DNA of 64,000 nt from Planctomycetota bacterium. GTDB lineage: Bacteria; Planctomycetota; Planctomycetia; Pirellulales; UBA1268. The notes under the pieces were generated by a model. The model was not told the origin of the DNA, ran no database searches, and saw only the letters and a list, made by a program, of their open reading frames with translations. Shown here piece after piece: positions 1 through 64,000 of this stretch. Both the position numbers and the translations under genes were made by a program. How positions within the stretch are numbered: position 1 is the first letter of the stretch; every line of letters starts with the position of its first letter. The stretch is taken from assembly GCA_016872555.1 (NCBI GenBank), contig VGZO01000010.1, forward strand, positions 1 through 64,000. The letters run 5' to 3'.

Positions 1-272
1 TGCTCCCGGAGCCACCCGGCGACGCGGAGGCTGCGCATCCCGTGATGGCAGTGCACGATCAGCAGCCGATCGCGGTGCGATTCGAGCTCGCCAAGGCGCT
101 GCGGAATCTCCTGCGTCGGGATCAGCACCGCCCCGTCGATCCGAGCCAGGGCGAATTCCTCGGCTGTCCGGCAATCGAGCAGGAGGGGACGCGGCGAACT
201 GCCAGTCGCGGCAATCGCCGCCGCGGCCGTGTGGACGTCGATCTCGAGCGGCACGGGAGCATCGTCAGCCAT
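1..272 (-). CDS. Rhodanese-like domain protein (3' end outside the window)
   Basis: Reading leftward from the ATG at 270-272 gives an open frame to the window edge beginning MADDAPVPLEIDVHTAAAAI. It contains the rhodanese features LLLDCRTAEEFALARIDGA and, near residue 75, the active-site loop CHHGMRS (the CxxGxRS-type persulfide loop with its catalytic Cys). The roughly 90 residues visible fit a single-domain rhodanese (sulfurtransferase) of about 110 residues; the family transfers sulfane sulfur through the loop Cys. The last residues lie beyond position 1. A terminator for the next leftward gene separates the two, so it is probably transcribed from its own promoter. Substrate cannot be told from sequence. 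Confidence 0.85.
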   Translation of the reverse strand, partial: MADDAPVPLEIDVHTAAAAIAATGSSPRPLLLDCRTAEEFALARIDGAVLIPTQEIPQRLGELESHRDRLLIVHCHHGMRSLRVAGWLRE

Positions 273-310
273 CGAGTCGATCCCCTGCGAATCACCCGAT
301 CACATCAAAC

Positions 311-349
311 AAAAAGCGGCGGCCGGGAAGCTTCGCTCCCCGGCCGCCG
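311..349 (-). terminator. Rho-independent terminator after the DUF1559 gene
   Basis: A perfect 11-bp GC stem (317-327 with 339-349, loop 328-338) is followed, reading leftward, by a run of five T (complement of 311-315). This is the classical intrinsic terminator layout and sits 50 nt past the stop of the leftward DUF1559 gene. Confidence 0.85.
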
Positions 350-401
350 TTGAACTGGCATCGAATCGAAACCGCCTCCCGACACGGAAAGCGAGGATCG
401 A

Positions 402-1502
402 TCACGGCTCGGTGACGTTCTCGCCCGAGTCGCGGCTGATCAGGGCATAGTAGATCGTCGGATCGATGTCCGACGACAGCGTTTTGACAGAACCGTCGCA
501 GTACGTGTGCATCACCAAGCCACCCGAGTGCTCGCTCGACGGGCCCCATGCGGAGTTACCAAGCGGGAACCGGGCGTACGCAGTGTTTGCCTGACCGACA
601 CGGGTCGTCGCCGCGGCGGACGGACCATACTGCAAGGCACAGTTGGCACCCGCTACGTTGGTCCAGACGCCGTTGACGAGCGTGGGCATGGCGGTCGAGT
701 CGCCGGACAGACCCGTCACATACGCACACGCCCCATCCATCCACGACGAGTTGCCACCTTCCTTCGACTCGGCGATGCAGATCGTCTTCGAGGTGCCGTC
801 CCGCATTGCGGCAAGGTTCAGGCCGAAGTAGGGGAGATTGTCGTTGGCTTCGTTGATCACCTTCGGGCTGCGGAACGGGATCGCTCCATTGTCGCCGATG
901 GTGCCATTCTCTTCCCGCTCACAAACACCGGCCATCCCCTTGTAGTTGGTGATGGCGACATTGGTGAGCCCACCGAGATTGGCCAGAAGCGACCGGTAGT
1001 TGCTCGACGTCGAGATCTGCGCGGTCGGCTGACCGGCAAAGCTGGGGCAGATCAAACCGGGGAGCTGGGTTTGATAGGCCGGGGTGGTCCCGACCGGACC
1101 GACGACGGTGTACACGTTGTTCGCCACGCCAGCCGAATTCAGCCGGGCGAAGCGATTGGAGTTGCTGGACAGCACGTTATAGAGATTCGCTTCCTCCATG
1201 TAGGGGAGGATGTGGACCAGCCAGCTGAATCCGGTGACGCCGGTGTTCGACATCGCAATTGCCGTCGAGGGCAACCGGTCGATCGCCGCCGGAAACGCCT
1301 TGCGGGCATCGTGGTGATTTTGCAGCGCCAAGCCGAGCTGCTTGTTCTTGTTGCTGCAATTGCTGCGGTTGGCAGCTTCACGAGCCGCCTGAACGGCCGG
1401 AAGGAGCAGACCGACGAGCGTGCCGATGATCGCGATCACGACGAGCAGCTCGACGAGCGTGAACCCACGCTTCGTACGGGCGGCCACCATTCCATGAGCC
1501 AT
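402..1502 (-). CDS. DUF1559 domain protein with prepilin-type N-terminal signal
   Basis: A 366-residue protein. Residues 12-35 form a type IV prepilin-type cleavage/methylation signal (RGFTLVELLVVIAIIGTLVG) with the +5 Glu and a long hydrophobic stretch, followed by the DUF1559 start LLPAVQAAREAANRSNC. The C-terminus has the family's closing motif (SSEHSGGLVMHTYCDGSVK), so the protein looks full length. These proteins are present in many copies in planctomycete genomes and are pseudopilin-like, exported and membrane-anchored; their function is unknown. It is monocistronic: a sigma70-like promoter lies upstream at 1639-1667 and a terminator at 311-349. Confidence 0.93.
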   Translation of the reverse strand: MAHGMVAARTKRGFTLVELLVVIAIIGTLVGLLLPAVQAAREAANRSNCSNKNKQLGLALQNHHDARKAFPAAIDRLPSTAIAMSNTGVTGFSWLVHILPYMEEANLYNVLSSNSNRFARLNSAGVANNVYTVVGPVGTTPAYQTQLPGLICPSFAGQPTAQISTSSNYRSLLANLGGLTNVAITNYKGMAGVCEREENGTIGDNGAIPFRSPKVINEANDNLPYFGLNLAAMRDGTSKTICIAESKEGGNSSWMDGACAYVTGLSGDSTAMPTLVNGVWTNVAGANCALQYGPSAAATTRVGQANTAYARFPLGNSAWGPSSEHSGGLVMHTYCDGSVKTLSSDIDPTIYYALISRDSGENVTEP

Positions 1503-1638
1503 TCAACACCTCCGTTGGAGACGGGCGAAAAAACGAAACGTGATGAAAGGACGCCCGACGAGGTCAAGGGTTGTGGCGATGGCACCGATCGATCGATCGG
1601 CCACCATCAAAACCCGGCGAACCTCGGCAGAAGAGTTC

Positions 1639-1667
1639 ACAATAGGCCTGTCCTACGAAGGTGTCAA
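1639..1667 (-). promoter_or_regulatory. Sigma70-like promoter for the DUF1559 gene
   Basis: Reading leftward, TTGACA (1667-1662) is followed after exactly 17 nt by TATTGT (1644-1639). A start near 1632 would give a leader of about 130 nt before the ATG at 1502. The -35 is a perfect consensus. It lies only 5 nt from the start of the divergent nucleotidyltransferase gene. Confidence 0.65.
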
Positions 1668-1671
1668 CCAA

Positions 1672-2937
1672 ATGGGTCGTTCTGACGCGAGGAATCTCGA
1701 CCCGGAGGCCTCGCGGCGGTTCGCCGTCGCCGTCGTCCTCCGGCTCCGCGAAGCCGGGCATGAAGCCTTTTGGGCCGGGGGGTGTGTCCGCGACGAATTG
1801 CTCGGCCGGACCCCGGCTGACTACGACGTCGCCACCGCGGCTCTTCCCGATGTCGTGCGGGGTGTTTTCGGAACCGGGAAGACCCTCGCCGTGGGGGCGT
1901 CGTTCGGTGTCATCACGGTTCTCGGCCCTCGTGGCACTGCCCCCGTCGAAGTGGCGACGTACCGGGCTGACGCCCCCTCCAGCGATGGCAGGCATCCCGA
2001 CGGAGTGAGGTTCACCGTTGCGCGCGAAGACGCGCTGCGGCGCGACTTCACCATCAACGGCATGTTCCTCGATCCGCTCACGGGCGCGGTTCACGATCAC
2101 GTCGGCGGCCGGGCCGACCTCGCGGCCGGTGTGATCCGGGCGATCGGCACGCCGGCGCTGCGCTTCGCGGAGGACCACTTGAGGATCCTCCGCGCGGTGC
2201 GGTTCGCCGCCGCGTTCGGCTTCGTGATCGAACGCGAGACATGGCAGGCGATCGAGCGGATGGCACGGACGGTCACCACCGTCAGCCCGGAACGCGTGGC
2301 CGACGAATTGACGAGGATGGCGACGCGCCCCGGTCGACGGCAGGCGTTGGGACTGCTTGCCGAGACCGGCCTGGCGGCGCATGTCCTCGGCGAATTCGCC
2401 GCGCACGCCCTGCCGCGCGCCGGGGAGGTGATCGGGGCGCTCGACGAGCCGCTGTTGGCCTCGGCGTTGGCGGTGCTCGCCTGGGAGACGCACGGCGCAC
2501 ACGCGGCCGCGAAGGCCGCGATCGCCACAGCCGCGCGCCGCCTCCGGCTCGCCAACGCGACCGGGAAGTTGGCGGCGTGGCTCGTCGACGGGCTGGCGGT
2601 GCTCGGCGCGCTCGCGGTGCCGCCGACCGGGCCCTGGTCGAGACTGCAGCCGTGGGTGGCCGCGGCCGACGCGCCGCGGCTCGCCGACCTGCTCCGGGCA
2701 CGGGCCGCGACCGGCTGCGGCAGCACCGACGAAGCGCGGTGGTTCACCGCGCAGCTCGAGCGACCACGCGACGAAATCGATCCGGCGCCGCTGCTGTCCG
2801 GGGCCGACCTCCTCGCCGCGGGGATCGTGGCCGGCCCCGCTCTCGGCCGGATCCTCACCGAAGCCCGCCGGTTGCAACTCGACGGCGCCCTGACGAGCCG
2901 CGCCGCGGCGCTCGCGTGGCTGGTGGGCCAGGGCTGA
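1672..2937 (+). CDS. tRNA nucleotidyltransferase / poly(A) polymerase family protein
   Basis: About 421 residues from the ATG at 1672. The class II nucleotidyltransferase head is clear: FWAGGCVRDELLGRTPADYD (GG...RD plus the metal-binding DxD as D-Y-D), then RRDFTINGMFLDP and HLRILRAVRFAAAFGF, the conserved head/neck motifs. The C-terminal half is Ala/Leu-rich helical and variable, as usual. The family either adds CCA to tRNA 3' ends (Cca) or A tails to RNA (PcnB); sequence inspection alone does not separate the two. The tRNA-Leu at 58357 does not encode its CCA, so a CCA-adding enzyme is needed in this genome. Upstream in-frame Met codons lie inside the opposite gene's promoter region, so I prefer 1672. 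Confidence 0.85.
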   Translation: MGRSDARNLDPEASRRFAVAVVLRLREAGHEAFWAGGCVRDELLGRTPADYDVATAALPDVVRGVFGTGKTLAVGASFGVITVLGPRGTAPVEVATYRADAPSSDGRHPDGVRFTVAREDALRRDFTINGMFLDPLTGAVHDHVGGRADLAAGVIRAIGTPALRFAEDHLRILRAVRFAAAFGFVIERETWQAIERMARTVTTVSPERVADELTRMATRPGRRQALGLLAETGLAAHVLGEFAAHALPRAGEVIGALDEPLLASALAVLAWETHGAHAAAKAAIATAARRLRLANATGKLAAWLVDGLAVLGALAVPPTGPWSRLQPWVAAADAPRLADLLRARAATGCGSTDEARWFTAQLERPRDEIDPAPLLSGADLLAAGIVAGPALGRILTEARRLQLDGALTSRAAALAWLVGQG

Positions 2938-2959
2938 GCGGCCGGTCACCGCCGCCCGG

Positions 2960-3733
2960 TCAGGCCGGCGGCTCGAGGGCCCGCGGCAGGTCGGCGAGGC
3001 TTTCGAGCCGGAACACCTCGAGGAACTTGGCGGTCGTCCGGTAGCTGGGTTCGCCCCCTGGCTGCGGCTCGATCGCGAGCAGCCCGCGACGCACGAGCGT
3101 GCGGAGCGTCGCCGGGGGGGCATCACAGCCCAGTGCCACCAGACGGTCGCGGGGGACCGGCTGGTTCCAGGCCACCACCGCGAGGACGTCGAGGGCCTCG
3201 GCATCGAGGCGCACGAGCCGGGCGCGGGCCTCGCTCACCCGGCCGACGCCGGCAAACTCGCCACGCAGGCGCATCACCCAGCCGTCGTCCCGGGGCACGA
3301 CCTCGTAGGGGCAACCGTTGGCCCGGTAGCGACGCTCGAGCTCGGCGGCGAGCTCGTCGACCTCCTGGGCGCGGACGCCGCGCATCAGCGCCGCGACGCG
3401 CCTCCCCGACAAAGCCGCGCCGTCGGGCTGGCCGACGAACAGCAACGCCTCGAGGATCGTCGCCGGATCGACACGGCAGCCCTCCTCGGCGCCGGGAGCG
3501 AGGCCGTCGTCGTCGAGCGACGGTGAGGCATCCTCCTGGGCCACCGCCGGCTCGGCGCGCGGCGTCCACGGATCGGCCGAACCCATCATCGCCGCGAAGG
3601 CCTGGGCGAGTCGATCGATCGACAGCCCGCCATCGGCCGGGGGACCGACGAACCCCGTGCCGCCGCCGGGGGCCGCCGGCGGTCGACCGGCCGTCTGCTG
3701 GTCGGGTTTCGGCCGGGAGGGGGGGATGGGCAT
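2960..3733 (-). CDS. scpB: Segregation and condensation protein B (ScpB)
   Basis: ScpB binds ScpA and the SMC ATPase in the bacterial condensin that organises and segregates chromosomes. The ScpB winged-helix pair is recognisable: ILEALLFVGQPDGAALSGRRV, then ALDVLAVVAWNQPVPRDRLV, and the closing TTAKFLEVFRLESLADLP. An Ala/Pro/Gly-rich N-terminal extension of about 90 residues precedes the domain. I chose the ATG at 3733; a TTG at 3778, directly after the methyltransferase stop, is an alternative. It is the last gene of a leftward set with the methyltransferase and the M20 peptidase. ScpA is not in the window. Confidence 0.88.
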   Translation of the reverse strand: MPIPPSRPKPDQQTAGRPPAAPGGGTGFVGPPADGGLSIDRLAQAFAAMMGSADPWTPRAEPAVAQEDASPSLDDDGLAPGAEEGCRVDPATILEALLFVGQPDGAALSGRRVAALMRGVRAQEVDELAAELERRYRANGCPYEVVPRDDGWVMRLRGEFAGVGRVSEARARLVRLDAEALDVLAVVAWNQPVPRDRLVALGCDAPPATLRTLVRRGLLAIEPQPGGEPSYRTTAKFLEVFRLESLADLPRALEPPA

Positions 3734-3778
3734 GGCAGGGGCGACCGGGGCGCGGTGGGTGCCAATACCCGGATTCAA

Positions 3779-4741
3779 TCAGACCCGCCGCTTTGGAAAC
3801 AAGAGACGTTGGCGCTCCTCTCGCGACGGTTTCCCCCTCGTCGCGCCCCCGCTGCCGCCGAGCCGACGGCCGGCGGCCGTGGTCGGCACGCTCTTGAGCG
3901 GCTCGGGAGCGCCGTCGAGGGGGGTTCCGGGGGCGCTCGCCGCGAGGCGCTTGCGGATCCGCGCCGCATACGCGGCCGACAGTTCGCAGCCGAGGAACGC
4001 CCGGCGCAGCTTCTTCGCCACCGCCAGCGTCGTGCCGCTCCCGGCGAACGGATCGAGTACGAGATCGCCGGGGTTGCTCGAGGCGCGGATGATCCGGCCG
4101 AGGAGCTGCTCGGGCATCTGGCAGCCGTGCCAGCCGCTGCGCTCCTTGAAGGTACCGCAGACCCGCGGGAAGTACCAGGTGTCGCCATCGGCCCCGAACC
4201 CGTCGGGGAGGTCCTGGGGCCGCAGGATCCAGGTGTCGTCGGGGAGGCGGCCGGTGGGGTCGGCACGGCGGTCGCCGTACACCAGCTCGCGCGCCGACGG
4301 CACGCGGATCGCGTCGGTGTTGAAGGTGAAGGCGCGCGGGTCGCGGACGAGATGAAACAGGTGCGCGTGCGAGCGGCTGAATTTCTGCCGGCAGTTGACG
4401 CCGAACGTGTAGTACCAGACCACCCAACTGCGGCAGGCCAGGCCGAGCTCACGGGTCGCCAGGACCTTCAATTCGGCGGCGTACTCGTCGCCGATCGCCA
4501 GCCAGAACGTGCCGTCGGAGCGGAGCACGCGGACGACCTCGGCCAGCCAGCGGCGCGACCAGGTGAGGTAGTCGTCGGTTGAGCGACGGTCGTCGTAGGT
4601 GTCGTAGTCGTAGCCAATGTTGAACGGCGGATCGGCGAACGCGAGATGGACGGTGCCGTCGGGCACGCGGGCGAGCAGCTCGAGGCAGTCGCCCCGGTGG
4701 ACGCGGTCGACCGCCAAACCCCGCCGCGCCTTCCCTGGCAT
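3779..4741 (-). CDS. Site-specific DNA methyltransferase, beta-class (N6-adenine/N4-cytosine type)
   Basis: A 320-residue SAM-dependent DNA methyltransferase. Motif IV ([12 protein letters not shown], the DPPF catalytic loop) comes before motif I ([20 protein letters not shown]), the order of the beta class that includes CcrM. DPPF rather than SPPY favours adenine-N6 methylation. No endonuclease gene is adjacent, so it appears to be an orphan (regulatory or protective) enzyme. A GGAGG sits 8 nt before the ATG and overlaps the end of the upstream peptidase gene, which supports co-translation. The C-terminal tail after the last motif is about 60 residues, Gly/Arg-rich, and unlike the conserved tail of CcrM as far as I can judge. 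Confidence 0.9.
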
Positions 4742-4745
4742 CTGT

Positions 4746-6050
4746 TCAACCTCCGGTGGCCAGCCGCAACGCCACCCGACAGGCGGTCTCGAAGGCTTCG
4801 AGGTCGAGCCGCTCCTTGGTGGTGTGGATCTCCATCTGCCCGCAGCCGAGCGTCACGGTCGGGACGCCGTTGACCGCCATCCAGTTGGCGTCGAGACCGC
4901 CGTTGGAAACCTCCGGCCGCGGGGTGAGGCCGACGCCGCGGACCGCCGCCGTCGCCTCGACGACGCACGGCTCGTCGGCCTCCAGCCGGAAGGCCTCGTA
5001 GTCGAGCCGGCCGTCGAAGGCGACGCGGCCGGTGGTGCCGTCGGCCGCCTTGATGCGTTTCGCCGCCGTCTGGAAGGCCGTCTCGATCGCCTTGACGATC
5101 TTCGCGCGAAACACCGGATCGTGGCTCCGCGCCTCGGCGCGGAGCGCGGCCGAATCGGCGACCACGTTGGTGGCGCTCCCGGCGTGGATCGTGCCGACGT
5201 TGCTCGTGCCGCGCTTTCCTTCCTTCTCGACCAGGCCGTGCCAGCCACCGGCGACGAGATCGGCGATCGCCAGGGCCGCGATCGCGATCGCCGACACCCC
5301 CTTTTCCGGAGCCACGCCGGCATGGCTCGGCAGGCCGGTGACGGCGATGTCCATCCGGTAGCCACCGGTCGCCCCGACGGTGATCTTCTCCACCGCGCCG
5401 CCGTCGAAGTTGAACGCCAGCCGCGGCCGGCCGAGGTCGGCCGCTTTGACATACCGCGCCCCGTACAGGCCGACTTCCTCCTGGATCGCGAACAGCAGCG
5501 TCAGCGGCGGATGATCGAGCCCCTGGCGGAGGATCGCCAGCGCCGTCGACAGCACCACGGCGCAGCCGGCGCGGTCGTCGGCCCCGAGGCCGGTGGCGGG
5601 GTCGGCGCTGGCGACGAACCGGCCACTGACCTTGGGCTTCGCCCCGAGGCACACCGGCACGGTGTCCATGTGGGCCATCAGCAGGCGGCGCGGTCCCGGC
5701 CGGGTGCCGGGGAGCTTGACGATCAGGTTGCCGACGTTGCCGGCCGTCGGGGTCTTGGTGTGGGCGTTGTCGAAGGAGATCGCCGCCCGCGGGCAGCCCG
5801 CCTCGACCAGCCAGTGGACGATCCGCTCCGCGACCCGCTTCTCGTCCCCCGACACACCTGGGATCGCCAGCAGGTCGAGGACCACGCGCCGCGCCGCGGC
5901 GAGGTCGGGCTGCGGTCCGGCCGTCGGCTTCGCGGGTGCGGCGCTCGGCCGTAGACTCCCGCCCGACGCCCGCGGACGGGGCGCCGGTTTTGCCGCCGCC
6001 CCCGAGGGTGCCTTCCGTTTCGAAGCCGTCGCCCTCGAAGGGGTCGTCAT
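4746..6050 (-). CDS. M20 family metallopeptidase, PepT-like
   Basis: About 434 residues. Di-zinc M20 motifs are all present: AHMDTVP (first metal His/Asp), ADDRAG (bridging Asp), IQEEVGLYG (catalytic Glu pair), the peptidase-T-like [11 protein letters not shown], a dimerisation domain beginning near [15 protein letters not shown], and the final metal ligand in [15 protein letters not shown]. The family hydrolyses small peptides in the cytoplasm. The first ~50 residues are Ala/Pro/Lys-rich and outside the domain. The ATG at 6048-6050 overlaps the ATG of the divergent gene by two bases; ATGs at 6071-6074 are alternatives that would deepen the overlap. It leads a leftward operon with the methyltransferase (4-nt gap) and scpB. 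Confidence 0.88.
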
Positions 6051-6477
6051 GCGCGTGTTCCTCGCCGGCATCATGCAGGGCTCCCACGTGGGGAACCTCG
6101 TCCACGACCAGGGCTACCGCGAAGCGCTGCGGAGTCTCCTCGTCGATCGCTGGCCGGAGGCCGAAGTCTACGACCCCTTCGCCCGGCACGCCATGTCCGT
6201 CGACTACGGGCTGGAGCAGGCGCGCGACGTGTTCGAGGCCCACGTCGGGATGTGCCGCCGGGCCGATCTCGTCGTGGCCTTCGTGCCCGAGGCCTCGATG
6301 GGGACGGCGATCGAGATCTGGGAGGCCTCGCGACACGGCGCCGTCGTGGTGGCGATCACGCCGCTGGTCCACAACTGGGTCGTGCTCCTCACCGCCCGGG
6401 CGATCTACCCCGATCGTGAGGCGTTCGCCGCAGCGCTCGCCGGCGGCGCGATCGATCGGCTGCTCGAGCGCCCCTGA
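6049..6477 (+). CDS. Nucleoside 2-deoxyribosyltransferase-like protein
   Basis: A 142-residue protein beginning [11 protein letters not shown], typical of nucleoside 2-deoxyribosyltransferase-fold proteins (compare the family start MkIFLAG). The key segment [20 protein letters not shown] carries the family's GTxxE, with the Glu in the nucleophile position, and an Asp in the preceding strand (ADLVV). Such enzymes exchange bases between deoxyribonucleosides or hydrolyse nucleotides. The start is well fixed by the domain boundary, and its ATG overlaps the divergent peptidase ATG. Substrate is not predictable; it could act in nucleotide salvage or as a nucleotide hydrolase. Confidence 0.72.
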
Positions 6478-6589
6478 GCCCCGCCCCGGCACGCGGCGGC
6501 AACTCGACACGCTGCCCTCGCGGCAGGAAGATGATCCCCGAGCGGTTTCGCCCAGCACCCGGTCGCAACCGCCCCCCCCGGAGTCTGCC

Positions 6590-7630
<1,041 letters not shown>

Positions 7631-7660
7631 CCGCGGCCCGCCGCCTCGCAGGACCCTGCC

Positions 7661-8596
7661 ATGGCCTCCCGTACCCCGCCGAGCGAGCCGCCGCGCCCCG
7701 CGCCGGCCCTCGGCGGCGTCGTCGACCCCCGGGCGCTGGCGCTGGTGGCGCGCCTGGAGATGGTGGCGAGGAGCGCCGTCGAGGGGTTGCTCTCCGGCAT
7801 CCACCCCAGCCCGTTCTTCGGGTCGAGCGTCGAGTATGCCGACCACCGCCCCTACACCCCCAGCGACGAACTGCGCTCGCTCGACTGGAAGCTGCTGGCC
7901 AAGACCGACCGCTACTTCGTCAAGCTGTTCGAGGACCGGACCAACACGCGCCTCACCGTCGTCCTCGACACGAGCCGGTCGATGGGATTCGCCTCCGGGG
8001 GGACGACCAAGCTCGACTTCGGCCGGGGGCTGGCCGCTTCCCTGCTCCACCTCGCTCTCCGGCAGAACGACGCCGCCGGGCTGGTGACGTTCGCCGAGGG
8101 CATCGGCCAGTTCATCCCCCCGCGGAGCGTGGCCCATCACTTCCGCCACCTGCTCACGGCGCTGGCCAGCGCCACCCCCGGGGGCGACACGGGCATCCGG
8201 GGCGTGCTGGCGGAGGTCGCCGGGCGGCTGCCGCGGCGCGGGATCGTGATCCTCGTCAGCGACCTGCTCGACGACCCGGCCGCGATCGACGCCGGCCTGT
8301 CGCTGCTCCGCCACCGGCGCCACGATCTGGTGGTGTTCCACGTCGTCGATCCCGCCGAGCGCGACTTCCCCTGGGAGCGCTCGGCACGGTTCCGCGACAT
8401 GGAGGGGGAGGGGCGCCTCGTCGCCAACCCGCGCCTCGTCCGGGCCGCCTACCGCGAACGCTTCGAGGCCTTCCTCGCCGCCGTCCGTTCCGCCTGTCTC
8501 GAACGCTCGATCGGCTACGAGATGGTGCTCACCGACCAGCCGTTCGAGGATCTGCTCGCCGCCTACCTCGCCCGTCGGGCCCGCGTCTCGGGCTGA
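7661..8596 (+). CDS. DUF58 domain protein (VWA-like)
   Basis: 311 residues. The DUF58 signature SSVEYADHRPYTPSDELRSL followed by DWKLLAKTDRYFVKLFEDRT is clear, and a VWA fold follows with an intact MIDAS (LDTSRSMG, DxSxS). AGGA lies 7 nt before the ATG. DUF58 proteins are the standard partner of MoxR ATPases and sit directly downstream of them; the pair probably recognises a membrane or periplasmic client through the MIDAS metal. No transmembrane segment is evident, unlike some longer DUF58 proteins. Confidence 0.93.
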   Translation: MASRTPPSEPPRPAPALGGVVDPRALALVARLEMVARSAVEGLLSGIHPSPFFGSSVEYADHRPYTPSDELRSLDWKLLAKTDRYFVKLFEDRTNTRLTVVLDTSRSMGFASGGTTKLDFGRGLAASLLHLALRQNDAAGLVTFAEGIGQFIPPRSVAHHFRHLLTALASATPGGDTGIRGVLAEVAGRLPRRGIVILVSDLLDDPAAIDAGLSLLRHRRHDLVVFHVVDPAERDFPWERSARFRDMEGEGRLVANPRLVRAAYRERFEAFLAAVRSACLERSIGYEMVLTDQPFEDLLAAYLARRARVSG

Positions 8597-8613
8597 CGAG
8601 CCCGCTCCCCGCC

Positions 8614-10938
8614 ATGCTCAATCCCGCCCTCCTCTGGTTCCTGCCGCTGGCGGCCGTACCGCTGATCCTCCATCTGCTCGAGCGCTTCCGGATCCGCGAG
8701 ATCGAGCTGCCGACGTTCCGCTTCCTGCTCGACGGCTACGTCCAGCAGCGCCGGCGCCTGCGGCTCCTGGAGTGGCTGCTCCTCGCGCTGCGGACGGCGC
8801 TGGTCGTGCTCGTCGTCGCCGCCCTCGCCCGGCCGGTGATCCAGCGCCTCGCCGGGTTGTTCGGCGAGCGCGGTGGGCGCGAGGTGGTGTTCGTCGCCGA
8901 CGTCGGCCTCTCCACCGGGCTGGTGAGCGAGGGGACCTCGGCCCTGCACCGGATCCGCGAGGCGATCCGGGCCGCCGCCGCCCGGCTCGGGCCGGGGGAT
9001 TTCGTGACGCTCGTCCGCGCCGGCGTGCAGCCCACGGTGCTCCACCGGGCGGCGCTCGGCGACGGCCGCCGCCTCGGCGCCGCGCTCGATACGCTGGCCG
9101 CCGATCCCGGCCCGGCGGCCCTCGGCGCGGCGCTGGTGGAGGGGCTGTCGGGGCCGCCGCGCGGGGCACGGACGGCGTGGATCGTGACCGATGGCGAGGC
9201 CCGTGCCTGGCGGCGGCTCGGCGCCGACGGCACGGCGCGGACGCTGCCTCCGGATGCTCGCCTGGTCGTGCTCGACGTCGGCCACGTCGGCCGCGTCGCC
9301 AATGCGGCACTGCTCGGCGACCCACCGCGCGCGCAGCGGCCGGTGGTCGGCCTGCCGGTCGAGATCACCGCCCGGGTCGCCGTGGCCGGCACCGAGCCGG
9401 TCGAGAAGACCGTGTCGGTTCTCCTCGACGACGAGCTGGCGGCGCAGGAGACGGTGGTCGTCCAGCCGGGAACGACCGTGACCCGGACACTGGCGGTGGT
9501 GCCGCGCCGCGCCGGGGTGATCCGCGGCCGCCTCCAGATCCCGGCCGATGCCTTTCCCGAGGACGACGCGCTGGTGTTCGCGCTGGCCGTCGAACCGCGG
9601 GTCGACGTCCTCGTCGTCGCCCCGGCCGACGCGCGCGGGATCGACGACCCCGGTCTGTTCGTCGCCGCGGCGCTCGAGGCGCCGCTGGAGACGCTCGCCG
9701 GCGACGGTCCTCTCCCCGGCCCCGACGGCGCCGGCGACGGGCTCAACCGCGAGATCGCGCGCAGCCTCGACGTGACGCTCGTCCGCGGCGACAAGCTCGA
9801 TGAGTCCCGCGTCAACGCCGCCGACGTGATCGTGCTTGCCGACGTCCGTCTCGACGGCGCCCGCTCGCTGTGGGTGCGGCGGCAGGTGCAGGGAGGGGCC
9901 GGGCTGGTGGTGGCGGCTGGACCACGGTGCGACGGCCGTGGCGACCTGCCGGTCCTCGGCGATGCCCGGGGCAAGAACGCCGCGGCGCTGACGCTGCGGC
10001 CGGCGGCCGGCGATCCCGACGAAACCGACGCCGGGACGACGCTCGGCGAGGTCGACACCTCGCACCCGGTGTTCGGGCCGTTCCGCGCGGGGCGCGACGG
10101 CGGCGCGGCGACGGGGACCGTCGGCCTGGAAACGCTCCGCGTCTTCCGGCGCGTAACGCTAGCCGCCGCCGAGGGGGAGGGCGCCTCCTCGCGGCCGCCG
10201 GTGATCGTGCTCGCCCGGCTCGCCGACGGCACGCCGGTGGTCGCCGAGACGCGGATCGGCCGCGGCCGCGTGCTCGTCTCCGGGCTCGCCTTCACCCCCG
10301 ACTGGTCATCGCTCCCGGTCCACCCGGCGTTCGTGCCGATCCTCCTCCGCGCCGTCCAGCATGTCCGCCGGCCCGCGGCGGCCGTGGTCGCCGAGTCGGT
10401 CCGGCCCGGGGAGCCGGCGCCGGTCCGCGTCGACGAAGCCTGGCGCCGGGCGACGGTCGAGGTCACCGACCCGGCCGGGGGGCGCCGCGCCATCGAACTG
10501 GTGGCCGGCGACGGCCATGCCACCGGCGCCCTGACCGAGACGCTCGCCGTCGGCCACTACGACTTCACGATCGAACCGCCCGCAGGGAGCCGCGACGAAC
10601 CGCTGCGCCTCGGGATGGCGGTCAACCGCGACGTCGACGGGGCGCTGCTCGAGCACCTCGGCGAAGCCGAATTGAGCCGGATCCTCGCTCCCCGCGCGGT
10701 GACCTACCTGGCCGGTAGCGGCGACGATCCGGTGCTCGCCGGCACGCTCGGCGGCCGGCGCGAGATCTGGCGCTGGCTGATCGGAACGGCGCTGGCGGTG
10801 TTCGCCGTCGAGTTCGTGTTGAGCACCCTGGCGCCGCCGGTCGCGGGGGAGGGGGTGGCGGGGCTGCGCGGCTGGCTCGGGCGGCTCGCGGGGCGGCTCG
10901 GGCAGGTGGTCGACGGCGTCGAACCGGGGAGCGTCTGA
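8614..10938 (+). CDS. BatA-type membrane protein with degenerate VWA domain
   Basis: About 774 residues from the ATG at 8614. The N-terminus is the BatA signature: LLWFLPLAAVPLILHLLERF, then a second helix LRLLEWLLLALRTALVVLVVAALARPVI. A VWA-like domain follows, but the MIDAS reads ADVGLST (DxGxS instead of DxSxS) while TDGEA is kept. A long beta-rich periplasmic-type part and a C-terminal membrane helix (WRWLIGTALAVFAVEFVLST, near residues 725-745) complete it. It lies 17 nt after the DUF58 gene and is presumably a membrane partner of the MoxR/DUF58 pair. The gene continues in phase with no frameshift signs. Confidence 0.85.
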   Translation: MLNPALLWFLPLAAVPLILHLLERFRIREIELPTFRFLLDGYVQQRRRLRLLEWLLLALRTALVVLVVAALARPVIQRLAGLFGERGGREVVFVADVGLSTGLVSEGTSALHRIREAIRAAAARLGPGDFVTLVRAGVQPTVLHRAALGDGRRLGAALDTLAADPGPAALGAALVEGLSGPPRGARTAWIVTDGEARAWRRLGADGTARTLPPDARLVVLDVGHVGRVANAALLGDPPRAQRPVVGLPVEITARVAVAGTEPVEKTVSVLLDDELAAQETVVVQPGTTVTRTLAVVPRRAGVIRGRLQIPADAFPEDDALVFALAVEPRVDVLVVAPADARGIDDPGLFVAAALEAPLETLAGDGPLPGPDGAGDGLNREIARSLDVTLVRGDKLDESRVNAADVIVLADVRLDGARSLWVRRQVQGGAGLVVAAGPRCDGRGDLPVLGDARGKNAAALTLRPAAGDPDETDAGTTLGEVDTSHPVFGPFRAGRDGGAATGTVGLETLRVFRRVTLAAAEGEGASSRPPVIVLARLADGTPVVAETRIGRGRVLVSGLAFTPDWSSLPVHPAFVPILLRAVQHVRRPAAAVVAESVRPGEPAPVRVDEAWRRATVEVTDPAGGRRAIELVAGDGHATGALTETLAVGHYDFTIEPPAGSRDEPLRLGMAVNRDVDGALLEHLGEAELSRILAPRAVTYLAGSGDDPVLAGTLGGRREIWRWLIGTALAVFAVEFVLSTLAPPVAGEGVAGLRGWLGRLAGRLGQVVDGVEPGSV

Positions 10939-10974
10939 CCGGGGCACAGGGTGCACGGCAGCGAGGAGGAGCGG

Positions 10975-13900
10975 ATGGCCAGCGGATCGTCACCTCACGG
11001 CGCGGCGGAAACGGTCGAGGCGTTCGGCGCGTTGGTCGCCTCGGTGCGCCGGCGCGTGATCGCCGTGTCGATCGCCACCGGGCTGGTGCTCGTCGCCGCG
11101 GTCGCACTTGCCTGGGTCGTCGGCGGCGTGGTCGTCGATCTGGTGGTACCCCTCGGCGTGCCGGCGCGGGTGGCCGCATGGTGCGGTTGGTGGCTGGCGG
11201 TGTCCGCCGCGGCCGCGGCCTTCCTCGCCGTGCCCGCCTGGCGCCGGCCGGTGCTCGACGCGGTGGCACTGCGCATCGAACGGGCGGTGGGGGGGATGCA
11301 GAACCGGCTGCTCACGGTGCTCGACCTCGGCCGGCGCCCCGGACACCTCCACCGCACGCGCCCCGACCTGCTGGCGCGGCTCCTCGACCAGACCCGCGCC
11401 CGCCTCGAGCACTTCCGCCCCGGGAGCGTGATCCGCTGGGACACGCTGCGCCGCGGCACGGGCCTGGCGGCGGTGGCGCTGGCGACGGGGCTCGCGCTGT
11501 TCGGGGGGTTCGGCGAGCGGTTCACGACGACGCTGTCCCGGCTCCTGTCGCCGACCGCCGACATCCCGCCGGCGACACTGCTGCAGTTCGCCGTTCCCGG
11601 CGACCTCGAGGTGCTCGTCGACGAGCCGCTGGAGATCGCGGCGACGGTCGCGCGCGGCAGCGCCCCGGCGGCCGACCTGGTCCTCGACGACGGTTCCGGC
11701 CGCCAGCTGCGCTACCCGATGCGGCGCGACGGCGAGCGGTTCGTCGTCGCCCTCGAGGGGCTCTCCGCGGCGGCCCGCTACCGGGTCGAGGGGGGCGGCA
11801 CCTGGACGCGGACGCACGCGATCACCGTTCTCGACCGCCCCGCCATCGAGGCCCTCGTCCCGGCGATCCGCCTGCCGGCCTACATGCGGATCGACGCCCC
11901 GCTCCCGGTGATCGGCTCGCCGGCGCGGATCGAGGCGCCGGAGGGGGCGACGGTCGAGTTCACCGCGCGGGTCAGGCCCGACGCCGCCGCGGGGGAGGCG
12001 AAGCTCGCCGAGCGGACCGTGGTCACCGACGAGGTCGAGGCGTTCGACGAGCGCGTCTGGTTCGAGGACGATCTGCCGCGCGACGCCGTCGTGCCGCAGC
12101 CGTGGCGCTGGACCACGGCCCATGCCTCGGGGGGCCTGAAGGCGTTCGTCTGCGAGGCGGGACGGGCGGCGACGCTGCGGACGCGGCTCGAGCCGCTGCT
12201 GCTGCCGCGCGACACACCGGCCGACAAGGCGTTCATGGTGATGGCGCGCACCGATCCCGCCGCCCCGCCGCGGCGGATCGCCGTGCGCCTCGAATCCGAG
12301 ACGGTCCGCTTCGAGGTCGTGTGGGGCGACGGCAGCGGCGCTCCGGTCGAAGGGGTGCGGCGGTTTGTCGCCGGGCCGCTGCCCGAACCGGGCGCGTGGA
12401 CAAGGCTGTGGGCGCCGCTGGCGTCGCTGCCGGCGCTCGCCGGCCGCAGCGTCGGCACGGCGACGTTCGAGGTCGACGGTGGCCGCGCGGTGCTCGACCG
12501 GCCGGGCTGGATGACGCGCGGCACGCGGGCTGTCGAGCGCCCGGTGGACCGCGAGACCGGCCGCGTCGCGGCGCGGCGCGAGGCCACGGAAGGGACCGAC
12601 GGCGGCCGCTGGCTGGCGGCGGTGCCGGTGGCAGCACGGACTTGGGCGACGGTGTCGTTCGTCGACGCGCACGGGCACCGCAGCGTGCCGGTGCCGCCGG
12701 TCGAGATCGTTCCCACCGTCGACCGGCCCCCGGCGCTGGTGATCGCGAGCCCCGCCGAGATGCTCCCCCTCGAGGTGCCCGACGACGTCGTCATCGAGGC
12801 CGAGGCGTTCGACGACTGGGGGATCGACTCGATCGCGATCCGCATCGGACCCGATGGCGACCATCTCTCGGCGCCCGAGCCGCTCGCCGGCGTCTCGCCG
12901 GCCGACCGCCCCCCCGATGCGCGGATCGCCTTCACCACGAGCGTCACGGCGGAGCGGCTCGGCCTCGAGCCGGGGCGCGGGGTGGCGTGGAAGCTCGTCG
13001 TCCGCGACACCAAGGGGCAGGAGGTCGAGTCGTCCCTGCACCGGGTCACGGTCGTCCTGCCGCCGGACAACGCCCTCGCCGAATCGCAGGTCCCGGCGCT
13101 CGAGCAGGCGCGGCGGTTCGCCGAGGAGATGGCGGCCAACGCGGCCCGCGAGGGAGACGGTCTCGACAGCCAGCGCGAGCAGCTTCTCGAGGCGGTCGGA
13201 AGCGACACCCTGGCGGCGCTCGAACAAGCCGCCCGGGCGGCGAAGGCGGCCGCCGACGGCCAGCCGGACAGCGAACGCGACCGGGCGGCCGCCGAAGCGG
13301 TCGCCAGCGCACAGCAGAAAGGGGACGAAGCCGCCGCCGCCCTCGGCCCGCAGGACCGCGCGGCGCTCGAGCGGCTCGATCGGTTCCTCGCGGCCCGGCG
13401 CGCCGAAGCCCGGCGCGTCGAAGAGGCGCTGCGGAAGGCCGTGGCACAGGCGGCAGGCAGCCCCCTCGTGCCGCCGTCGATCGCGGCCGAGATCGGCGCG
13501 CTTGCCGACGAGGCTGGCAAGCTCGGCGAGTCGCTCGATCGCGAGGAAGCGCTCGAAGCGGCCGCCGCCCAGCTCGAGCGGATCGCCCGGGCCCCGGAGC
13601 CCTCGGCGATCGCCGAGGCCGCCGCGCGGCTCGCCCGCGCGGCGAAACAGACCGGCACCAAGCTCGATGCCGCCGGCGCGGCCCGGCGGATCGAAACCCT
13701 CGCCGACGACCTTGCCCGGCGTGCCACTGATCTCGCCGCGAGTGCCCAGCGCCGTGACGAGGCGGCGGCGGCTGCGGCCGCCGCCGCCGCGGATACCGCC
13801 CTGCCCGATACGGACCGGGCCGCGGCGCTGGCGCGGCAGCGCCAGGAAGAGCGCGTCGCCACCACGCAGGTCGGCGAGGTCGAGCAGATCCTCGGCCGGC

Positions 13901-14724
13901 CGGTCGCCCCAGCTTCCGCATCGGCCGCACCGAATCCCGATGGCCAGGCGGCGGCTCCCGCCGCGCCAGCCGACGCACCCGCCGCTGCCGTCCCAGCGCC
14001 TCCCGATGGAGCCGCGCCCCCGCAACCCGCCGCCGATCCACTCGCCGCGCGGATCGCCGCGGGGCGCGACCAAGCGGCGGAGGCGGGAGCGATGGCCGAG
14101 CGCCTCACAGGCCAACTCACGGGGCGGCTGCCGCTGTCGGGACCCCCCGCCGCCGACGATCGCTACGACGGGGACGCCGCGCCCGGGGAGACACCCGCGC
14201 CCGCGGCCGACGCCCCGGCTGCCCGGCCGCGCCCTGCCGCCGACAGCGCCGACGGGGCCGCGGTCGACGAACCGCTCCCGACGACGATCGACGAGCTGCT
14301 CGCCAGCCGCGAGGTCCGCGAGGCGCTGCGGATGGCCGACCGGGCGCGGCGGATCGCGGCGCGGAAGGCCCGGAACCAGAACGCCGACGGCAGCTCCGAG
14401 CAGGGAGAAGGGGCGAGCCAGCCCGGTGACGGCGACGAACCGGGGGATGGCCAGGGAGCGAAAGGGGACGGCGCGGGGGACAGCGAGGACCCTGGCGACT
14501 CGCCCACCGACGGCGGCGGGCGCAACGCGCGCCGCGACCTCGAATCGCCTCTCCGCGGCCTCGACGCCCGCCAGCGCGCGGCGCTCGAGCGCCTCCCGCC
14601 ACGGGTCCGCGATCCGCTCCTCGAGGGGATGCGCGAGCAGGGCCCCGCGGCCTACCGCGAGGTGATCGACACCTACTTCCGCCGTCTCGGCAAAGACGTC
14701 GCGCCGGCGGGCGAGACTCCATGA
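10975..14724 (+). CDS. Large DUF4175-like membrane protein with Ala-rich coiled-coil tail
   Basis: About 1,249 residues from the ATG at 10975, which has a strong AGGAGG-type site a few bases upstream (a GTG at 10951 is less likely). Three membrane helices lie in the first ~190 residues (around VIAVSIATGLVLVAAVALAW, AAWCGWWLAVSAAAAAFLAV and GTGLAAVALATGLALFGGF). Ig-like beta domains follow to about residue 700, then a long Ala/Glu/Arg-rich helical, probably coiled-coil stretch, a Pro/Ala-rich linker, and a closing motif ending AYREVIDTYFRRLGKDV typical of these cluster proteins. Its last 4 nt overlap the next gene (ATGA). Function unknown; inferred as the scaffold of the MoxR-linked membrane complex. 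Confidence 0.82.
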   Translation: MASGSSPHGAAETVEAFGALVASVRRRVIAVSIATGLVLVAAVALAWVVGGVVVDLVVPLGVPARVAAWCGWWLAVSAAAAAFLAVPAWRRPVLDAVALRIERAVGGMQNRLLTVLDLGRRPGHLHRTRPDLLARLLDQTRARLEHFRPGSVIRWDTLRRGTGLAAVALATGLALFGGFGERFTTTLSRLLSPTADIPPATLLQFAVPGDLEVLVDEPLEIAATVARGSAPAADLVLDDGSGRQLRYPMRRDGERFVVALEGLSAAARYRVEGGGTWTRTHAITVLDRPAIEALVPAIRLPAYMRIDAPLPVIGSPARIEAPEGATVEFTARVRPDAAAGEAKLAERTVVTDEVEAFDERVWFEDDLPRDAVVPQPWRWTTAHASGGLKAFVCEAGRAATLRTRLEPLLLPRDTPADKAFMVMARTDPAAPPRRIAVRLESETVRFEVVWGDGSGAPVEGVRRFVAGPLPEPGAWTRLWAPLASLPALAGRSVGTATFEVDGGRAVLDRPGWMTRGTRAVERPVDRETGRVAARREATEGTDGGRWLAAVPVAARTWATVSFVDAHGHRSVPVPPVEIVPTVDRPPALVIASPAEMLPLEVPDDVVIEAEAFDDWGIDSIAIRIGPDGDHLSAPEPLAGVSPADRPPDARIAFTTSVTAERLGLEPGRGVAWKLVVRDTKGQEVESSLHRVTVVLPPDNALAESQVPALEQARRFAEEMAANAAREGDGLDSQREQLLEAVGSDTLAALEQAARAAKAAADGQPDSERDRAAAEAVASAQQKGDEAAAALGPQDRAALERLDRFLAARRAEARRVEEALRKAVAQAAGSPLVPPSIAAEIGALADEAGKLGESLDREEALEAAAAQLERIARAPEPSAIAEAAARLARAAKQTGTKLDAAGAARRIETLADDLARRATDLAASAQRRDEAAAAAAAAAADTALPDTDRAAALARQRQEERVATTQVGEVEQILGRPVAPASASAAPNPDGQAAAPAAPADAPAAAVPAPPDGAAPPQPAADPLAARIAAGRDQAAEAGAMAERLTGQLTGRLPLSGPPAADDRYDGDAAPGETPAPAADAPAARPRPAADSADGAAVDEPLPTTIDELLASREVREALRMADRARRIAARKARNQNADGSSEQGEGASQPGDGDEPGDGQGAKGDGAGDSEDPGDSPTDGGGRNARRDLESPLRGLDARQRAALERLPPRVRDPLLEGMREQGPAAYREVIDTYFRRLGKDVAPAGETP

Positions 14725-17114
14725 GCCACCTCGCGGCGACGGTGATGCGCTGGTGCGGCATCGGTCACGGGATGACCGCCGCTGTCGAGCGCGTCGAGTG
14801 GCAGTGGGAGCGGCCCCAGGTGTTGTGGGTCGGCCTGCCGGCGCTCGTGCTGGCGGCATGGTGGATCTCGCGGCGGCACCGGCAGCGCTTCCCGTGGTTG
14901 CCGCGCGGCCTGCGCCGGGCGCTCGACGTCTGCCGGACCGCCGTGCTGGCACTGTTTCTGCTGATCCTTGCCGGCCCCGCGCTGCGGATCTTGTCGCGCG
15001 TCGAGGAGAAGCCGGTCGTCGCCCTGCTCGTCGACACCTCGGACAGCATGCACCTGCCGGTCGGGCGCCTCGCCGAGGACTCGATCGGCGACCTGACTCG
15101 CGTCGCCGGTCTCGACCGGCCGACCGGGGACGACGGCGGGCCGGCCGCGGCCGTGGCCCGGGTGGCGACGGTGACGAGGGCCGAGCTCGTCGCCGCCATC
15201 GAACGGACGCAGGAACGCGACGGCGGCGCCCTCGAGGAACTCGCCCGGCGCTTCGAGCTGCGCCGCTACGAGTTCGACCGCCGCCCGCGCCGCCAGGCGC
15301 GCGACCCGGACGCCGCCGCGCGCCCCTCTGCGGCCGGCGAGCAGAGCGGCGCCGACACCGCCCTCGGCGCGGCGCTGCAGCTGGCCCTCGACGATGCCTC
15401 CGACCGGGCCCTGGCCGGGGTGGTGATCGTCTCCGACGGCCGCTCGACGGTCGGCATCGACCCGCTCGAAGCGGCGCGGCGGGCGATCGACGCGCGCGGC
15501 GGCCAGGCGCCGGGGCCCGTCTTCGCGGTGCCGATCGGCTCGGCCGAGCCCCCCGTCGATCTCGCCGTGGCCGACGTCCTCGCGCCGCCGGTCGTGGCCC
15601 TCGACGACGTCGTGACGGTCGTCGCCACGATCGAGTCGGCCGGCCTGGCGGGGCGGAAGGTCGCCGTCGAGGCGCGCGACGGCACGGGCGCGGTCATCGA
15701 GTCGTTTCCCCTCGCGCTCCGCGACGGCCGGCAGCAGGCGGTGTTTTCCTGGCACGCGACGGTCGCCGGCACGGCGCGGCTGGAGGTCGCCGTCGCGGTC
15801 GAGCCGGAAGAGATCGTCCGCGAGAACAACGCCGTCGGCGTGGCCATCGAGGTCAGCGAGCGGAAGACGAAGGTCCTGCTGGTCGATTCGCTGCCGCGCT
15901 GGGACCTCCGCTTCATCGACCACTGCATCCGCCGCGACACCGGGTTCGACGCCACGGTGACGCTGGTCGCCGACGGGACGGCAGCCGCGCTCCCCGCGAC
16001 GATCGACGACTGGGCGGCCTACGACCTGGTGGTCCTCGGCGACGTGCCCGCCGCCGCACTGCCCGGCGCGGCCCAGACGGCGCTGGCCGAGGCGGTGGCG
16101 CGGCGCGGCGTCGGGGTGGTGTTCCAGCCGGGGAGTGCCCACCTGCCGCGCGACTACCCCGACGGGCCGCTCGCCGAACTGTTTCCCGTCGAAGTCGACC
16201 GGGCCGCCGGCGGCGGCAGCGGGGCGCTCGAGGCGCCGGCCTTCAAGCCGTTCCGGATGCGGGTCACGGCGCGGGGGGCGATGCATCCGGCGTTCGCCCT
16301 CTCGGGCGACGCGGTGCGCAACCGGGCGGCGTGGGGGGCGATGCCGTCGTTCTTCCGCGTCGCCGCGGCGCGCCGGCCGCGGCCGGCGGCGACGGCGCTG
16401 GCGGAGGTCGACGGTCCCGACGGGCGCGGGGCGGTGGTGCTCGTCGCCGAGGCGCCGGCCGGGCGCGGCCGCGTTGCCTGGATCGGGATCGAGGAGACGT
16501 TCCGCTGGCGGCGCAACATCGGCGACCCGTTGTTCTGGCGGTTCTGGGGACAGCTCCTCCGCGACGTCGCGCGCCGCGACGATCGCCCCACCGACGCCTC
16601 GTGGCTGGTCGTCGCGCCGGCGCAGTGCGAGCCCGACGCCCCGGTGACGATCGAGATGAATCTCGTCGACGAGGGCAAGCAGCCGGTCACTGCCGGACCG
16701 CGCACGGTGACCGTCGACGGGCCCGGCGGGGAACGGACGGTGGCGCTCCAGCCCGGCGCCCGGCCGGGGCTGTGGCAGGGGGGATTCGTTCCCGCCGCCG
16801 CGGGCCGCTACGTGGTGGAGTACGGCGTGGCGGCGGCGCCGTTGGCGGGCGAGTGCATCGTCGCCGAGCCGACGCGCGAGCGGGCGCGCCCCGACGTCGA
16901 TCGCGACACGCTGGCGGCGCTGGCGGACCTCAGCGGCGGCGCGATCGTCGAGCCGGCCGCGCTGGCGACGCTGCCGGGGCGGCTCCCCGACGCCACCGTG
17001 GCCTCGCGCCGCGTCGAGGAGGACGACGTCTGGGACACCTGGCCGGTGCTGGCATTGCTGGTGACGCTGTACTGCATCGACGTCGGCATCCGCCGGCTGT
17101 CGGGATTGAGTTGA
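14721..17114 (+). CDS. Membrane-anchored VWA-domain protein of the MoxR cluster
   Basis: 797 residues; start ATGA overlaps the previous stop, implying translational coupling. Two N-terminal helices (VLWVGLPALVLAAWWIS; TAVLALFLLILAGPAL) precede a VWA domain with an intact MIDAS, LLVDTSDSMH, near residue 102. CARDB/Ig-like domains follow, then a segment beginning KTKVLLVDSLPRWDLRFID that resembles the class I glutamine-amidotransferase-like module of related cluster proteins, and a C-terminal helix (WPVLALLVTLYCIDVGI). The role is inferred from context: the cluster thus has one intact VWA membrane protein, one degenerate, and one soluble DUF58. Confidence 0.83.
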   Translation: MSHLAATVMRWCGIGHGMTAAVERVEWQWERPQVLWVGLPALVLAAWWISRRHRQRFPWLPRGLRRALDVCRTAVLALFLLILAGPALRILSRVEEKPVVALLVDTSDSMHLPVGRLAEDSIGDLTRVAGLDRPTGDDGGPAAAVARVATVTRAELVAAIERTQERDGGALEELARRFELRRYEFDRRPRRQARDPDAAARPSAAGEQSGADTALGAALQLALDDASDRALAGVVIVSDGRSTVGIDPLEAARRAIDARGGQAPGPVFAVPIGSAEPPVDLAVADVLAPPVVALDDVVTVVATIESAGLAGRKVAVEARDGTGAVIESFPLALRDGRQQAVFSWHATVAGTARLEVAVAVEPEEIVRENNAVGVAIEVSERKTKVLLVDSLPRWDLRFIDHCIRRDTGFDATVTLVADGTAAALPATIDDWAAYDLVVLGDVPAAALPGAAQTALAEAVARRGVGVVFQPGSAHLPRDYPDGPLAELFPVEVDRAAGGGSGALEAPAFKPFRMRVTARGAMHPAFALSGDAVRNRAAWGAMPSFFRVAAARRPRPAATALAEVDGPDGRGAVVLVAEAPAGRGRVAWIGIEETFRWRRNIGDPLFWRFWGQLLRDVARRDDRPTDASWLVVAPAQCEPDAPVTIEMNLVDEGKQPVTAGPRTVTVDGPGGERTVALQPGARPGLWQGGFVPAAAGRYVVEYGVAAAPLAGECIVAEPTRERARPDVDRDTLAALADLSGGAIVEPAALATLPGRLPDATVASRRVEEDDVWDTWPVLALLVTLYCIDVGIRRLSGLS

Positions 17115-17140
17115 CCCCTGGGACGACGGCGGAGGCGGGC

Positions 17141-18175
17141 ATGAGCACGGTGCGGATCGTCGGACGTGCGGTGATGGTCGTGGCCGCTTGCCTCGGCGCC
17201 AGCGTGCTCGAGGCGGCCGACGGCGACACGGCGGAGCTGGTTCGCGTCGAGGCCGCGGTCGACCGCGCGCTGGAGTACCTCGCCAGCCGTCAGGATGCGT
17301 CGGGGTCGTGGCCGCACGGCCTGTCGCAGCAGTCCAACACCGGTATCGATTCGCTCTGCCTGCTCGCCTTCCTCGGCCGCGGCCACGTGCCCGGACGGGG
17401 GCCGTACCGCGAGACGGTCGGCCGCGCCGTCGACGGCCTGCTCGCCGCCCGGCGCCCCGACGATCTCCTCGTCCGCGCCGGCGGCCACTCGCACGGCCCG
17501 ATGTACGAGCACGGTCTGGCGACGCTCGCCCTGATCGAGGCGTCGGGCTGGGTGGCCGATGCGGAGATGCGCGAGGCCTGTCAGGCGGCCGTCGACGTGA
17601 TCGTCAAGTCACAGAACCGGGAGGGGGGCTGGCGCTACCAGCCGAAACCCCAGGATGCCGACCTGAGCGTGACGGTGATGCAGGTGGTGGCGCTACGGGC
17701 GGCGCAGAACGCCCGCTTCGCGGTACCGGAGGAGACGATCGAGGGTGCGATCCGCTACGTGAAGAGCTGCGCGCGGCCCGAGGGGGGCTTCGCCTACCAG
17801 CCCGGCCAGGGGGTGAAGAACGCCCAGTCGGCGGCCGGCGCGCTGTCGCTGACGCTGCTGGGGCGCTACGACGACCCGGCCGTCGAGGCGGCGCTGGCGT
17901 CGCTCCAGAAGCGCGAGTACCGTCCACAGATGGACGACTACTTCCACTACATGAACTACTACGCGATGCAGGCCCACTTCCAGGCAGGGGAACGGCAGTG
18001 GGCGGCCTGGAACGGGCGCGTCCGGTCGTTCCTCCTCGATGCCCAGGCGACCGACGGCTCGTGGCCAGGCTGGGGGGAGGAGCGGCTCAACGGCCAAGCG
18101 AAGTGCTATTCGACGGCGTTGGCGACGATGGCGCTGGAGGTCTACATGCACTACCTCCCCGCCTACCAGCGCTAG
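17141..18175 (+). CDS. Secreted alpha-toroid (prenyltransferase/squalene-oxidase repeat) protein
   Basis: 344 residues with a signal peptide (MSTVRIVGRAVMVVAACLGA, cleavage near ASVLEAADG). The mature part has alpha/alpha-toroid repeats with QW-like motifs: DASGSWPHG, REGGWRYQPKPQDADLSVT, PEGGFAYQPGQGVKNAQSA, TDGSWPGWGEERL. Such repeats occur in squalene-hopene cyclases and prenyltransferases, but the cyclase DXDD motif is not obvious and the protein is short and exported, so enzymatic activity is doubtful. It ends the MoxR cluster, 26 nt after the VWA gene, and may be a client or periplasmic partner. Confidence 0.83.
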   Translation: MSTVRIVGRAVMVVAACLGASVLEAADGDTAELVRVEAAVDRALEYLASRQDASGSWPHGLSQQSNTGIDSLCLLAFLGRGHVPGRGPYRETVGRAVDGLLAARRPDDLLVRAGGHSHGPMYEHGLATLALIEASGWVADAEMREACQAAVDVIVKSQNREGGWRYQPKPQDADLSVTVMQVVALRAAQNARFAVPEETIEGAIRYVKSCARPEGGFAYQPGQGVKNAQSAAGALSLTLLGRYDDPAVEAALASLQKREYRPQMDDYFHYMNYYAMQAHFQAGERQWAAWNGRVRSFLLDAQATDGSWPGWGEERLNGQAKCYSTALATMALEVYMHYLPAYQR

Positions 18176-18240
18176 CTTTCCGTGGACAAAGCCCTCCGTG
18201 GCCCCGACCGGCCGCGGGACGGCCGGCGCGTGCGGTGCGC

Positions 18241-19734
18241 TCAGGCGACGCGCTCGAGGATCTCGGCGAGGAGCCGCGCCATGTCGCGGGTGTGGAACGG
18301 CGTGGCGATCACCTTCCGCCGCGCGTCGACGGTCGCCCGCTCGGCCAACGCCTCCTGGCGCTGGCCCACGAGGAGCACGGCGGGGACCTGCGAGAAGAAT
18401 GGATCGCTCGTCAGCTTGTTGAATGCCTCGACCGCCGGTTCGCCGAGCGACTGTGCCGACAGCACGAGGCCGTCGGCCGGGATCGGCGTCGTCGAGAACC
18501 GCGATAGCGCCCGCTGCGGGTTTTCCGTGATCAACACCTTGTAGCCGAGTTTGGTGAAGAAGTCGCGGAGCGTCTGCTGGGCACGCCCCGCGCGCTCGAC
18601 GAGCATCAGCGAGCCGCGGCTGACGGCCTTGGGATGGTCGCCGTCGTCGGGCAGCGCCGCCGGTGCGGTGGCAGCAGCGCTCACCGGGGTTGCCGCCGCC
18701 ACGGCCGCTTCGCCGGAGTACTTCTCGAACACCTGCTCGAGGGCCCGCTTGGCGTCGGTCACCGTCTGCCAGCGCTCGAGCGGGTCGAGGTGCATCATCC
18801 GCGACACGACCTCGATCACGTCGCGCGGGAGCGCAGGGTTGCGCGTCCCCAGCGGCACGATCGTGGTGAAGCGGCGCGGATCGGCGCGGACCGCACGATC
18901 GCGCGATTCGACCAGTGCCGGTGCCCCGCCGAGGGCCGAGTAGCCGAGAGTCCCGAGGAAGAAGACGTCGCTGCGGATCCCGTCGTCCTTCATCCCCGAG
19001 AGCTTCTCGAGCGTCGCGTAGTCGATCGTGCGCGGATGCTCGACCTTGCCGAGGGCCTTGTCGCCGGTGTCGGCGTCGATCCCGGCGAGACCGAAGTCGA
19101 CGAGCTTCGTCTTGCCGAGCGACGAGATCAGGACGTTGGAGGCCTTGAGGTCGCGGTGGGTGACGCCGCGCCGGTGGGCGTATTCGAGGCCCGCCGCCAT
19201 CTGGATCACGAGGTCGAGCCCGCGCACGAGGTCGACGGCACCGCGGATCTTGACCAGCTCGCGGAGCGTCTGTCCCTCGACGAACTCCATCGTGATGTAG
19301 CTCGAGGTGTGCTCCTGGCCGACGTCCTCGATGGCGACGATGTTGGGATGGCGGAGGAGCCGGCCCATCTCCCCTTCGCGGCGGAACGCCTTGCACTTCT
19401 CGGCGTCGGCGTTGTAGCGGGCCCGGAGGACCTTGACGGCGAGGATCCCGCCGTCGACGGTGCTGACGGCGCGGTACACGCGGGCGAATGCCCCGGCGCC
19501 GACCTGGTACAGGACCTTCGCCGTGCCGTAGTAGAAGCCGCGGCGGTCGCCACGGAGGAGCCGCTCGAGCTGGTAGGACGAGAGCAGTTCCCGGCGCAGC
19601 AGGAGAGCGCCGAGCTGATCGATCGGGACGTTGTGCCCACCGAGCTCGGACCATGCCTCGCTGAGCTTCGTCCCGGGAACCAGCTCGAGTTCCTGGGCGA
19701 GGTGAGCGAGCTCCTCGGCGGTGGTTGGCTGCAT
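18241..19734 (-). CDS. Serine/threonine protein kinase with C-terminal pseudo-receiver domain
   Basis: 497 residues. Residues 1-65 are a helical planctomycete-type pre-kinase region (LLLRRELLSSYQLERLLRGD). The kinase domain has the Gly loop VGAGAFARVY (79-87), Lys101 in AVKVL, HRDLKASN (193-200) and DFG (213-215), so it looks active. After an Ala-rich linker, residues 375-497 have the pattern of a response-regulator receiver (SLMLVERAGRAQQTLRDFF, LGYKVLITENPQRAL, VPAVLLVGQRQE, KVIATPFHTRDMARLLAEIL). The phospho-acceptor position reads Ser (DGLVLSAQSL) and the acidic pocket is reduced to one Glu, so it should not be phosphorylated like a normal receiver. Cytoplasmic; no membrane helix. Divergent from the exported protein gene. 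Confidence 0.9.
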   Translation of the reverse strand: MQPTTAEELAHLAQELELVPGTKLSEAWSELGGHNVPIDQLGALLLRRELLSSYQLERLLRGDRRGFYYGTAKVLYQVGAGAFARVYRAVSTVDGGILAVKVLRARYNADAEKCKAFRREGEMGRLLRHPNIVAIEDVGQEHTSSYITMEFVEGQTLRELVKIRGAVDLVRGLDLVIQMAAGLEYAHRRGVTHRDLKASNVLISSLGKTKLVDFGLAGIDADTGDKALGKVEHPRTIDYATLEKLSGMKDDGIRSDVFFLGTLGYSALGGAPALVESRDRAVRADPRRFTTIVPLGTRNPALPRDVIEVVSRMMHLDPLERWQTVTDAKRALEQVFEKYSGEAAVAAATPVSAAATAPAALPDDGDHPKAVSRGSLMLVERAGRAQQTLRDFFTKLGYKVLITENPQRALSRFSTTPIPADGLVLSAQSLGEPAVEAFNKLTSDPFFSQVPAVLLVGQRQEALAERATVDARRKVIATPFHTRDMARLLAEILERVA

Positions 19735-20019
19735 GGCGAAAACCCCCCACTACTTTACCCCATGCGCCGCGGGCCGCCGGGCCCGCCGGGACGATCGGGG
19801 GGGGAGGGCAAACCGCCTCGCTGCAGCCCGCGGACGAAGCGATCGGCCGCAGGATGCGGCCGACGGCAACGGTTGCGCCGCTGGCGGCGGTTGGGTGGTC
19901 TCCTCGGTGGGCCCGCGACCCGCCACTTGGGCTGGAGCCGGGACCGCAGCGGCTGGTACGACTCCCACCCCGCGTGGTCCGGAATCCCGCCGGCCGTCCG
20001 CCCGGGACCGGAGTCCGCC
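19735..20019. other. Intergenic region between divergent kinase and exported-protein genes
   Basis: 285 nt without a supported gene. A TAAAGT (-10-like) reads leftward at 19757-19752, placing a start only about 10 nt from the kinase ATG, but no convincing -35 is found. I see no terminator or structured RNA. An in-frame ATG at 19762 on the plus strand gives a Pro/Arg-rich sequence without signal-peptide character. Confidence 0.4.
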
Positions 20020-23000
20020 GTGCATCTCGACCGCCCGCCGCTGCCGCGCTCCCGCTCCGGCTCCTCGGCCCGGGCCGCGGCGTGGCCTCGCCGGGGCGGG
20101 GGCCGCCGGGCCGTGTTCGTGGCGCTGGTGCTGGTGGGGAGCAGCGTCGGGCCCGTGCCCCGTGGAGCGGCGACGACGTTCGAGGACGGCTGCGAGGATG
20201 CCGCCCCGGCCACCTGGCAGCTGGCGGAGAACGACTCGGGCGCCCGGCTCGTCGAACAGGCGCGCGGCGGTCCGCCGGCGCACCGCGGTCAGGGATCCGA
20301 ACGGATCGTCGTCGAGGCGGGGAGCGGCACGACCCTGCGCGTTGCCCTGCCGCTCCAGGCGGCGGCGGTGATCGACGAATGGCGTGCCAACCTTTGGGTG
20401 CGCTCCAACCGCCCCGACGTGCGGCTCTGTGCACGTGTCGAGCTGCCGAACTTTCCGCGGACCGCCGCCGGCAAGGTGGTCGCGGTGCTCGTGCCGGGGA
20501 GCCAATCGACCGACGTCGAGCGGTGGGAATCGTTGGCGGTCGGCGGACTGCCGGCCGGCCTCCGCCGCCAATTGCTCGCCCTGCGGGCCGAGCATGGGCC
20601 GACCGGCGACCTGAGCGGAGCCGTGGTCACCCACCTCGTGCTCGACCTCGCCGCCGAACCGGGCCGCCACGAATTGGCGATCGACGACGTGCTCGTCGAT
20701 GGGATCGTCGCCGCCGGCGCGCCTCCGGCACCCGCCCCCCTCGCCGCCGCGCCGGCACGGTCCGCGCTGCCGGCTGCGTCGGCACCGGCCACGGTCGTCG
20801 CCGCGGCCGCCGAGGTGCCTCCCGCCGCCGGGCCGCGCGATCCCGCCGCGGGGATCGTCCGCGGCGTCCTCGAGATCGCCGGGCAACCGTTCTTCCCGCG
20901 CGTCATCGACCATAGCGGCGAGCCGCTGGCCTGGCTGGCAGCGTTGGGATTCAACGCCGTCCGTGTGCCGGTGCCGGCCTCCGCGGACCTCCTCACCGAG
21001 GCCCGGGCCGCTGGGCTGTGGGTCGTCTGCCCCCCACCCGACCTCCCCGACGTCGACGTCCGCGATCCCGAGTCGCTGCCGACCTTCTCGGCGGCCTGGG
21101 ACCGCGTCCTCCTCTGGGACCTGGGGGGCGGCCTCGCCGAGGAGGACGTCGCCGGCCTCGCCGAACGGGCGCGGCGCGTGCGGACGTGCGACACGCGCCC
21201 CGGCCGGCCGCTCGTCGCCGGTGCCGAGTCCGGGCTGCGGAGCGTGTCGCGGCACGTCGACATGCTCGTCGCGCGGCGCTCCGTCCTCGGGACGACGCTC
21301 GAGCTCGATGCCTTCCAGACCTGGCTCCGCGACCGCGGCCGGCTGACGCGCCCGGGCACTCCGCTGATGGCGACGCTGGCCACCGAGGTCGATCCGCAGG
21401 CCAGCCGCCAGGCGGCGGCGCTGGCGGGTGTCGGCGGCCGCGGCCTGGCGGTCGACCCCGAGAGCCTGTCGCTGGCGACGTTCGCCGCCGTCGCCGCCGG
21501 CGCGCGGGGTATCCTGTTCACCTCCTCGCGGCGCCTCGACGGCGACGACCCCCAGTCGCGCGCGCGGGCCAACGCCTGCCGGATGGCCAACCAACGGCTC
21601 GAACCGCTCGACGCCTGGGCTGCGGCCGGGCGGTTCGCGGCGGCGGCGCAATCGTCCGATCCGGAGGTCAAGGCGGCGATCGTCGAAGCGGCCCGCGCCC
21701 GGATGGTGCTCGTGTGGCGGGCCGTGCAGGGCGCCCAGATCGTCGCCCGTCGCTACGCCGGCGACATCCCCACGGCGGCTCCGCTGACACTCCTGCTGCC
21801 CGGTGTGCCGGAAGCGCACCGCGCCTGGGAGGTGGCGCCCGGCGGGCTCCGACCGCTGCGCCAGCGCCGCGTGGCGGGGGGCGTGTCGGTGGTCCTCGAC
21901 TCGTTCCTGACTTCGACGGTGATTCTCGTCAGCGGTGATCCTGCCGTCGCGGCGCAGACCCAGGAACGCCTCCGGGCGCGGCAGCCCGCGATCCTCGATG
22001 CCACCCGGGCCGAGGCCGCGCTGGCGCTGGCCGGTGCCGGCGACCTGCTGGCCCGCCTGCCCCCCGCGGCGCTGGGCCGGCTGCCGGCCGGCGAGATGCT
22101 GCGCCAGGCGACCGGCCTGGCGGGCGACGGCGAGATCCGCGCGTCGTCCGACCCGGCGACGGCGATCGGCGCCTTCCAGACGGCGGCGGCGATCGCCGGG
22201 CAGGTCGAACGGCTCGCCTGGGAGCGGGGCATCGTCGCCGCCGGTTCGATGGTCGCCGATCCCCTCGCGGCCTCCGACGCGACAGTCGCCGAGCACTGGC
22301 GGTTCGTCGAGGCGCTGGCGACGGCCACGCCCGGCCCGGAACTGCTCGCCGGAGGCAAGCTGGAACGCGTCGACGAATTGGCCGCTGCCGGCTGGCGGCA
22401 CTTCGTGCTCTCCCAGAAGACGCTCCGCAGCGGGGTCGAGATCGTGCGCACGCAACCGGCGGCCGGGACCGGGTGCCTCGTGCTCCGCGCCGAGGCGGTC
22501 GAGGCGGCGCTGGTGCCGGCCGTGATCGAAACGCCACCGGTGTGGATCACGACGCCGCCGCTGGCGGTTCCCAGCGGCAAGCTGGTGCAGATCGAGGCCC
22601 GGGTCTGGGTGCCCAAGCCGATCCGTGGCAGCGTCGACGGCCTGCTGGTGTTCGACTCGTTCGGCGGTCCGGCGCTCGCCGAACGGGTCGCCCCGGCTCC
22701 CGCCTGGCGGCGGCTGGTACTCCAGCGCATCGCCCCCGACGACGGGCTCGGCGAGCCGTTGGTGGTGACGTTCGCCCTGACCGGGCTGGGGGAGGCGCGG
22801 ATCGACGAGGTCTCGGTCCGCGTTCTCGAACGTGGTCTGGCGGGGATGACGGCCGCGAGCACCGTTCCCGCACCCCCGACGACTTCGTTTCCCTCACCGT
22901 CGGCGCTCCTCGGTGGCGACCCGCCGGCCACGCTGCCGAAAGCCGCCGCCACGGCGCCCGCCGCCGCTGCCTGGCCCGGCATGGACGTCGCCTGGCCGCG

Positions 23001-23112
23001 GATCCTCCCCTTCGGCGCCAACGCCAACGAGCCCCCGGCCGGCTACGGAGGCGGCCGTGTCGATCCGTTCAAGCGGGCGGAGGCAGAGGGCGCTCCGTCG
23101 GCTGTGCCGTAG
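20020..23112 (+). CDS. Large exported protein with a glycosidase-like (TIM barrel-type) segment
   Basis: About 1,030 residues. The GTG at 20020 has GGAG 6 nt upstream and gives an Arg-rich n-region and hydrophobic core (AVFVALVLVGSSVGPVP), consistent with a signal peptide. An N-terminal beta-sandwich-like part follows (ATTFEDGCEDAAPATWQLAE). After an Ala/Pro linker comes a segment with PFFPRVIDHSGEPLAWLAALGFNAVRVPVP, a pattern common at the first strands of cellulase-type TIM barrels, though here interrupted and without a catalytic Glu pair I can assign. A second beta-sandwich-like part is near residues 780-920 and the tail is Pro/Ala-rich. I do not recognise a named family. The last 44 nt overlap tail-to-tail with plsC. 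Confidence 0.7.
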   Translation: MHLDRPPLPRSRSGSSARAAAWPRRGGGRRAVFVALVLVGSSVGPVPRGAATTFEDGCEDAAPATWQLAENDSGARLVEQARGGPPAHRGQGSERIVVEAGSGTTLRVALPLQAAAVIDEWRANLWVRSNRPDVRLCARVELPNFPRTAAGKVVAVLVPGSQSTDVERWESLAVGGLPAGLRRQLLALRAEHGPTGDLSGAVVTHLVLDLAAEPGRHELAIDDVLVDGIVAAGAPPAPAPLAAAPARSALPAASAPATVVAAAAEVPPAAGPRDPAAGIVRGVLEIAGQPFFPRVIDHSGEPLAWLAALGFNAVRVPVPASADLLTEARAAGLWVVCPPPDLPDVDVRDPESLPTFSAAWDRVLLWDLGGGLAEEDVAGLAERARRVRTCDTRPGRPLVAGAESGLRSVSRHVDMLVARRSVLGTTLELDAFQTWLRDRGRLTRPGTPLMATLATEVDPQASRQAAALAGVGGRGLAVDPESLSLATFAAVAAGARGILFTSSRRLDGDDPQSRARANACRMANQRLEPLDAWAAAGRFAAAAQSSDPEVKAAIVEAARARMVLVWRAVQGAQIVARRYAGDIPTAAPLTLLLPGVPEAHRAWEVAPGGLRPLRQRRVAGGVSVVLDSFLTSTVILVSGDPAVAAQTQERLRARQPAILDATRAEAALALAGAGDLLARLPPAALGRLPAGEMLRQATGLAGDGEIRASSDPATAIGAFQTAAAIAGQVERLAWERGIVAAGSMVADPLAASDATVAEHWRFVEALATATPGPELLAGGKLERVDELAAAGWRHFVLSQKTLRSGVEIVRTQPAAGTGCLVLRAEAVEAALVPAVIETPPVWITTPPLAVPSGKLVQIEARVWVPKPIRGSVDGLLVFDSFGGPALAERVAPAPAWRRLVLQRIAPDDGLGEPLVVTFALTGLGEARIDEVSVRVLERGLAGMTAASTVPAPPTTSFPSPSALLGGDPPATLPKAAATAPAAAAWPGMDVAWPRILPFGANANEPPAGYGGGRVDPFKRAEAEGAPSAVP

Positions 23113-23833
23113 CCTGCCGCGCCGCCGAGTGGCGCAGCTGCCGGGCATCGCGCGCGAGGGCGCGGCGCGGGGAGAGCGCCCGCGGAGCCAGCGCCTCGCG
23201 CCCGCGGCGGTCGAGCTCGTCGAGGCGCGCCGCGCACAGCGCCAACAGGGCCCCGTCGTCGAGCGGGGCGATCTCGGCCGGCTCGATCAGCCGTCCGAAC
23301 TCGAGCCGGACACGCCCCGGGACGGGAAACCATCGGGTCCGTGGCCAGCACTCCCAGGCGCCGACGATCGCGACCGGGAGGATCGGCACCCCGGAACGCC
23401 GGGCGAGGACGAGGAAGCCGTTCTTGAGCGGCTGCGGCCGGCCGTTCGGCGTCCGTGTGCCCTCGGGGAAGATCACCACCGCCGCCCCGGAGCGGAGCCG
23501 GTCGATGATCGCCCGCAGCGCCGCCACGCCCGGGGCATCGCGGTCGATCGGCACCGCATCCAGCGCGGTGATCAGCATCCCCAGTGGCCGGAACGTGTAC
23601 AGCGAGTGCCGCGCCAGGCTCGACAGCCGGCGGTTCATCGAGACGCCGAGCAGCACCGGGTCGAGGTGGCTCTGGTGGGTGGAGAGGACGAGCAAGCCCC
23701 CCTCGGCCGGCACCGGGCCGGCGAACCGCGCCCGGATCCCGAACAGCACGAGCGTCAGCGCACGCGACAGCGTCCACAGGCTGTCGTAGACGATCCGGGC
23801 CGGGAGGCTGCGCGAGCCTTTGCGCGCGCTCAT
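23069..23833 (-). CDS. plsC: 1-acyl-sn-glycerol-3-phosphate acyltransferase (PlsC family)
   Basis: 254 residues. The acyltransferase block motifs are present: STHQSHLDPVLLG (HxxxxD, here HQSHLD, block I), PLGMLITALDAVPIDRD (block II), IFPEGTRTPNGRPQPLKNG (FPEGTR, block III) and VPILPVAIVGAWE (block IV). The family adds the second acyl chain to lysophosphatidic acid at the membrane; a hydrophobic N-terminus (LWTSRALTLVLFG-like region, residues 15-33) could anchor it. Start ATG overlaps the cmk stop by 4 nt (ATGA), so the two are translationally coupled. The C-terminal 40 residues are Arg/Ala/Pro-rich and beyond the domain. Confidence 0.9.
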   Translation of the reverse strand: MSARKGSRSLPARIVYDSLWTLSRALTLVLFGIRARFAGPVPAEGGLLVLSTHQSHLDPVLLGVSMNRRLSSLARHSLYTFRPLGMLITALDAVPIDRDAPGVAALRAIIDRLRSGAAVVIFPEGTRTPNGRPQPLKNGFLVLARRSGVPILPVAIVGAWECWPRTRWFPVPGRVRLEFGRLIEPAEIAPLDDGALLALCAARLDELDRRGREALAPRALSPRRALARDARQLRHSAARQATAQPTERPLPPPA

Positions 23834-24495
23834 CGCCCCCCCCCGGCTGCCGCCCGGGCGGCTTCCACCAGGGCCACGAGCCGGTCGGTCACTTCTTCGG
23901 GGTTGAGATCGTCGGTGTAAAGCTGGACCGCATCGGCGGCGATCCGCAGGGCGCCGATCGCCCGCCCCTGATCGTCGGCGTCGCGCCTTGCCAGATCGTC
24001 CATCACCTCGTCGAGCGTCGCCCCGGGGCGGTCCCGGAGGACGTCGCCGAGGCGGCGTCGGGCCCGCGTCGCCAGGCTGGCGGTGAGGTAGATCTTGAGG
24101 GCGGCGGCGGGAAACACGATCGTCCCCTGGTCGCGCCCTTCGGTCACCAGATCCTCCCCGGCCATTGCCTGCTGCCGGGCCACGAGTACCCCGCGGACCG
24201 CCGGGCAATCGGCGACCAGCTTGATCGACTCGTCGACCGCCCGGGAGCGGAGGGCGGGCCCCGGGTCGCGGCCGAACACCCGGACCGAACCGGGAGTGAA
24301 CTCGAGCTCCGGCGCTGCCGCCAGCGCCGCCAGCGCGACACCGTCGGTCAGGTCGACGCCACGCTCGAGCGCCGCCAGGGTCACCGCCCGGTACATCGCG
24401 CCGGTGTTGAGGTGCGGCCAGCCGAGCCGGTCGGCCAGCCGCCGGGCGGCGAGGCTCTTGCCGGAACTGGCCGGTCCGTCGAGGGTGACGATCAT
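23830..24495 (-). CDS. cmk: Cytidylate kinase
   Basis: 221 residues, the usual length for the enzyme that phosphorylates CMP/dCMP with ATP. Motifs: P-loop TLDGPASSGKSLAARRLA, LNTGAMYRAVTLAAL (CMP-binding), VTEGRDQGTIVFP (the GRDxGTVVFP motif) with KIYLTASLATRARRRL (lid Arg residues) and RRDADDQGRAIGALRIA. Start and stop overlap its neighbours by 4 nt each (ATGA), placing it between the GH38-C-like gene and plsC in one coupled leftward operon. In many bacteria cmk lies next to rpsA; here the S1-domain gene is 34 kb away. Confidence 0.95.
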   Translation of the reverse strand: MIVTLDGPASSGKSLAARRLADRLGWPHLNTGAMYRAVTLAALERGVDLTDGVALAALAAAPELEFTPGSVRVFGRDPGPALRSRAVDESIKLVADCPAVRGVLVARQQAMAGEDLVTEGRDQGTIVFPAAALKIYLTASLATRARRRLGDVLRDRPGATLDEVMDDLARRDADDQGRAIGALRIAADAVQLYTDDLNPEEVTDRLVALVEAARAAAGGGR

Positions 24496-27014
24496 CGGGC
24501 CTCCGGTGCCGGGGCGGGGTCGGGGAACCGCAGTTCGAGGAGCGACCACCCGTAGCGCCGGAGGTGGAACGTGGTCCGCGTTCCGGCCACCTCGACCCGG
24601 TCGTCCACGGGGCGGCCGAGGGCGTCGCAGAGCCGCGCCGCCGCCGGCGGGTTCGCCCACTCGAGCGTGACGTCTCCGCCCCGCCCGGCCGTTTCCACGA
24701 TTCCGACGACGATCCCCTCGCGCCGCCCCCCGTCGGCGACCGGCTCGATGACGGCCAGACGGACGTTGGCCGGGACGTTCCCCGCCGGTGCCCCCAATGC
24801 CGCCGCCGGATCGGCAGCGAAGGCCACGCCGAGGTCGCTGCCGTGGTCGAGCCCGAGGCCGACGGCGAGCGAAGCCTCGATCTGGCCGCCGGCGAGAAGG
24901 ATGCAATCGAGCATGTGGGGGCTCGATCGCAGGTGCCAGGGCAACCCCCCGGTGAGGATCGTGGCGCCCGATCCTGCCGGTGCCGCCGCCTCGGTGATCT
25001 CGAGGAAGTGGGGCGCCGAGAGAAGCGTCCGCTCGGTGATCACCGACTGCGTTGCCTGACTGCGGCGGAGGTCGACGTCGTCGTTCTCGTTCCAGGCGAA
25101 CCGGCAGCAGGCGTACGACGCGAACCGCTCCGTCTCGGCGCCGCTCGGCTCCGCCGCAAGCCCCTCGACGGTCACCGCAAGGCGGACCAGCGGCAGCTGC
25201 GGATCGAGTTCGAGACGCTGGACGAAGCGCCCCACCGTCCGCCGGTCGCGATCGAGACGGCCGCGGCTCTCGATCGCCCCCGGCGACAGCCGGGTGATCG
25301 ACTCGGCGACCATCGTCGTGTAGCGGGCGCGCTCCAGCGGATCCTCCCACGCGGCGCCTGTCGGCGGGGGCGGCTTCGTCGTCCGCAGGGCCAGTTGCTG
25401 CGTGAGGCGGTTGCCGCGTACGCCGCTGCGGCGCAGGGAGAGCATCCCGCCGGTCTGCGGATGGACACGGACCCGGATGCCGTTGCCCTCGAGGATCGTC
25501 CGGTCCGACGACGACCGCCGCCGGAACCAGCCCGCCAAGCCTCCCGGCCCACGCGCCGTCCCGATCCGCTCTGCCGGCCTCCGTGGCGCGCTGGCCGGGG
25601 CCAGCAGCTCCCCGAGGGCGCGCCGCTCCGCGGCGAGCCGGCCGGCCTCGTCACGAGCGTTGGCGAGCCGGGCCGCCAGCGCCGCCGGGATCGACGCTGC
25701 CGGCGGCAGGACCGGCGGGTAGGAGTCGGGTTCGAGGCTCACCGCGCCCCCGGCGCCGGCGGTGCGGCGGAAGAACTCCTCGGGAAGCACGAACGTCCCC
25801 AGGGCGGTGGTCCAAGACCCGATCCGGCGGAGCAGCGAGAACCATTCACTCGCGGTGCCGGCGTGGTGGGCGAAGGTCAGCACGGCAGTGTGGTCGTGAT
25901 CCATCGCGTCGCCGAGCCGTTCGGGTAGGCGGAGGATGGTGGCGGCGGCGCGGGCATCGAGCGGCGGCTTGGCGACCGCCTCGACGGTTCCTCCGCCCCC
26001 TTGCCAGCGGATCCGGCTGGCGCCCGGATCGGGCAGCGTCGTGCCGTCGAATTGCTGCCACACGGCCCCCGCGTAGCCGAGCTGCGCCAGCACCTGCGGG
26101 AGCAACGGATGCGTTCCTCCCCCGACGCGCGCGAAACACTGCGGCGCCGCGCCCACCACCTCCTGCCACGCCCGGCGGCCGCGGAGGAACGACGCCAGGA
26201 TCGTCTCCGGCGCCCAACCGTCGAGCGGCTCGTCGTCGTCACGCCCGCCGGCAGGCGCGATGCGTCCGGCGGCGACGGCCGCGCGGAGCCGCGCCGCGAG
26301 CGGCGGGTCGCTGGCGGCGAGGTGACGGAGCAGGTCGCCGGTGGCGACCGCCGTCCAGGGCGTCGGGCTGTCGAGCTCGGCGGCCAGCCGCGGTCCGAGC
26401 GTGGTCTCGGCCAGCAGCACGAGGTCGAGCAGCCAGACGTCGACCGGGTAGTAGTGGCCGCGTGCCGCGGCCAGCGTGGCGAAACCCTCGCCGAGGCGCG
26501 CCCGCGCCTCCGTTTCGTCGCCCGCCACCGCCGCCCGGGCCGCCGCGAGGACCGCATCGTCGAGCCCGCTCCCCCCCAGCGCCGACCCGGAGCGCATCCG
26601 CCGCGAGAGCAACTCCATCAGCAGCCACGCCAGGCCGAGGGCGTGAAAGTCTTCCACGAGCGGCGCGGGGGGGGCGGAGTCGATCCCGAGCGCCGCCCGG
26701 GCGGCTGCGACGATCGCTTCGCGGCCGCGCGTGTGCCGCACCCAGACCGAGCCAGGGGTGACGTTCGCCGCGAGGCTGGCGGCGATCCGCTCGTCGCAGG
26801 CCGGCGGCACGATCCCGAGCAGCGCCGTCCCGTCGTGGGGCGGCACCTCGGCGCTGGCCCAGGTCGGACTCCTGCCGACCGCGGCGATCAGCCGGGGATC
26901 CCAGGCCGCTGTCCAGGCGGCGAGCAGGTCGGAGGCATCGGGCTCGTCGAGCCACGTCGGGAAGTCCTCGAGCGAGTGGCAGGGGAGGAAAACGGCGATG
27001 CGTTCGATGGCCAT
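24492..27014 (-). CDS. Conserved large protein with GH38 C-terminal-like beta domain
   Basis: About 840 residues from the ATG at 27014 (MAIERIAVFLPCHSLEDFPT). The C-terminal half beginning near residue 490 (LEGNGIRVRVHPQTGGMLSL) resembles the beta-sandwich domain of family 38 alpha-mannosidases, including VRLAVTVEGL and the final FHLRRYGWSLLELRF. The N-terminal half has no HxDxxW-type GH38 metal motif that I can see; it carries PCHSLEDFP and is Ala/Leu-rich. There is no signal peptide. So it may be a cytoplasmic glycosidase relative with another catalytic set, or a non-enzymatic derivative. It leads the operon with cmk and plsC (4-nt overlap). Function is uncertain. Confidence 0.7.
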   Translation of the reverse strand: MAIERIAVFLPCHSLEDFPTWLDEPDASDLLAAWTAAWDPRLIAAVGRSPTWASAEVPPHDGTALLGIVPPACDERIAASLAANVTPGSVWVRHTRGREAIVAAARAALGIDSAPPAPLVEDFHALGLAWLLMELLSRRMRSGSALGGSGLDDAVLAAARAAVAGDETEARARLGEGFATLAAARGHYYPVDVWLLDLVLLAETTLGPRLAAELDSPTPWTAVATGDLLRHLAASDPPLAARLRAAVAAGRIAPAGGRDDDEPLDGWAPETILASFLRGRRAWQEVVGAAPQCFARVGGGTHPLLPQVLAQLGYAGAVWQQFDGTTLPDPGASRIRWQGGGGTVEAVAKPPLDARAAATILRLPERLGDAMDHDHTAVLTFAHHAGTASEWFSLLRRIGSWTTALGTFVLPEEFFRRTAGAGGAVSLEPDSYPPVLPPAASIPAALAARLANARDEAGRLAAERRALGELLAPASAPRRPAERIGTARGPGGLAGWFRRRSSSDRTILEGNGIRVRVHPQTGGMLSLRRSGVRGNRLTQQLALRTTKPPPPTGAAWEDPLERARYTTMVAESITRLSPGAIESRGRLDRDRRTVGRFVQRLELDPQLPLVRLAVTVEGLAAEPSGAETERFASYACCRFAWNENDDVDLRRSQATQSVITERTLLSAPHFLEITEAAAPAGSGATILTGGLPWHLRSSPHMLDCILLAGGQIEASLAVGLGLDHGSDLGVAFAADPAAALGAPAGNVPANVRLAVIEPVADGGRREGIVVGIVETAGRGGDVTLEWANPPAAARLCDALGRPVDDRVEVAGTRTTFHLRRYGWSLLELRFPDPAPAPEAR

Positions 27015-27102
27015 GGCCGCTTGAGTGTAATGACGATGGTGACGGTTTTCAGACGCCCCTGGGGGTGGAGCGGGGTGGCTCCAGGCACGCGGCCGGGCCG
27101 GT

Positions 27103-27132
27103 TTGACATCGCGCGAGGGGCGTTCGTAAAGT
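27103..27132 (+). promoter_or_regulatory. Sigma70-like promoter for the pilM cluster
   Basis: TTGACA (27103-27108) and TAAAGT (27127-27132) are separated by 18 nt. A start near 27139 leaves a leader of about 140 nt before the pilM ATG at 27279. The -35 is a perfect consensus and stands in the 264-nt gap between divergent genes. Confidence 0.6.
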
Positions 27133-27278
27133 GATTTCGGTGGGGAGTCGATGACCTTCACGGGCCCGCGCCCCCCCCGCTCCTCTCGTGCTCTTCATCT
27201 CTCCGGTCATCTCTCGGCAGGCCCGTTCCGGACGCCCGCACGGATTTCGCACGGAACTCGCACGGAAATTGAGTCCCC

Positions 27279-29564
27279 ATGGCTGCCAGTCCTTATGTCT
27301 GGGGCATCGACATCGGCAAGTGTGGCCTGAAGGCGCTGCGCTGCCGGGCCGGCGATGACCCGCGGACCCTCGTCGCCGACGCGTTCGACTACATCGAATA
27401 TCCGATGATCCTCACCCAGCCGGAGGCCGATCCGGTCGAGCTGGTGCGGGCGGCACTCCAGGACTTCATCGGGCGCAACAAACTCCGCGGCGACAAGGTG
27501 GCGGTCTCGGTTCCTGGGCAGTCGGGGTTGGCCAAGTTCATCAAGTTGCCGCCGATCGAAGCCAAGAAGATCCCTGACATCGTCCGCTACGAAGCCCGTC
27601 AGCAGATCCCGTTCCCACTCGATCAGGTGATTTGGGATTGGCAGCGCCTCGCCGGCGGGATCGAGGAAAGTGGCTTCGTCATCGATGCCGAGGTCGCCGT
27701 CTTCGCCATGAAGAAGGAGCAGGTGGCCAAGGCGCTGGCACCGCTCCAGGCGGCCGACGTCGACGTCGACATCCTCCAGTTGTCGCCGATCGCCCTGGCC
27801 AACATGGTGATCTTCGACCAGCTGCCCGACCCGGCGACCATCGATCCCGACAGCCCACCGGAGTCGGTCGTGCTGGTGTCGATGGGAGTCGATTCGACCG
27901 ATCTGGTGATCACCAATGGGCTGCGGATCTGGCAGCGCAGCATGCCGATCGGGGGCAGCAATTTCACCAAGGCGCTGGTCACGGGGATGAAACTGACCTT
28001 CGCCAAGGCCGAGCAGCTGAAGCGCAACGCCGTCCGTGCCGAGGACCCGAAGGCGGTGTTCAACGCGATGCGGCCGGTGTTCAACGAATTCGCGTCGGAA
28101 TTGCAGCGCTCGCTCAATTACTTCACCGGCTCCGATCGCACCGCCAAGATCGGCAAGGTGCTCCTGCTGGGGAATGCCGCCCGCCTCCGCGGCCTCTCCG
28201 ACTTCGTCGGCAAGCAACTCAACCTCGACGTCCAGCGTCTCGACACCTTTCGCGGCCTCGACGGCGCGGCGGTGACGTCGGCGGCCGCCTTCAAGGAGCA
28301 CCGCCTGGCGTTCGGCACCGCCTACGGACTCGCCCTCCAGGGGGTCGGTCGCGGCACGCTGGGCACCAACCTGCTCCCCGGGGAAATCCTCCGGGAACGG
28401 CTCATCGAGTCGAAGAAGCCCTGGGCGGTGGCGGCGATGGTCGGCGTGATCGCCGCGTCGGCGCTGAGCTTCATCGGCAACTACTCGGCGTGGACGACCT
28501 GGTCGCCGTCGCTCTACGACTCCGCCTTCAAGGCTGCCGACGGGGTCAAATCGGAGTCGCAGGCGGCGCAGTCCTTTTACGCCGACATGCAGAAGAAGCA
28601 GGAGGACGCGGTCGTCCGGCAGCAGGATTTCGTCAAGTTGCAGGACCGGCGTTTCCAGGTGCTCGACATGCTGCGCAGCGTCGAGTCGATCCTCCCGCAC
28701 GACGAACCGGGGGCGACCCCGGAAAGCCTCGCCGACCGGCGCGAGCTGCACATCGATTCGATGGACTGCCAGTACTACGCCGACCTCGATACCTGGTTTT
28801 CCACGGTCAAGGAAAAGTGGTCGGAGACGCACCCGTCGGAGGACGCCGAAGAGCTCGACGAAGGGCGCAGCGCGGCGCCCGCGGCCGAAGGCAGCGCGGC
28901 CCCCGGCGAGATCCAGGGGCCGAAGGGACCGGGCTGGGTGATCCAGCTTGTCGGCTACCACTACCACAACGAGGACCATCACAAGCCCGACCAAGGGGCG
29001 CAGTTCCTCCGCTCCACGATCATCAAGGGGCTGCTCGGCAAGGGGGACGAGGTCGCCGTCTCCGCCGGGCCGCTGGCCGGCCAGACCGTGTCGATCGGCG
29101 ATCTCGGCGTCGGGTTCCCGGTGATCGTCTCCTCGTCGCCTCTCAAGCCGGTTCCCAATCCACTCGCACCAGCCGGAATGCCGGGTGTGCCGGGGATGGG
29201 GGGCATGACCGGGATGATGCCCCCCGGCATGAACGCGCCCCCGGGAATGATGGCTGGTGGTCGGCCGTTCGGCGCTGGCGGTCGCCAGGGGGGGCGCGGT
29301 GCGGGGGCGCCGAAGGCGGGGGGCGAGAATGGCGGTGGACCGGCCGATGCAGGTGATCCCGCGCCCGGCAAGGATGCCGCACCCGGCGACGGCGGGGAAA
29401 CTCCCGGCGCCGTCGCCCAGGCCGGTGCCGACGGGCAGGGGCAACCGCCTGCCGTGTCGCCGATGGTGCGACGGTACGATTTCATCGTCCAGTTCGCATG
29501 GCAGCCGAAGGTGCCGGGGACCGAGAAACCGGCCGACGAGGCGGAGGGGGCTCCAGGCCAGTAA
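27279..29564 (+). CDS. pilM: Type IV pilus assembly protein PilM fused to a PilN-like membrane part
   Basis: 761 residues. Residues 1-370 are an actin-like PilM ATPase: VWGIDIGKCGLKALRCRAG (phosphate 1), KVAVSVPGQSGLAKFIKLPP, ARQQIPFPLDQVIWDW, VLVSMGVDSTDLVITNGLRI (phosphate 2), RSMPIGGSNFTKAL and KVLLLGNAARLRGL. In place of the usual end, a membrane helix (WAVAAMVGVIAASALSFIGN, about 380-402) and a coiled-coil then a compact domain follow, the architecture of PilN. A Gly/Met/Pro/Ala-rich linker near residues 625-725 interrupts the last domain, which ends RRYDFIVQFAWQPKV. PilM normally recruits PilN at the inner membrane; here both appear on one chain. First gene of a four-gene cluster. Confidence 0.88.
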   Translation: MAASPYVWGIDIGKCGLKALRCRAGDDPRTLVADAFDYIEYPMILTQPEADPVELVRAALQDFIGRNKLRGDKVAVSVPGQSGLAKFIKLPPIEAKKIPDIVRYEARQQIPFPLDQVIWDWQRLAGGIEESGFVIDAEVAVFAMKKEQVAKALAPLQAADVDVDILQLSPIALANMVIFDQLPDPATIDPDSPPESVVLVSMGVDSTDLVITNGLRIWQRSMPIGGSNFTKALVTGMKLTFAKAEQLKRNAVRAEDPKAVFNAMRPVFNEFASELQRSLNYFTGSDRTAKIGKVLLLGNAARLRGLSDFVGKQLNLDVQRLDTFRGLDGAAVTSAAAFKEHRLAFGTAYGLALQGVGRGTLGTNLLPGEILRERLIESKKPWAVAAMVGVIAASALSFIGNYSAWTTWSPSLYDSAFKAADGVKSESQAAQSFYADMQKKQEDAVVRQQDFVKLQDRRFQVLDMLRSVESILPHDEPGATPESLADRRELHIDSMDCQYYADLDTWFSTVKEKWSETHPSEDAEELDEGRSAAPAAEGSAAPGEIQGPKGPGWVIQLVGYHYHNEDHHKPDQGAQFLRSTIIKGLLGKGDEVAVSAGPLAGQTVSIGDLGVGFPVIVSSSPLKPVPNPLAPAGMPGVPGMGGMTGMMPPGMNAPPGMMAGGRPFGAGGRQGGRGAGAPKAGGENGGGPADAGDPAPGKDAAPGDGGETPGAVAQAGADGQGQPPAVSPMVRRYDFIVQFAWQPKVPGTEKPADEAEGAPGQ

Positions 29565-29755
29565 CGGCCGCACGACCGGCCCGTTGAAAGTCGGGGGCCT
29601 GCGGTTCGACGACACGAACGACCGGGTGATGCCAGGCGACGGCGCGCGGCGAGCGATTCGCTGCCGCCAGTGGCCGGCGAGTGGATTGCAAACGGCAACG
29701 GGGCGTCGCCACACACGGCACCGTCGATGCGTCGCGGAGATGGGAGAGTCGAGAC
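29565..29755 (+). other. Leader/intergenic region between pilM and the next cluster gene
   Basis: 191 nt without a supported gene. It ends in a purine-rich stretch (GGAGATGGGAGAG) ahead of the ATG at 29756, a likely ribosome-binding region. No clear terminator with a T-run is seen, so read-through from pilM is plausible. Confidence 0.4.
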
Positions 29756-31693
29756 ATGGTCCAGGTTCCGGAAGCCGTTCGCCCGTTCGTGGACTTTCTC
29801 GCGAAGTACCACTTCTGGCTCCTGGTGCCGCTTGTCCCCCTCATCGTGCTGCCGCTCCTGCTGCTGACCAACGGCCGTCTCGCAGCCGAGATGACCGCCG
29901 CCAAGGGGCAGATCGACAGCCGCTTGTCGGCTCTCAAGAGCGTCGAGGCGGTGCAGCCGCATCCCAACGAGCGGTGGAAAGGGGACATGACCCGCCGCGT
30001 GACGCGCGTCCAGCGCGAGACGCTCGCCGAATGGGAGAGCTTCTGGGCGAGCCAGGCGTTTCTCCGCCAGTGGCCCGCAGAGCTCGGCCCCGACTTCCTC
30101 CAGCGCGCCCAGGCCCTGAAGCCGGAAGGCAAGCTCCCCCGCCCGCTCCTCGAGCGCTACCAAAACGGCATCCGCGCGATCGTCCGCAAGCTACCGGCGC
30201 GGATGGGGGCCGACGAGATGATGCCCGACCCCGCCAGCGCGGGCGGTGGGTTCGGCCCAGGGATGGCGGGCGCGCCCGGCTTCGCCGGTGGTGGTGAATA
30301 CAGCCCTTACTCCCCCGATGCCTCGCAGGGCATGGGATTGGGCATGGGGATGATGGCCGGCATGCCCGGCGCCGGCCCGGCGGCCGCCCGCGGTCGCAAG
30401 GCCGCGACTGTCCAGTGGAGCCCGGCCGACCAGCAGCGGTTGTTCACGTCGTTCTTCTGGGAAGAGCCGCCGAGCACCAAGAAGGTGGTCCTCGCCCAGG
30501 AGGAGATCAACGTCTACGGCCTCCTGTGCGACGTCATCGCCCGGATCAACAAGGGCGCGGGGGGATCATACGACGCGCCGATCTCGACCGTCGAGCGGCT
30601 TGCCGTGGGGTATCCGGCGGTCGATGGTTCGCCCGAGAAGACCACGGCGGGACGGATGCAATCGCCCCGCGGTCGCGGTGGTGCCGGCGGCGCCGGCGGC
30701 GACATGTATGGCGGCATGGGAGGCATGGGCAGCATGGGGGGCCCGATGGGATCGTCGGGCTCACCGATGGGGGGCGGCGAGGGAGCTGACGCGGGCGGGG
30801 GCGGCGAAGTGAAGCCGAGTCACCCGCGCTTCCAGGGGCAGGCCGGCGGATTCGGTCCCGGTGCCTACGGCATGGGTTCGATGGTCGGCATCTCCGACGA
30901 CTCCGGAGGCGGCGCACCGGCGGCGCCGGCCAACACCGACGACTCGCTGCAGGAATGGATCTACGTCGACGGCGATGGCAAGCCGCTGACGGCCGAGCAG
31001 GTGAAATCGGCGTCCGGGCAGGTGGCCAGCCTGATGCCATTCCTGCTGCGCGGGATCGCCGATCAGCGGAAGCTCGACGCGATCCTCATCGAACTGGCAC
31101 GGGCCGATGTCCCGATCACCGTGCGCGAAATCCGCATCAACCCTTCGGCTTCGCTGGCCGGGGCCGGCGGGATGTATGGCGGCGGGCCGGCGGGGGCGAG
31201 TTCCCCGTATTCACCGGATGCCGGTGGTGGGGCTGGATATGGCATGGCAGGGCCGATGATGGGGATGGGCGGTCCTGGCGCGGGTGGGATGGGGCGTCCC
31301 AACGACGTGACGTTCGAGATCGCCGGGACCGTCGCGATCGCGCGGCGCCCGGATCCGAAGGCGCTCGGTATCGAGGAGGAAGCTGCCGAGCCAGGTGCCG
31401 CCGAGCCGGCTGCCGCGGAGCCCGAGCCGGCGCCGCCGCCAGCTGATCCGGTCGCTCCCTCCGATCCGGCTGCCGTTCCAGCCGCCGCGCCGGCTGCGGC
31501 GGATCCCAATGCCGCGCCTGCTGATCCGAATGCCGCACCGGCACCCGCGGCCGCCGAACCGCCGCCACCGCCGCCGAACGCTGCGGCCGCTCCACGCCGT
31601 TCGATTCGCGATCCCGGTCCCAACTCAGTGGTCAAGCAGCAGATTCATGTGACGACCGGTGCATGGTCCGATTGCAGGAGGATGGCGACATGA
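29756..31693 (+). CDS. Single-pass membrane protein with Gly/Met-rich linkers, PilM cluster
   Basis: 645 residues. One N-terminal membrane helix (FWLLVPLVPLIVLPLLLLTN, about 19-39) is followed by a helical, coiled-coil-like part (AAEMTAAKGQIDSRLSALKS), the layout of PilN/PilO-type proteins. Two Gly/Met-rich low-complexity stretches (about residues 160-230 and 300-400) flank a conserved-looking block (PADQQRLFTSFFWEEPPSTK). A further globular part contains LLRGIADQRKLDAILIELAR and ADVPITVREIRINP, which could be a ferredoxin-like PilO-type fold. The tail is Pro/Ala-rich. No named family recognised; role inferred from position. Its stop overlaps the next start (ATGA). Confidence 0.72.
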   Translation: MVQVPEAVRPFVDFLAKYHFWLLVPLVPLIVLPLLLLTNGRLAAEMTAAKGQIDSRLSALKSVEAVQPHPNERWKGDMTRRVTRVQRETLAEWESFWASQAFLRQWPAELGPDFLQRAQALKPEGKLPRPLLERYQNGIRAIVRKLPARMGADEMMPDPASAGGGFGPGMAGAPGFAGGGEYSPYSPDASQGMGLGMGMMAGMPGAGPAAARGRKAATVQWSPADQQRLFTSFFWEEPPSTKKVVLAQEEINVYGLLCDVIARINKGAGGSYDAPISTVERLAVGYPAVDGSPEKTTAGRMQSPRGRGGAGGAGGDMYGGMGGMGSMGGPMGSSGSPMGGGEGADAGGGGEVKPSHPRFQGQAGGFGPGAYGMGSMVGISDDSGGGAPAAPANTDDSLQEWIYVDGDGKPLTAEQVKSASGQVASLMPFLLRGIADQRKLDAILIELARADVPITVREIRINPSASLAGAGGMYGGGPAGASSPYSPDAGGGAGYGMAGPMMGMGGPGAGGMGRPNDVTFEIAGTVAIARRPDPKALGIEEEAAEPGAAEPAAAEPEPAPPPADPVAPSDPAAVPAAAPAAADPNAAPADPNAAPAPAAAEPPPPPPNAAAAPRRSIRDPGPNSVVKQQIHVTTGAWSDCRRMAT

Positions 31694-34134
31694 AAAAGCC
31701 GAAGGTCAGCCTCAGCAAGCGGGGAATCAGTGATTTTTTCCTCAACCACGGCGAGAAACTCGTCGTCGGCCTGTTCGCGATGCTCTCGCTGGGCCTGGTG
31801 TGGGGCGGCGTCGACGCCCTGCGGACCAAGCCGGTGACGCGTGAGCTGCTCCCGCAGGTGATGACCGAACAGGCGAACCGTTCCCGTGAGCACATTTCCC
31901 GGGAAAAAACTCCGCCCCCCGACACCACCAAGCGTCCGACCCTGGCGACCGTCATGGAGCCATGGCGTCAGCCGAGCATCGCTGATCGGCCACCGGCGAC
32001 GGTCTTCAACCGGCCGATCATCGAGCAGCGCAACAAGCGGTCCAAGCCGGAGGTCTACCCCATCGAGCGTCTCATCGCCGTGCCCGGTCAGGTGGTGGTC
32101 GCCCTCAAGCCCGACGAAGCGGCGGCGCTCGCGGCGGCGGCGGCCGAGCCTCGCGATGACGACGGCAAGGGAAAGCGCGGTACCGGCCGTGGACGTGACA
32201 ACGCTCCCGGTCGTGGCACGGGCGGCCAAGCCGACGGGGGTGCCGCCGACGGCCTCGGTGGCGGCGCCGTGGCAGGTCGCGGCGGTGGCGGTGCAGCGGC
32301 CGGCGTCCCCGGCGCCGGATCGGGCTATCCCGGGATGCCGGGCGGCTATCCGGGGGGCGAAATGGGCGGCGGCATGATGGGGGCCGGGGCGCCGGCGAAT
32401 CCCGTCGGCCGCGTCGTCCCGTACTGCGTCGTTCTCGGGCTCGTGCCGTGGCTCAAGCAGACGGAGGACTTCCAGGAACGGTTCATGGCCAGCTCCCTCC
32501 CCAATCCTCAGGGGGACCAGCCGGTCTGGGCCGACTACCTCGTGGAACGTGCGGAGGTCGGGCCCGACGGCTTGGGTCCGTGGAAAAAGATCGACCTCCG
32601 TGCCGCCTGGCGGCAGGCGGACAAGCTCTATGCCGGCATCGAACGCGATCAATTGCCCGCCGACTTCATCCTCACGCAGGAGATGGCGCCCGATCCCGAC
32701 CCGTCGCGGACGACGTTCGGCTACCTGACGCCGCTCCCACAACTCGCCGGCGATGTCTGGGGCCTGACCGCTGTCCATCCATGGTGCATCGAGACGATCC
32801 TCGAGCGCCAGGCGCGTCAGCGCCAGTGGGAGAAGGAGATGGCGGAGGCCGCCAAGGCGTCGAGCACGGCGCTGCGCGGGCAGACGTCGGGAGGGATGCC
32901 CGGGATGCCCGGAGGGTATCCCGGCGGCGCGGCTGGAATGCCGGGCGGCTATCCGGGGGGAGCTGCCGGCGGTATTCCGGGAGGGATTCCCGGCGGCGTC
33001 GGCGGCAGCATGGTGTCGGCCGATGGGGGCGGCTATCCCGGAGGGGGATCGGGCTATCCCGCCGGCGGTGCCGGGTACCCCGGGGGAGGCTCGGGTTACC
33101 CAGGGGGAGGCTCGGGCTACCCGGGTGCAGCCTACCCGGGTCCTACCGCGTCCGCGGGTGGCGGTGGTGGCATGGGGGGCGGATCGCCCCCGCGTGGCCC
33201 GCGCAGCACGAGCGTCGGGACGATGTCGGCGGGTGGCGGGGGCTCGCGTGGCGGCGGCGGAGCGCTCGGCGGCGGAGAGGCTGCCGGAGGAGTGCCGCCG
33301 TCGATGGGTGGCATGATGGGCGGAATGATGGGGGCTGGCATGGGCATGCCAGGGGCGATGGGCCCCGGGGGAGACGGTCGCCCAGCCGAGCCCACCGAGT
33401 ACCGGTTGTTCCGGTTCATCGACTACACCGTCGAGCCAGGCAAGTCGTACACCTACCGGGTGCGGGTTTCGGTCTTCAACCCCAACTACGACATGCCGGC
33501 GGCGCACCTCGCCGACGTCGGGCTGGCGAAGGATCTGAAAATCGCCTCCGAGACCAGCAACGAGTCGGCCCCGGTGGCGGTGCCGCGCGGGGGCGAACTC
33601 CTCGCCCGCACGCTTCCCTCCAAGGATGCCAAGCGGCTCAAGGGAGGCGTCGAGGTGATCCTCCTCGGCCTCGACCCCGCCGATGACGAGACGACGATCG
33701 GCAGCAGCGCGCTGCGGAGCGTCATCACCGACGTCGGTGGCTTCGCCAACGTCGACAAACGGCTCAACAAGGGGGGCGACCAGCGCGCCCGGGGCGAGGA
33801 CCTCGCCACCGACGCACTGCTCGTCGACGTCCGTGGTCGCCAGGAGGAACGGAGCGACTCGAAGGTCAAGGAGCCGGCCGAGCCGTTCGATCTCCTGTTC
33901 CTCCGTTCCGATGGATCGCTGGAGTTGGTGGTCCCCGACGAGACGGTCATCCCGGTCAACCAGTTCATCGCCACGTTGTCGGGGGAAACCGGTGCCCAGT
34001 CCCCGGCGACACAGCCCGGACCGTTCGGCGGGGGATTCGGGAATCCCTACGGAGGCTCGCCGGGAAGCGGTCCGCCGGGGTCGTCACCGGGCGGTCCGCC
34101 GGGCGGGCCGTCACGCGGGCGCGGGGGGAAGTGA
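31690..34134 (+). CDS. Membrane-anchored Gly/Tyr/Pro-repeat protein, PilM cluster
   Basis: 814 residues. The ATG at 31690 overlaps the preceding stop and has AGGAGG upstream. A short basic N-terminus and one membrane helix (KLVVGLFAMLSLGLVWGGVD, about 20-38) are followed by a periplasm-facing part. Residues about 190-240 and 398-560 are Gly-rich with repeated GYPGG/GGIPGG units. Between and after are folded blocks: PYCVVLGLVPWLKQTEDFQE and, near residue 575, EYRLFRFIDYTVEPGKSYTY followed by RVRVSVFNPNYDMPAAHLAD, which looks like a fibronectin/Ig-type beta domain. The end is again Gly/Pro-rich. No named family; a membrane-tethered structural component is the inference. Confidence 0.72.
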   Translation: MKKPKVSLSKRGISDFFLNHGEKLVVGLFAMLSLGLVWGGVDALRTKPVTRELLPQVMTEQANRSREHISREKTPPPDTTKRPTLATVMEPWRQPSIADRPPATVFNRPIIEQRNKRSKPEVYPIERLIAVPGQVVVALKPDEAAALAAAAAEPRDDDGKGKRGTGRGRDNAPGRGTGGQADGGAADGLGGGAVAGRGGGGAAAGVPGAGSGYPGMPGGYPGGEMGGGMMGAGAPANPVGRVVPYCVVLGLVPWLKQTEDFQERFMASSLPNPQGDQPVWADYLVERAEVGPDGLGPWKKIDLRAAWRQADKLYAGIERDQLPADFILTQEMAPDPDPSRTTFGYLTPLPQLAGDVWGLTAVHPWCIETILERQARQRQWEKEMAEAAKASSTALRGQTSGGMPGMPGGYPGGAAGMPGGYPGGAAGGIPGGIPGGVGGSMVSADGGGYPGGGSGYPAGGAGYPGGGSGYPGGGSGYPGAAYPGPTASAGGGGGMGGGSPPRGPRSTSVGTMSAGGGGSRGGGGALGGGEAAGGVPPSMGGMMGGMMGAGMGMPGAMGPGGDGRPAEPTEYRLFRFIDYTVEPGKSYTYRVRVSVFNPNYDMPAAHLADVGLAKDLKIASETSNESAPVAVPRGGELLARTLPSKDAKRLKGGVEVILLGLDPADDETTIGSSALRSVITDVGGFANVDKRLNKGGDQRARGEDLATDALLVDVRGRQEERSDSKVKEPAEPFDLLFLRSDGSLELVVPDETVIPVNQFIATLSGETGAQSPATQPGPFGGGFGNPYGGSPGSGPPGSSPGGPPGGPSRGRGGK
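32881..33150 (+). repeat. Imperfect Gly/Pro/Tyr-coding tandem repeat
   Basis: Within the 814-residue protein the DNA repeats imperfect units of about 15-24 nt coding GYPGG, GMPGG, GIPGG and GGSGYP. The clearest run (33020-33130) has three near copies of a unit coding GSGYPGG. In-phase multiples of three imply expansion under coding selection; it is not a CRISPR-like or intergenic array. Confidence 0.75.
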
Positions 34135-34200
34135 CGCACCGTCGTCGGCGGGTGGTGAAGGGGTCGAGCGTTCGGTCAGCGGGTTCCGGAGGACCGCGTG

Positions 34201-35760
34201 ATGTCGTGCTGCGAGTGGCAAACCGGTCGTTGGAATGGACGGTCGGCGCGGTGCCCGGCGCCGTGGATGCTCGCCGCCGTGACGCTCCTCGCCGGCGCGG
34301 TGGGTGCCGGCCCGGCGCCCGGCCAGGAACACGGCGCCGGCGCGGCGGCGGCGGGGATCACGCTCCCCGATCCGGCGAAGGCCCCGTGGCTGAAGCTCGA
34401 AGCGGCGATCGAGAAGTCGTACCGCGAGCCGCTCAAGCAGGGTGGGGCGTTCGAGCCGGCGGTGAAGGAATACCTCCAGAGCACCGTCGTACCGCAGCTG
34501 GCCCTCGAGGACAACCGGGCGATCATCGACCGGGTGCGCAAGCGGATGCGCGATCTGCTCCTCGGCGGGATCACCGACGACAAGGCGTTTGAAGCGGCTT
34601 CGGCGGCGGCCCTCGAGGCGATGGACGCCCTGGCCCGCGACGGCCAGGAGCCGCTCGCCGTGCGCGTCAACGCGATGCTGTTCATCGGGGAGATGCGCCA
34701 GAAAGACAATCGCGAGGGGAAGGTCTGGCCGAAGGCGGCCGATGCGCTGGCGAAGGCGGCCGCCGACCGCACGCTCCCCCCGGCCGTCCGCGTGGCCGCG
34801 ATGGCGGGGCTGGCCCGGCAGGCCGACACGGCCAAGGCCGCCGGTGACGCCCGGGTGACCGAGTTCACCCGCGCGGCACGCGGCGCGCTGCAGGGGATCC
34901 TCGGCGAGAAGCCGGAGGGGTCCGACGCGGTCGCCGTCGACTGGCTGGCAGCCCGGGCGCTGGCGATGCTCCCTGGCCTGACGAAGAACACGAGCAAGGA
35001 ATTGGCGGGCGCCGTGGCGGCGATCCTCGCTGACCAGTCGCGTCCGATCGACGTCCGGGTCCGGGCCGCGGCGGCCCTGGCCGCGATCGCCGGCCCGAAG
35101 TCGGAGGTCGACCCGATCGCGCAGGTGAAGACGATCCGGGCCCTGGCCGTCGAGTCGCTCGGGTACGAACTGGCGATCGCCGACCGGCAGCGGTTCGAGG
35201 ATGACTACCGTGCGATGGCGGGCGGGCGGCGCCGGTTCGCCCCCAAGCCGGTCGCTCCCGCTGCCGGGGGCGCGGCCTTCGGAGGCTACGACCCATCGGG
35301 GGTCGGGCTCAGTGCTCCGACGCCGGGCTTTCCCAGTGGCGGCAGTTCCGGCGAGTCGGGAGCCACACTCGGAGGCGGTGGCTATCCCGGTCTGCCGGGG
35401 ATGTCGGCCGGTCCCAACGACCCGGTGGCCGACTACGTCACCGAGCCCGCCTGCCGCCGGATCGCCTGGCGGCTGCACGCCTTGGGCGATGCGATCGTTT
35501 CCGAGAAGGGTGCCGGCCTCGGCAGCCTGCCCGGCGCCGAGGCGGACGCCGACAAGGAACTGGCAGAACTGCTCCGCGAGCACGCGGCGACGATCGCCGA
35601 CGAGCTGACCGAGAAGTCGGTGCGCGACGCCCTGGCCGCCCTCGACGGGAAGGAGCCGGACGCCGCCGACAGTGACACACCCGATGCCAAGCCGGGTGCG
35701 AAGCCGGCCACGAAGCCGGGCGACAACGAGCCGGACGACTCGTCCCCCTTCGGCAAGTGA
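34201..35760 (+). CDS. Exported helical-repeat protein, last gene of the PilM cluster
   Basis: 519 residues from the ATG at 34201 (the GTG at 34198 is directly adjacent); GGAGG lies about 9 nt upstream. A signal-peptide-like segment (PWMLAAVTLLAGAVGAGPAP) follows a Cys/Arg-rich start. Residues about 60-330 are Ala/Leu-rich helices with HEAT-like spacing (LAVRVNAMLFIGEMR, AVRVAAMAGLARQADT, DVRVRAAAALAAIAG). A Gly/Ser/Pro-rich stretch near 340-405 echoes the linkers of the upstream proteins, and a last helical block plus a Lys/Pro tail end the chain. No named family recognised. Position and shared composition suggest a periplasmic partner of the PilM platform. Confidence 0.72.
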   Translation: MSCCEWQTGRWNGRSARCPAPWMLAAVTLLAGAVGAGPAPGQEHGAGAAAAGITLPDPAKAPWLKLEAAIEKSYREPLKQGGAFEPAVKEYLQSTVVPQLALEDNRAIIDRVRKRMRDLLLGGITDDKAFEAASAAALEAMDALARDGQEPLAVRVNAMLFIGEMRQKDNREGKVWPKAADALAKAAADRTLPPAVRVAAMAGLARQADTAKAAGDARVTEFTRAARGALQGILGEKPEGSDAVAVDWLAARALAMLPGLTKNTSKELAGAVAAILADQSRPIDVRVRAAAALAAIAGPKSEVDPIAQVKTIRALAVESLGYELAIADRQRFEDDYRAMAGGRRRFAPKPVAPAAGGAAFGGYDPSGVGLSAPTPGFPSGGSSGESGATLGGGGYPGLPGMSAGPNDPVADYVTEPACRRIAWRLHALGDAIVSEKGAGLGSLPGAEADADKELAELLREHAATIADELTEKSVRDALAALDGKEPDAADSDTPDAKPGAKPATKPGDNEPDDSSPFGK

Positions 35761-35770
35761 CGCCGACCTT

Positions 35771-35800
35771 CCGCGACACGGTCCTCGGGCCGGGTCGCGG
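35771..35800. terminator. Hairpin between convergent genes, possible bidirectional terminator
   Basis: A 7-bp arm CCGCGAC (35771-35777) pairs with GTCGCGG (35794-35800), extended by an inner CGG/CCG pair. It lies in the 60-nt gap between the convergent PilM-cluster gene and ilvB. There is no T-run on either side, so intrinsic termination is uncertain. Confidence 0.4.
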
Positions 35801-35820
35801 AGCCACAGCCTCGGTGGCGA

Positions 35821-37593
35821 TCAGCGCTTGATCAGGTCGCGGACCGTCATCCCCGACGGGATCATCGGCAGAACGTGCTCCTGGTAGGGCACCTGGACGT
35901 CGAGGAGCGCCGGTCCCGGGGCGTCGATCAATCGCCGCAAGGCACCGTCGAGATCGGCCTTCGCGGCGATCGACTCCGACTGCCAGCCGAAACCGCGGGC
36001 GATGGCCACGAAGTCGGGATAGCGCGACTCCGGCGAGATACCGTCCCCCTGGCCGGCCGCCTCCGGATGGTCGACCGGGCCGAGGTAGGTATGGGCCCGG
36101 TTGCCCTTGAAAAACCGATCCTCCCACTGGACCACCATCCCGAGGTGCTGGTTGTTGAGCAGCAGCACCTTGACGGGGATGTTCTCGCACACGCAGGTCG
36201 CCAGTTCCTGGATGTTCATCAGGATGCTGCCGTCGCCGTCGATGTCGACGACCAGCGCCCCGGGGCGGGCCACCTTGGCCCCCATCGCCGCGGGCAGACC
36301 GAATCCCATCGTCCCCAGGCCGCTCGACGAGAGCCAGGTCCGGGGCTCGCGGAACGTGAAAAACTGGGCCGCCCACATCTGGTGCTGGCCGACGCCGACG
36401 GCGACGACCGTCTCCCGGTCGGCCGTCAGCCGCGACAGCGCGGCGATCGCCTCCTGGCCGAGGATTCCGGGATAGGAGGTGTCGAAGGCGAACGGATCAA
36501 CGCGCTTCCACTCGGCGATCCGTTCGTACCACGGCTCGAGGCCCGCTGCCGGCGGCTCGACGATCTTGTTGAGGGCGTGGAGGGCGTCCTCGACGTCGGC
36601 CACGATCGGCACGTGGACGAGCTTGTTCTTGTTGATCTCCGACGGGTCGATGTCGATGTGGACGATGAACCCGTGCTGGGCGAACTCGGCGACCTTGCCG
36701 GTGACGCGGTCGTCGAAGCGGACGCCGATGGCGATCAGCAGGTCGGCCTCGTCGACGGCGTAGTTGGCATACACGCTGCCGTGCATCCCCAGCATGTCGA
36801 GCGACAGCGGATGGTCGCCGGGAAACGCCCCCAGGCCCATCAGCGTCATCGTCACCGGAATCCCCGTCTTGCGCACCAGTTCGCGCAGCTCGTCGGAGGC
36901 GTTCCCCGTGATCACGCCGCCACCGGCGTAGATCACCGGCCGCTTCGCGCGCTTGACCGCGGCGGCGACCTGGGCGATCTGTTCCGGGTGGGGAGGGCGC
37001 GGTGACGGCCGGTAGCCCGGCAGGTTCAGCGGCGCGTCGTAATCGGGCACGATCTGCGCGACCTGGATGTTCTTCGGCAGGTCGACCAGCACCGGGCCCG
37101 GACGACCCGTCGTGGCGACGTGGAACGCCTCGCGCATCACCCGGGCAATGTCGGCCGGATCGGTGACGAGGTAGTGGTGCTTGGTGATCCCGCGGCAGAC
37201 CTCGACGATCGGCGTTTCCTGGAAGGCATCGGTGCCGATGACGCTGGTGCCGACCTGGCCGGTGAGGGCGACCAGCGGCACGCTGTCCATCCGGGCATCG
37301 GCGATCGCGGTGACGAGGTTGAGGGCGCCGGGGCCGCTGGTGGCCATGCACACCCCCGGCTTGCCCGTGGTCCGCGCGTAGCCCTGGGCGGCGAACGCCC
37401 CCCCCTGCTCGTGGCGAGGGAGAATCGTGCGCAGCCGGTCGGCCGCCCGCGTCAGCGCCTGGTGCAACGGCATGCTCGCGCCGCCGGGGTAGGCGAACAC
37501 GACCTCGACGCCGTGGCGGATCAACGACTCGACCACCACATCGGCGCCGGTGACGAAGGCCTCGGACGATCGGGGGCGGGAAGCCGTGGACAT
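35821..37593 (-). CDS. ilvB: Acetolactate synthase, large (catalytic) subunit
   Basis: 590 residues. ThDP enzyme of branched-chain amino acid synthesis (condenses two pyruvates, or pyruvate with 2-oxobutyrate). Visible: [20 protein letters not shown], the catalytic Glu in [52 protein letters not shown], and the ThDP motif from [15 protein letters not shown] to [15 protein letters not shown]. Length and motifs match the anabolic, FAD-containing type. Start ATG at 37593 agrees with the domain start. No regulatory subunit gene (ilvN) follows; the gene stands alone, convergent with the PilM cluster and divergent from mfd. Confidence 0.94.
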
Positions 37594-37782
37594 GGCAGCA
37601 GATTCCGGTGGGAAACGGGGCGGGTGCGACCGACCCTTCAAAAATACACGATAACCACCCCCTCGCATCCGCTTTGCGGCCGCTGGCGGTTCCGCACCGG
37701 GCGTGTGGCGACCGCGGGGCGCCGACACCGCTGCCCGGCACCGGACCGGCGGCGCAACCGGTGCCGCTGCTACACTTTCGGC

Positions 37783-40700
37783 GTGCCCGCGCGGAAAGCC
37801 CCATCGTCAGCCGGTCGATTGCCCGGTCTGGCTGCCACGCTCGCTTCGCACAGCGGGTTCGCCGACGTGATCGCCAGCCTCCGCGAGGGGCACGGAGGAA
37901 CCGTCGGCGGAACCTGGGGGTCGGCCTCCGCGCTGACCGCGGCAGCCCTGGCGGAGGCCCTCGCCGCCACGCCGGGGGCCGAGCCGGGTGTGCTCGTCGT
38001 CGTCACCCCCCATGCCGCCGACGCCGAAGCGCTCGTCGACGACTTGGCGCTGTTCACCGCCGCGGGCACCGCCTCGCTTCCGGCACTCGACGATCCGACC
38101 GGTGATGCTGGTGCCGATCCGGCGGCGGCGGCCCGGGTGGCGGTGGTCAGGCGGCTGGCCGGCCCGGCGGCGTCCAGGCCCCGGATCCTCGTCGTGCCCG
38201 TCCAGGCGCTGCTGACCCCGCTCCCCGATCCGCGCGCGATCGCGGCGAGCACCCGGAGCCTGGAGCCGGGGGGGCGGCTCGACCCGGCCGAGCTCGCCGA
38301 CTGGCTCGTCGCCCGTGGCTGGGAAGCCGCCGATGCCGTCGATTCGCCGGGCTCGTTCGCACGCCGCGGTGGAATCGTGGACCTGTTCGCCCCCGACTGG
38401 GAGCGACCGGTGCGCGTCGAGTTGTTCGGCGACGAGATCGAGTCGCTGCGGACGTTCGACACCGTCTCGCAGCGGAGCGTCGCGGCGCTCGAGCGGATCG
38501 ATCTGACGGCGCTCGCCGCCGGGGACGGCGGCGAGGCGGTGCGCCGCGCCGAATTAGCCGACATCGTCCCGGCGGCATCGTGGTGGGTGATCGTCGAGCC
38601 GGCCGACGTGACCGCCGAGGCGCGGCGGGCGGCGGAGCGATCGCCCGGCGTGCTGGCGGGCCCCGAGGAGGTGTTCCGGCGGATCTACCGGTTTCCCTCG
38701 GTGACGTTCGCCGCGATCGCACCGGCGAGCATGGAGGCGACCGCGACGCTCGCCGTCGAGAGCGTCGAGCGGTTCACCGGCGTCCTCGACCGGGTGCGCG
38801 ACGAGTTGGAGACGGTCGGCCGCGACCAGGAGGTGTGGATCGTGGTCCCGGCGGCCGCGGAGGAGGAGCGGCTGCGCGAGCTGTTCGCGGCCACCGCCCC
38901 GGCCAGGGAAGGGCGTCTGCACTTCGCCCGCGGCCGGCTCCAGGCCGGCTTCCGCCTCGTGCCCGAGAAGCTGGTGCTGATCTCGGCGGCGGAGCTGTTT
39001 CGCCGCGAGGACGTCGCCGCGCGCCCGGTGCGCCAGCGATTGTCACGCGCGATCGACACCTTCCTCGACCTCCACGACGGCGATTTCATCGTCCACGTCG
39101 CCCACGGGATCGGCCGCTACCGCGGCCTCAAGCTGCTCGAGCAGCACGGCCGCACCGAGGAATTCCTCGACCTCGAGTTCGCCGAGGGCACGCGGATCTA
39201 CGTGCCGGCGTCGTGCATCGAGCTGGTGCAGAAGTACGTCGGCGGCACGCGCCTGGCGCCGAAGCTGTCGCGCGTCGGCACGGCGGCCTGGGAGCGGCAG
39301 AAGCAGGCCGTGCGCGACGCCGTCGCCGACATGGCCGCCGACATGATCCAGCTCCAGGCGCGGCGGGCCAGCCGGCCGGGGATCGCCTTCCCCCCCGAGA
39401 CCCCCTGGCAGCGCGCGTTCGTGGAGTCGTTTCCCTTCGACCCGACCCCCGACCAGACCACCGCGGCCGCGGCGATCGCCGCCGACATGGAGGCGACGCG
39501 GCCGATGGACCGCCTCCTCTGCGGCGACGTCGGCTTCGGCAAGACCGAGCTGGCGATGCGCGCCGCCTTCAAGGCGGTCGAGGCCGGCTACCAGGTCGCC
39601 GTGCTGGTTCCGACCACCGTCCTCGCCGAGCAGCACCGGCGCAGTTTCGTCGCCCGGTTCTCCGAATACCCGTTCACGATCCGCAGCCTGTCGCGATTCG
39701 CCACGCCGGCGGAGGAGCGCGAGATCCTCGAGGGGCTCGCCCGGGGTGGCGTCGACATCGTCGTCGGCACCCATCGTCTCGCCCAGGCCGACATCGCGTT
39801 CCACAACCTCGGGCTGCTGGTGGTCGACGAGGAGCAGCGTTTCGGGGTCGACGTCAAGGAGCGGCTCAAGGCGCTGCGTGCGAGCATCGACGTGCTGACG
39901 ATGACCGCCACACCGATCCCGCGGACGCTCCATATGTCGATGCTGGGGATCCGCGACATCTCCAGCCTGGCGACGCCCCCGGCCAACCGGATCGCGGTCG
40001 AGACCCGCGTCAGCCGCTGGGACGAGGCCCTGATCCGCCACGCGATCCAGCGCGAACTGACGCGCGGGGGCCAGGTGTATTTCGTCCACAACCGGATCCA
40101 CGACATTGACTCGGTCGCCCACCGGCTGGCGCGGATCGTGCCCGACGTCCGGATCGGAATCGGCCATGGGAGGCTTTCGGAAACCGAGCTCGAGGAGGTG
40201 ATGGTCGAGTTCGTCGCCGGGCGCACCGAGATCCTCCTGGCGACGACGATCATCGAAAGCGGGCTCGACATCCCGGCCGCCAACACGATGTTCATCGACG
40301 AGGCCGATGGCTACGGGCTCGCCGATCTCCACCAGCTCCGCGGCCGGGTCGGCCGGTCGCACCACCGCGCCTACTGCTACCTGCTCGTCGACGAGACGGC
40401 CCGGCTGACCTCGGCCGCGACGCGGCGCCTGCGGGCGATCCAGGAGTTTTCCAGCATGGGCGCCGGCTTCTCGCTGGCAATGCGCGACCTCGAGATCCGC
40501 GGTGCCGGAAACCTCCTCGGCACCCAGCAGAGCGGCCACATCGCCACGGTCGGCTACGAGCTCTACTGCCGGCTCCTCGAGCAGGCCGTGCGCCGCCTCA
40601 AGGGGATGCCGACGGCGGAGCCCCCGGCGGTGGCCGTCGACCTGCCGGGGAGCGCGTGGCTGGCGCGCGAGTACATCCCCGACTATCGCTCCAAGCTCGA

Positions 40701-41163
40701 CGTCTACCGCAGGCTGTCGCGGGCCACCGGCGCGGGAGAGGTCGACGACCTGGGCGCCGAGCTGGCCGACCGGTTCGGCCCCCTCCCGGAGCCGGCGCTG
40801 CGCCTGCTCGACTTCGCCCGGCTGCGGATCGCGGCCGCTGCCCAGGGGATCGACGGGGTCGGCATCGAGGCGGGAATGGTGGTTCTCCGGCACCACGACC
40901 GCCGCGCCTTGGAGCGGCTCCGCGCGACCGGCCGGGGGGCTGCCAAGCGCCTCCGTCTGGTGGACGAGCGAACTGCCTATCTTCCCCTCGATCCGGAGCT
41001 GATGCAGTCGCCCGATCTGCTCCTGGCGGCGATCCGTGCGGCCTTGCGGACCGATCCTCCCGCTTCCTATAGTCCGCCCCCTTCCGGTGAACCGGCTCCG
41101 CGCCAGCCCCGCGCGGCGCCGTTGTCAGGGCGGATGCGTCCACGCAAGGATCCGGCTCCATGA
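37783..41163 (+). CDS. mfd: Transcription-repair coupling factor Mfd
   Basis: About 1,126 residues, close to the usual ~1,150. Mfd displaces RNA polymerase stalled at lesions and recruits UvrA. Domains in order: UvrB-like N-terminus ([19 protein letters not shown] near residue 190), the RNA-polymerase-interacting domain ([20 protein letters not shown], near 430), the RecG-like helicase with Walker [19 protein letters not shown] box [10 protein letters not shown], motif [17 protein letters not shown], motif VI region [20 protein letters not shown], and the TRCF C-terminal domain. The GTG start at 37783 is only 6 nt after a TACACT hexamer, so the mRNA may be leaderless. Stop overlaps the next start (ATGA). 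Confidence 0.95.
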
Positions 41164-42521
41164 ACCTCCCCGGCCAGCCAGCCCGGCGCACGCTCTCGCT
41201 CGCCCTGATGGCACTGGCCTCGACCGCGTCCCCCGTCGCGATCGTTTCCGGGGCGCTGGGGCAACCGGTGGCCGTGCCGGGGCGGATCGAACCGGGTGCC
41301 ACGCCAGCCGACCGTCCCGTGCCTCTCGTGCCGACTGTCCCTGCCGCAGTCTCGCGCCCCGAAAGCTGGCCGGGAGCGCCGGCCGGCGACCGGCACGTCC
41401 TGTCGAGCATCCGCGAGCGCCCCGGCAGCCCGTTGGTCGCCGCTGCCTCCACCGCCACGGGGCAGGCCGATCCCAGCGCCGACGAGGGGGTCATCCCGGC
41501 CGGATACCGCTCGAGCGCCGCGATGGTCGAGGAATCGATCGACGTCGCCCAGGTCGTCGCCCGCGTCGGGACGGAGGTCGTGCTCGAAGCCGATCTGCTG
41601 ACCCCCAGCGCGATGGCGTGGCTGGAGAAAGTCTCGCCCGGCCTCAAGCCGGAGCAGATCCGCCAACTCAAGCTCCAGATCTGCCGCCAGGTGCTCCCCC
41701 AGCACGTCGAGTCGTTGCTGATCTACGTCGATGCCCTCCGCACGATCCCCGAGGACCGCCTCCCGGAGATCGAGGCGAAGGTCAATGAAGCGTTCGACGA
41801 GCAGCAGCTGCCGAAGCTGGTCCGCGACGCCGGCGTGGCGACCGTTCAGGAATACGAGCAGCAGCTGCGCCGCCGCAGCCTGTCGCTCGACCGGATCCGC
41901 AAGACGTTCTTCGAACGCGCCTTGGCACAGCAGTGGATGCAGCAGCGCGTCCAGGCCGACGAGGACGTGCCCCATGCCGAGATGATCGCCTGGTACCACG
42001 ATCATCTCGCCGAGTACGACTTTCCCGCCCGCGCCCGCTACGAGCAGTGCACTGTCCGCGTCGGCCGCGGGCGCTCGCGCGAGGAGGCCTGGAACCGGCT
42101 GGCAAAGATGGGCAACGACATCCTCGAGGGGCGTTCGTTCGCCGAGGTCGCCCGGGCCGGCTCGGAGGGGCCGCTGGCCCGCGACGGGGGGCGGAGCGAC
42201 TGGACGACGCGCGGCAGCCTCGTGTCGAAGGCTCTCGACGAGGCGATCTTCACCCTCCCCGTCGGGCAACTGAGCACGATCATCGAGGATGACTCGGGCC
42301 TGCACATCGTGCGCGTCGTCGAGCGCGCCGAGGCGGGCCGGACGCCGTTCATCGACGCCCAGGTCGAGATCCGGGATCGCCTGATCTCCGAGCGCCGCGG
42401 CCGGGAAGTGGCCGACTACCTGGCGAAGGTCCGCGAGCGGACGCCGGTGTGGACGATCTTCGATACGGACGAGGGGGGCGAAGGCTCCGCCGCCCGGTCG
42501 CCGACGGCGTTGCAACGCTGA
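41160..42521 (+). CDS. Exported parvulin-type peptidyl-prolyl isomerase (SurA/PpiC-like)
   Basis: 453 residues with an N-terminal signal-peptide-like segment (RTLSLALMALASTASPVAIV). After a Pro-rich linker, a SurA-like N-domain begins with VAQVVARVGTEVVLEADLLT, then a helical chaperone part, then a PpiC-type rotamase domain: ARYEQCTVRVGRGRSREEAW, EGRSFAEVARAGSEGPLARD, GSLVSKALDEAIFTLPVGQL and STIIEDDSGLHIVRVVERAE. Such proteins fold outer-membrane or periplasmic clients. The start overlaps the mfd stop (ATGA), an unusual coupling of a repair and an envelope gene. Confidence 0.87.
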   Translation: MNLPGQPARRTLSLALMALASTASPVAIVSGALGQPVAVPGRIEPGATPADRPVPLVPTVPAAVSRPESWPGAPAGDRHVLSSIRERPGSPLVAAASTATGQADPSADEGVIPAGYRSSAAMVEESIDVAQVVARVGTEVVLEADLLTPSAMAWLEKVSPGLKPEQIRQLKLQICRQVLPQHVESLLIYVDALRTIPEDRLPEIEAKVNEAFDEQQLPKLVRDAGVATVQEYEQQLRRRSLSLDRIRKTFFERALAQQWMQQRVQADEDVPHAEMIAWYHDHLAEYDFPARARYEQCTVRVGRGRSREEAWNRLAKMGNDILEGRSFAEVARAGSEGPLARDGGRSDWTTRGSLVSKALDEAIFTLPVGQLSTIIEDDSGLHIVRVVERAEAGRTPFIDAQVEIRDRLISERRGREVADYLAKVRERTPVWTIFDTDEGGEGSAARSPTALQR

Positions 42522-42576
42522 CCGACAGAGCGCCGCGGGCACCGGCAGCGCAGACCGGGCTGCCGGCCGTCGTCGA

Positions 42577-42605
42577 TTGCCCATGCCCCGGGCGCGGGCT
42601 AGACT
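42577..42605 (+). promoter_or_regulatory. Sigma70-like promoter for citrate synthase
   Basis: TTGCCC (42577-42582) and TAGACT (42600-42605) are spaced by exactly 17 nt. A start near 42612 gives a leader of about 55 nt to the ATG at 42667, with GGGAG 9 nt before it. Confidence 0.6.
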
Positions 42606-42666
42606 CCGCCAGGCTGCTGCGGGGCCGTCGGCCGTCACCGTGGGGCCCCTCGGGAGTTTCCCCACG

Positions 42667-44016
42667 ATGACCGTGTCCACGCCCAAATCCGCGCCCGGGC
42701 CCTCGACTCCCTGGCCGGGCACCCGGTCCGCGGGGGTGGCCCGTCTCGAGATGGGCGGCCGGGCGCTCGACCTTCCCGTCGTCGTCGGAACCGAGGGGGA
42801 GCAGGCGCTCGACATCGCCAAGCTCCGCGCCCAGACCGGGGCGATCACCCTCGACGAGGGCTACGTCAACACCGGCTCGACGGTCAGTGCGATCACGTTC
42901 CTCGACGGCGAGCGGGGGATCCTCCGCTACCGCGGGTACCCGATCGAGGCCCTCGCCGAGAAGTGCGACTTCGTCGAGGTCAGCTACCTGCTGATCTACG
43001 GCAAGCTGCCCACGGCGGACGAGCTCGAGCAGTTCCGCCGGTCGCTGTCGCACCACACGATGATCCACGAGGACATGCGGAGCTTCTACGGGGGCTTTCC
43101 CCGGGATGCCCACCCGATGGCCACGCTCGGCAGCGTCGTCGGAGCGCTGTCGACCTTCTACCAGGACTCGCTCGACGTCCATGACCCGCGGCAGGTCGAG
43201 ATCAGCGTCCACCGGCTGCTCGCCAAGCTGCCGACGATCGCGGCCTACGCCCACAAGAAATCGATCGGCCAGCCCCTCATCTACCCGCGCAACGATCTCA
43301 GCTACTGCGAGAACTTCCTCCAGATGATGTTCGCGGTGCCGTGCGAGGAGTACCACGTCGACCCCGACTTCGCCGACGCCCTCGACACGCTCCTGATCGT
43401 GCACGCCGACCACGAGCAAAACTGCTCGACGTCGACGGTCCGGATGGTCGGGTCGAGCGACGCCAACCTGTTCGCGAGCATCTCGGCGGGGATCTGTGCG
43501 CTGTGGGGGCCGCTCCACGGCGGTGCCAACCAGGCGTGCGTCGAGATGCTCGAACGGATCGTGGCCGAGGGAGGCGACGTGAAGAAATGCGTCGATCTCG
43601 CCAAGAAGAAGGACTCCGGCTTCCGCCTCATGGGGTTCGGCCACCGCGTCTACAAGAACTACGATCCGCGTGCCCGCCTCATCAAGTCGATCTGCGACCG
43701 GTTGCTCGCCAAGATCGCCCGCCACGACCCGATCTTCGACATCGCCCAGCAGCTCGAGGAAGTGGCTCTCGCCGACGACTATTTCATCGAGCGGAAGCTC
43801 TATCCCAACGTCGACTTCTACTCCGGCGTGATCTACCGGGCGATGGGCATCCCCGTGCAGATGTTCACGGTGCTGTTCGCGATGGGGCGGCTGCCGGGGT
43901 GGATCGCCCACTGGATGGAGATGCATCGCTCGCCGACGAAGAAGATCTGCCGGCCGCGACAGGTGTACACCGGCGAGACGCTCCGCGATTTCGTGCCGAT
44001 CGGCCAGCGGACCTGA
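42667..44016 (+). CDS. gltA: Citrate synthase
   Basis: 449 residues. Condenses oxaloacetate and acetyl-CoA, first step of the TCA cycle. Motifs: GYVNTGSTVSAITFLDGERG, RYRGYPIEALAEKCDF, the catalytic His segment WGPLHGGANQACVEML, GFGHRVYKNYDPRA, and the catalytic Asp segment NVDFYSGVIYRAMGIP; the end RPRQVYTGETLRDFVPI is typical. Its length and N-terminal extension resemble the hexameric, type II citrate synthases of Gram-negative bacteria. It has its own promoter and is convergent with tadA, 10 nt away. Confidence 0.96.
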   Translation: MTVSTPKSAPGPSTPWPGTRSAGVARLEMGGRALDLPVVVGTEGEQALDIAKLRAQTGAITLDEGYVNTGSTVSAITFLDGERGILRYRGYPIEALAEKCDFVEVSYLLIYGKLPTADELEQFRRSLSHHTMIHEDMRSFYGGFPRDAHPMATLGSVVGALSTFYQDSLDVHDPRQVEISVHRLLAKLPTIAAYAHKKSIGQPLIYPRNDLSYCENFLQMMFAVPCEEYHVDPDFADALDTLLIVHADHEQNCSTSTVRMVGSSDANLFASISAGICALWGPLHGGANQACVEMLERIVAEGGDVKKCVDLAKKKDSGFRLMGFGHRVYKNYDPRARLIKSICDRLLAKIARHDPIFDIAQQLEEVALADDYFIERKLYPNVDFYSGVIYRAMGIPVQMFTVLFAMGRLPGWIAHWMEMHRSPTKKICRPRQVYTGETLRDFVPIGQRT

Positions 44017-44026
44017 CCGGCTCCGC

Positions 44027-44503
44027 TCAGCCGCGTGGGCCACGCTTGCCGCGGAAGAACGCCGACAGGATCGCGCTGCAGGCGTCGGCCATCACCAGGC
44101 CGGTGTGGGTGACCCGGTGGTTGAGCCGGGGATCCTCGAACAGCCGGTACAGCGAGGCGACGGCCCCGGCCTTGGGGTCGGCCGCGCCCCAGACGACCTC
44201 GGGCACCCGCGCCTGGAGGATGGCGCCAGCGCACATCGGGCACGGTTCGAGTGTCACGTACAGCGTGCAGCCCTCGAGCCGCCACGTGCCCAGCGCCGCG
44301 GCGGCCTGCGTCAGCGCGATCATCTCCGCGTGGGCCGTCGGGTCGGCGAGCTGCTCGCGCTGGTTGTGCGCGCTTGCGATCACGCGCCCGCCGGCCACGA
44401 CCACGGCGCCGACCGGAACTTCGTCCTCGTCGGCGGCACGGCGGGCCTCGTCGAGCGCCAGCGCCATGAAGCGGTCGTGGGGGGACTGCCCGGGCAGGAT
44501 CAT
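44027..44503 (-). CDS. tadA: tRNA-specific adenosine deaminase
   Basis: 158 residues. Converts A34 to inosine in the tRNA-Arg anticodon. The zinc deaminase motifs are intact: [15 protein letters not shown] (HAE, proton shuttle Glu) and [17 protein letters not shown] (PCxxC zinc ligands); the end [10 protein letters not shown] matches the family C-terminus (FFrxkR). Start ATG at 44503; a GTG 18 nt further upstream would add six residues. Adjacent genes are unrelated in function. Confidence 0.94.
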
Positions 44504-44706
44504 CTCGGGATCGGCATCCACGGTCGGGCATCCCCAGGGGAGCGGACGGACCGGCACGCGACGAAGGCCCAGGCATCGCGCGGCAGCGCCCGTCCGCCGG
44601 CCGCAGGGGGATGGTACACCCCGGGCCGGCGATCGGATATCCTCCGCGGAGTGTCCGGGAGTGCGGGTGTCCGCCGTGCCCGCGATGCCTTTCCACGGGG
44701 GCTTGC

Positions 44707-45441
44707 ATGCGCTCGATCGACATGTCGCTGTTGGCGTTCCGCTGGCTGCACATCCTCGCGGCGATCGTCGCGATGGGGGGCTTGGCGTTCGCCCACGTTG
44801 CCCTCCTCCCGGCACTGGAAGCCGAGGACGACGGGACCCGGGCGCGGATCCACGAGGCGGTCCGGCGGCGCTGGCTGCCGTGGGTGATCGGTGCGATCGC
44901 GGCCCTCCTGGTGAGCGGCCTGGTCAACTACCTCGTGTTCACAGGGGACGCGATCGAATGGGAACAGGGCGCCTGGCTCAAGCGGACGCGCTACCACGCC
45001 CTGTTCGGCGTGAAGTTCCTGCTCGCGATGGGCGTGTTCTTCCTCGCCAGCGGCCTGGTGGGGCGCGGTGCGGGAACGCAGTGGATCCGCGACGCGCGGC
45101 GGAAATGGTCGACGGTCGCCCTGATCGTGGGCCTCGGCGTCGTTCTCCTCTCCGGGTGGATGCGCCAGCTCCACACCGGCCCGCCGCGGCAGGCGGTCTC
45201 GACGTCTGACGAGGGCGGCATGGAAGGGGGCGGTGGCGGCTTCAGCGACGGCGGGGGCGAGGGGGCCCGGTTCCGCGGCGGCCCGCCAGGGGGCATCGGT
45301 GAAGGGCCGGGCGGCTCGTTCCGCCGGTCCGAGGAGGGCCGTTCGCCGCCGGGCGATACCCCGGCGGAGGAAGCCGCCCCTGCCACGGCGCCGGACGCTT
45401 CGACCAGTGAGAGCCCGCCGGCAAGCGCACCCGCTCCCTGA
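44707..45441 (+). CDS. Four-helix integral membrane protein, CopD-like, with Gly/Pro-rich tail
   Basis: 244 residues from the ATG at 44707. Four hydrophobic helices: [60 protein letters not shown] and [20 protein letters not shown]. The WLHILAA start with a His in helix 1 and the conserved Lys in helix 3 resemble CopD/HemJ-like membrane families, but identity is not certain. The last ~75 residues are Gly/Ser/Pro-rich and probably disordered. It precedes the small coiled-coil gene by 42 nt. Confidence 0.72.
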
Positions 45442-45483
45442 GGAGCACCGCGGCGGCGGCCCGACGAGACTCCGAGGTGCCAC

Positions 45484-45654
45484 ATGGACAAGAAAGACAA
45501 GAAGCGCCAGGAAGTGCTCCAGCACAAGGTGGCCAAGCTGCAGCAGCTGCTGGCGGCCGCGAAGAAGCAGCCTGACGACCCGGCCGAGGTGCCGAAGCTC
45601 GAGGCCGAATTGGCCGCCGCCCATGCAGAGCTCGCCCGCCTCAAGCAGGGCTGA
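45484..45654 (+). CDS. Small coiled-coil protein, 56 residues
   Basis: MDKKDKKRQEVLQHKVAKLQ opens a short charged helix with Leu at heptad-like spacing (KLQQLLAAAKKQ ... KLEAELAAAHAELARLKQG). It looks like a two-stranded coiled coil. The codon use and GC third positions match the neighbours and it sits neatly between the membrane protein (42 nt) and the kinase gene. Function unknown; the family may be planctomycete-specific. Confidence 0.65.
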   Translation: MDKKDKKRQEVLQHKVAKLQQLLAAAKKQPDDPAEVPKLEAELAAAHAELARLKQG

Positions 45655-45731
45655 CGGCCCGCGGCGGTGGGATGCCGTCGCGGTGGCCGACCGGTGCCGT
45701 CCTTCCCCCGATCCCCTTGCTCGCGAGCATC

Positions 45732-46676
45732 ATGGACCTTCGTCGCCTGTTCGCGTGGTTCGGTGGACGCGGCTCGGCGGCGCCGGCCAAACCGGCCGCA
45801 TCCGGCGGGGCGGCAGCCGATCGCCGACGACGCGGCAAGGTCGACGTCTGGCGGCGCTACGAGGCGCTGCACCACAGCATCTCGGGAACGATGTCCAGTT
45901 TCTACAAGGTGCGCGACCGGGAGACCCGCGAGATCCTCGGCCTCAAGATCCTCGATCCGAAGAAGGTGGGGCCGATCGAGGGGCGCTACAAGGGCCTGGG
46001 AAAACCTTCCGAGGGGGAGATCGGCTCCCGGATCACCGGCCACCACATCGTCCGCACGATCGACTGGGGAACGACCAAGGACGGCAGCGCCTTCGTGGTC
46101 GAGGAGTTCCTCGACGGGCAACTGCTCCACGGCCTGCTCTCGACCAAGCGTCTGCTGCCCCCGGCACGCCGCGTGGACCTCGTCCGCCAGGCGGCGACCG
46201 CGGTGGCCACCGTGCACAAGGCCGGCTTCGTGCACCGCGACATCTGCCCGCGCAACTTCATCCTCGGCACCGACGGCCGCCTCGTGCTGTTCGACTTCGG
46301 CCTGACGGTGCCCGACAAGCCGGTGTTCCTTCAGCCCGGGAATCGGATCGGGACGCCCAACTACATGGCTCCGGAGGTGGTCCGCCGGCGTCAGGCCGAT
46401 CGCCGGTTGGACGTGTTTTCGTTCGGCGTCACCGCCTACGAGATCTGCACGCTCGAGTTGCCTTGGCCACGGGGCACCTCCGGTCGGGCGGCCCTCCAGC
46501 ACGACACCACGCCGCAGGACATCCGCGAGCACTGGCCCGACATCCCACCGGCGCTCGGCAAGGCGATCATGGCGTGCGTCGAACCGGATCTGGCGAAGCG
46601 CACCGCCACGATCGACGATTTCCTGGCGCGCATCGCCACCATCGATGCCTCGGCCCTGGACGCAGGCGAGGGGTGA
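45732..46676 (+). CDS. Serine/threonine protein kinase with divergent ATP loop
   Basis: 314 residues from the ATG at 45732 (a longer form from 45672 is possible). A basic N-terminus precedes a kinase domain with Lys in GLKILDPKK, HRDICPRNFIL (catalytic Asp and the Asn seven residues later), LFDFGLTVPD (DFG) and TPNYMAPEVVRRRQAD (APE). The N-lobe loop reads SISGTMSSFYKV, not GxGxxG, so nucleotide binding may differ. C-lobe: VFSFGVTAYEICTLELPWPR. No transmembrane segment. Target unknown. A strong hairpin follows the stop, so it likely ends the small operon starting at 44707. Confidence 0.86.
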   Translation: MDLRRLFAWFGGRGSAAPAKPAASGGAAADRRRRGKVDVWRRYEALHHSISGTMSSFYKVRDRETREILGLKILDPKKVGPIEGRYKGLGKPSEGEIGSRITGHHIVRTIDWGTTKDGSAFVVEEFLDGQLLHGLLSTKRLLPPARRVDLVRQAATAVATVHKAGFVHRDICPRNFILGTDGRLVLFDFGLTVPDKPVFLQPGNRIGTPNYMAPEVVRRRQADRRLDVFSFGVTAYEICTLELPWPRGTSGRAALQHDTTPQDIREHWPDIPPALGKAIMACVEPDLAKRTATIDDFLARIATIDASALDAGEG

Positions 46677-46686
46677 GCATCCGCCC

Positions 46687-46721
46687 GCCGTCGCGGGCCC
46701 CGGGGAAGGGGCCGCGACGGC
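46687..46721 (+). terminator. Strong GC hairpin after the kinase gene
   Basis: Arms at 46687-46701 and 46708-46721 pair over 14 bp with one bulged G and a 6-nt loop (GGGGAA). It starts 11 nt after the kinase stop. There is no T-run, so it may be a factor-assisted terminator or an RNA 3'-end stabiliser. Confidence 0.5.
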
Positions 46722-46739
46722 AGCGGTGACGGACGCCCC

Positions 46740-46768
46740 TTGCGACCGGGGGAGGTCGTTTCTACGCT
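46740..46768 (+). promoter_or_regulatory. Candidate promoter for the small basic protein gene
   Basis: TTGCGA (46740-46745) and TACGCT (46763-46768) are spaced by 17 nt. The predicted start near 46775 gives a leader of about 55 nt. The -10 matches consensus only at T, A and the last T. Confidence 0.45.
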
Positions 46769-46830
46769 GTGGAGTTGCGGTTGGCAGCCTCCGTCGCGGA
46801 CCGCACCCGAGACAACCGAAGGAACCAGTC

Positions 46831-47106
46831 ATGACGATGGACAAGAGCCTGCGCGTCCGCAAAGGATCGACGTCGGCCCGTGGCGTGCTGTCGCGCGCCG
46901 AGCGGATCACCAAGCTCAAGGAACTCGACCGCTTCGAGGCGGGGCGGAGCCCCCTCGGCCTGCCCAAGGTGCGGGTCTACAAGATGGTGATGAAGAAGAA
47001 GAAGGCGAAGAAGGAGGAGGGGGCGGAGGGAGCCGCAGCCCCGAAGGCCGGCGCCGCCAAGGCAGCGGCCAAGCCGGCAGCCGCGGCCGCCGCGAAGAAG
47101 AAGTGA
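46831..47106 (+). CDS. Small basic protein (Chlamydiae/Verrucomicrobia/Planctomycetes family)
   Basis: 91 residues. The first 55 (MDKSLRVRKGSTSARGVLSR ... LKELDRFEAGRSPLGLPKVR) match the pattern I know for the PVC-group 'small basic protein' family (TIGR04137), proposed to interact with ribosomal RNA but not characterised. The rest, KMVMKKKKAKKEEGAEG followed by Ala/Lys repeats, is a histone H1-like tail longer than the usual ~60-residue family length. GGAA lies about 8 nt before the ATG. It has its own candidate promoter and stands alone, suggesting independent high expression. Confidence 0.8.
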   Translation: MTMDKSLRVRKGSTSARGVLSRAERITKLKELDRFEAGRSPLGLPKVRVYKMVMKKKKAKKEEGAEGAAAPKAGAAKAAAKPAAAAAAKKK

Positions 47107-47157
47107 CCGTTTCCGGCGTGATGCCGGGACCACGGTCGACCACTGGCTGACGGTCGG

Positions 47158-48603
47158 TCACCCGCAGACCCCGGCAACGGCGTCGGCGGCGGCGATGCCG
47201 CTCGCGATGACCTGTGGGATCCCCACCCCCTCGTAGGCGTTGCCGGCCAGTGCCACTCCCGGCAACGCGGCGGCCAGTTCGCCGATCCGCCGGACGCGGT
47301 CGACGTGGCCGAGATGGTACTGCGGCATCGCGCCATGCCAGCGGGCAATCTCGACGAGCCGTGGGGGGCGTCGCGCACCGAGGATCGCCTCGGCTTCGGC
47401 CGCCGCCCGGGCGATGAGGAGCTCGTCGGGCAGGAGGGCGACACCCGGATCGAGGGCTCCCCCGAGGAACACGCGCACGAGCGCTCCGTCTCCAGGCGCT
47501 CGACCAGGGAACTTCGCGCTGGCGAAGCTGATCGCCAGGCAACCCCTGCCCGCGACGGCCGGCACGACCACGCCGGCGGCCGTGAGGGGGTGTTCGAGCG
47601 CGGCGCGATCGTACCCCAGGCAGACGACAGCCGATCCCGCATGCTCGATGGCCGCGAGCTCGCCGGCCAGAGCCGGCGCGACGTCGCCGAGGATCGGCGC
47701 GGCGATCGGCGCGGGGCAGGCGACGACGACACCGGCCGCCGGTTGGACGTGGCTGCCTCCGGCGGTCCGCAGGACGTACCCGGCGGCGGACCATGCCAGC
47801 CCGTCCACCGCGGCGCGACGCCATTCCACGCCGGCGTCACCGAGGCGCCGCCACAGCGCCTTCGGGAGCGACTCCATCCCCTCGGCCAGGGTCACGAACT
47901 GCGAGTAACGGGCGCCGGCGACCGGCCCGTCAGGGGCGGGCTGGCCTTCGCCGGGCCGCGTGGCCTCCAGCCGGGCCCGCTCGCCCGCCGTGAGGCTGCC
48001 ATGCTCGCGCTCCATCCGCACGAACTCCGGACACGCCGCCGCCATGCTCAGCCGGGCCGGGTCGGCCGTCCAGATTCCCGCGACGAGCGGCTGGACGAGG
48101 CGTTCGAAGGCCTCGCGGCCGAGCCGACGCACCGCGAACGACTCGAGCGATTCATCGCCGGCAGCCGGATCCCGGGAGGGCACTGTCGGCTCTGCGAGAA
48201 GCCGGTCGCGCCCCGCGGCCGACAGCAGGGGAGTCGTCCGGATCGCCTCCCGGTCGCCTGGGGCGAGAAGGCGAAAGCCGGCCGGGACGGGAACCGTCCG
48301 ACCGCCCCACCAGATCATGGCGCGCCGTGCCGATGGGGACACCGGCAGGAGACGGTCGGTGAGCCCGAGCCGCTCGACGAGCGCGAGCCCCTCGGGCCGC
48401 GCGGCGAGGAAGCAGTCGGCGGCCCGTTCCACCAGCCACTCGCCCCGCCGGACGGTCTGCAGCACGCCGCCTGGGCGGTCGGCGGGGTCGATGATCACGA
48501 CCCGTCGGCGCGACTTCGCGACGAGTGTCTCGGCGGCCACCAACCCGGCCAGCCCCCCTCCGACGACGACGATCGGCGCGGCGGACTGGGGTGTCGTGGT
48601 CAT
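47158..48603 (-). CDS. hemY: Protoporphyrinogen oxidase (oxygen-dependent type)
   Basis: 481 residues. FAD-dependent oxidation of protoporphyrinogen IX, penultimate step of haem synthesis. N-terminal dinucleotide fold PIVVVGGGLAGLVAAETLVA and the RPGG turn; WLVERAADCFLAARPEGLAL; SLESFAVRRLGREAFERLVQ and PLVAGIWTADPARLSM are family markers; the C-terminal FAD motif is PGVALAGNAYEGVGIPQVIA. There are no obvious membrane helices. The gene is divergent from the TPR gene and convergent with the small basic protein gene. Confidence 0.93.
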   Translation of the reverse strand: MTTTPQSAAPIVVVGGGLAGLVAAETLVAKSRRRVVIIDPADRPGGVLQTVRRGEWLVERAADCFLAARPEGLALVERLGLTDRLLPVSPSARRAMIWWGGRTVPVPAGFRLLAPGDREAIRTTPLLSAAGRDRLLAEPTVPSRDPAAGDESLESFAVRRLGREAFERLVQPLVAGIWTADPARLSMAAACPEFVRMEREHGSLTAGERARLEATRPGEGQPAPDGPVAGARYSQFVTLAEGMESLPKALWRRLGDAGVEWRRAAVDGLAWSAAGYVLRTAGGSHVQPAAGVVVACPAPIAAPILGDVAPALAGELAAIEHAGSAVVCLGYDRAALEHPLTAAGVVVPAVAGRGCLAISFASAKFPGRAPGDGALVRVFLGGALDPGVALLPDELLIARAAAEAEAILGARRPPRLVEIARWHGAMPQYHLGHVDRVRRIGELAAALPGVALAGNAYEGVGIPQVIASGIAAADAVAGVCG

Positions 48604-48694
48604 CGGGGCAAAGCTACCGGAAACGATTCTACCGGCGCGGAGGCCGCGGCCGACGGCGGCCCGGGACGGCGCCACGCGCCACCGCAGGATGATC

Positions 48695-48723
48695 TGGACC
48701 CGGCGAGCGGGGAAGCCTACGTT
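48695..48723 (+). promoter_or_regulatory. Candidate promoter for the TPR protein gene
   Basis: TGGACC (48695-48700) and TACGTT (48718-48723) with a 17-nt spacer; a start near 48730 leaves about 64 nt to the GTG at 48794. Match to consensus is moderate. On the opposite strand TAGAAT (48631-48626) could serve hemY but lacks a clear -35. Confidence 0.35.
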
Positions 48724-48793
48724 CCCCGGCGCTGCGGCATTCCCGCCCGCGGGACGCCGCGATCGCCCCAGGCTGTCTTCGGAGGATCTCGAC

Positions 48794-51160
48794 GTGGCCA
48801 TGCTGCGGTGCCCCCGTCTTTCCGGCGTCGTCCTCTCCGCGTTGCTCCTCGGAGTGGCCCCGTGCGGTCCGTCGTGCCCTGCCGCGGGGCCCGACGCCGC
48901 TGCTTCTCCGCGCGGCCTGCTGCGGCTCCCGAAGTGGATGGATCGGCTCACCGGCCGCGACTCCGCCACGCCGGCACCTGCCGAGGCGGCGAAGAATGCC
49001 GCCCCGGCGCCACAGGACCGGCCGACCGCGGCCGACCAGGCGCCCGCCGGCACCGCCCCCGGCATCGCCGCCACACCCCGTTCGACCGCCGAGGGCAAGC
49101 CGGGGCGGTCGCTGCTCCGCTCCCGGTTCGCCGCCCCGGTCGACACGCGCGGATCGCTCCTCGGCGCGTGGGGTGAGTTGGCGAGCGATCTGGCCGCCCG
49201 CGCCCAGCCCGGCGCCGCACAGCGATCCGCGCCCGCCGGCGCCGAGACGTTCGTGCTCGGACCCGACCGGAGCGTGCTGGCCGCGAGCGGCGAAGACACC
49301 GGCTCGACGGCCACGGTCGCCGTCGGCGCCGCACCGCTGCCCCCCGAAGAGGGCGCCGAAGGGGTGACCAGCGCGGTCGTCGAGCCCCCTGCCCCCGCCC
49401 CCCTCGGCGACCTGCCGCCGACCCCACCGACTTCGCTCGATACGCCGGTCGCGGCCACCCCCGACGAGGTCCCGACGCTGACGATCGATCCGGCGAGCTT
49501 CCAGGGCATCACGCCGGGCACGTCGACCCGTGGAGAGGTCGAGGCGGTGTTCGGCCTCGGTACCGCGTTCACCCGGGAGGACGGCAGCAACGGATTGTTC
49601 TGGGCGATGGAGCCGTTCGAGCGCGTGGAGATGACGTTCGATGGCGACGTCTGCAGCGCGATCCGCGTCAAGCTCGTCGAGCCGCTGGCCGTCGACGAGC
49701 TGGCCGAGAAGCTCGAGATCGGCGACCTCCGCACCGTGTCGATCCTCGACGAACAGGGGATCTCGATCGGCGAGGTGTTTCCCGAACGGGGCATCGTCTT
49801 CAGCCTCAAGCCGGGCACCCGATCGGCCCTGGCGATGATGCTCGAGCCGCTCGACCCCGAGGCCTTCGTCCTCCGCGCCGAAGGGGAGATGGAAACCCAC
49901 TCCGCCCACGCCCTCGCCGACCTCACCTACGCGATCGAACTCGACCCACGCCACCTCCGGGCGCACCGGCTGCTGTTGGTGCTCCTGGCCGAGCAGGGGC
50001 GCTGGCAGCAGGCCCTGAAAACCGCCGCCGCCACCGAAGCGGTCGATCCGGTCGACGTCTGGACTCGGCTCAAGCACGCCAGCATCCTCGTGGCGCTGGA
50101 GCGGTTCGTCGACGCCCGCACCAAGGTCGAGGAGGTCCGCGACGAGGCGACGGCGACGCCGCTGGTGAAGGCCCAGGCCGAGCGGATGCTCGGCCGCATC
50201 GCCCTCGAGGAGCCGACCGCCGATTACGCCCGGGCCGTGGGGCACTTCGACCAGGCGATCCGGGCCGGGTTGCCGCTGCTCACCAACCGCTCGCCGTCGG
50301 TGCAGACCGCCGCCCGCGAGGTCCTGCTCGACGCCCACCTGGGGATGGCGATCGCGATCTCCCGGGGCAAATACCGGCAGAAGCCGCGCGTGATCCCGAA
50401 ATGGATCCAGCGGGCCGACGCGATGGTGGCCGAAGTCCCCGCCGATGATCCGCAGCGGGCGATGCTCGAGTTGCAGCTGTGCCGCGGAGCGCTGGCGGCC
50501 GCCGCCGGCTCGGCGGAGGCGATCGAGCCACTTCCCTGGGTGAAGCGCCTCCTCGCCGCCCGCGACCGCCTCGGGGCCGGGCTCGAGGATTCCTGGCGGC
50601 GTCGCCAGATCGACTGGGAGGCGGGCCACGGGCTCGCCGACGCCATCGCCGCCGCCCAGAAGCGTGGCGAGGCGGCCGACATGCTCGCCAATGCGACGCT
50701 CACCGCGGCCTACCTGGAGCGCGGCGCCGAGCAGCGCGAGCTCACCGACCGCGACCGGCGGAGCCTCGGCGACATCTACTTCCGGATCGGTGTCCTCCAC
50801 GGCATCCAGCAGGGGGATCACGCCACGGCGGTCGTGTGGTTCGACAAGGTCGTGCCGCTGTGGGAATCCAATGCCGCCTTCGGACGCGACGGCACGTCCG
50901 GTCGTCTCGGTGAGTCGCTGGTGAGCATGGCGATCTCCTACTGGAACGCCGACCGCCGCGAGGAAGCGGTCCGCCTCAGCCGCCAGGGCGTGAAGCTCAT
51001 GGAGGGGGCGGTCGAGCAGCGGCAGATCGAGGAGAAGTCGCTGGCGGTGGCCTACGGCAACCTGTCGACGATGTACGCCGAGCAGGGAGACGACTTCCAG
51101 GCCAAGGCGTTCGCCGAAATGGCCAGCCGGGTCGAATCCACCGCGGCGAAGCTCCAGTGA
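48794..51160 (+). CDS. Exported TPR protein with an SmpA/OmlA-like domain
   Basis: About 788 residues. GGAGGA ends 7 nt before the GTG at 48794 (an ATG at 48800 is the alternative). A signal-peptide-like start (LSGVVLSALLLGVAPCGPSC) contains Cys residues that could be lipidated. After a Pro/Ala linker, residues about 230-345 look like the small SmpA/OmlA/BLIP fold (FQGITPGTSTRGEVEAVFGL then WAMEPFERVEMTFDGDVCSA). From about residue 350, TPR-like helices follow (AHALADLTYAIELDPRHLRA; AYGNLSTMYAEQGDDFQAKA). Probably an envelope scaffold. The stop overlaps the next start (GTGA). Confidence 0.78.
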   Translation: MAMLRCPRLSGVVLSALLLGVAPCGPSCPAAGPDAAASPRGLLRLPKWMDRLTGRDSATPAPAEAAKNAAPAPQDRPTAADQAPAGTAPGIAATPRSTAEGKPGRSLLRSRFAAPVDTRGSLLGAWGELASDLAARAQPGAAQRSAPAGAETFVLGPDRSVLAASGEDTGSTATVAVGAAPLPPEEGAEGVTSAVVEPPAPAPLGDLPPTPPTSLDTPVAATPDEVPTLTIDPASFQGITPGTSTRGEVEAVFGLGTAFTREDGSNGLFWAMEPFERVEMTFDGDVCSAIRVKLVEPLAVDELAEKLEIGDLRTVSILDEQGISIGEVFPERGIVFSLKPGTRSALAMMLEPLDPEAFVLRAEGEMETHSAHALADLTYAIELDPRHLRAHRLLLVLLAEQGRWQQALKTAAATEAVDPVDVWTRLKHASILVALERFVDARTKVEEVRDEATATPLVKAQAERMLGRIALEEPTADYARAVGHFDQAIRAGLPLLTNRSPSVQTAAREVLLDAHLGMAIAISRGKYRQKPRVIPKWIQRADAMVAEVPADDPQRAMLELQLCRGALAAAAGSAEAIEPLPWVKRLLAARDRLGAGLEDSWRRRQIDWEAGHGLADAIAAAQKRGEAADMLANATLTAAYLERGAEQRELTDRDRRSLGDIYFRIGVLHGIQQGDHATAVVWFDKVVPLWESNAAFGRDGTSGRLGESLVSMAISYWNADRREEAVRLSRQGVKLMEGAVEQRQIEEKSLAVAYGNLSTMYAEQGDDFQAKAFAEMASRVESTAAKLQ

Positions 51161-51924
51161 ACGACCCCGCCGGCCCGGAGCTCGGTGAGTTGCTCCAGCT
51201 GCAGCGCTGGAACACGCCGACGGTCTACAACGGCTGGGAGCAGATCACCCGTCGCGATCCCGCCGCCGCCGGATTCAATCCGGAGGAGACGCGCGATTTC
51301 ATGCCGGCGCTGGGCCCGATGGTGGGCCGCGCGGTGACGCTGGTCATCGAACCGGGAAACCCGGCGCACAAGTCCGCCGCGCCCGGTGCCTGGGATGCCT
51401 ACCGCCGCGCCGTCGCCGCGGTGCCGGGCCCGAAGATCGTCTGCGTCCAGGACCTGGAAAAGCCCCGGGTCACGGGCTCGTTCTGGGGAGAAGTCAACGC
51501 CTCGGTCCACCGCGCGCTCGGGTGCGTGGGTACGATCTGCGACGGCGCGATCCGCGACGTCGACGAGATGACCGCCGTCGGCTTCAAGGCGCTCGCCCGG
51601 CGGCTGTGCGTCGGCCACGCCCACGTCCATCCGGTCCGCTGGGGCTGCCCGGTCGAGGTCTTCGGGCGCACCGTCAACCCCGGCGACCTGATCCACGCCG
51701 ACAAGCACGGGTTCCTCGTCATCACCCCCGAGGAAGCGGCGCTCGTGCTCGAGGCGGCGACGTTCATGGACGCCAACGAGTGCCGGACGGTGATCGCGGC
51801 GGCCCGCGGCGCGGCCGGCAGCGACACCGCCGCCCTCCTCGATGCGTTGGCCGCGGCCTCGGGCCGGTTCGCGGCGGCGGCCCGCGAGCGCTTCGGCCGC
51901 CGCGGCGAGTGGGGCGCGGGCTGA
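51157..51924 (+). CDS. RraA-like protein (dimethylmenaquinone methyltransferase-fold)
   Basis: 255 residues; GTG start overlaps the TPR stop by 4 nt. The RraA/HMG-aldolase fold is recognisable: LQRWNTPTVYNGWEQITRRD, then CVGTICDGAIRDVDEM (the GAxRD motif with Arg/Asp), WGCPVEVFGRTVNPGDLIHA and ADKHGFLVITPEEA. Members are either class II pyruvate aldolases (metal-dependent) or RNase E inhibitors; the conserved RD and the D-x-x-G segment leave aldolase chemistry possible. The adjacent sugar isomerase gene suggests a catabolic role, but the two are convergent, so the link is weak. Confidence 0.8.
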   Translation: MNDPAGPELGELLQLQRWNTPTVYNGWEQITRRDPAAAGFNPEETRDFMPALGPMVGRAVTLVIEPGNPAHKSAAPGAWDAYRRAVAAVPGPKIVCVQDLEKPRVTGSFWGEVNASVHRALGCVGTICDGAIRDVDEMTAVGFKALARRLCVGHAHVHPVRWGCPVEVFGRTVNPGDLIHADKHGFLVITPEEAALVLEAATFMDANECRTVIAAARGAAGSDTAALLDALAAASGRFAAAARERFGRRGEWGAG

Positions 51925-51935
51925 CGGCGCGCCGC

Positions 51936-52682
51936 CTACAGCAGGCTCTCGAGGAGGAGCCGCATCTTCCGCAGCTCGGCTCCCTGGTCGACGCCGGGGA
52001 GAGGGAGCATGTGGGCGCACAGGGCCCGCCCGTAGCCGACCCGCTCGAGCTGGCGGACGAGGCGCAGGTATTCGACGCCCCCCTGGCCGATCCGGACCTG
52101 GGGCACGTCGGGCTTGGTGTCACGGAGGTGGACGTGGCGGACGTATTTGAGGATCGGCTCCCAGCTCGCCGCCTTCTTGTGCCCGAAGATGAAATGGCTC
52201 GGGTCGAGGGTGACACCGAGCCCCGGCACGTTGCGGCACAGCGACGCGGTCGTCTCGGCATCCTGGGTCATGCGGCCCGCCGAGGTCTTCACTGCCACGA
52301 CGGCGTCGAGCGTGGCGGCGATCGCCACCATCCGCCGCAGCCGCTCGATCTCGCCATTGAACGGCGTTCCCAGCTCGGATGACTCGACGACCATCGTCAC
52401 GACGCCGAGCGACTTGGCGAGCTTGCAGGCGGCGGCAAACAGCCCGTCGGTCGCCGGGGTTTCGGCGGCGGCGAACGAAACCGCCACCGGCCGGAGCCGC
52501 TGCAGGTCGCTGCAGGCCTTGACCGCGGCGTCGGGCTGGGCGGCGACCTCGACGGGATGGAGGTGCCCCCCCGATTCGTGGACGTCGATCTCCACCGCGC
52601 TGTACTCGAGCTCCGCAAGGCGCTCCATCGCAGCCGCCAGGGGGAGGTCGGGGAAGCACTCGGTGCTGACGCAGACGATCAC
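51936..52682 (-). CDS. Sugar phosphate isomerase/epimerase (xylose-isomerase-like TIM barrel)
   Basis: 248 residues from the GTG at 52682. A TIM-barrel epimerase with metal-site motifs TMVVESSELGTPFNG (Glu), LGVTLDPSHFIFG (Asp, His), YVRHVHLRDTKPDVPQVRIG (His, Asp) and QGGVEYLRLV (Glu in the last strand). Family members isomerise or epimerise sugars, inositols or hydroxypyruvate; the substrate is not predictable. No signal peptide. It is convergent with the RraA-like gene (11 nt) and divergent from sppA. Confidence 0.86.
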   Translation of the reverse strand: MIVCVSTECFPDLPLAAAMERLAELEYSAVEIDVHESGGHLHPVEVAAQPDAAVKACSDLQRLRPVAVSFAAAETPATDGLFAAACKLAKSLGVVTMVVESSELGTPFNGEIERLRRMVAIAATLDAVVAVKTSAGRMTQDAETTASLCRNVPGLGVTLDPSHFIFGHKKAASWEPILKYVRHVHLRDTKPDVPQVRIGQGGVEYLRLVRQLERVGYGRALCAHMLPLPGVDQGAELRKMRLLLESLL

Positions 52683-52888
52683 GGCGGACTCCGGGGCGGG
52701 TATGGGGGCGGGCGCCGGGGTGCGACGGCCCCGCACCGCTTCGGGCGCGCCCGCGACGGCAGGCAGGGGCAAGGTAGCGGGCGCCGGCGAATCGTGGCAA
52801 CATGAGCCCGGGTCGGCCGCGGTCGTGAGCGCCCCGACCCTGGCAACGCGCCACCTGGCCGGTGATGGTTCGAAGGAGGGATCGGGCC

Positions 52889-53950
52889 ATGGATCGGGCG
52901 ACAGAGGGGGGCGGCGCTTCCGAGCGGATGGTGCCGCCGACGCGGGTGATCCTCGAACAAGCGCGCCCCCGGGGCCTGCGGAGCGCGCGCGTGGCCTGGG
53001 TGGTGGCCGCCGTGGCCGTGGCCGTCGCCCTCGCCAGTGCCGCGGCAAACGCCCGCTACTTCCAGCGCGACGCGGCGCTCGGCGAAACCTGGCACTCGCT
53101 GTCGCGGACGGCCCCTTCCAAGATCGCGATCGTCGACGTCGCCGGGGCAATCCTCGGCGAGGGGTTCGCCACCGCCCAACTCGAGCAGGTGCGCCGCGAT
53201 CCGGCGGTCAAGGCGCTCGTGCTGCGGATCGACAGCCCCGGGGGCACCGTGAGCGGCAGCGACGAGATCTACGAGCGGATCCGGCGCCTGCTCGCGGACC
53301 GCGACCTCCCGGTCGTCGTCAGCATGGGGGGGATCGCCGCCAGCGGCGGCTACTACGTGGCGATGGCCAACGCCGGACGTGACGACGTGATCTTTGCCGA
53401 GCCGGCCACGCTCACCGGGTCGATCGGCGTCATCATCCCGCATTTCGACGTGTCGCGGCTCCTCGAGCGCTTCGACGTCGCCGACGACTCGGTCACCAGC
53501 GGCCCGCTCAAGGAGATGCTCAGCCCGACGAAGGCCCGGGACCCGGGCCTGGCGGCGCGCGAGCGCGAGGTGCTCCAGTCGCTCGTCGACGACATGTTTG
53601 CCCGGTTCAAGGAGATCGTGCGGGCGGGCCGGCCGAAGCTCGACGGCGCCGCGCTCGAGCAGGTCGCCACCGGGCAGGTGTTCACCGCGCGGCAGGCGCT
53701 CGAGGCAGGACTCGTCGACCGGATCGGTTTCCTCGACGACGCCATCGCCCGGTCGGTCGAACTGGCGGGCCTCACGGAACGGACCGCGCGCGTCGTGCGC
53801 TACCAGCGCCCGAGGTCACTGGCCGAGGGGCTGCTCGGCATCGACGCGCCGACGGCACGCGGGCCGTGGCAGTCGTTCGCCGAGTTGACGACGCCGCGGG
53901 CGTGGTACCTGTGCAGTTGGTGGCCGGCGCTGGTCGCCAGCGGCGGTTGA
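52889..53950 (+). CDS. sppA: Signal peptide peptidase SppA (short, 36K-type)
   Basis: 353 residues from the ATG at 52889, with GGAGGG 7 nt upstream. A single membrane anchor (VAWVVAAVAVAVALASAAAN) then a Clp-fold serine protease: LVLRIDSPGGTVSGSDEIYE, the nucleophile Ser in GGIAASGGYYVAMA, ATLTGSIGVI, and the general-base Lys in GPLKEMLSPTKARD. It cleaves remnant signal peptides in the membrane. One protease domain only, as in the short Bacillus-type SppA. Convergent with the thiolase-like gene. Confidence 0.93.
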   Translation: MDRATEGGGASERMVPPTRVILEQARPRGLRSARVAWVVAAVAVAVALASAAANARYFQRDAALGETWHSLSRTAPSKIAIVDVAGAILGEGFATAQLEQVRRDPAVKALVLRIDSPGGTVSGSDEIYERIRRLLADRDLPVVVSMGGIAASGGYYVAMANAGRDDVIFAEPATLTGSIGVIIPHFDVSRLLERFDVADDSVTSGPLKEMLSPTKARDPGLAAREREVLQSLVDDMFARFKEIVRAGRPKLDGAALEQVATGQVFTARQALEAGLVDRIGFLDDAIARSVELAGLTERTARVVRYQRPRSLAEGLLGIDAPTARGPWQSFAELTTPRAWYLCSWWPALVASGG

Positions 53951-53976
53951 GGCGTTGACCGGCCGCGTGGCGACCT

Positions 53977-55155
53977 TCAGGAGCCGGCCTGCTCGAAGAG
54001 CACGGCGAGTCCCTGGCCGAGCCCGATCGACGTCGCCGCGAGACCCCATCGGCCTCCTGACCGGACCAGCGCGTGGACCAGCGTGGTCGCCATCCGCGCC
54101 CCGGCTGCTCCGGGTGGGTTGCCGAGGGCGAGGCTCCCGCCGCACGGATTGACCCGGGCGGGGTCGATGCCGAGCTCGGCGACGTCGTTGATCACCTCGG
54201 CGGCGAACGTCTCGTCGAGCTCGAAGTGGTCGATGTCCTCCGGGCGCACCCCCGACTTGCCGAGGAGCTTGCGGGTGGCGTGCACGGCGCCCCGCGCCGT
54301 TGCCGCCGGGGGGATGCCGACCGTCGCCGTCGCCACGACGGTCGCCAGCGGTGTCAGCCGCCGACGAAGCGCCTCGCCACGGGACATGATCACCAGCGCC
54401 GCCGCTCCGGCGCCCGGGGGTGCCGCCGTGGCGGCCGTGATCGTGCCGGCGCCGGGTAGGAACAGCGGCTCGAGCCGGTCGAGGTCGGCGACGCGCTCGG
54501 CGGCCAGAATCGCCTCGTCACGGACGACGGTCGCGGGCCGACCGCCTTCGTCGTGCCCGCCGACGGCGACGATCTCGTCTTTCCAGTCGGCGGCGGCGGC
54601 GCGGCGGTGGCTCTCGAGCGCCCAGGCCTCCTGCCGACGGCGGTCGATCCCCGCGTGGATCGCGAGGTGCTCCGCGCACAGGCCCGGCGAGAGGACCCCC
54701 CGGCTGCTCGCGGCCAGCGCCCGGGGATGGATGTCGGCGCTGTGGGCCGCCGCTCCACGGCCGGGATGGTCGACCCCGCCGGCGACGACGACGCGTTCGG
54801 CTCCGACGCGGATCGCCTGGGCGCTGCGGACGAGGGCCTCGAGTCCCGAGCCGCCGCCGCGGTCGACGGTCGCCCCCGCGGCGCCGAACGGCAGCCCGGC
54901 GAGGAGCGCGGCGTTCCGGGCGACGTTGCCCCCCAGCTCGCCCCTCGGCTGCGTGCAGCCGAGGATCACGTCCTCGATCGTCGCCGGATCGACGGCCGCA
55001 GCCGCCACCGCCGCCGCGATCGCCGCCGCGGCCAACTCGTCGCCGCGCACCCGTCGGAACACCCCGCGGCCCGGATCACCCAGGCCGATCGCCGTGCGCC
55101 GGCACCCGACGATGACGGGCGTTTCGTCGTCTCGCGCCGTGGCGGGAGGGGTCAT
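53977..55155 (-). CDS. Thiolase-family protein lacking all catalytic residues (pseudo-thiolase)
   Basis: 392 residues, full thiolase length and fold: ETPVIVGCRRTAIGLGDPGR, CTQPRGELGGNVARNAALLA, CAEHLAIHAGIDRRRQEAWA, FELDETFAAEVINDVAELGI, NPCGGSLALGNPPGAAGARM. Yet the nucleophile position (usual N-R-x-C-A-S-G) is R-G-G-G-S-G with Gly101 for Cys; the GHP His is Asn346 (GNP); and the CIG Cys is Ser376 (SIG). The reading frame is intact, so this is a preserved non-catalytic or altered protein, not a decayed gene. It is coupled by ATGA to the upstream FadJ-like gene. Inference: a structural partner, or a protein with another acyl-CoA activity. Confidence 0.9.
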   Translation of the reverse strand: MTPPATARDDETPVIVGCRRTAIGLGDPGRGVFRRVRGDELAAAAIAAAVAAAAVDPATIEDVILGCTQPRGELGGNVARNAALLAGLPFGAAGATVDRGGGSGLEALVRSAQAIRVGAERVVVAGGVDHPGRGAAAHSADIHPRALAASSRGVLSPGLCAEHLAIHAGIDRRRQEAWALESHRRAAAADWKDEIVAVGGHDEGGRPATVVRDEAILAAERVADLDRLEPLFLPGAGTITAATAAPPGAGAAALVIMSRGEALRRRLTPLATVVATATVGIPPAATARGAVHATRKLLGKSGVRPEDIDHFELDETFAAEVINDVAELGIDPARVNPCGGSLALGNPPGAAGARMATTLVHALVRSGGRWGLAATSIGLGQGLAVLFEQAGS

Positions 55156-57401
55156 GCGACGAAGCGACCTCCATCGGCCGCCACGGCCCGCAGACGTTGC
55201 GTGGCCACCATCCGCGGGCCGAGATCCGCAAGCCTGCCGAGCCGGTGGACGATCTCCGTGGGGCCGACGTCGTCGGCCCAGGCGAGCAGTCCACCTCGGA
55301 ACGGGGGAAAGCCGAGGGCGTGGATCATCGCCAGGTCGATCTCGTCGGCGTCGCGGACGATCCCCTCGTCGAGCACCCGGGTCGCCTCGAGCACGACGGG
55401 AAGGAGGAGCCGGTCGGTGATCGTGTCGTCGTCGTCGCCGCGGGGGGGGAGCCGGTAGGGGGCGATCACCGGGGCGATCAATGCCGTGGCGTCGCCGATC
55501 GGCGGCCTGGGCCGGCCGACCGGGGCCTGCTCCGGCGCGTATTCGTAGAACCCGCCGCCGCTCTTCCGCCCCAAACGCCCCGCACGCACCAGCACGGGCA
55601 CGACCGGCGATGCCGCGATCCGATCGCCGAACGCGTCGGCGAGGACGAGGCCGGCGTACAGCGCCGTGTCGAGGCCGATCAGGTCGTAGAGCTCGAGCGG
55701 CCCCAGCGGCATCCCGAAGCGGCGCGCGACGCCGTCGATCCGCGCCGCAGCGACTCCCTCGCGGAGGATCTCCACCGCCTCGTGGAGGTAAGGCATGAGG
55801 AGCCGGTTGACGAGGAACCCGGGGCTGTCGCGAACCACGATCGGGCACTTGCCCAGCCGTTTCGCGTGCGCCACGGCGGTGGCGACGGTGGCGTCGGTGG
55901 TCGCCGGCCCGCGGACCACTTCGACGAGCGTCATCCGCCTGACGGGATTGAAGAAGTGGAGGCCGCAGAACCGGCCCGGGGCGGCGAGCGCGGAAGCGAG
56001 ACGGCCGATCGGATTGGTCGACGTGTTGGTGGCGATCACCGCGTCGGGGCCGACCGTCGCCTCGATCGTCCGCAGCAGCCCGAGCTTGACGTCGGTGCGC
56101 TCGACGGCCGACTCGATCACGAGGTCGGCGGTGACCAGAGCCGCCGGATGCGTCGCCGGGTGGAGCCGACCCGCGTCCACGGCCGTCCGATCCGCGGTCG
56201 CATGGTGGCTCGCCGGATCCCGGGCCGCCTCGTCGAGGATCGCGGGCACCGCCCGCGCCAATGCCTCCTCGTCGATGTCGACCAGCGTCACCGTGAACCC
56301 GGCACGGAGGTGGGCCGCGGTGATGCCTGATCCCATGATGCCGGCGCCGACGACGGCGGGCGCGGCGATGGCGGTCGCGGATGGCGACGGGGTGGCGGAG
56401 GAGCGGCAGTCGATCCCCGGATCACGCCGGTTGCGCTCGGCGAGGCGCTGGACCCGGACCAGATGGCCGGTCACCGGCGAGGCGAGGAGCCGGGCGAACG
56501 CCCGGGCCTCGAGCCGGGCAGCGTGCTCCGCCGACACGTCGAGTCCGTCGAGGATCGTCTCGAGGATCGCGGGAGGCGCCGGGTAATGGCCGCCGGTGCG
56601 GCCGTTGATCACCGCTGCCGAAGAGGCCGCGAGGAAATCGCGCTCCTCCGGTGCGAGCACGACCCGCCCTGCCATCCGCCGCCGCCGGGCTGTCAGCGCG
56701 GCGTCGTCACGAAGCCGCTCGACGAGGCGACGGGCGGTGGCGAGGGCGAGCTCCGGAGCCACGCAGGCGTCGACCAGACCGAGCCGGGCGGCGGCGGCGC
56801 CGTCGATCGGTTCCCCGGCGGCGATCAGCTCCAGTGCAGCACCCGGTCCGACGAGGCGCGGCAGCAATGCGGTGCCACCCCAGCCGGGCATGAGGCCGAG
56901 CTTGACCTCGGGAAACCCGAGCACCGTGTGAGAGGCGTCGGTCGCCACCCTGGTGTCACAGGCCAGGGCGAGTTCCAGCCCCCCGCCGAGGCAGGCGCCA
57001 TCGATCGCCGCAACGCTCGGCCATGGGCGGCTGGCGAGGCGGGCGAACAGGGTGCGCGCCGACTCGCAGAGCCACTCGATGTCGGCGCTGGCGGCCTGGA
57101 CGAGCACCTCGAGCCGGCCGATGTCGGCTCCGCTGACGAACGAACCCGGCCGCGCCGAGGCGATGATCAGCCCCGTCGGTGGCGGTCCGGCGTCGAGTTG
57201 ATCGAGGATCGCCTCGAGGTCGAAGAGGACCGACTGCGTGATGACGTTGTGGGCCCGGCCCGGGACGAGCACCGTGACGGTCACGATGCCGTCGGCACCG
57301 CGGTCGGCCCGCAGCGTCTCGAACACCCACGCCTCCGGGTCGTCGGCCGCACCCTGGGCGCCGTCCGCGTCGCGCTGCTGGGGGGACGGCCGGTCGGTCA
57401 T
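55152..57401 (-). CDS. fadJ: FadJ/FadB-like multifunctional protein (enoyl-CoA hydratase / 3-hydroxyacyl-CoA dehydrogenase)
   Basis: 749 residues. N-terminal crotonase domain: SFVSGADIGRLEVL, DGACLGGGLELALACD with its Glu, and LGFPEVKLGLMPGWGGTALL with the second catalytic Glu, so hydratase activity is expected. From about residue 345, a dehydrogenase Rossmann fold (VVGAGIMGSGITAAHLRAGF), the catalytic His in GLHFFNPVRRMTLVEVV, VVRDSPGFLVNRLLMPYL and GPLELYDLIGLDTALY. The C-terminal repeat (ALGFPPFRGGLLAWADDVG) completes the alpha-subunit layout. Catalyses two middle steps of fatty-acid beta-oxidation. Its stop overlaps the thiolase-like start; no acyl-CoA dehydrogenase or ligase is nearby. 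Confidence 0.92.
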   Translation of the reverse strand: MTDRPSPQQRDADGAQGAADDPEAWVFETLRADRGADGIVTVTVLVPGRAHNVITQSVLFDLEAILDQLDAGPPPTGLIIASARPGSFVSGADIGRLEVLVQAASADIEWLCESARTLFARLASRPWPSVAAIDGACLGGGLELALACDTRVATDASHTVLGFPEVKLGLMPGWGGTALLPRLVGPGAALELIAAGEPIDGAAAARLGLVDACVAPELALATARRLVERLRDDAALTARRRRMAGRVVLAPEERDFLAASSAAVINGRTGGHYPAPPAILETILDGLDVSAEHAARLEARAFARLLASPVTGHLVRVQRLAERNRRDPGIDCRSSATPSPSATAIAAPAVVGAGIMGSGITAAHLRAGFTVTLVDIDEEALARAVPAILDEAARDPASHHATADRTAVDAGRLHPATHPAALVTADLVIESAVERTDVKLGLLRTIEATVGPDAVIATNTSTNPIGRLASALAAPGRFCGLHFFNPVRRMTLVEVVRGPATTDATVATAVAHAKRLGKCPIVVRDSPGFLVNRLLMPYLHEAVEILREGVAAARIDGVARRFGMPLGPLELYDLIGLDTALYAGLVLADAFGDRIAASPVVPVLVRAGRLGRKSGGGFYEYAPEQAPVGRPRPPIGDATALIAPVIAPYRLPPRGDDDDTITDRLLLPVVLEATRVLDEGIVRDADEIDLAMIHALGFPPFRGGLLAWADDVGPTEIVHRLGRLADLGPRMVATQRLRAVAADGGRFVA

Positions 57402-57612
57402 GAGGAAGGCCCGTGAAAACCGCGAACCGTCGGCCACGCTGCTTGCCTGCCAGTCAAAAACCTGTAGTGTATCGGGTTTCCGTTCGCTCGCCGGCCCGCG
57501 GGACGGGGCTCCAATTCCGGACCCTGGCGTGCGGTGGGCGAGCGCGGCAGACCTGGACGCGACGCGGACACGACGGCCGGAACGGGACGACACGGTGGTG
57601 ACGGAGCGACAC

Positions 57613-58317
57613 ATGGCTGGCGAGCGGTCGGAGGCTGCGATCGGCTCCGGGCGGGGCCCGTGGGGTGCTGCCCGACCGGAACGCAACGCGGTCTTCGGGC
57701 CGAACCGGTGGGGCCGTGGCCTGGCGGCATTTTCCGAGCGGTCACTCCCCGCGCAGGTGCGCTGGGCGCGGCTGGCGATGGTGTGGTTGGGCCTGGTCGG
57801 TCTGATCGTCGTCGGACGCTTGCTCCAGCCCGCCTACAACGTCACACCGCTGACGGCAGTGGCGCTGGTCGCCGGTGCGGTGTTTCCCAGCGCGATCCTC
57901 GCGGCGACCATCCCAGTCGCCGGTCTCGCGCTTGGCAACCTCATCCAGCCGGGGTATGGCAGCCTCGCGATGGCGACGATCGTGTTCGCGGCCTGTGCCG
58001 CCCCGGTGTCGCTGCGGTCGTGGGTCCGATCCGGCCGAGCACTGCGAATCGTGGCGGGAGGCCTCGCCGGTGCGGTGACGTTCTTCGTCGTCACCAACGT
58101 GGCATACTGGTGGCTTTCGAACGATTACCCGCATACGATCCAGGGGCTTGGCGCGTGCTTCGTGAACGCCTTGCCGTTCTTTCGCTGGCAGCCGGTCGGG
58201 GACGTTGTCTGGAGCCTCGGGCTGGTTTCGTTGACGGCAGCGATCGGTCACCGGATCGGTGCGCCAGTGACTGCCGGTGGCGAGAGCGCGGCGTTGTCGA
58301 TCGAGCGCGTTGAATGA
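57613..58317 (+). CDS. DUF6580-type integral membrane protein
   Basis: 234 residues from the ATG at 57613. The first ~55 residues are soluble; then helices: RLAMVWLGLVGLIVVGRLL, LTAVALVAGAVFPSAILAAT, SLAMATIVFAACAAPVSLRS-region, RIVAGGLAGAVTFFVVTNVA and GDVVWSLGLVSLTAAIGHRI. The pattern QPAYNVTPLTAVALVAGAVF and FFVVTNVAYWWLSNDYPHT, LGACFVNALPFF fits the DUF6580 family of small membrane proteins often found with precursor-transport systems; function unknown. Divergent from the FadJ-like gene across 211 nt; a weak TTGCCT-N16-TAGTGT (57443-57470) could be its promoter. Confidence 0.78.
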   Translation: MAGERSEAAIGSGRGPWGAARPERNAVFGPNRWGRGLAAFSERSLPAQVRWARLAMVWLGLVGLIVVGRLLQPAYNVTPLTAVALVAGAVFPSAILAATIPVAGLALGNLIQPGYGSLAMATIVFAACAAPVSLRSWVRSGRALRIVAGGLAGAVTFFVVTNVAYWWLSNDYPHTIQGLGACFVNALPFFRWQPVGDVVWSLGLVSLTAAIGHRIGAPVTAGGESAALSIERVE

Positions 58318-58356
58318 TCTGCGGTCGATCGGTGGAGTCAAGCGGCATCTGAATTC

Positions 58357-58440
58357 GCGGGAATGGCGGAATTGGCAGACGCGCCAGGTTGAGGGCCTGG
58401 TGGTAGTAATACCGTGCAGGTTCAAGTCCTGTTTCCCGCA
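58357..58440 (+). tRNA. tRNA-Leu (anticodon GAG)
   Basis: 84 nt with a 7-bp acceptor stem (GCGGGAA / TTCCCGC), anticodon stem CCAGG/CCTGG (58384-58388, 58396-58400) and loop TTGAGGG with anticodon GAG at 58391-58393. The variable arm is long, as in type II tRNAs (Leu/Ser), and the T-arm has GTTCAAGTC. The 3' CCA is not encoded (CTG follows), so it depends on CCA addition, possibly by the enzyme at 1672. It reads CUC and CUU codons. Confidence 0.95.
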
Positions 58441-58492
58441 CTGACAGCTTGTGACAGCGACGGCCCGCAGGCCGGCCCCCAGGCCAGGCCAT

Positions 58493-58519
58493 CCACCCAG
58501 CGGCCTTTCTGGGTGGTTT
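58493..58519 (+). terminator. Intrinsic terminator after tRNA-Leu
   Basis: CCACCCAG (58493-58500) pairs with CTGGGTGG (58509-58516) over 8 bp with an 8-nt loop, then TTT. It is 52 nt past the tRNA and separates it from the S1-domain gene. Confidence 0.65.
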
Positions 58520-58662
58520 CCCCGGCAGCGACCCCGATCCCCGTGGTGGTGTGACGCCGGTGACGCGCGGCCGAGACGTTTTTTCCCCTGCCCCGCGCGG
58601 TGCCTCTCCAGCAGGGGCGTCGAAAGGTCCGGCGTGGCGGAGGTTCTCCGAAGGTTGAGCCG

Positions 58663-60396
58663 ATGACCGGCGATTCTCCAGAACGATCCAGCGACGACGC
58701 CGCGGACGTGGGCCGTGGACCGATCGACGAGCCAACGCCCCCCACCGCCGGCGACGCCCCGGCGGGAGGCGACGATTCGGCCGACGCTGCGGCAACGCGA
58801 CGGCGGATCGCGATCGGGACGCAGCGTCGCGGCGTGCCGCCCCCGCGGCTGCCGCCACGGCATCAATTCGTGACCTCGCCGGCGCAACCGCGGGCCACCG
58901 ATGCGGCCCCTGGCGCTGCGCCGGTGGAGGCCGCGGCTGGCCCCGCGACGCCCCTTGCCGAAGGCGGCCCGGCGGTTCCTGATGCGCCGGCGTCCGGTGC
59001 GGGTGAGGTCGGGGCCGGCGGCGCTGGAGAACCGGCCGTCCGCGGACCGGCTCCCGGCGGCCGCGGCGAGCCCCGCCCCGGAGGCGGGCGCCCGCGCCGC
59101 CCGCAGCGCGAGCCATCGGCGTTCGACATCCAGCGCCCCATGAAGCGTGTCGCACCGCCGAGCCTCCGCGGGCCACTCGAAGACGACCTCGAAGCCGACT
59201 TCGCCGCCGCGATGGAGGGGATCGCGGTCGACGACGTCCTCGCCAAGGCTCCGGCCGACAAGGTCGAGGCGCCGCTCGAGCCGGGCACACGGGTCTCTGG
59301 AACGGTCGTCAGCTTCGGTCCCGACACGGCGTTTCTCGACCTCGGCGGACGGCGGCAGGGGGCGCTCAAGCTCGCCGGCATCGAACCGGTGCCCGAGGTG
59401 GGGGCCGTGCTCGAGCTCTCGGTCGGCGGCCGCAACGAGGAAGACGGGCTCTACGACGTCGCCCCCGCCAACCGTGCCGTCGCCGTCGAGGATTGGTCGC
59501 AACTCGAGGCGGGGATGGTCGTGGCCGCGCGCGTCACCGGCGCCAACAAGGGAGGCCTGGAGTGCGACGTCGCCGGGCTCCGGGGGTTCATGCCGGCGAG
59601 CCTGGTGAGCACTTGGCGGATCGAAAACCTCGAGGAGCTCGTCGGCCAGACACTCGAGTCGCTCGTCACCGAGATCGTCCCCGCCGCCCGGCGCCTCGTC
59701 CTTTCCCGCCGGGCGGTGATCGAGCGGCAGGCCGCCGACGCGCGGACGAAACTCCTCGAGAGCCTCGCGGTCGGTGACGTCCGCGAGGGAGTCGTGCGCA
59801 GCGTCCGCGATTTCGGCGCCTTCGTCGACATCGGCGACGGCGTCGACGGGCTGGTCCACGTCAGCCAGATGTCGTGGGACCGGGTCGCGAAGCCGGAGGA
59901 TTTCCTCCAGCCCGGCCAGAAGGTCCGCGTCGTCGTCAAGAAGATCGACGCCCAGACGGGCAAGATCGGCCTCTCGATCCGCGAGACGGCCGAGAGCCCT
60001 TGGAAGACGGCGGCGGAGCGGTTTCCGATCGGGTCCACGGTGCGCGGCGCCGTGACGCGGATCGCCCAGTTCGGGGCGTTCGTGCGGCTCGCGCCGGGGA
60101 TCGAGGGCTTGGTGCACGTCTCCGAGTTGGCCCACCGGCATGTCCGCAGTGTCGGCGACGTGGTCAAGGAGGGGGAGACGGTCGAATGCCGGGTGATGGC
60201 AGTCGATCCCGACGAGCAGCGCCTGTCGCTGTCGATCAAGGCGCTCGCGGCCCTGGCCCAGCCGGCTACGGCAGCGGCCGCCGACGAGCCGGAGGTCGAG
60301 GAAGAACCGCCCCCACCGCCGGTGAAGCAGTCGAACAAACCGCTCAAGGGGGGACTCGGCGGCGGCTCGGCCGGGGATCGCTTCGGTCTGCAGTAG
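58663..60396 (+). CDS. S1 RNA-binding protein with four S1 domains and a long disordered N-terminus
   Basis: 577 residues from the ATG at 58663. The first ~200 residues are Ala/Pro/Gly/Arg-rich and probably disordered, with an Arg-rich patch (RGEPRPGGGRPRRPQRE). Four S1 (OB-fold) domains follow at about 205-270, 280-350, 369-445 and 455-527; the last two are canonical (DFGAFVDIGDGVDGLVHVSQ; QFGAFVRLAPGIEGLVHVSE). It resembles ribosomal protein S1, which has up to six domains, but the N-terminus differs; a second RNA-binding role is possible. The leader carries a 7-bp hairpin (CCCCTGC at 58585, GCAGGGG at 58611) that may be regulatory, perhaps autoregulatory as for S1 in other bacteria (inference). 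Confidence 0.88.
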   Translation: MTGDSPERSSDDAADVGRGPIDEPTPPTAGDAPAGGDDSADAAATRRRIAIGTQRRGVPPPRLPPRHQFVTSPAQPRATDAAPGAAPVEAAAGPATPLAEGGPAVPDAPASGAGEVGAGGAGEPAVRGPAPGGRGEPRPGGGRPRRPQREPSAFDIQRPMKRVAPPSLRGPLEDDLEADFAAAMEGIAVDDVLAKAPADKVEAPLEPGTRVSGTVVSFGPDTAFLDLGGRRQGALKLAGIEPVPEVGAVLELSVGGRNEEDGLYDVAPANRAVAVEDWSQLEAGMVVAARVTGANKGGLECDVAGLRGFMPASLVSTWRIENLEELVGQTLESLVTEIVPAARRLVLSRRAVIERQAADARTKLLESLAVGDVREGVVRSVRDFGAFVDIGDGVDGLVHVSQMSWDRVAKPEDFLQPGQKVRVVVKKIDAQTGKIGLSIRETAESPWKTAAERFPIGSTVRGAVTRIAQFGAFVRLAPGIEGLVHVSELAHRHVRSVGDVVKEGETVECRVMAVDPDEQRLSLSIKALAALAQPATAAAADEPEVEEEPPPPPVKQSNKPLKGGLGGGSAGDRFGLQ

Positions 60397-60496
60397 TGAG
60401 CGGCGGTGAGTCGTAACGCGACCGTTGCGCGTGGCTGAGCGGCTACGGCTTGCTTCGCTTGCTCGACGAGCGACGATCGAAATCCGTTCCTGCGAG

Positions 60497-61687
60497 TCAG
60501 CGGTCCGAATGACGGAGTCCGGCAAGCTCCGGGACCCCGGCCGCGAACGACTCGGCCGTGACGAACACCGCCTCCCCCGCGGTCGGATGGGCGGCCTGAA
60601 ACTCGTCCACCGCGCGACGCGCCCGCTCGCCGACCGTGTCCCAGGTCACCTGCACTGGCGTCGGCATCCCCCGGTGCTCGACGACGAAGTCGATCTCGCC
60701 GTCACCGCGCCAGTACCACACTTCGCCGAAGCGGCGGCGCAACAGCAGGAACACCGCGCACTCGAGCTGCTTGCCACGGTCGTGGCCGGCCGTCGTGATC
60801 GACGCGCGCCGCAGACCCGTGTCGACAGGGTAGTACTTCCTGTTCCGCACGAGCCGCTTCCTCTCCGACCAGGCGAAGTACGGGCATCCCAGCGCGAGGT
60901 ACGCGTTCTCCGTGGCGTCCGCGTACAGCGCGGTCGTATCGACGGACATGCCGAGGGCGGCGGCCAGGCGGCGCAGGCTCGTCTCCGCGCCGGCCGATTC
61001 GAAGAGCATCTGCACCAGCCGCCTGAGCGGCATGCTCGACCGTGCCCCGACGCGCTCGCGGATGTCGCGCTCGACGATGTCGTGGAAATAGCCATGGAGC
61101 AGCCGGTCGTGGTCGGGTGACGAGACCGTGGCGGGAAACCCCCCGGCAGCGAGATAATCTTCCACCGTCGCGCCGGGCTTCACCGCGCGATACTCGCCGA
61201 GGTCGAAGGGAAACAGTTCGACCGTGTGGTGGCGGCCGGTCAGCGACGAACCGATCTCGCCAGCCAGCAGTCCGGCATTGGAGCCGGTGACGACGAACCG
61301 GCGGTGCCGCGCTCGGTCGAGCTGGGCGCGGAGCCAGCGCTGCCACCCCTCGACCCACTGCACCTCGTCGAGGAGGTAGGTGCAGCCGTGGCCACGGTCG
61401 TCCTCGAACGCCCCGACGAGCCCGTCGAGCAGCGTGTGGTCGAGGGTCTGCGTGAGTCGGGGATCCTCGAAGTTGATGAACAGGCACTTCGAGCGGTCGA
61501 GCCCGTAGCGCTCCATCAACTGCTCGAGCAGCGTCGACTTGCCGCAGCGGCGCACCCCCTGGATGACGAGTGCGACGCCCGGCACCAACTCGCGCGGCAA
61601 TTCGATCGACCGCGGAACGGTCGGCTTCGGCGGTGAGTCCCAATGGCTCCAGTCGGCGGCGATCGAGAGGAGCGCCGCCTTGTCCAT
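60497..61687 (-). CDS. AAA ATPase with DUF4143-type nuclease-like C-terminus
   Basis: 396 residues. AAA_14-type ATPase with Walker A GVRRCGKSTLLEQL (44-57), Walker B TYLLDEVQWVEGWQRWLRAQ, sensor segment FVVTGSNAGLLAGEIGSSL and TVELFPFDLGEYRAV, a linker winged-helix-like part (SLRRLAAALGMSVDTTALYA) and a DUF4143 end with a PD-(D/E)XK-like core: KQLECAVFLLLRRRFGEVWY (Glu), GDGEIDFVVEH (Asp), TPVQVTWD (Gln). Such proteins are widespread, often laterally transferred, and unassigned in function. It is a single gene between the S1 gene and an ABC exporter, and has a distinctive operator-promoter (61689-61736). Its ATG appears to be at the +1. Confidence 0.88.
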   Translation of the reverse strand: MDKAALLSIAADWSHWDSPPKPTVPRSIELPRELVPGVALVIQGVRRCGKSTLLEQLMERYGLDRSKCLFINFEDPRLTQTLDHTLLDGLVGAFEDDRGHGCTYLLDEVQWVEGWQRWLRAQLDRARHRRFVVTGSNAGLLAGEIGSSLTGRHHTVELFPFDLGEYRAVKPGATVEDYLAAGGFPATVSSPDHDRLLHGYFHDIVERDIRERVGARSSMPLRRLVQMLFESAGAETSLRRLAAALGMSVDTTALYADATENAYLALGCPYFAWSERKRLVRNRKYYPVDTGLRRASITTAGHDRGKQLECAVFLLLRRRFGEVWYWRGDGEIDFVVEHRGMPTPVQVTWDTVGERARRAVDEFQAAHPTAGEAVFVTAESFAAGVPELAGLRHSDR

Positions 61688-61688
61688 G

Positions 61689-61736
61689 GTGTCGAGTTTA
61701 GTCGACACTCTGTGGGGTGTCCAGTAAACTCGACAC
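61689..61736 (-). promoter_or_regulatory. Two 20-bp dyad operators in the DUF4143 ATPase promoter
   Basis: Site A (61689-61708) GTGTCGAGTTTAGTCGACAC has perfect 7-bp arms around GTTTAG. Site B (61717-61736) GTGTCCAGTAAACTCGACAC has the same arms with one mismatch, around GTAAAC. They agree at 16 of 20 positions and their centres are 28 bp apart. The outer 12 bases of A and of B also form a perfect 12-bp inverted repeat. Site A covers the -10 and start; site B covers the -35. This is a repressor-type arrangement. Confidence 0.7.
61695..61723 (-). promoter_or_regulatory. Sigma70-like promoter of the DUF4143 ATPase, leaderless start
   Basis: Reading leftward, TGGACA (61723-61718) and TAAACT (61700-61695) are spaced by 17 nt. 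The expected start about 7 nt past the -10 is at the ATG (61687), so the mRNA would have no leader. It lies within the two dyad operators. Confidence 0.6.
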
Positions 61737-61917
61737 TTCGGGTTTGCGATCGCCGTGCTGTGACGAGGCCGGTGCCAGCCTTTACTTCGGCGGCTGTCGT
61801 GGTGAACACGACCGATGGGCTCGCCGCCGCAGCCCGGCTGACACCGTCGGCGATCCGGCGACTCGTTCGCTTGCGTGGTACCACGCCGATCGAGCAGTCC
61901 GTCGGCTGGCGCTGCCG
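61737..61917. other. Intergenic spacer between ABC permease and ATPase genes
   Basis: 181 nt with nothing I can support: no tRNA, no clear terminator hairpin with a T-run, and no open frame with family features. Confidence 0.4.
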
Positions 61918-63318
61918 CTACGGATCGCGGCGGGCGAAGATCACGCAGGCGAGCGCCAGGTAGGCGGCGGTGTGGAGGAGGGTGAGCCCGATCCCCGACC
62001 GCCAGGAGAAATCGCCGCTCTCGACGAGCATCCTCAGCCGGCCCCCGATCGCGAAGTCGCGCATCAGCTGGCGGTCGACCATCGTGTCGAGATCCTCGGT
62101 GTGCGGCAGCACGGCATAGACGGCGTCGGCGAACCGCCCGACCGTGCTTTTGTGGAATGCCGACCCGGGGCTCTGCGGCTTGTCGACGGACGGCTTCCGG
62201 CCGCGGAGGGTTTCGACCATGCTGGTCGGCCGCGGCCGGCCCACGTTCTCCTCGCGGAGGCGGCTGGCGACCGACTGCTGGTGCATCACGCCGACGATGA
62301 ACAAGACCGCCCAGTAGCTGACCGTCACCAGCATCGCCGCCGGCGCCGACCGTGTGATCACGCCGGTGCAGACGCTCACGGCCAGGAGCAGCGCGAAGAA
62401 CAACAGCAGGCTCGGCAGGGCGAGGACCACGCCCGGCGAGCGGACGTCGGCGAGGACCACCGTCACCACCCACGTGGCGAGGATCAGCGCTCCCAGGAGC
62501 ACGGCGACGAACGCCAGCGCCGCGGCGTATTTGAACACGATCAGCTGCCACCGCGGCACGGGGCGCACGAGGAGCAATTCGAGCGTCCCCTTGCGGAGCA
62601 TCGTCGGTACGAACGGCGCGGTGACGACCACGCACACCAAGAGCAGGATCGTGCTGCCGATCCCGGTGCAGAGCAGCTTCTGGAGGATGAACACCTCGAG
62701 GCCCAGGGGCGCCCCCTGCTCGGGCGTCATGTCCATGCCGCCGAAGAACAGCGTGAACCGGTGGGGCCAGAGGATCCGCAGGTCGGGTCCGGGGGTGACC
62801 GTCAACTCCCAGGTCTGACCGCCGAGCGCGGAGGTGATGCGGTTGGTCGTCTCGCGGATCTCGGCGACCTGCCACAGCCGGCCGTCGGGGATCGTGCCGA
62901 AACGCTCGCGGACCGCTTCGCTGGTCTCCGGCTTTCCGACCAGCGGCACCGTGTTCCGCGCCAGTGTCACCTTCCACGACGATTCGGGCACGTCGTCACC
63001 GATCGGCTCGGCGGCGGTGACCCACGCCAGCGAGCCGTCGAGCCGGGCGACGACGTCCCCGACGGTCTCCGTGGCGAGGTCGAATCCGTCAAGGTCGGCG
63101 CCGAGGGTCTTGGCGGCCAGGTCCAAGAAGGTGCGCCCCGCCGGCCGCGGCTCGACCCGGCCCGAAAGCGCGGTCACGAACAGGATCGCGATCGCCGCCG
63201 CCAGCAGCCACAGCACGCGTGCGTCCCGGAACTCGAGCCACGAGTCGCGGAGGATCGCCAGGGCGCTGCGCACGATCCCCGGGGCCGGAGCGCCGTCGTC
63301 CGTGAGCTCCCCGCTCAT
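61918..63318 (-). CDS. ABC transporter permease (ABC-2-like)
   Basis: 466 residues. One N-terminal helix (WLLAAAIAILFVTALSGRVE) and a long soluble loop of about 170 residues precede a group of helices: STILLLVCVVVTAPFVPTML, FKYAAALAFVAVLLGALILA, LALPSLLLFFALLLAVSVCT, AAMLVTVSYWAVLFIVGVMH and a last one (GLTLLHTAAYLALACVIFA). The layout with MLRKGTLELLLVRPVPRWQL fits ABC-2-type exporters. The ATG overlaps the ATPase stop (ATGA), so the two are one transporter. Substrate unknown. Confidence 0.85.
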   Translation of the reverse strand: MSGELTDDGAPAPGIVRSALAILRDSWLEFRDARVLWLLAAAIAILFVTALSGRVEPRPAGRTFLDLAAKTLGADLDGFDLATETVGDVVARLDGSLAWVTAAEPIGDDVPESSWKVTLARNTVPLVGKPETSEAVRERFGTIPDGRLWQVAEIRETTNRITSALGGQTWELTVTPGPDLRILWPHRFTLFFGGMDMTPEQGAPLGLEVFILQKLLCTGIGSTILLLVCVVVTAPFVPTMLRKGTLELLLVRPVPRWQLIVFKYAAALAFVAVLLGALILATWVVTVVLADVRSPGVVLALPSLLLFFALLLAVSVCTGVITRSAPAAMLVTVSYWAVLFIVGVMHQQSVASRLREENVGRPRPTSMVETLRGRKPSVDKPQSPGSAFHKSTVGRFADAVYAVLPHTEDLDTMVDRQLMRDFAIGGRLRMLVESGDFSWRSGIGLTLLHTAAYLALACVIFARRDP

Positions 63319-64000
63319 GCGTCACCCCGTGTGGCGGCCGGCGCCGGGGCGTCGGCCTGGGCCGCCCCGAGGTAGACGTCTTCGAGGCTGCCGCGCTCCT
63401 GCTCGAGGTGGCGGAGGGCGAGGCCGCTGGCCGCGGCCGCGGCGAGGAAGGCATCGAGCCGCGCCTCGGCGACAACCGCGGCCCCCGCGGCATCCTCCCC
63501 GACCGACAGCCGGAACCGACCCGGTTGGTCGGCCGCTTCGAGCCGCGCCCCGGGGACCACCAGACCGTCCGGGGGCGGCCGGTCGAACTCCACCAGCCAA
63601 CTTGGCTTGCGGCCGACCAGTTGCGGAACGGTTCCGGCGAGCACGATCCTCCCCTTGCGCATGATCGCGACGCGGTCGCAGAGCTGCTCGACCTCGCCGA
63701 GGAGATGGCTGTTGATGAAGATCGTCACGCCGCGGTCCCGTTCGGCGAGCAGCAGTTCGCGGATCTGCCGCCGCCCGACCGGATCGACGCCGTCGGTCGG
63801 CTCGTCGAGGAACAGCACGGCGGGGCGGTGGAGCAGGGCCTGGGCGAGGCCGAGCCGCTGCTTCATCCCCTTGGAATAGCCGCGGATCCGCAGGCGCTGG
63901 CGGCCGCCGAGGCCGAGGCTGGCGAGCAGTTCGGCGCCGCGCTGGCGCCGAACCGGAGCCGACAGTCCCTGGAGCCCGCCGTAGACGTCGAGCAGGGAGG
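63315..64000 (-). CDS. ABC transporter ATP-binding protein (N-terminus outside the window)
   Basis: At least 228 residues read in phase from the right edge to the stop at 63315. Visible in order: GYSKGMKQRLGLAQALLHRP (signature motif), VLFLDEPTDGVDPVGRR (Walker B, D-loop), FINSHLLGEVEQLCDRVAIM (H-loop) and IVLAGTVPQLVGRK. The Walker A lies beyond position 64000. It belongs to the drug/polysaccharide-exporter (ABC-2) ATPase group. It drives the permease encoded downstream. Confidence 0.93.
   Translation of the reverse strand, partial: SLLDVYGGLQGLSAPVRRQRGAELLASLGLGGRQRLRIRGYSKGMKQRLGLAQALLHRPAVLFLDEPTDGVDPVGRRQIRELLLAERDRGVTIFINSHLLGEVEQLCDRVAIMRKGRIVLAGTVPQLVGRKPSWLVEFDRPPPDGLVVPGARLEAADQPGRFRLSVGEDAAGAAVVAEARLDAFLAAAAASGLALRHLEQERGSLEDVYLGAAQADAPAPAATRGDA

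Follow-up and report, generated by a model that had tools for sequence, protein, structure and literature searches.

The four genes and their products

The window analysed here is a stretch of 64,000 nucleotides from contig VGZO01000010.1 of a Planctomycetota bacterium (Pirellulales, UBA1268). Four genes, here termed A, B, C and D, lie on its plus strand between positions 27279 and 35760, all with coding-type GC3. The original prediction, made from the sequence alone, described them as a unit of a PilM fused to a PilN-like part, two single-helix membrane proteins and an exported helical protein, and this description is supported by the open reading frames, by profile matches and by 28 loci of the same family. 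A sigma-70-like promoter match lies upstream of A (27103–27132, plus strand; TTGACA, 18 nt, TAAAGT; 10 of 12 consensus positions). As evidence for the predicted single upstream promoter this is weak, the match being by consensus only; the 9-kb region holds two such matches (0.4 expected).

Gene A (27279–29564) encodes a protein of 761 amino acids composed of a PilM domain (residues 9–354), an NLLP motif (residues 364–367; 28368–28379), one hydrophobic segment taken as transmembrane (residues 381–402; 28419–28484) and a periplasmic part, which carries a Gly/Met/Pro-rich insertion (residues 611–720; 29109–29438) N-terminal to the last conserved stretch. It scores 124.7 bits against Pfam PilM_2 (cut-off 27) and 147.8 bits against the TIGR01175 pilM model (cut-off 133), and the NCBIfam-type model comparison that gave pilM showed no GspL match. 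In type IV pili a motif of the NLLP type forms part of the cytosolic tail of PilN and binds PilM, and A is therefore read as a PilM fused to a PilN. The Pfam PilN profile matched neither A nor any other protein of the genome at E 1, a profile that also misses several control genomes. Moreover, A is related to the Amuc_1101 family of Akkermansia (NF045709), against which it reaches 194 bits, under the equivalog cut-off of 650, while A of a deep planctomycete lineage reaches 262 bits in an almost full-length match and the A profile retrieves the Akkermansia gene at E 2e-37. The genome search gave A as the only PilM.

Gene B (29756–31693) encodes 645 amino acids with one N-terminal hydrophobic segment and three Gly-rich insertions; its start is taken as an ATG and is uncertain, with an in-frame GTG at 29681. 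In a Foldseek search with the AlphaFold2 model of B, Amuc_1100 occupied ranks 1–10 and PilO followed lower, with modest E-values of about 0.03 and a large share of the model disordered. VIA on the same model gave Amuc_1100 at Z 10.2 over 177 residues and PilO at Z 6.6 (Pseudomonas) and 6.3 (Myxococcus). The model predicts a single helix followed by a ferredoxin-like periplasmic domain, as in PilO and Amuc_1100. By profile comparison B of the family is connected to B of the class (100%), this to B of the deep lineages (97.6%) and these to Amuc_1100 (94.6%), the direct comparison of the family profile with the Amuc_1100 profile giving no match. In most controls, B against C gave less than 10%; two reached 16% and 44%, in each case along a short N-terminal stretch. 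The Amuc_1100 query sequence, which was used to fetch the Akkermansia loci, is identical to PDB 6kny. The Pfam PilO profile found no match in B or elsewhere in the genome. The best match of B in a PDB profile search, a human transcription factor (E 0.004), was aligned via the low-complexity linker and was dismissed as a homologue of B.

Gene C (31690–34134) encodes 814 amino acids, again with one N-terminal hydrophobic segment, and occupies the position of PilP. The B stop and the C start share ATGA (31690–31693), in agreement with the coupling that had been predicted, and the 4-bp overlap is kept in 16 of 28 relatives. The model of C comes closest to FN3 folds (Z 8.2) and contains long Gly-rich loops; a Pfam fn3 domain is present in one deep homologue of C. 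No Pfam family was found in 22 C orthologues and the PilP profile gave no match, and solved PilP structures are absent among the listed fold matches of C, which was modelled as a whole chain. The original prediction had proposed structure prediction of B and C against PilO and PilP; the model of B matched Amuc_1100 and then PilO, and that of C matched FN3, with no PilP among the matches listed. Profiles link C from the family to the deep lineages at 100, 99.8 and 96.4%, and comparison with Amuc_1099 by hhalign yielded 0.2–0.4% across all planctomycete C sets. When the PDB was searched by sequence profile, neither B nor C nor D had a match that was convincing.

Gene D (34198–35760; start uncertain) encodes a predicted exported, helical, HEAT-like protein of 520 amino acids, in which no hydrophobic segment exceeds the threshold. 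Its relatives have signal-peptide-like N-termini, mostly without a lipobox, and 3 of 21 orthologues match Pfam HEAT_2. Weaker homologues sit away from A-B-C in all three order relatives and in two of the five class relatives tested, and no homologue was found beyond the class. A pilotin-like lipoprotein was considered for D and rejected for want of a consistent lipobox, and membership in the ancestral operon was rejected as D is not placed beside A-B-C outside the family. D may act as a family-specific periplasmic accessory protein.

Conservation and glycine-rich stretches

A is present in 56 of 60 family genomes. In all 28 family loci that were read A, B and C follow each other in this order on one strand, and D joins them in 27, the contig of the remaining locus ending inside C. 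A-B-C was likewise found in all eight loci taken from relatives within the order and class. Across the phylum the A profile has matches in 152 of 196 genomes, although the weakest may represent actin-like proteins of another kind. The A-B-C unit predates the family. The neighbourhood survey that had been suggested as a check shows that the association is not random. Furthermore, the genome has neither a second PilM nor a match to the PilO or PilN profiles that would point to a standard cluster with the real partners.

Stretches rich in Gly, Met and Pro had been described for every component. They are located at residues 611–720 of A, at 141–210, 291–380 and 461–530 of B, at 161–250, 381–580 and 761–810 of C and at 361–410 of D, the stretch of D being weak (0.53). 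Among the 28 family loci 66 of 111 cluster proteins contain a 40-residue window with G+M+P of 50% or more, compared to 1 of 102 products of neighbouring genes, and genome GC as the sole cause was rejected on this comparison. Such windows occur in 11 of 28 orthologues of A, 23 of 28 of B, 20 of 28 of C and 12 of 27 of D. In the models of B and C the stretches are low in confidence and interrupt folded domains from one strand to the next, and do not form a spacer after the helix; in B they are predicted ahead of the final strand of the C-terminal domain, and in C inside the part aligning with FN3. B and C of deep relatives are compact, with medians of 340 and 437 amino acids, and mostly lack the stretches, so that the Gly-rich loops look like later expansions.

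Secretin, motor and prepilin genes

The original prediction noted that PilP, PilQ, PilT and a pilin are missing. This applies to the locus, but other parts of the genome do encode a secretin, PilB, PilT, PilC and prepilins. Among 40 PilM loci of greater distance, 20 have a secretin gene on the same strand within 5 kb of A, which in 18 of the 40 lies downstream of it. The four of these secretins checked with Pfam combine TPR-type repeats with a secretin domain, and the two compared with NCBIfam score against the PilQ, MshL and Amuc_1098 families. None of the 28 family loci that were read contains a secretin gene; the window's family has a lone one beside succinate dehydrogenase (sdh) genes. Over 593 columns this lone secretin shows homology to the secretins encoded in the clusters. 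When order-mate G236 was searched with it, the gene that immediately follows C came out best (70% identity in the C-terminal domain), which ties the lone secretin to A-B-C. Homology and this adjacency together suggest that a PilQ-type partner most likely became detached from A-B-C in the lineage of the window. A secretin match was missing in 2 of 18 family genomes, possibly due to incomplete assembly. A second, truncated secretin homologue is situated at a contig end, so that a single secretin per genome is not claimed here and the machine may be able to use more than one pore.

A motor cluster of the genome encodes two PilB-type ATPases (627–632 bits, just below the cut-off of 675.65), a PilT-family ATPase (477.9 bits; cut-off 319.1), a PilC/GspF protein (T2SSF) and several N_methyl prepilins. 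About 39 DUF1559 prepilin-like genes are present in the genome, one of them in the window at 402–1502; this expansion, together with the gene content, points to Planctomycetota as the phylum of these draft genomes. In this way PilB, PilT, PilC, prepilins and a secretin, i.e., the gene set of a type IV pilus, occur together in one genome. The motor genes reside on contigs other than that of A-B-C, with which their products would be paired.

A candidate pilus-type platform

We consider it probable, with good confidence, that A-B-C forms the inner-membrane alignment platform of a type IV pilus-type machine, consisting of a fused PilM and PilN, a PilO-type protein and a protein in the position of PilP, with D as an accessory. 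The pilus- or secretion-like assembly envisaged originally is thereby supported as a putative pilus/secretin-type system, whereas the label planctomycete-specific has to be given up, A and B having relatives in Verrucomicrobiota, namely Amuc_1101 and Amuc_1100. The probable platform is divergent, dispersed and homologous to Akkermansia Amuc_1101-1100, and not confined to planctomycetes; what sets it apart here are its expanded loops, an FN3-type C, a detached secretin and the presence of D.

Building on the observed gene order, the relationships found for A and B, the fold that is predicted for B, a likely secretin and the motors and prepilins, the assembly and its contacts may be pictured as follows. 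In the cytosol, the PilM domain of A would contact the PilB/PilT/PilC motor. In the periplasm, A and B would pair via their PilN/PilO-like domains, and C, anchored in the inner membrane, would reach as far as the detached PilQ/Amuc_1098-type secretin. Platform and secretin would guide an N-methylated (pseudo)pilin fibre, itself predicted here from genes, through the outer membrane, and this fibre would be extended and perhaps retracted. Speculatively, it might let the cell attach to macromolecules and take them up, a role that was proposed for the Akkermansia cluster.

One of the closest counterparts is the mucin utilization locus Amuc_1098-1102 (MUL2) of Akkermansia. The order of Amuc_1101 (PilM-PilN-type), an Amuc_1100-type protein and a third single-helix protein is the same, and the terminal secretin Amuc_1098 has its equivalent in deep planctomycetes. 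However, the locus of the window lacks the pilin-like gene Amuc_1102 upstream, C is not relatable to Amuc_1099, and in the window's family the secretin is detached, D is added and the Gly-rich loops are long. With the PilM-PilN-PilO-PilP/PilQ system of type IVa pili the locus and its genome share the PilM domain, the NLLP motif, the PilO-type fold, the gene order, the secretin, PilB/PilT/PilC and prepilins, but PilM and PilN are fused here, C is FN3-like with no PilP homology found, and the genes are dispersed.

The main rival is a platform of the type II secretion kind, with A corresponding to GspL, B to GspM and C to GspC, which would export proteins via the secretin by means of a short pseudopilus and form no surface fibre. 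The GspL-GspM-GspC/GspD system likewise combines a fused platform protein with a secretin and a GspE/GspF-like motor, GspL having the same fused cytosolic and periplasmic architecture as A. Moreover, the family secretin scores 78.9 bits against GspD and 77.8 bits against PilQ, and the motor ATPases and the GspF/PilC protein score nearly equally on the models of both systems. However, A exceeds the pilM cut-off, GspL and GspC models find no match here, the nearest folds of B are Amuc_1100 and PilO, and the motor cluster includes a PilT-family ATPase above its cut-off. PilT, the pilM score and the Amuc_1100/PilO fold favor the pilus, and a type II secretion platform appears unlikely. Even less probable, to a degree that we regard it as very improbable, is that A-B-C, with or without D, represents another machine with borrowed PilM and PilO parts, e.g., an envelope tether or a pit scaffold, making no fibre. 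D, the FN3-type C and the Gly-rich loops, which have no counterpart in classical pili, and the unlinked motors would fit such a machine, but deep relatives have a linked secretin, whose orthologue the family retains, and motors and many prepilins are present. Finally, a chance neighbourhood of four genes sharing no function is hardly credible, being contradicted for A-B-C by an order held in the family and in order and class relatives, often with 4-bp overlaps, and by B and C keeping order and homology to deep lineages, and remains for D alone, which is adjacent in this family only and has its homologues elsewhere in other families.

For the preferred type IV pilus-type platform, the biology of the relatives gives a frame. 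A description of the Akkermansia cluster presents it as a locus for mucin utilization, with a type IV-like pilus by which glycans are attached (PMC13174399), and in a fraction enriched for the envelope the proteins of this cluster are abundant (PMC5332112). In planctomycetes, crateriform structures join both membranes and bear fibres that bind dextran, and CCCP blocks uptake (PMC5394234). For P. limnophila, three pilQ-like genes were deletable together, the section consulted giving no uptake phenotype (PMC11958385). Against this background, a link of A-B-C to the crateriform pits, which the original prediction had raised, is plausible. A further-reaching version, which is tentative and has a low probability, holds that A-B-C and a PilQ-type secretin might constitute the membrane-spanning core of the crateriform structure, powering fibre-based uptake of macromolecules, the Gly-rich loops and D being planctomycete additions that suit an enlarged periplasm; the machine would then be of the type which Akkermansia uses for mucin.

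The question that such a platform addresses is by what route large molecules pass the outer membrane of planctomycetes on their way in, and how the pits and fibres of these bacteria are built. The analysis names a phylum-wide candidate platform together with its likely detached secretin and ties both to the Amuc_1100 cluster of Akkermansia. The proposed role in surface fibres or macromolecule uptake thereby becomes testable by deletion of named genes in culturable planctomycetes.

Genes around the platform and candidate machine components

The gene encoding the PilM–PilN-like fusion protein (A) is flanked by a divergently oriented gene on the minus strand (24492-27161) with a weak glycosyl hydrolase 38-like match, and a counterpart recognized by sequence adjoins A again in relatives from the same order and class (L143, 11739-14552; L146, 454-3345), where a cytidylate-kinase-like gene lies behind it. 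At 402-1502 (minus strand) the window encodes a prepilin-like protein assigned to the DUF1559 family (PF07596), one of about 39 such genes in this genome, and these proteins are candidate fibre subunits of the pilus-type machine proposed to be built on A, B and C. Moreover, the genome encodes a pair of additional T2SSE-family ATPases (G000:C5:55742-58245), which is found again in family members and is possibly Tad-like.

Secretins in the genome and in deep relatives

The PF00263 search of the window's genome returned only the secretin gene on contig C36; a further secretin-like homologue, truncated where contig C6 ends (G000:C6:71-2857, minus strand), was absent from the matches. In the genomes of the deep relatives L164, L165, L171, L172, L176 and L179, the stretch that contains the PilM cluster also holds two or three secretin genes (e.g., G128:C297, 82-89 kb, and G115:C33, 95 and 104 kb), an arrangement that suggests multi-pore operons.

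Glycine-rich stretches in the detached secretin

The C36 gene (L098, 6844-9813) is the family's detached secretin, located away from A, B and C. A Gly-rich stretch is present in this secretin in three of 12 family members, including L106 (gene at 7323-10271), and the loop expansion thus extends to the likely outer-membrane partner.

Follow-up and report, generated by a model that had tools for sequence, protein, structure and literature searches.

Private Paired Dyads at the Promoter of a DUF4143 ATPase Gene from a Planctomycetota Bacterium: A Probable Autorepression Operator

Introduction

Autoregulated operators are a known kind of regulatory site. Plasmid ParA is an autoregulated Walker ATPase, and Orc1/Cdc6 sits beside its own boxes. 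The ATPase studied here, P0001, would resemble both as a nucleotide-switched ATPase that binds DNA beside its own gene, the binding by P0001 being a proposal of this study. Unlike ParA and Orc1/Cdc6, P0001 was seen with no partition partner or origin, and its operators are private to each subfamily.

The closest described defence system is PDC-S01. In the portion of PMC12988326 consulted, PDC-S01 is described as a single-gene system, the fourth most common defence across prokaryotes, in which an ATPase is fused to a member of the PD-(D/E)XK superfamily; 9,986 archaeal and 29,494 bacterial instances are given, and most defence candidates are said still to await validation. According to a passage of PMC13356809, PDC-S01 ranks first in frequency among individual loci of rumen genomes. 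A DUF4143 gene of Thermus thermophilus went up 6.6-fold in the combined presence of plasmid DNA and Argonaute (PMC4406477, section 7). RptR, as presented in part of PMC12255303, is a repressor that controls a defence locus, as is proposed here for P0001; RptR is a separate protein, whereas P0001 is proposed to be the repressor itself and its gene is solitary.

The main text of PMC12988326 contains none of the terms palindrome, inverted repeat, operator, autoregulation, and promoter. In the open-licence literature, judged partly from titles, no account of the mechanism or regulation of PDC-S01 or DUF4143 was found, and no earlier description of private palindromes at the starts of a large ATPase family was found in print there.

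In this study, the window was a stretch of 64,000 nucleotides from a Planctomycetota bacterium (GCA_016872555.1, contig VGZO01000010.1, positions 1 to 64,000). Two dyads upstream of a DUF4143 ATPase gene, pointed out by a sequence-only reading, were analyzed.

Results and Discussion

Dyads and Promoter of the ATPase Gene

The P0001 gene lies on the minus strand at 60497–61687, with its ATG at 61687, and encodes 396 amino acids with AAA_14 and DUF4143 domains. Site A (61689–61708, minus strand) covers the -10 region and ends 1 nt 5' of the ATG, and site B (61717–61736, minus strand) covers the -35 region. The two sites had been described as near-identical, and 16 of 20 bases are indeed common in direct reading. 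When one site is reverse-complemented, 18 of 20 bases match, so the whole 48 bp forms a single large inverted repeat. The centers are 28 bp apart, as the coordinates confirm. The 7-bp arms claimed for both sites are perfect in site A; site B has one mismatch, and the claim was slightly generous for it. Eight of ten positions are paired in each site. When the 230 nt upstream were shuffled 2000 times with dinucleotides preserved, one shuffle scored at least as high as the dyad. No other dyad within the window reached a score of 12, and sites A and B are the strongest.

The promoter that had been read across the dyads, TGGACA-N17-TAAACT, was found on the minus strand. The -35-like hexamer TGGACA (61718–61723) lies inside site B; the -10-like hexamer TAAACT (61695–61700) lies inside site A, 7 nt from the ATG. 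In shuffled regions, the mean count of this promoter was 0.0 each. The dyads overlap the promoter of the gene itself, as expected for an autorepressor, the promoter being called by consensus only. Its position suggests a leaderless or near-leaderless start of the ATPase gene. Because of the dyad symmetry, a mirror promoter, TCGACA-N17-TAAACT, is present on the plus strand (61702–61730) and faces the 3' end of an ABC permease gene; it could yield antisense transcripts.

Conservation and Uniqueness of the Dyads

A contig scan of genomes returned 12 relatives, nine of them at 55–79% identity. A class-wide search found an orthologue in 2 of 397 genomes, own genome counted, and added one relative. 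The orthologue group consisted of 12 genes: the window gene, L013–L021, and L026 (11 together), and L132, a second copy in G402, the genome of L018. A 20-bp window with at least 7 of 10 positions paired was taken as a dyad. All 12 orthologues carry at least one dyad upstream. At least two dyad windows were found in 8 of 12, with a spacing of mostly 27–28 bp; L020 and L026 have a ladder of three dyads, and in L014–L017 the second site is degenerate or below the threshold at the expected place. The promoter, as TGGAC[AG]-N16/17-TAAACT, is retained in 7 of 12 orthologues, 7–9 nt before the ATG. In L019, the G403 orthologue, the frame is interrupted early by a stop in the codons just after 982 while both dyads are intact, which marks a decaying or misassembled copy.

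The half-sites differ between subfamilies. L018 has TGACCAG in all four half-sites, versus TGTCGAG in the others, and L132 has AAAGTGCCTA. Both arms are altered together in L018 and L132, and in L018 both sites are as well. The dyads of L018 end about 30 nt 5' of the ATG. Thus, L018 is not leaderless, and the leaderless layout is not universal.

The 20-bp pattern was searched in the genome of the window (G000; 4,466,139 bases, 162 contigs) with up to three mismatches. In these 4.47 Mb, only sites A and B were found, and a looser dyad pattern gave the same result. Within its own genome, the operator is specific to its gene. Two computational outcomes would have counted against the sequence-only reading, frequent genome-wide occurrence and a lack of conservation at orthologues, and neither was seen. 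Without mismatch, the L018 dyad has one locus only in G402, at the L018 gene; with two mismatches, its matches are scattered through G402. The palindrome of a second paralogue was likewise unique in a genome search. In 12 genomes searched with at most one mismatch, the window-type dyad was found at orthologues and at two single one-mismatch sites, one in G402 and one in G403; the same search of G423 and G412 found none. In G418, a paired dyad match found blind led to a previously unknown orthologue, 78% identical, downstream of the dyads. A chance origin of the dyads is ruled out by the shuffles, the uniqueness in the genome, and the conservation.

A Solitary, Apparently Mobile Cassette

The dyads, the promoter, and the gene form a cassette of about 1.5 kb (60407–61916, minus strand). 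In the relative G423, contiguous flanks of 94% identity have neither the gene nor the promoter nor the dyads between them. G418 and G412 likewise lack the cassette at this position; G409 and G446 align to the window on the permease side only. Window-type dyads were looked for in the regions fetched from five relatives, and none were found. Since the empty site has neither the gene nor the dyads, the operator arrived with the gene.

Among 13 orthologue loci, four close relatives are at a common location, and two further pairs have one or a few genes in common; no conserved neighbor is common to all 13. No partner gene is therefore left to explain the operator. The ATPase gene is solitary and apparently mobile, moving as a one-gene cassette. 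Two further candidates were rejected. Terminal repeats of a mobile element do not fit because the dyads are internal to the insert and its end regions share no 10-mer, direct or inverted. A toxin-antitoxin operon does not fit because the 13 loci have no common partner and the plasmid records show no recurrent neighbor.

Domain Structure of the ATPase

Two Pfam domains were found in P0001, PF13173 (112 bits, cut-off 27) and PF13635 (69.5 bits, cut-off 28.1). Walker A (GVRRCGKST) and Walker B (LLDEVQ) are intact. The PADLOC PDC-S01 profile PDLC04787 matched with an E-value of 1.2e-80, no curated cut-off being shown for this profile, and by this match P0001 is a candidate phage-defence ATPase. 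NCBIfam and PHROGs gave nothing useful, and no solved structure proved to be a convincing relative by sequence.

The predicted model (mean pLDDT 91.8) contains an ATPase and a helical part, besides a winged helix and one PD-(D/E)XK-like domain; the domains were named here by their motifs and by how their elements are ordered. The sequence-only reading had placed a winged-helix-like part in the middle of the ATPase, and the confident model has one at residues ~219–287 (codons 60827–61033, minus strand). Its putative recognition helix covers residues 249–261 (codons 60905–60943, minus strand), as predicted in the same model.

The nearest folds by VIA-align were two archaeal STAND-like ATPases. 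SSO1545 (2fna) resembles P0001 in combining an ATPase with a winged helix (Z 16.1, rmsd 3.5, 253 aligned), and PABY2304 (2qen) has a similar arrangement (Z 15.9, rmsd 3.6, 257 aligned). The alignments span residues 18–298 of P0001 only, and the PD-(D/E)XK-like domain is outside. The SSO1545-type profile PF01637 scored 22.1 bits, below its gathering score of 33.2; the fold is still the nearest listed. The next matches were plant NLRs and CED-4, which have the STAND arrangement. A fold match alone shows no function. The model suggests for P0001 a STAND-like ATPase that carries a winged helix and, in degenerate form, a PD-(D/E)XK domain.

Palindromes in the DUF4143 Family

DUF4143 loci were surveyed in the own genome, its class, and genomes holding relatives. 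The survey gave 124 distinct DUF4143 genes; in 111 of them, the Walker anchor was usable and sufficient DNA lay upstream. A gene passed when a dyad in the 300 nt upstream of Walker A beat all 60 shuffles. Of these 111 genes, 46 have a private palindrome near the start, and among the neighbor controls 5 of 108 passed (Fisher p 2e-11, the surveyed genes being related and not independent). The controls were 188 neighbors minus 80 whose windows overlapped DUF4143 regions; 22 of the 188 unfiltered controls passed because divergent neighbors include the same palindromes. When the genes were clustered at 50% identity, 29 of 68 clusters had a significant dyad. In the remaining 65 of 111 genes, the best dyad was not above all shuffles. 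Repeated half-sites, visible by eye at some genes that did not pass, here and among the plasmid genes below, did not enter the counts. The palindrome at the start of a DUF4143 gene is common, not universal.

The result was replicated on viral contigs, with 8 of 23 DUF4143 genes versus 0 of 31 controls. For named plasmid genes, 5 of 16 beat all 100 shuffles and 11 did not. In 8 of the 16, no more than 5 nt separate the end of the best dyad from the start codon as deposited; in the survey, the distance runs to whichever in-frame start comes first downstream of the dyad, which makes it partly circular. Several plasmid genes have CCTTGCA half-sites in common, by eye. A second plasmid group, one archaeon included, had a significant dyad in 0 of 8. 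About 170 records of Acinetobacter plasmids contain a DUF4143 relative, and the one upstream region tested among them (L243) had no significant dyad.

The palindromes vary between genes, with arms of up to 20 bp, and paralogues in one genome carry different palindromes, as in G402. Below 50% protein identity, half-site similarity was weakly related to protein similarity (Mantel rho 0.16, p 0.004, some arms being chosen by eye). One palindrome, GCAAATCCTACATCG-n-CGATGTAGGATTTGC, is shared by L008, a DUF4143 copy of the own genome whose open frame is short, and L104, a longer gene in another genome. The own genome has ten PF13635 matches, of which nine exceed the cut-off; in G404, 20 matches were found. 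Across the class, a PF13635 match at E 1e-15 was present in 12 of 98 genomes, and the load of the own genome is unusual. In Treponema saccharophilum, a DUF4143 ATPase gene (L240, 832–2067) is flanked by HsdR and a gene for a class I DNA methyltransferase, a position inside a type I restriction locus.

Autorepression and Alternative Explanations

The dyads are private, centered on the promoter, transferred with the gene, and varied in a coordinated manner, the gene is solitary, and the protein has a predicted winged helix; autorepression by the ATPase is therefore probable. The dyads would be the private operator of the ATPase gene. The earlier proposal that the winged helix could bind them is now better founded because of the confident model, the single-gene cassette, and the palindromes at many other DUF4143 genes. 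Most likely, the ATPase would bind the dyads via the DUF4143 winged helix, as a dimer or in a higher oligomeric state. The bound ATPase would block RNA polymerase at the short or leaderless promoter and keep its own expression low. Gene and operator travel jointly as a one-gene cassette, and the half-sites evolve in each subfamily, so that paralogues in the same cell need not cross-regulate. Nucleotide control and a release signal, possibly phage-related, would complete the mechanism.

The main alternative is that the dyads are a recognition or cleavage site of the PD-(D/E)XK domain, used in homing, self-recognition, or mobility, rather than a transcriptional operator. A typical winged-helix dimer needs a shorter palindrome than some of those seen at DUF4143 genes, which reach 20+20 bp. 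In this family, an ATPase is joined to a PD-(D/E)XK fold, and the member P0001 behaves like a mobile cassette. However, the PD-(D/E)XK-like domain of P0001 (residues 304–366; codons 60590–60778, minus strand) has QV[TS] in place of the ExK part, as do all 12 orthologues, whereas an ExK-like motif is present in most other DUF4143 family members. The P0001 clade is thus like PDC-S01 in having an ATPase and a PD-(D/E)XK domain and differs in having no ExK, which makes nuclease activity in this clade doubtful. Moreover, the dyads lie within the insert, with about 180 bp between them and the nearer end, the empty site has no dyads, and the dyads are placed on a promoter with conserved hexamers. A nuclease site is accordingly an unlikely explanation.

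The operator could also be bound by a separate regulator, belonging either to the host or to the element. Operators alone do not name their ligand, and some phage-defence genes are under separate repressors, such as RptR (PMC12255303, in part). Against this, no conserved neighbor occurs at the orthologue loci, the pattern occurs in the own genome at the ATPase and nowhere else, and ATPases within one genome, such as G402, have different palindromes. A separate regulator is quite unlikely on these grounds, and a global host regulator does not fit private palindromes at all.

It is highly improbable that the palindromes act as RNA hairpins across the start codon. Many of them overlap or abut the start codon, but the window dyads overlap the -35 and -10 hexamers and so would be mostly untranscribed from that promoter. 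No excess of G-T mismatches was seen (9 of 50, versus 8.3 expected if all types were equal). Rfam gave no match over the dyads at the gathering score; its sole match was far below that score and located elsewhere (RF01668, 16.8 bits versus 37, at 61845–61902). Orc1/Cdc6-like initiator boxes, at which the protein would start or recruit replication rather than repress transcription, are barely credible. In their favor, the first Foldseek match was Cdc6/Orc1 on origin DNA (2qby, E 6e-6, TM 0.28). Against them, VIA-align placed 2fna and 2qen closest and gave 2qby a Z of 11.3 and an rmsd of 8.8, and the cassette lies in a 112-kb contig between ordinary genes that adjoin in a relative.

Conclusions

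Autorepression by the ATPase through its own winged helix is the best explanation of the dyads. A wider reading can be offered tentatively: the DUF4143/PDC-S01 ATPases might be one-gene switches, each a sensor and its own repressor, with the private palindrome at the start codon as off switch and identity tag. If this doubtful reading were true, up to ~20 paralogues could act orthogonally in one cell, and the nucleotide state or a phage-derived trigger would free the operator, so that the protein accumulates. In the P0001 clade, where the ExK is lost, binding of DNA may then be the chief activity.

The private operators at start codons open many PDC-S01 genes to the question of whether each protein binds its own palindrome and what releases it. 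The dyad is a DNA signature for locating orthologues, which succeeded once, in G418. The altered half-sites are natural sets for deciphering the specificity of the winged helix.
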